Shown here: positions 1-14,594 of the stretch, piece by piece
How the letters are laid out: the number at the start of each line of letters is the position of its first letter
Position numbering within the stretch: the first letter of the stretch is position 1
Source of the DNA: an uncultured Dorea sp.
GTDB lineage: Bacteria; Bacillota; Clostridia; Lachnospirales; Lachnospiraceae
Direction of reading: 5' to 3'
Assembly (NCBI GenBank): GCA_934295165.1
Contig: CAKRAT010000053.1
Location: 1-14,594, forward strand
DNA: 14,594 nucleotides
Program-made: the position numbers and the translations under genes
The notes under the pieces: generated by a model
What the model was told of the DNA's origin: nothing
What the model saw: only the letters and a program-made list of their open reading frames with translations
The model's database searches: none

Positions 1-135
1 CAGTTGATTTTTGAATATCTGGAAGCTTTCTACAATACGAAACGAATTCATAGCCATTGCAACTATATGTCGCCAAACGAATTCGAACGAGTGTATGAAA
101 GAACGCACACTGAGGCTGAGCTTCTGGCAGGTTAA
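1..135 (+). CDS. IS3-family transposase (OrfB), C-terminal 44 residues
   Basis: Frame 1 is open from the window edge to a TAA at 133-135. The translation contains FEYLEAFYNTKRIHS followed by MSPNEFE. This is the usual end of the rve integrase-core domain of IS3-family DDE transposases (typically FDYIEFYNxxRxHSxLxxxSPxEFE). The last catalytic Glu normally lies about 20-30 residues upstream and is outside the window. The usual SALGY segment before the Pro is SHCNY here, which is a divergent version. The gene is 5' truncated only by the window edge, so it cannot be judged intact or broken. Confidence 0.85.
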   Translation, partial: QLIFEYLEAFYNTKRIHSHCNYMSPNEFERVYERTHTEAELLAG

Positions 136-161
136 AATGGGGAGAAATTTCTCATTTTAAC
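131..161 (+). terminator. Inverted repeat after the transposase stop
   Basis: GTTAAAATG (131-139) pairs perfectly with CATTTTAAC (153-161). The interior holds a further palindrome, AGAAATTTCT (143-152), with three unpaired G residues at 140-142. The left arm includes the transposase stop codon. There is no long T tract on the plus strand, so it may be an end-protecting or transcript-blocking hairpin of the IS rather than a classical terminator. Confidence 0.4.
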
Positions 162-251
162 TTGTACTAAATCTTGACATAGGACCATTCCGTCTGTTTT
201 TGACTAAATTAAATCTTAAATGACATTATTAATACCATACTAGAACTTACT

Positions 252-302
252 AAAAAAACCATAGAAAAAAGTGTTTTTCTTCTACACCTTTTTCCATGGT
301 TT
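252..302 (-). terminator. Rho-independent terminator of the XRE regulator gene
   Basis: Positions 256-274 pair with 284-302 over 19 bases with only two mismatches. The loop is nine bases (275-283). On the minus strand the stem ends in GGTTT and runs on into further T (complement of A252-A255), as expected of an intrinsic terminator. It begins about 18 bases beyond the stop codon of the regulator. The plus strand has no comparable T tract after the stem, so minus-strand use is favoured. Confidence 0.8.
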
Positions 303-320
303 CGCTTATTTACTATCCAC

Positions 321-1088
321 TCACCTCTTCTTATACACCACCAGCTCCGGATTTTCGCCTCCCGCCTCATACGTACAAACCATAATAAAATCCATCCCCG
401 CCAGCACTCCAAAGCATCGGTCTCCGCCGAACTCACACTCCAGCTGGTTTCCCAGATACGTCGTCTGGTCATCCAGGAATTTCACACACTTGCCATTCGG
501 CAGCGGATACTCCAGATTCACATACTTTCCGACAAGCGCATTCAGCTTTTCAACTTTCGGCATTCCTTCTATCTGCAGATCATTGATTTCCTGTATCAGC
601 TGCTTCTTGAATGCCTCAAATTCTCCATTGTCCCCAAGCTCCTCATATCGTTTCCAGTAATCTAACTTCGGAAGCAAATCTTTCATATAAGCCCGCACCT
701 GCTCCTCGGTGAAATTCTCATTGATCATATTTTTGACACATACATCGATCAAATCATCCATATTGCTGTAAGTATAAGTTCCATCGGCATAACACCACTT
801 GCAATAATCCTCATTCAGCGTACCGTCACTGTCATGACTTATAATTCCGTCATCTTCCAACGGCATTCCACAGCACTGACAGATCAGCTTTCCAGGTGCA
901 CCAAGAAGCGTATTGATCGACACGCCGAATTCCTTTGACAGAAGCTTCAACGTCTCCGTATTCGGAACTGTTTCCCCATTTTCCCATCGGGATACTGCCT
1001 GTCTTGTGACCATAACTTTGCCGGCCAGTTCGTCCTGAGATAAGCCTTTCTTCGTACGAAGTTCTAATATAACATCCTTTGTTTCCAT
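321..1088 (-). CDS. XRE-family regulator with a zinc-ribbon domain
   Basis: A 255-residue cytoplasmic protein. Residues 6-62 form a classic XRE/Cro helix-turn-helix (LRTKKGLSQDELAGKV, then VTRQAVSRWENG and TLKLLSKEFGVS). Residues 68-145 match the putative zinc-ribbon type found behind bacterial HTH domains (zinc_ribbon_12): C70/C73 and C96/C99 form two CxxC pairs around GMPLEDD and DEDYCKWCY-like sequence, ending in a helical MKDLLPKLDYWKR segment. Residues 184-255 form a separate beta-rich tail (GKYVNLEYPLPNG) that I do not recognise. The ATG at 1088 is preceded by GGAGGT with 7-base spacing. Downstream lies a strong terminator at 252-302, so the gene is probably monocistronic. The ligand and targets are unknown. 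A palindrome between its promoter and start suggests autoregulation. The regulator class is sure; the sensing role is inferred. Confidence 0.9.
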   Translation of the reverse strand: METKDVILELRTKKGLSQDELAGKVMVTRQAVSRWENGETVPNTETLKLLSKEFGVSINTLLGAPGKLICQCCGMPLEDDGIISHDSDGTLNEDYCKWCYADGTYTYSNMDDLIDVCVKNMINENFTEEQVRAYMKDLLPKLDYWKRYEELGDNGEFEAFKKQLIQEINDLQIEGMPKVEKLNALVGKYVNLEYPLPNGKCVKFLDDQTTYLGNQLECEFGGDRCFGVLAGMDFIMVCTYEAGGENPELVVYKKR

Positions 1089-1103
1089 CGCATCTACCTC
1101 CGT

Positions 1104-1119
1104 TATCGATATACCGATA
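1104..1119. promoter_or_regulatory. Palindromic operator candidate upstream of the XRE gene
   Basis: TATCGATATACCGATA is a 16-bp dyad with 7 of 8 symmetric base pairs (only A1109/C1114 fail). It starts at the downstream edge of the -10 box and lies just before the ribosome site, a usual position for an XRE autorepressor site. Binding by the adjacent regulator is inference. Confidence 0.4.
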
Positions 1120-1146
1120 TCTTATCAGAAAAGCATCTGACCGCAA
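1119..1146 (-). promoter_or_regulatory. Candidate promoter of the XRE regulator
   Basis: On the minus strand TTGCGG (1146-1141) is followed after 16 bases by TAAGAT (1124-1119). The -10 box matches the consensus at 4 of 6 positions and the -35 at 4 of 6. It is correctly placed 30-60 bases upstream of the ATG at 1088. Confidence 0.45.
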
Positions 1147-1194
1147 AGCAACCTGCTGTTTCCCTGACTTTTTCCCCGGCTATTTTCTCATCAG

Positions 1195-1211
1195 TTCAGA
1201 GTGTGTCTGAA
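1195..1211. other. Small hairpin between DUF2804 gene and XRE gene
   Basis: TTCAGA and TCTGAA flank a GTGTG loop, giving a perfect 6-bp stem about 30 bases after the stop of the DUF2804 gene. No T tract follows on either strand, so I do not call it an intrinsic terminator. No other terminator is visible in 1147-1240. Confidence 0.3.
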
Positions 1212-1240
1212 GATTGTGGAATTAATTTTTCAATCACATT

Positions 1241-2365
1241 CTAATACCGGTTATGTACTTTTTCTGCAAAACACAACACATCTTTTATCTCAATTTTCGT
1301 CCCATCATCGAGCACTGCAGTTCCGCTCATATGTCCGAATACCTGGTGTTGATCCGACACGATCAGTTTATAATCCAGACACGCTGACCGGTCTAATACT
1401 GGTAAGAAATCCATCTCGAACCTGCCGTCACTGGAAGTAAATTTCCATGGTTTGCAGTAATCACCTTCCGATATCACGAATTCTACATCATCGATCTTAT
1501 GCGCTATTCCATCATAAAAAACCACATTTTCCGAAGCCGCCTTTGTATTGCCGAATCCATAACCAATGTTGAATCCAAATGCATGCCCGTTCACATCACA
1601 GTTCCCGGATCCCCAGTACCAGGTGTTATCATAAGTCCACACACCACGTCCCCAGTCCAATGTTCCAAAGTGCCGGTCCGGCTGGAATTCATAGCGCTTT
1701 CCGTCATATTCCGCATAACCTTCTGCCCTCATGCAGTTGATTTTCTGGTTGTAATAGAATCTCCCCTTCTTCTCCCATGGTGTTGCAATGACCATGGTAT
1801 CCATATCCGGCTGATGCAGCCGGATGTCACAGGAAAATGATTTTCCCTGGTAAAAATTGTCAAACTGGCATGTAATATGACGTATCCTTATACTCTGCTT
1901 TGTTATACTCTGCTTTGTTATATTCTGCTTTGTAATTTTCTCATCAGATCCCTGTCCTTCTGTATCCGACAATCCTGACATACTATTTTCCAGCACATAG
2001 CTTAATCTCAGATTTTTCTTCTCGTAAACAATATTCCCCTCAGACGAATTCTCCGGCATCGTCAGTTTTCCCATCGGAAATGCATCTAATATCGTCTCGG
2101 TATGTTCCCATGGTTCTTCCGAAAAATCGAGCAAGGATACGGACTGCAGCCCCACATAACCGTCATCTGAAAGAGTAAATGCCACAGCACAATCATCACC
2201 CACAACAAGATAGTAATCCCATTCTTTAATTTGGAATTTCGGTGCTTTGATCTGTGTTCTTGAATATTGCTGCAACTGCTTTCTCGACCAGCCCGGCTCC
2301 GCAATATTGCCATATTCATCTAAAAGCTGCTGACTTTTTATAACCTCATGATTTCTTTCTGACAT
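1241..2365 (-). CDS. DUF2804 family protein
   Basis: A 374-residue protein matching the DUF2804 family by its hallmark C-terminal half: DRHFGTLDWGRGVWTYDNTWYWGSG, then HAFGFNIGYGFG and an aromatic, Gly/Asp-rich beta pattern up to the end. No signal peptide or membrane segment is visible. The family has no established function that I know of. I chose the ATG at 2365 (MSERNHEV) because AAGGAGG lies 9 bases upstream. An in-frame ATG 18 codons earlier (2419) lies inside a strong hairpin and has no ribosome site. A linker holds a tandem repeat, ITKQN-ITKQS-ITKQS, encoded by three 15-bp DNA units (1889-1933), probably a length-variable insertion. The gene lies downstream of a YqfO-like gene, separated by a hairpin. 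Family call confident; role unknown. Confidence 0.85.
   Translation of the reverse strand: MSERNHEVIKSQQLLDEYGNIAEPGWSRKQLQQYSRTQIKAPKFQIKEWDYYLVVGDDCAVAFTLSDDGYVGLQSVSLLDFSEEPWEHTETILDAFPMGKLTMPENSSEGNIVYEKKNLRLSYVLENSMSGLSDTEGQGSDEKITKQNITKQSITKQSIRIRHITCQFDNFYQGKSFSCDIRLHQPDMDTMVIATPWEKKGRFYYNQKINCMRAEGYAEYDGKRYEFQPDRHFGTLDWGRGVWTYDNTWYWGSGNCDVNGHAFGFNIGYGFGNTKAASENVVFYDGIAHKIDDVEFVISEGDYCKPWKFTSSDGRFEMDFLPVLDRSACLDYKLIVSDQHQVFGHMSGTAVLDDGTKIEIKDVLCFAEKVHNRY
1889..1933. repeat. Three tandem 15-bp repeats inside the DUF2804 gene
   Basis: The unit TATACTCTGCTTTGT occurs at 1889-1903 and 1904-1918 exactly, and at 1919-1933 with one change (C to T at its fifth base). Its length is a multiple of three, so copy-number change keeps the reading frame. 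It encodes a repeated ITKQS-type pentapeptide. Confidence 0.9.
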
Positions 2366-2408
2366 ATGCGTTCTCCTCCTTCCAGGCGCATTGAAGTGCT
2401 GTAACCAC

Positions 2409-2464
2409 AAAAATCCCATATAATATTTTCCGAAATTCTTCTTTAAATATTATATAGGATTTTT
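2409..2464 (-). terminator. Long hairpin, probable bidirectional terminator
   Basis: The arms 2409-2428 and 2445-2464 pair over 20 bp with a single A/C mismatch on the plus strand, which becomes a G-U pair in minus-strand RNA. The loop is 16 bases. Both sides end in T tracts: five T on the minus strand, and T6-C-T7 on the plus strand (2459-2474). It lies between the YqfO-like gene and the DUF2804 start, only 43 bases before the latter. A TATAAT (minus strand, 2454-2449) lies inside the stem, but I find no good -35 for it. The DUF2804 gene is therefore either expressed by read-through or from a promoter buried here. Confidence 0.7.
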
Positions 2465-2542
2465 TTCTTTTTTTCATTAAACTGTCAGCATAAATTTTTA
2501 CATGAAAATTCGAATCAACAGCTTTACTTATATATTCCAGCC

Positions 2543-2872
2543 TTAAAAGCTCGTTCTCCAGAGTGGTATCACATTGATCACAGGTTCTTCATACGGATGT
2601 ACTTTCTTTACGGCTTCAATCGTCTTATCAACATTTTCTGTATACACCGTTACCTCCAGTTTCAGCTCCGGCTCACAGCTGATCTCGCCATTGGTTCCGA
2701 TATACGGATCACACCCGTCAAGCGGACGCCAGTACCCTGTCACCGGACTTACCGACATACAGGAATCATAATTCCCGATGTGTCCCGCATCAACTTCCTG
2801 CAGTGCTTTCTGCACGGTTTCCAGATGTGTCGGCGGGAGAAATATTTCTAATTTACAGTATTTAAACTCCAT
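2543..2872 (-). CDS. YqfO / NIF3 C-terminal-like (PII/CutA-fold) small protein
   Basis: A 109-residue protein resembling the ferredoxin-like domain inserted in NIF3/YqfO proteins and related to CutA1/PII folds. Signature segments are KLEIFLPPTHLETVQKAL at the N terminus, HIGNYDSCMS (31-40), TGYWRPLDGCDPYIG (45-59) and the diagnostic VHPYEEPV (91-98). The NIF3 metal-binding halves are absent, so it is the stand-alone version. Stand-alone members have no settled function; metal or small-molecule binding is inferred from the fold. The ATG at 2872 has an AAGAGGT ribosome site 8 bases upstream. It lies 47 bases after the dehydrogenase stop with no terminator between, so the two are probably co-transcribed. 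Confidence 0.8.
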   Translation of the reverse strand: MEFKYCKLEIFLPPTHLETVQKALQEVDAGHIGNYDSCMSVSPVTGYWRPLDGCDPYIGTNGEISCEPELKLEVTVYTENVDKTIEAVKKVHPYEEPVINVIPLWRTSF

Positions 2873-2919
2873 ATTCTATACCTCTTTTCTACACCGTTCT
2901 CTATGGTTTTATCTAATCT

Positions 2920-3573
2920 CTACTCCGGCCATATAAAATTACTGTTTCCTGCTTCCAGTCCATCGATCAGAATATTCTGGCCTGTACAGAATCTGTTTTG
3001 CACCGCCATAAAATAGATCCATTCCGCAGCTTCTTCCACACTCATCCAGCGTTTTAAAGGAGTCAGATCCATGATCGCATTCCACAGTTTTTCATCTTCC
3101 ATCACCGGTTTATTCAGTTCTGTCATCACCCCGCCGAAATCCAGACTGTTGCAGGTTGCCTGATACGGCGCAATTCTCATCGCAACATTTTTGGTATATG
3201 AAAGGACCCCGCCTTTGCTTGCCGCATACTCCGGAAATTCTGATCCGGTATGACCACTTGCAGATCCGATCATGATCACAGACCGGATCTCCGGCTGTAC
3301 TGCGTAATGTTCTGTGACTGCAATGGTTCCCTTCAGATTGATATCAATATCATCTTCATTTTGTACCCCTGCGTTGTTGATCACGATCTGCATGGGCTGA
3401 AGTTCTGGATACATCTCTTTATCACGGATGTCCAGACAATAATGCTTATAATCCGGATGTTCTATTGTAGATTCTTTCCGGTCAAATCCATAAACTTTAT
3501 GTCCTTTTTTCAGAAAATATTCCGCACACCCTTTTCCAATCCCGGAGCTTGTACCTGTTATCAATACATTCAC
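2920..3573 (-). CDS. SDR-family NAD(P)-dependent oxidoreductase
   Basis: A 217-residue classical short-chain dehydrogenase. The nucleotide-binding TGTSSGIG occupies 6-13, NNAG 66-69, the structural Asn is N79 (DINLKG), and the catalytic set is S104, Y116 and K120 (EYAASKGG). The conserved end GQNILIDGGLEAG-like segment (here GQNILIDGLEAG, 198-209) is present. It is slightly shorter than the usual 240-260 residues because the helices after the NAD fold are trimmed. The start is GTG (3571-3573) with GAGGAG about 10 bases upstream. The only nearby ATG (3569-3567) is out of frame. The substrate cannot be read from sequence. The gene is 107 bases downstream of the ECF-S gene with no terminator between, so it may belong to the preQ1-controlled transcript. 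Confidence 0.88.
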   Translation of the reverse strand: MNVLITGTSSGIGKGCAEYFLKKGHKVYGFDRKESTIEHPDYKHYCLDIRDKEMYPELQPMQIVINNAGVQNEDDIDINLKGTIAVTEHYAVQPEIRSVIMIGSASGHTGSEFPEYAASKGGVLSYTKNVAMRIAPYQATCNSLDFGGVMTELNKPVMEDEKLWNAIMDLTPLKRWMSVEEAAEWIYFMAVQNRFCTGQNILIDGLEAGNSNFIWPE

Positions 3574-3596
3574 TTTCTACCTTCTCCTCTATAAGT

Positions 3597-3677
3597 CCTC
3601 TTTTTAATTTCTCTATAAATTTTCCCCTATATAATCGCCTTTATGAACTTTTCTCTACAAATTTTCCTTATAAGTTC
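3597..3677 (-). repeat. Degenerate ~40-bp repeats between ECF-S and SDR genes
   Basis: On the minus strand three imperfect copies of a purine-rich unit, starting with GA-(C)TTATA and followed by AGG/GGGG, begin at 3677, 3636 and 3597, about 40 bases apart. The clearest match is an 18-mer at 3608-3625 and 3650-3667 that differs at one base. TGAACTT (3644-3650) and AAGTTCA (3672-3678) can also form a 7-bp stem. No promoter or terminator is evident in the 107-base gap. Confidence 0.55.
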
Positions 3678-3680
3678 ACC

Positions 3681-4244
3681 TTATGATCTCTCCATCATAT
3701 TCTTCGGCAGCGCCTTTGTAAGTGTACTTACTACGAGCAGACAGATCACACGGTCAATATAATCTGTAAAGAACTGAACCACAAAGCATGCACCTACCAT
3801 TCCAATCGGAGTTTTGGCAAGAAGCTGCACCAGAACCGTAGAACCTGATGATGTAATCCCGCCAAATAAGAATGCCGTAATGCAGGAACTTACAATCGTT
3901 GACGGCAACGTAATTACCAACGCCGCCACAAATATCCACCATTTTTCCGGCTTATATTTACGATATACCAGACCAGTCACCAGACCAAGAATGATACCGA
4001 CAGGTGCGTAGTATAAAGAATATACGTCAACCGTCATTCCCATGAACAGACCACTGATTACATTCGGAAGCATTCCATAGACTGGTCCTAACGTAGATGC
4101 AATGAATACGGTTCCGATACTGTCCAGGTAGATTGGAAGCTTCAAAAATAATGCGATCTGCCCTCCAACCAGATTAATGCAGATTGCAAATGCAATGATG
4201 CAGATTTTGTATGTTGATACTCTATATGTTGATGTTTTTTTCAT
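3681..4244 (-). CDS. ECF transporter S component, likely for queuosine/queuine
   Basis: A 187-residue membrane protein with about six helices. It has the S-component look: a short basic start (MKKTSTYR), a hydrophobic stretch ending in GGQIALFLKLPIYLDSIGTVFIA (about 28-50), GPVYGMLPNVISGLF, and a small-residue-rich remainder. It resembles the CD3073-type ECF-S group. Such proteins capture a vitamin-like substrate and need a shared EcfA/A'/T module, which is not in this window. The ATG at 4244 has GAGGAG 9 bases upstream and lies 17 bases after the nucleoside hydrolase stop, so the two form an operon. The upstream preQ1-I riboswitch points to a 7-deazaguanine substrate (queuosine, queuine or preQ1), similar to the QrtT/QueT transporters. 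Family confident; substrate inferred. Confidence 0.85.
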   Translation of the reverse strand: MKKTSTYRVSTYKICIIAFAICINLVGGQIALFLKLPIYLDSIGTVFIASTLGPVYGMLPNVISGLFMGMTVDVYSLYYAPVGIILGLVTGLVYRKYKPEKWWIFVAALVITLPSTIVSSCITAFLFGGITSSGSTVLVQLLAKTPIGMVGACFVVQFFTDYIDRVICLLVVSTLTKALPKNMMERS

Positions 4245-4261
4245 GACTTACTTCTCCTCGC

Positions 4262-5236
4262 TTATAACACATTTTTCAAAATATCCAGACTCTCAGCTTC
4301 TACTTCCAGTACTCTCGAAAGCATCATTTCGAAAAACCGGTATGTATCTACCTGTGTCAGTACTTTTGCATTCGCTTCTTTTCGGTAAAAATTCATCGAA
4401 TCGACAACCGACTGCCCCAGTGATATCCCTTCTGTCTCAATCTGGACAAAAGACTCAAATCCTTCACAGATCGAAGGATCAATAAAATATGCTACAGCAA
4501 GAGGATCGTTAATCACACATCCGACGATGTGTTCCCACTGCCAGTGAAAATCAAAATAAAACTTTGTAATCTTCTTAATAAACGCACCTCTTTTTGCATT
4601 TATCCGGCACATATACTCCAGAATCGTTGGTGTCAGAACAATTTCTCTCGTCACGTCCAGACCAATCATATGGATCTTTCTTCCATTCTGGTACATTGCA
4701 TCATATACTTTCGCTGCCGCATCCGGATCACACCAGTAATTGTATTCCGCTACCGGCGAACAATTTCCATGGCTTTTAAACGTCCCGCCCATAGACACGA
4801 ATTCTTCGATCTGATCAAACGCAGCTCTGTCTTGTTCGAGCAATGTTGCAAGATTCGTCATTGGTCCAAGTGCTATTACGGAAATGTGCCCTTCTTTCAG
4901 CTTTGATGCAAGGAATTCTACTGCTCCCATCTCCTGACAAAATCCTTCTACTTCTGGTAAAAAGCTTTCACCAAGTCCATCTTCTCCATGCGTGTCAAGT
5001 GCATTGACATACTCCCGGCGCAGCGGTTTTTCTTTGCCTATATAGACAGGAACATCTAACCTGTCCATATGCTTCAGCACTTTTTTCGCATTTCCGAATC
5101 CCATCTCTACCGGACAGTTCCCGCATACAATGGTGATTCCAACTACCTCGAGTTCTTCCGACTGCAATGCCAGCATGATAGCCAGGCTGTCATCAATACC
5201 CGGATCACAGTCGATGATTACTTTTCTTTTTTCCAT
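4262..5236 (-). CDS. Nucleoside hydrolase, likely queuosine hydrolase (QueK-like)
   Basis: A 324-residue member of the inosine-uridine nucleoside hydrolase family, normal length. It has the calcium-binding DCDPGIDD (9-16), NALDTHGEDGLG (78-89), GPMTNLA (124-130), MGGTF (149-153), the AEYNYWCDPDAA substrate loop (163-174) and NDPLA (243-247), with D244 as the late calcium ligand. In many family members the residue before that Asp is His, the leaving-group acid; here it is N243. The gene is first in the transcript under a preQ1-I riboswitch and is followed by an ECF-S gene. This context suggests it splits queuosine (or another 7-deazaguanine nucleoside) into base and ribose. The ATG at 5236 has a weak purine-rich ribosome site (AAAGGGA). 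Alternative: an ordinary purine or pyrimidine hydrolase. Confidence 0.88.
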   Translation of the reverse strand: MEKRKVIIDCDPGIDDSLAIMLALQSEELEVVGITIVCGNCPVEMGFGNAKKVLKHMDRLDVPVYIGKEKPLRREYVNALDTHGEDGLGESFLPEVEGFCQEMGAVEFLASKLKEGHISVIALGPMTNLATLLEQDRAAFDQIEEFVSMGGTFKSHGNCSPVAEYNYWCDPDAAAKVYDAMYQNGRKIHMIGLDVTREIVLTPTILEYMCRINAKRGAFIKKITKFYFDFHWQWEHIVGCVINDPLAVAYFIDPSICEGFESFVQIETEGISLGQSVVDSMNFYRKEANAKVLTQVDTYRFFEMMLSRVLEVEAESLDILKNVL

Positions 5237-5268
5237 TTTTCTTTCCCTTTCTCAACCATTCAAAAGGC

Positions 5269-5366
5269 AAAAAAATACTTTTGCTTACAGAAACCCCATA
5301 ACCAAAAGTAATCATACATGTTATGTACTTTGCCTAGTTTTTTATACTGGGAGGTTTTCGAACCAG
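5269..5366 (-). promoter_or_regulatory. preQ1-I riboswitch with transcription terminator
   Basis: Read on the minus strand, 5366-5333 is 34 nt long, the same length as the classical preQ1-I aptamer. CUGG pairs with CCAG as stem P1 (CUGGUUC...CUCCCAG). An A-rich tail follows, UAUAAAAAACUAGG, nearly the same as the known class tail UAUAAAAAACUAA. Downstream, TACTTTTG (5310-5303) pairs with CAAAAGTA (5283-5276), followed by seven T (5275-5269): an intrinsic terminator. CAAAGTA just after the aptamer tail can pair instead with TACTTTTG as an antiterminator. Binding of preQ1 would sequester the tail and favour termination, switching off the hydrolase and ECF-S genes. The aptamer match is direct; the switching model follows the known class. 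Confidence 0.85.
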
Positions 5367-5377
5367 TTCAAGACTAT

Positions 5378-5406
5378 ATTTTAGCATTTTTAAACAATAT
5401 TGACAA
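5378..5406 (-). promoter_or_regulatory. Promoter of the preQ1-controlled operon
   Basis: On the minus strand TTGTCA (5406-5401) is followed by exactly 17 bases and TAAAAT (5383-5378). Both hexamers match the sigma-A consensus at 5 of 6 positions. Transcription would begin near 5371, only a few bases before the aptamer starts at 5366, as is usual for this riboswitch. Confidence 0.75.
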
Positions 5407-5424
5407 TATATTTACAGACAATCT

Positions 5425-5442
5425 ACCGGACTGGACACCGGT
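5425..5442. other. Small GC-rich hairpin upstream of the riboswitch promoter
   Basis: ACCGG (5425-5429) pairs with CCGGT (5438-5442) around an 8-base loop. A T5 tract follows only on the plus strand, where no gene ends. It shares the ACCGGTC core with the terminator at 5468-5493. It may be a degenerate terminator duplicate or a protein site upstream of the -35 box. Confidence 0.3.
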
Positions 5443-5467
5443 CTTTTTCGAATGCATACCGACACCA

Positions 5468-5493
5468 AAAAGGACCGGCTGACCGGTCCTTTT
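5468..5493 (-). terminator. Terminator of the MMPL transporter gene
   Basis: AAAAGGACCGG (5468-5478) and its exact complement (5483-5493) form a perfect 11-bp stem with a 4-base loop. A T5 tract follows in the minus-strand sense. It lies 35 bases after the MMPL stop codon. Confidence 0.85.
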
Positions 5494-5528
5494 CATTTAT
5501 CATATGCTAATATTCTTAAGTCCTTATC

Positions 5529-7601
5529 TTACTTCGGTAAAAATCCCTTACTCGTCTTCACGATCACTTTATCAAATACCATAAACATCGATGGCAGTAC
5601 AAAGATAACCACAATCATACTGATAACCGCACCTCTCGCCATCAGGATACACAGCGAGCTGATCATATCAATATTCGAATACAATCCGACACCGATCGTC
5701 GCTGCAAAGAAACTCAGTGCACTTACCATGACCGACTGTGCCGATGCACGGTGTGCAGTTGTGATTGCATCATATTTTTCTGCTCCGTGATTACGTTCTC
5801 TCTTATATCTTGTCGTCATAAGAATTGCATAATCCACAGTAGAGCCAAGCTGGATCGTGCCGATAACAATCGATGCGATGAATGGAAGCTTCGTTCCTGT
5901 ATAATACGGAATTCCCATATTTACAAAGATTGCAAATTCAATAACGCCAACCAGAATGATCGGAAGTGAAATAGACTTAAACAGTATTAATATGATCACA
6001 AAGATAATACCAATCGATACCACACTGACCGTTTTAAAATCTGTATCTGTAATATCGATCAGATCTGCCGTCAGCGGTCCCTCACCGATCAGCATGCCTC
6101 CTTCATCATACTTATGTAAAATCTTATTCAGCTCTTTGATCTGTGCATTCAGTTCATCCGATGCTACTTTATATTCCGAGTTAACCAACAATAATTGATA
6201 CTTATCATTCTTCAACATCTCGGTTACTGATTTCGGAATCATACTCTGCGGAATTGCCGGCCCGATCAATGCATCCAGTCCAAGTGCCCATTTGACTCCA
6301 TCCACAGCATCCATCTTGTCGATCATCTTAGCCACATCTGCGGATTCAACCGAACTGTCCACGAGGATCATATGTGTCGTATTCATATCGTAATCTGCCT
6401 TCAGTTTTTCATTTGCAATGATACTCGGAAGATCCTTCGGAAGTGTCTCATCCAGATTGTAATAAACGGACGTGTGATTATTTCCATAGATTGCCGGGAA
6501 TAAAAGTACAAGGAAAATGATCACATAGATCATATAGCGCTTCGTAACTTTATCCGATATTCTTCCGATGTCCGGAAGAAATGGCTTATGCATGGTCTTC
6601 GTGATCCATTTGTCACAGCTCAGGATCATGGACGGCAGGATTGTCACACAGGCAATCACACCAAGGATAACGCCTTTTACCATAACCACGCCAATATCCA
6701 TACCCAGTGTAAATGTCATAAAACACAGTGCAATAAATCCGGCCACTGTTGTAACGGAACTTCCGATTACAGATGAGAATGTCTGGGATATCGCATGTGC
6801 CATTGCACGCTCTTTATCACCGTTATAACGGGCCTGCTGTTCTTCATAACTGTGCATCAGGAAGATGGAATAATCCAGTGTCACACCCAACTGCAGTACC
6901 GCCGCCAGCGCTTTTGTAATATACGATATCTCTCCAAAGAAATAGTTGCTTCCCAGGTTATACACGATTGCCATTCCGATACTCAGCATAAAAAGTAACG
7001 GGATAAAATACGAGTCCATCGTAAGTCCTAATACGATCACCGCCAGAACGACTGCGATCAGTACATATAACGGTGTCTCTTTCTCAGCCAGGTTCTTCGT
7101 ATCCGTAACAATTGCAGACATACCACTTAAGAAACACTGCTTTCCGGCCAGTTTACGGATCTCCCCAATTGCTTCCATCGTTCCATCGGAAGAAGTACCC
7201 TCATCAAAGAAAATTGCCATCATCGTTCCCGTATCCGAATTAAATACTTCATAGACATCTTTCGGTATCATGCTCTTTGGCATACTGATATCTGCAAGAG
7301 AATCGTACCACAGAACCTTCTGCACATGATCTACTTTTTCAATCTTTGCTTTTAATGCCGATACATCTTTATCTTCCATTCCGTCCACGATAAACATCGA
7401 AAAAGCACCGGTTCCAAAGTCTTTAACCAGAATATCCTGCCCTTGCATCGTCTCGATATCTTCCGGTAAATATGTCAGCACATCATAATTGACTCTTGTA
7501 TTCACATATCCAAGTCCCGCCGGAATCAAAAGTAAGATACTGATAATCAGTATCGGGATTCTGAACTTCACTACCTTTTTACCAAATGCAACCATATTCA
7601 T
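5529..7601 (-). CDS. MMPL/RND-family membrane exporter
   Basis: A 690-residue inner-membrane protein with the duplicated 6+6 helix design of the RND/MMPL superfamily. A first helix (about 14-32) leads to an outside loop starting NYDVLTYLPED. A helix bundle follows (about 178-330) with the LDYSIF motif, D243-Y244 in helix 4. The second half starts near 353, with a loop beginning YYNLDETLP, and a second bundle (about 528-680) carries VDYAIL, D590-Y591. The paired Asp-Tyr sites are the expected proton-relay positions. MPKSMIPK (107-114) and IPQSMIPK (450-457) mark the duplication of the two outside domains. Such proteins export lipids, peptides or drugs by proton exchange; the cargo here is unknown. 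The ATG at 7601 has AAGGAGG about 9 bases upstream. The gene has its own promoter inside three operators and its own terminator. Confidence 0.92.
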   Translation of the reverse strand: MNMVAFGKKVVKFRIPILIISILLLIPAGLGYVNTRVNYDVLTYLPEDIETMQGQDILVKDFGTGAFSMFIVDGMEDKDVSALKAKIEKVDHVQKVLWYDSLADISMPKSMIPKDVYEVFNSDTGTMMAIFFDEGTSSDGTMEAIGEIRKLAGKQCFLSGMSAIVTDTKNLAEKETPLYVLIAVVLAVIVLGLTMDSYFIPLLFMLSIGMAIVYNLGSNYFFGEISYITKALAAVLQLGVTLDYSIFLMHSYEEQQARYNGDKERAMAHAISQTFSSVIGSSVTTVAGFIALCFMTFTLGMDIGVVMVKGVILGVIACVTILPSMILSCDKWITKTMHKPFLPDIGRISDKVTKRYMIYVIIFLVLLFPAIYGNNHTSVYYNLDETLPKDLPSIIANEKLKADYDMNTTHMILVDSSVESADVAKMIDKMDAVDGVKWALGLDALIGPAIPQSMIPKSVTEMLKNDKYQLLLVNSEYKVASDELNAQIKELNKILHKYDEGGMLIGEGPLTADLIDITDTDFKTVSVVSIGIIFVIILILFKSISLPIILVGVIEFAIFVNMGIPYYTGTKLPFIASIVIGTIQLGSTVDYAILMTTRYKRERNHGAEKYDAITTAHRASAQSVMVSALSFFAATIGVGLYSNIDMISSLCILMARGAVISMIVVIFVLPSMFMVFDKVIVKTSKGFLPK

Positions 7602-7698
7602 AACCGCCCCTCCTTTTATGACCTTTTCTTTACAGTCTTTTTTATTGCTTTTTACACCTGCCAGTATTTTTGACTATTGGTCATTTTTATTTAATTGC

Positions 7699-7727
7699 AA
7701 TATACATCAAAAAAGACCAACAGTCAA
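7699..7727 (-). promoter_or_regulatory. Promoter of the MMPL transporter gene
   Basis: On the minus strand TTGACT (7727-7722) is followed by 17 bases and TATATT (7704-7699), each 5 of 6 to consensus. The -35 box is part of the middle operator copy, and the two outer copies flank the promoter. A bound repressor would block polymerase directly. Confidence 0.75.
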
Positions 7728-7754
7728 TACAGTTTTTGACTATTGGTCATTTTT
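7709..7754 (-). terminator. Terminator of the helicase gene, built from two operators
   Basis: In minus-strand RNA, GACCAAUAGUCAA (from the distal operator) pairs with UUGACUGUUGGUC (middle operator). This is a 13-bp stem with one G-U pair and an 8-base loop, followed by six U (7714-7709). It starts at once after the helicase stop codon (7759). The same DNA is the upstream half of the MMPL promoter. Confidence 0.65.
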
Positions 7755-7758
7755 ATTC

Positions 7759-9990
7759 TTATATTTCCAACATTCCAAGTCTTGCCAGAACCTTCAGATC
7801 CATGTTCTTTACATTGTCTCCAAACTGGATACGGATGTGCTCACCTTTCATATCTACAACGACACCTTCGCCGAATTTCTTATGCTTTACAATCATGCCT
7901 TCTCCAAGTGCATCCGCAAGTTCCTGATAACTTTTTCCCGGCTGCTTCTGAGATCTATGCCCGGTGCCGTATCCATGATACATTCCATTTTCCTTTACGC
8001 CATATGTTTCCGCCGGACTATAATCTCCCCATTTTTTTATTCCTGCATATTCTTTTTGCTGATTCTCCCTCAGATTCCGCTTTCCCAGCAGCTCACTGCA
8101 GAATTTGGATGGCTTATTCGTCGTAAATACATTCAGCTGATTCTTTGCCCTGGTCACACCTACATAGAAAAGTCTTCTTTCTTCCTCATAAGTTTCAAGT
8201 TCTTCTTCCGATGCCGTCCGCGGATTTGTCAGAACTTTTTCCGGCAGTATTCCATCCATAACATCCAGAAGATAGACGCTATCATATTCCAGACCTTTAC
8301 TCGCATGCATGGTAGATAAAATAAACGGACACTCCTTATCTGATACTTTTTCCTGAATGATCATTCTCAGTTCTTCCAGCCGTTCCAGTAATTTTTCCGG
8401 AGATTCTACCCTGCTTCCAATCAACTTAACCGTCTCCAGCTTATTCGTATTCATCCCCATTTTCTGCAGATAATCCTGATATCCCATATATATCAGAATC
8501 TGATTCACCGCCTCATCACCCGTCATATTTAAGATACGCACCATCTGACGTTTCAGATTACGGATATTATCTTCCTGATATTTCTCCAGATTGCCGTATT
8601 TTAATGCTGTATCCAGCACCTCCATATCTTTCTCCTGACTGATCTGTGCATATCTTAATGCATCCTTCTTGTTAAAGAACAGTTTCAGCCGGTAATAGAT
8701 CTGCATGAATAGTTCCGTATCCTTTGGATTCATTGCAAACCGGATGATATTCTGCACATCCAGAACCGTCCGATGGGTAAAAAAGGAAAGTTCTGCATTC
8801 CGCATGCGATATGGAATATTCTTCCTCTCCAACAGATCGATCAGCGGAATTGCACACTCATTATCCCTGTACAGAACTGCTGTCTCCGTCACCGGTGCAT
8901 TTGCCCTGCCCCTACGTTCCTCCGATCCGTTCATGCCGGCCATTCCGGCCGTACATGCCTGTGCCACCTTCATCAGATACACATACTGTGCTTTCCTGGA
9001 TTTTAATGAAATTTCTTTAATATCCGGTCCGGCTTCTCTTGCAGCTCTCATATGTTTTTCATGACGGAGTGAATTCTTCTGAATGAATTTATCTGCTGCT
9101 TCTACAATCTTTGCATTCGAGCGGAAATTTTCTTCCATCAGAAGGACTTTTGCCCCCGGATGATTCTTTTCAAATGACAGTAGTGCTTTCGGATAAGCCG
9201 CACGGAATCCATAGATACTCTGATCCTCATCTCCCACCATAAAGAGATTACCGGTTCCTGCTGCCAGCAAAGCAATGACCGCATGCTGGATTTTAGACGT
9301 ATCCTGCGCCTCATCCACACAGATATACGGATACAAATTCTGAAAATAAGCAAGCAGACCAGGATCCATCCTCAGCATCTTGTATGCATATAACATCTGA
9401 TCATCATAATCCATCCAGTTTTGTGCCCTCATCTGCCTGCAATATTCATGGTAGATTTCCCCAATCCGAATATCTGACTCTTCCTCTAATTTCTGAAGTT
9501 CTTCTTTATTCAGCATCATATTCTTAACATATGTGATCAATGTTCTTACATTCTTCAGATCACTCTCCGCCGGATATCCCATACCATGCTCCTGACAGAT
9601 TTTAATTAACATGGCAGTCGTAGCCTTTTCATCCTTCACCAGTTCAAACGGTGTCTTTCCGATCCGTCTTCCATAATACTGGATGATCCTTGCACAAATT
9701 CCGTTGATCGTACGGAATTCCAGTCTCTTTGCCATCTCCTCACCAAATCGGTCTGCAAATCTCCTGGACATGTCCTTTGTTGCCGCAACCGTATATGTAA
9801 CCGTAAGTATACTCTCAGGACGTATATTTTTACAATAGATCATATATCCCAGACGTGTCACCAGTACCGTAGTCTTTCCCGATCCCGGTACAGCAAGAAG
9901 CAGTACCGGCCCTTCCGTGCTCTGTACTGCTTCTTTTTGCTGTGCATTTAACTGTATCGGAAATATTGTTTCAAATTCTTTCCATTCCAT
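7759..9990 (-). CDS. UvrD/PcrA-type superfamily 1 DNA helicase
   Basis: A 743-residue 3'-5' DNA helicase with the full SF1A motif set: LNAQQKEAV (14-22), Walker A AVPGSGKTT (33-41), VDEAQD (225-230), GDEDQSIYGFRAA (253-265), ENFRS (287-291), TMHASKGLEYD (560-570) and RRLFYVGVTRAK (605-616). The C-terminal end (about 697-743, GMIVKHKKFGEGVV...IQFGDNVKNMDL) resembles the Tudor-like tail of PcrA that contacts RNA polymerase. The Walker A prefix is AVP, not the AGAGSGKT usual in housekeeping PcrA, and motif Ia is TYTVAA rather than TFTNKAA. It is probably an extra paralogue. The ATG at 9990 is only 3 bases after the stop of the kinase remnant, with a poor ribosome site (GGAG is about 15 bases away), so translation may be coupled. 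Confidence 0.9.
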   Translation of the reverse strand: MEWKEFETIFPIQLNAQQKEAVQSTEGPVLLLAVPGSGKTTVLVTRLGYMIYCKNIRPESILTVTYTVAATKDMSRRFADRFGEEMAKRLEFRTINGICARIIQYYGRRIGKTPFELVKDEKATTAMLIKICQEHGMGYPAESDLKNVRTLITYVKNMMLNKEELQKLEEESDIRIGEIYHEYCRQMRAQNWMDYDDQMLYAYKMLRMDPGLLAYFQNLYPYICVDEAQDTSKIQHAVIALLAAGTGNLFMVGDEDQSIYGFRAAYPKALLSFEKNHPGAKVLLMEENFRSNAKIVEAADKFIQKNSLRHEKHMRAAREAGPDIKEISLKSRKAQYVYLMKVAQACTAGMAGMNGSEERRGRANAPVTETAVLYRDNECAIPLIDLLERKNIPYRMRNAELSFFTHRTVLDVQNIIRFAMNPKDTELFMQIYYRLKLFFNKKDALRYAQISQEKDMEVLDTALKYGNLEKYQEDNIRNLKRQMVRILNMTGDEAVNQILIYMGYQDYLQKMGMNTNKLETVKLIGSRVESPEKLLERLEELRMIIQEKVSDKECPFILSTMHASKGLEYDSVYLLDVMDGILPEKVLTNPRTASEEELETYEEERRLFYVGVTRAKNQLNVFTTNKPSKFCSELLGKRNLRENQQKEYAGIKKWGDYSPAETYGVKENGMYHGYGTGHRSQKQPGKSYQELADALGEGMIVKHKKFGEGVVVDMKGEHIRIQFGDNVKNMDLKVLARLGMLEI

Positions 9991-9993
9991 ATA

Positions 9994-10476
9994 TTACCCA
10001 AGTACTCCTTTTAATGTGTGCATCAATATATTGATGTCAACCGGCTTGGCTACATATCCATCCAGTTCCGGCATCTGGATATCCATCAGAATTGCATCAT
10101 AGTAACATTTCGGTTTTTCTTTTACCGACAGCTCAAATACCGCCTGAATGGAATGTATCAGTTCTTCAAAATCTCCCTCTTCCGCCTTTAACGTTACCTT
10201 TCCACCTTCAATCCTTGCCATCTCCAGAACATAATTGATGATCGACAACAAAAATGTACTGGACGTATGAATCTTTTCAATATAATCCAATGCACGTTCC
10301 TTTTCATCAATATGTTTTTTCAAAAGATCGGAAAAGCCCATGATCGCATTCATCGGTGTACGGATATCATGACTTATATTGAACATAAATCTTGTCTTAG
10401 CTTCATTCGCCGCTCTTGCATCATCTACCGCTTTCCTTTGCGAGTCTTGCTTTCTTCTCGCCGGATTCTGCAGCAT
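9994..10476 (-). pseudogene. Internally deleted hybrid sensor histidine kinase remnant
   Basis: A 160-codon open frame made of three pieces of a hybrid kinase. Residues 12-120 are the end of a linker coiled coil and the HisKA dimerisation domain, with the phospho-acceptor His in NISHDIRTPMNAI (H36). Then, without any HATPase domain, comes the middle of a receiver domain, YDAILMDIQMPELDG (D132). It joins directly to the receiver's end, VAKPVDINILMHTL (K144). The sensor part, the ATP-binding domain and most of the receiver are gone, so it cannot be an active kinase. The junctions are near residues 121-124 (about 10104-10116) and 140-142 (about 10051-10059). Both deletions kept the frame. The ATG at 10476 has no ribosome site, so the true 5' end is also lost. 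It is either a decayed gene or a leader peptide-like frame coupled to the helicase. Confidence 0.75.
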
Positions 10477-10552
10477 ATATTTATTTCAAGATAAGACACC
10501 GCATACATAACTTTGTCCGCTACTTTCCCGGGAAACTCCCGATATTGATTTT

Positions 10553-10558
10553 ATTATA
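10553..10558 (-). promoter_or_regulatory. Candidate -10 box upstream of the kinase remnant and helicase
   Basis: The minus strand reads TATAAT, a perfect -10 hexamer, in the 139-base gap (10477-10615). Another TATAAT lies at 10585-10580. Neither has a recognisable -35 box 16-18 bases upstream. The gap also has a small GGGA/TCCC hairpin (10529-10541) and no clear terminator for the MATE gene. It is otherwise featureless. Confidence 0.3.
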
Positions 10559-10615
10559 CTCTATTCTCATAACAGACGCATTATATTTATTAGTTTTTAC
10601 ATTTTTCTGAATCCT

Positions 10616-11995
10616 TTATGTTAATTTACGGATCCATTTATAACTCCTGAAACGCAGGAATATCGGAATACATTTAAAGAACTGGTCTGACTGCACTACA
10701 AGTACAACCATCTCTACCGGTAGTTTCCATACAAATGCCGATAAAAATGAAAGCGGCATCACAATTCCCCAGACCGATATGAAGTTCATATACATGGAGA
10801 ACTTCGTATCTCCACCGCCCTGTATCACTCCGACAGACACCGGCATCTGATAAGACATTCCGACCATAACCACACTCATGATCTCAATGAAATGGTTCGC
10901 CAGAACTGCTGCCGTATCGGTTAATTTATACATGGACAGAAGCGGTTCCCTGAGTATGAATAATAAGAATCCTAATACGATTCCAATCAGAAGATCAATC
11001 ACCGAAAGTGTTCTTCCGTCTGATTTCACTCTTTCGATATCACCGGCTCCGATATCTTTTCCGATCACAACAGCAGATGCCGAAGATATGGCGATCACGA
11101 TTACTTTCAGATACTGGAAAAATGTGCTGGATACGGAATTGGCTGCAATCGCATCTTCAGACAGATGTCCCAGTATCGCCGTCTGCAACGGCACCGAGAT
11201 TGCCCATATCATACTTGCACACACGATTGGATATGCAACCTTAAAAAATGCACCCCACATTTTTTTATTTTCTGCAGCAAATACTGTCTGTAACAAATTA
11301 CCATTAAACAGCCGGACTTTCTGATCTGCCTTCCATATATACACCACTACGATCAACAATTCCAGTACTCTTGCCGTCAGAGTTCCGACAGCCGCTCCCC
11401 GTATTCCCATCTCGGGAAACCCAAAGCGTCCAAAGATCAGCGTATAATTGATACATCCGTTGGTGATCAGCGATACAACCGATATAACAAATGATATCTT
11501 CACTGTCTCCACACTACGGAGCATTGCAATCAGCAGATTACTGATCATGAACAACGCAAAACTCCATTTCAAAAGTCCCAGGTACTTTTCCCCTTCTGCG
11601 ATGATCTCCGGCGATGTCGTGAATATCCTCAAAAGCTGCTCCGGAATGCAGCTGCACAGTATCAGTACAATTACTGCAATCACCAGACTGATAATCATTG
11701 CTACTCCCGTCAGTTTCCTGATTGCCCCAGTCTCTTTCTTTCCCCAGTACTGTGAGCATACCGTCACCAGCGCATTTCCGATAGAGAGCGCCAGCTGGTT
11801 CACAATAAAGAATATCTGGTTCACTGTCGCCGCACCGGATAATGCATTCTGTCTGTAGCTTCCAAGCATGATATTATCCAGCATATTCACACTGTACGCC
11901 ACCAGGTTCTGGAGTGCCACAACCAGCATCAGCCGGAAAAATGTCTTATAAAAGTTCTTATCTTTTGTAAAAAAAGATGTTTTTGCAATTCCCAT
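10616..11995 (-). CDS. MATE-family multidrug/metabolite efflux transporter
   Basis: A 459-residue membrane protein with the twelve-helix, two-lobe MATE pattern. The opening helix has VNMLDNIMLGSYRQNALSGAATVNQI, the usual helix 1-2 signature. QYWGKKE follows a second helix, and the second lobe repeats the pattern with ILGHLSEDAIAANSVSSTFFQ and VVIGKDIGAG. MATE proteins export organic cations or metabolites using a sodium or proton gradient. The cargo here is not predictable. The ATG (11995-11993) overlaps the TAA of the AAA+ ATPase gene by one base (TAATG), and no ribosome site precedes it, so translation is probably coupled to that gene. No clear terminator follows. Confidence 0.9.
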   Translation of the reverse strand: MGIAKTSFFTKDKNFYKTFFRLMLVVALQNLVAYSVNMLDNIMLGSYRQNALSGAATVNQIFFIVNQLALSIGNALVTVCSQYWGKKETGAIRKLTGVAMIISLVIAVIVLILCSCIPEQLLRIFTTSPEIIAEGEKYLGLLKWSFALFMISNLLIAMLRSVETVKISFVISVVSLITNGCINYTLIFGRFGFPEMGIRGAAVGTLTARVLELLIVVVYIWKADQKVRLFNGNLLQTVFAAENKKMWGAFFKVAYPIVCASMIWAISVPLQTAILGHLSEDAIAANSVSSTFFQYLKVIVIAISSASAVVIGKDIGAGDIERVKSDGRTLSVIDLLIGIVLGFLLFILREPLLSMYKLTDTAAVLANHFIEIMSVVMVGMSYQMPVSVGVIQGGGDTKFSMYMNFISVWGIVMPLSFLSAFVWKLPVEMVVLVVQSDQFFKCIPIFLRFRSYKWIRKLT

Positions 11996-13479
11996 TATTT
12001 TAACAGATTTCTTACCATCTCTGCATCAAATGTAACAGACTTCACATGATCTACTTCTATCTGATACAGGGCATTTGCCGCAATGTGCTCTGCTGCCTGC
12101 TCCAGATCACGGATTCCGGATGTATTGGAATATAATCCGATCACTTCTTCCAGACCTTCTTCACTCATGATACACTCATCTTCTCTGAGACTCATTCTCT
12201 TTAATACTTTCGGAAGTGCAAATTTGGAAAAGATCACTTTCTTCTCTTCTGGTGTATAATCCGGGATATCGATCACGGCAAAACGTGACATCAACGGTGC
12301 ACTGATCTGAGACTTGTCATTCGCAGTCGCGATCGGGTATACACCTACCGTCGGGATCATACACTCGATATAGTTGTCTGTAAATCCAAGGTTGTCCAGT
12401 AATGTCAGAAGTACATCGGCCGGATTGCCATTACCTTTTCCAGATGCAGCTTTATCAAGCTCATTGATGATGAATACCAGATTGGATTCTCCCGCCATGG
12501 CAAATGCATCCATAATGATACCGGTCTTTGCATTAGCATAGATACGTGAACTTCCTGTCAGCTGCTCTGGATCATTGATCGAACTCATATCCAGTGTTGT
12601 CCATGGAAGCTTCAGGATACGTGCCACCGCATAGGCAATCTGTGATTTACCGGTTCCGGCCGGTCCTACTAACAGAAGTCCATATGCCGGTAATGTATGT
12701 GTACGGTTGATCTGGATGACCGTCTCGATGATTCTCTGTTTTACGCGTTCCATTCCGTAAAGCTCTTCGTCAAGGATACGACGTGCTTCATCCGGATCGA
12801 TCGCTTCAAAATAATTGCTCTTCCACTGCACATTCATCATAATAGAAAGCGCTCTCTGTGCATGGCGTCTTTCTTCCGGTGATACTTCATGGGAACGTGC
12901 CACGGCAAGATTACGTCTTGCCCAAAGGCGGATATTATCCGGAAGGGTTCTTCCTGCACAGTTCATGAAGTCAGTGATGCTCTGAAGGCTGGTAAGCTTC
13001 ATGTCATCTCCTGCTTCGTCTTCATCTTCATCATTCTCCTCTTCTGCCGGTGCATTACTTGCCAGAAGACGATCGATCATGAACTGCAGGAATCCATCTT
13101 CTGCAGATAACTTTGTACCTCCGCCAAATGCGATCTCGCGGATCTTGTATACTGCATATCCTTCTTCTGTATTCTCCCCTGAAAGACGTACATTGATATG
13201 GTTCTCTCCGAGCCATTTTAACAGGCTTACAAATCTTGCATCGATCTTTAAGATGTCTGCACTTACCGTTCCGTCTTCCTGCTGGAATTCGAATGATGTT
13301 CTCTTGATTGGATTAGTGAATACACCGCAGGAATGGTGATTCCATCCGCGGATCTTATTATCCAGAACCATCATAGGTTTCTCTGCTGTTGCCTCATTTT
13401 CATTCGAGCGGATCACGGTATACGTGCATTCCGCTGATTTATTTTCGTCCGGTGTTGAGTTAAAATCAAAAACTGGCAT
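11995..13479 (-). CDS. Lon-like AAA+ ATPase lacking a protease domain
   Basis: A 494-residue protein. Residues 1-140 form a domain I do not recognise. A very acidic linker follows (146-159), then a helical stretch, and then an AAA+ module most like that of Lon (about 228-494): LDEELYGMERVKQRIIE, Walker A GPAGTGKS (272-279), a pore-side region ending SGSSRIYANAKTG, Walker B-like VFIINELDKA (335-344), sensor-1 N387, the arginine finger R399 and sensor-2 R457 (SGIRDLEQA). The Lon N-terminal and Ser-Lys protease domains are absent, so it should remodel rather than degrade. The usual Walker B Asp is Asn (N339), while the catalytic Glu (E340) is kept. The ATG at 13479 has AAAGGAG 8 bases upstream. 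It lies 125 bases after the nuclease-fusion gene. The substrate is unknown. Confidence 0.85.
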   Translation of the reverse strand: MPVFDFNSTPDENKSAECTYTVIRSNENEATAEKPMMVLDNKIRGWNHHSCGVFTNPIKRTSFEFQQEDGTVSADILKIDARFVSLLKWLGENHINVRLSGENTEEGYAVYKIREIAFGGGTKLSAEDGFLQFMIDRLLASNAPAEEENDEDEDEAGDDMKLTSLQSITDFMNCAGRTLPDNIRLWARRNLAVARSHEVSPEERRHAQRALSIMMNVQWKSNYFEAIDPDEARRILDEELYGMERVKQRIIETVIQINRTHTLPAYGLLLVGPAGTGKSQIAYAVARILKLPWTTLDMSSINDPEQLTGSSRIYANAKTGIIMDAFAMAGESNLVFIINELDKAASGKGNGNPADVLLTLLDNLGFTDNYIECMIPTVGVYPIATANDKSQISAPLMSRFAVIDIPDYTPEEKKVIFSKFALPKVLKRMSLREDECIMSEEGLEEVIGLYSNTSGIRDLEQAAEHIAANALYQIEVDHVKSVTFDAEMVRNLLK

Positions 13480-13604
13480 ATCGTTTTCTCCTTTGTTTCC
13501 TTATTATTTTAATTTGATTTTCTTTGTATCTTTCTATATTCTTTATATCTATGCATATCCTTGCAGATTTTTTCGTATATTCCGTGCATATCATGTATAG
13601 TTTA
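13480..13604. other. 125-bp AT-rich gap
   Basis: This separates the TetM-like/NYN fusion gene from the AAA+ gene. On the minus strand GATATGCA occurs twice in similar surroundings (GGAATATA and AGATATAA follow). I see no terminator and no convincing promoter, so co-transcription of the two genes is likely but not shown. Confidence 0.3.
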
Positions 13605-14594
13605 TCATTCTTCCAGATTCTTTCCAAGTCTGATTTTTTCCATTTTCTTCACAAATTCCTCATCCGCATGGTCAAACAGATAGTTCCGGTCACTGACCCG
13701 CTGCTTCTCATTCTCTTCTTCAATCAGTTTTCTTGTATATTCAATCTCCTCCAGAAAATCTCTCGAAGAAATACGGGTTCCGCCCTGCCCCATCGTGATC
13801 ACCTGCTCTACCCCGTCGGAGGTCACAACCGTCACATGATACTTTCTTCCGATATGATGAACGACCTTTTCAATATACTGATCGGCTGTCTCCGCCTCTT
13901 TGGTATACACAACATGGATATTATGATACTTCTGGATCTCCAGTGCATAACCTTCCACCTTGTATGCATCAAACACCAGGATCAGTACACATTTCTTATA
14001 TCCCTGATAATTGCAAAGGATATCCATCAGCTTGTCCCTTGCAGCCTCGATGCTGACTTTCGCCAGTTCTTTCAGTTCCTCCCATGCAAAGATGACATTG
14101 TAACCATCAACCAGCAGATATTCCTGCATGACTTCTTCTTTTTTACGCTGTTTTTTCGCATACTCGCTTTCGTAGGTCTGTGATGTCAGTCCACCTTTTC
14201 TTTCTACTTTGCCGTATGTCCGGATGAAGATTTCTTCCAGTTCTTTTTCTTCTGCTTTTGAATAGATCACCGGTGTTCTTGCAGCTCTCGGCATCTGACG
14301 TGCAGCCTGTTCGGACTGTCTCTTTGCCTCTTTTAGTGCACGTTCCTTTTCCAGCTGATTTTCCAGATGCATATATTCCGCCACCTGATTCCATGGAACA
14401 TTGAATCCTGCACCATGGGAACAGAAAACAGAGCCTGTCGGGTTCTCGATGTCACGTTCCGGATCATAGCCCATCTCTTCAATCACTGCTTCTGCATTCC
14501 GGCAAGATTCATAGCCACGGAATGTACAGGTCAGATGTCCCTGTCCTCTTGTATAAGAATTCACTTCCATCTGATAATCCCGCATACCGGTAAC
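13605..14594 (-). CDS. TetM-like ribosomal GTPase fused to YacP/Rae1 NYN nuclease (5' part missing)
   Basis: The frame is open to the window edge, so the N-terminal GTPase lies outside. Positions below count from the first Met seen (14585). Residues 1-75 match the C-terminal domain of TetM/TetO-type ribosomal protection proteins: MRDYQMEVNSYTRGQGHL, then NPTGSVFCSHGAGF and PWNQVAEYMHLE. After a charged helical linker (78-150), residues 155-326 match the NYN protein YacP/Rae1 end to end: LLVDGYNVI (157-165), VFDAYKVEG (204-212), YTKEAETADQYIEK (227-240) and VTSDGVEQVITMGQGGTRISSRDFLEE (254-280). The acidic site would be D160, D206, D235 and D257. Rae1 of Bacillus subtilis cuts mRNA in the ribosomal A site, so the fusion suggests a GTPase-guided mRNA nuclease or a rescue factor. 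It does not show tetracycline resistance. Confidence 0.9.
   Translation of the reverse strand, partial: VTGMRDYQMEVNSYTRGQGHLTCTFRGYESCRNAEAVIEEMGYDPERDIENPTGSVFCSHGAGFNVPWNQVAEYMHLENQLEKERALKEAKRQSEQAARQMPRAARTPVIYSKAEEKELEEIFIRTYGKVERKGGLTSQTYESEYAKKQRKKEEVMQEYLLVDGYNVIFAWEELKELAKVSIEAARDKLMDILCNYQGYKKCVLILVFDAYKVEGYALEIQKYHNIHVVYTKEAETADQYIEKVVHHIGRKYHVTVVTSDGVEQVITMGQGGTRISSRDFLEEIEYTRKLIEEENEKQRVSDRNYLFDHADEEFVKKMEKIRLGKNLEE

Follow-up and report, generated by a model that had tools for sequence, protein, structure and literature searches.

Fusion of a Rae1-Type NYN Nuclease to an EF-G/Tet Superfamily Translational GTPase in Clostridia

The fused gene at the locus

The window, that is the whole stretch of DNA analysed here, comprises 14,594 nucleotides from an uncultured Dorea sp. 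(contig CAKRAT010000053.1). At its end, one open frame of 329 codons on the minus strand (13605-14594) runs off the window at 14594, and its stop ends at 13605. Judged from this frame and from full-length relatives, it is the 3' end (329 codons plus the stop) of a GTPase-NYN fusion gene. In the order of translation and all on the minus strand, it encodes the C-terminal part of an EF-G-type domain V (residues 1-37, 14484-14594), a C-terminal helix region (residues 51-80, 14355-14444), a charged, variable linker (residues 81-157, 14124-14354) and a YacP/Rae1-type NYN nuclease domain (residues 158-329, 13608-14123). The domain V assignment comes from a Pfam EFG_C match that is weak in the window (residues 3-34, 22.4 bits vs the cut-off of 27.9). 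The helix region reads NPTGSVFCSHGAGF...VAEYMHLENQ, where the motif NPTGSVFCSHGAGF precedes the helix and sits between the domain V tail and the charged linker; unfused GTPases of the family end nearby. The linker has patchy AlphaFold confidence. It holds a conserved motif, LEEIFIRTYG (residues 119-128, 14211-14240), mostly within a predicted helix of residues 113-127. Since the GTPase itself is outside the window, which holds the domain V tail, helix region, linker and NYN domain, it was studied in relatives.

The Pfam NYN_YacP model matched over the whole domain (2.5e-53, residues 160-322, model positions 1-165 of 166), and the Rae1/YacP structures 5mq9 and 5mq8 in the PDB matched the window protein by sequence (7.2e-28 and 2.9e-27, respectively). 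Four acids, D163 (14106-14108, aligned to Rae1 D7), D209 (13968-13970), D238 (13881-13883) and D260 (13815-13817), again on the minus strand, were invariant in 100 of 100 fused and 28 of 28 free NYN domains; we take them to be the catalytic residues. A preliminary description of this DNA had put a GTPase C-terminal part, a charged linker and a complete YacP-like NYN domain with four acids in one frame, all of which was confirmed; its D160 and D206 are D163 and D209 here, as its numbering starts at the first ATG. In the AlphaFold model of the window part, most ten-residue blocks of the NYN domain had pLDDT of 79-94, with weaker blocks at 54-63. Searched with Foldseek at E <= 0.001, this model gave three matches only, all Rae1 chains, with rmsd of 1.6 and 1.8 Å for 5mq9 and of 6.6 Å for 5mq8_A over a longer alignment, and in the fold match the window NYN was 39-41% identical to B. 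subtilis Rae1. The B. subtilis enzyme thus has the NYN fold and the four acids in common with the fusion; however, it is a free enzyme without the GTPase, and free forms keep their C-terminal tail.

The GTPase part in relatives

In a scan of genome contigs, 255 stretches were found to encode relatives, and the best 80 of the 255 were analysed; they belong to Lachnospiraceae genera, to other Clostridia, or are labelled merely 'bacterium' or 'Firmicutes'. In nearly all 80 loci the frame continues upstream into an EF-G-type GTPase, and the complete rows, at 865-984 aa, combine the GTPase motifs and the NYN domain in a single frame. G1 was present in 77/80, G3 in 79/80, G4 in 78/80 and G5 in 76/80, five rows being cut at the 5' contig end. 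The nearest relative among these best 80 (L001) is 77% identical and forms a single 923-aa frame with the Pfam domains GTP_EFTU, EF-G_D2, EFG_III, EFG_IV, EFG_C and NYN_YacP, and the complete EF-G set (G, II, III, IV, V) plus NYN was found in all three relatives checked. As their frame unites G1, G3, G4 and domains II-V, the relatives belong to the translational GTPases of the EF-G/Tet superfamily. All 120 protein relatives listed, out of at least 7,982 scored, had EF-G-type domains and PF05991. The preliminary description had proposed a survey of other genomes for the same architecture, and GTPase and NYN in one frame indeed proved common in Clostridia. A full-length AlphaFold model of L001 had middling confidence in the GTPase and poor confidence in the NYN (mean 67.6). 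Its best Foldseek matches were EF-G structures, but the overall superposition was poor (rmsd about 20-29 Å), so this model was taken as evidence of fold family alone.

Among solved structures, TetO and TetM were the best matches by sequence, aligned nearly full length, and the NCBIfam model tet_protect was still the best for the nine relatives tested, the EF-G models scoring lower. However, all nine fell below the tet_protect cut-off (404-455 bits vs 775). In TetM, the drug-displacing tip of domain IV loop 3, Ser508-Pro509-Val510, sits at the drug site, according to two papers (PMC7456112, PMC8161019). In our 80 relatives this tip is replaced by x-Lys-His without exception: all 80 read KHTEGGDFR, with Lys at the Pro509 position, which was located through the ungapped alignment of L001. 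Eighteen unfused GTPases were also fetched, of which 14 read KHT[ES]GGDFR, one (L124) EHTHGGDFR, and three had no match to the pattern. As judged from these sequences, the GTPase of the fusion is not a typical tetracycline-protection protein. Tetracycline resistance as the leading reading was thus ruled out by the curated score together with the tip residue, and the 'ribosomal protection' or antibiotic tolerance role proposed in the preliminary description found no support on the same two grounds.

The surroundings of the gene were not shared among the relatives. The AAA ATPase, MATE and UvrD genes of the window had no match in the 80 loci, some of which are short at contig ends, and its histidine-kinase piece had a match in one of them (L079), again with some loci short. 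No RNA leader was found upstream of the fused gene in nine loci (Rfam, gathering thresholds). Elsewhere in the window, a PreQ1 riboswitch (5328-5372, minus strand) lies upstream of a nucleoside hydrolase gene (4262-5236, minus strand) and of a gene for a probable ECF transporter substrate component (3681-4244, minus strand), the last just below the cut-off; presumably these serve queuosine precursor salvage. A short ORF (9994-10476, minus strand) has a HisKA domain only, with a receiver-like tail seen by eye and without an ATPase domain, and may be a histidine kinase leftover after internal deletion.

Fused and free Rae1 across genomes

We searched 147 genomes of the order; their completeness was not given, so that some absences may be gaps. 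The NYN_YacP family was found in 132 of them and not in 15. Classified by open-frame length, 51 genomes had a fused gene (at least 500 aa) and 82 a free one (150-300 aa), two of these (G117 and G135) having both; in one more (G103) the fusion is in two frames. Under independence, 28 genomes with both forms would be expected, and an intact free rae1 was not seen in 49 of the 51 fused genomes. The fused frame of G117 and the GTPase of G085, for which no NYN was found, reach contig ends. Nine loci were traced to their nine genomes, each of which had just one NYN, in every case within a 900-930 aa frame. The best rlmB lay within 2 kb in 72 of the 82 free cases, with a median gap of 44 bases, and in none of the 51 fused ones, for which it was farther away on the same contig in 13 and on another contig or unlisted in 38. 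Hence the rlmB adjacency that is usual, although not strictly defining, for Rae1/YacP was not seen for these fused genes. In G103, the fused gene is broken where domain IV meets domain V into two frames that overlap (L098, 1344-1350); this is either an assembly error or a real frameshift.

A profile search with the GTPase part found the same GTPase family unfused in 19 of the 147 genomes, 18 of the proteins being 641-687 aa and one partial, and every one of these genomes had a free rae1. As 80 of the 94 non-fused genomes (G085 set aside) have rae1, this co-occurrence (19/19) has p 0.03, which is weak and ignores kinship, as do all our p values. Among the 82 free-Rae1 genomes, 61 were without this GTPase at the threshold used (19 had it unfused and 2 fused; G130 and G070, with distant GTPase matches only, are counted among the 61), indicating that Rae1 in general does not need the GTPase. 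In a wider sample of the class, the GTPase was found in 163 of 393 genomes. Among the 150 rows listed (14 GTPase genomes have their rows outside these), 128 genomes had frames of at least 780 aa, by length alone, 18 were of unfused length (645-729 aa), 3 were unclassified (678, 588 and 554 aa), and one was a second row. Fused-length frames in 128 genomes suggest that the join is stably kept.

In relatives, the free rae1 is located between rlmB and sigH, the identities of which were confirmed in L087 and L088. We inspected this ancestral site in 10 stretches, out of 51 fused genomes. G026 keeps between rlmB and sigH a piece of 29 residues that is 76% identical to the start of free Rae1, and G053 a piece of about 83 residues with 58% identity to the G135 and G117 free genes over a 113-column alignment. 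In G135 and G117, a free rae1 of 177 codons is intact at this site beside a fused gene elsewhere. In G002, G089 and G032, the gene after rlmB is sigH and the interval holds no NYN; the stretches fetched from G041, G030 and G073 gave no SigH match. The free genes of G135 (L089, 1454-1984, minus strand) and G117 (L091, 1397-1927, minus strand) share a long branch (0.89) in the NYN tree, which would fit relaxed constraint.

In a careful GTPase tree of 42 rows, the fused proteins formed one clade (100/99) inside a paraphyletic unfused set. This tree leaves out 6 named fused rows as well as L094, L112, L117, L123 and L155 of the 53, some of them long-branched; a quick tree of the 53 rows also gave a fused clade (98) with the unfused proteins outside. 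The NYN tree (61 rows) needs two changes, since the free genes of G091 and G011 fall among the fused ones, and a single clade of fused NYN domains was not rejected (p 0.52). By eye, nearly all 18 fetched unfused GTPases end in or just after the C-terminal helix region, L124 being different, and the motif at their ends is often varied; they thus end approximately where the fused linker starts. One origin of the GTPase part of the fusion, from a GTPase ending near its C-terminal helix, is therefore supported by the alignments and trees in the sampled genomes.

Differences between fused and free NYN domains

The match to the C-terminal tail of Rae1 stops early in fused NYN domains only: the profile match ends at position 156 or before in 31 of the 51 fused genes, while it reaches at least position 164 in all 82 free ones. 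In five fused genomes the NYN match crosses an in-frame stop; their ORFs extend 139-158 residues past the beginning of the NYN motif, which places these stops near the C-terminal end. In 11 of the 100 aligned fused proteins the chain ends 135-149 residues beyond DGYN, compared with 162-166 residues in the 28 free ones. The window's own NYN retains the tail that other fused NYNs lose. In PMC6613710, the tail mutation R166P of B. subtilis Rae1 is among those read as loss of function, indicating that the tail seems important in free Rae1. In addition, an Arg present in 28/28 free NYN domains was found in 46/100 fused ones, with Leu in the other 54/100; the window has Arg. The linker is 67-120 aa long, 40% charged and mostly unconserved. 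Against this variable background, a motif of the type [LI]xxIFxRT[YF] occurs in 75 of the 80 rows formed by the window and 79 relatives, and in the window the helix that carries it was predicted at about 81 pLDDT, with poorly predicted flanks.

A homologue with a reduced GTPase part was found in G042 (L099, 2784-3230 and 3417-4931, plus strand), where Rfam RF00028 (group I intron) matches in the G domain region at 54 bits against a cut-off of 50. Its ORF of 504 aa has domains II, III and NYN and gave no match for domains IV and V, so the nuclease appears to outlive the GTPase there.

Discussion

In our reading, to which we give a probability of roughly 0.6, the gene encodes an EF-G/Tet superfamily translational GTPase, distinct from typical tetracycline-protection proteins, whose C-terminus carries a Rae1-type nuclease. 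This fusion architecture is already known: Atkinson 2015 (PMC4342817) reported YacP-like NYN domains on Clostridiales 'Tet' proteins of ten species and proposed an RNase-based resistance mechanism. By domain content, the relatives of our gene belong to that group. However, our reading differs, since the tip of the GTPase departs from that of TetM and the fusion occupies the place of free Rae1. No literature on the fusion beyond Atkinson 2015 was found in the material covered, the primary Rae1 papers lying outside that scope; Rae1 was reported as an A-site endonuclease in 2017, as related in PMC12320835 and PMC6613710. Compared with TetM and TetO, the fusion GTPase has the EF-G-type domains G-V in common but differs in the Lys at the Pro509 position, the score under the curated cut-off and the added NYN. 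It also shares with EF-G the domain order and the GTPase motifs, although EF-G has no NYN. What is new here is the non-typical-Tet nature of the GTPase, the unfused GTPase accompanied by free rae1, the single fused clade with replacement of rae1, and the tail loss confined to fused forms.

The simplest reading of the ancestral site is that the free gene outlasted the fusion event and was later lost in several lineages, which is what a takeover by the fused enzyme predicts. The fused enzyme probably replaced free Rae1, for which the support is good, and, standing in its place, probably does its job. We tentatively favor the explanation that the GTPase delivers the tethered endonuclease into the A site. 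In the boldest form of this explanation, given somewhat less than even odds, the protein would be a bacterial quality-control factor that can 'recognise, clear and cut' as a single chain and that displaced the free nuclease in a large Clostridia clade, with the unfused GTPase as the hidden partner of Rae1 in relatives. The GTPase would dock, like EF-G and TetM, on ribosomes whose A site is open or blocked, and its domain IV with the Lys-His tip would probe or clear the decoding site. The NYN domain on its linker of about 80 residues would then enter the vacated A site and cut the mRNA. In this way the GTPase would supply ribosome access to the tethered Rae1, and part of the ribosome docking may have moved from the tail of Rae1 to the GTPase. 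Of these steps, we infer ribosome binding, cutting and GTP-driven A-site delivery. The link between GTPase and nuclease drawn in the preliminary description gained support from the one-frame join, the intact active site in relatives and the frequency of the architecture in Clostridia. Its link to mRNA cleavage in the A site gained partial support, in the genomes searched, from the fused gene nearly always standing where free Rae1 would be, the cleavage itself being presumed. TetM places domain IV in the A site, as PMC7456112 and PMC8161019 describe. Both a TetM-like domain IV and Rae1 would use this site; their competition counts against the delivery explanation, and sequential action is therefore favored. 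The main points against are the occurrence elsewhere of free Rae1 without this GTPase and, in G042, of a NYN without domains IV and V.

These two points also speak for a passive fusion, in which the NYN works exactly like free Rae1, the GTPase has a separate job and the joining ties expression only. The NYN is kept in G042 beside a reduced, interrupted GTPase, 61 of the 82 free-Rae1 genomes do without this GTPase at the threshold used, and a long, mostly unconserved linker would suit two independent parts. However, such a fusion would not readily account for tail loss in 31/51 fused and 0/82 free genes, for an Arg that is universal in free forms and present in fewer than half of the fused ones, for the conserved helix motif within the linker, or for fused-length frames in 128 genomes of the class sample (by length alone). 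We regard it as possible at about one chance in four. Somewhat less likely again, the order of steps may be reversed, so that the GTPase splits or releases the leftover ribosome in an EF-G-like manner after the NYN cut. Such recycling agrees with the presence of all EF-G domains in 3/3 relatives and with the rescue, by tmRNA for example, of ribosomes left behind after A-site mRNA cleavage (PMC12320835). It overlaps the delivery explanation, and the step order is not readable from sequence.

Two further explanations seem improbable. According to PMC4342817, a role in the maturation of rRNA and tRNA had been proposed for the YacP-like NYN domain, and the fused NYN might have this role instead of cutting A-site mRNA. 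Nevertheless, the domain is of the Rae1 type with 39-41% identity to B. subtilis Rae1, the activity stated for Rae1 in PMC12320835 and PMC6613710 is A-site mRNA cleavage, and the fused NYN stands in for rae1. Slightly less probable still is that the protein confers tetracycline resistance and has gained an RNase, as suggested by the 'Tet' name and by Atkinson 2015. This explanation agrees with TetO and TetM as the closest solved structures by sequence, with tet_protect as the best NCBIfam model and with P0065, which among the named records listed is called TetM/TetW/TetO/TetS family. The curated cut-off missed by 9/9 relatives, the Lys in 80/80 and the replacement of rae1 by the fused form all argue against it.

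A clade that joined Rae1 to an EF-G-like GTPase and then largely dropped the free enzyme points to a partner for Rae1 and makes the question of how Rae1 finds its target ribosomes testable with one purified protein. It is also a warning that, in genomes of this kind, some genes annotated for tetracycline resistance may have a housekeeping role.
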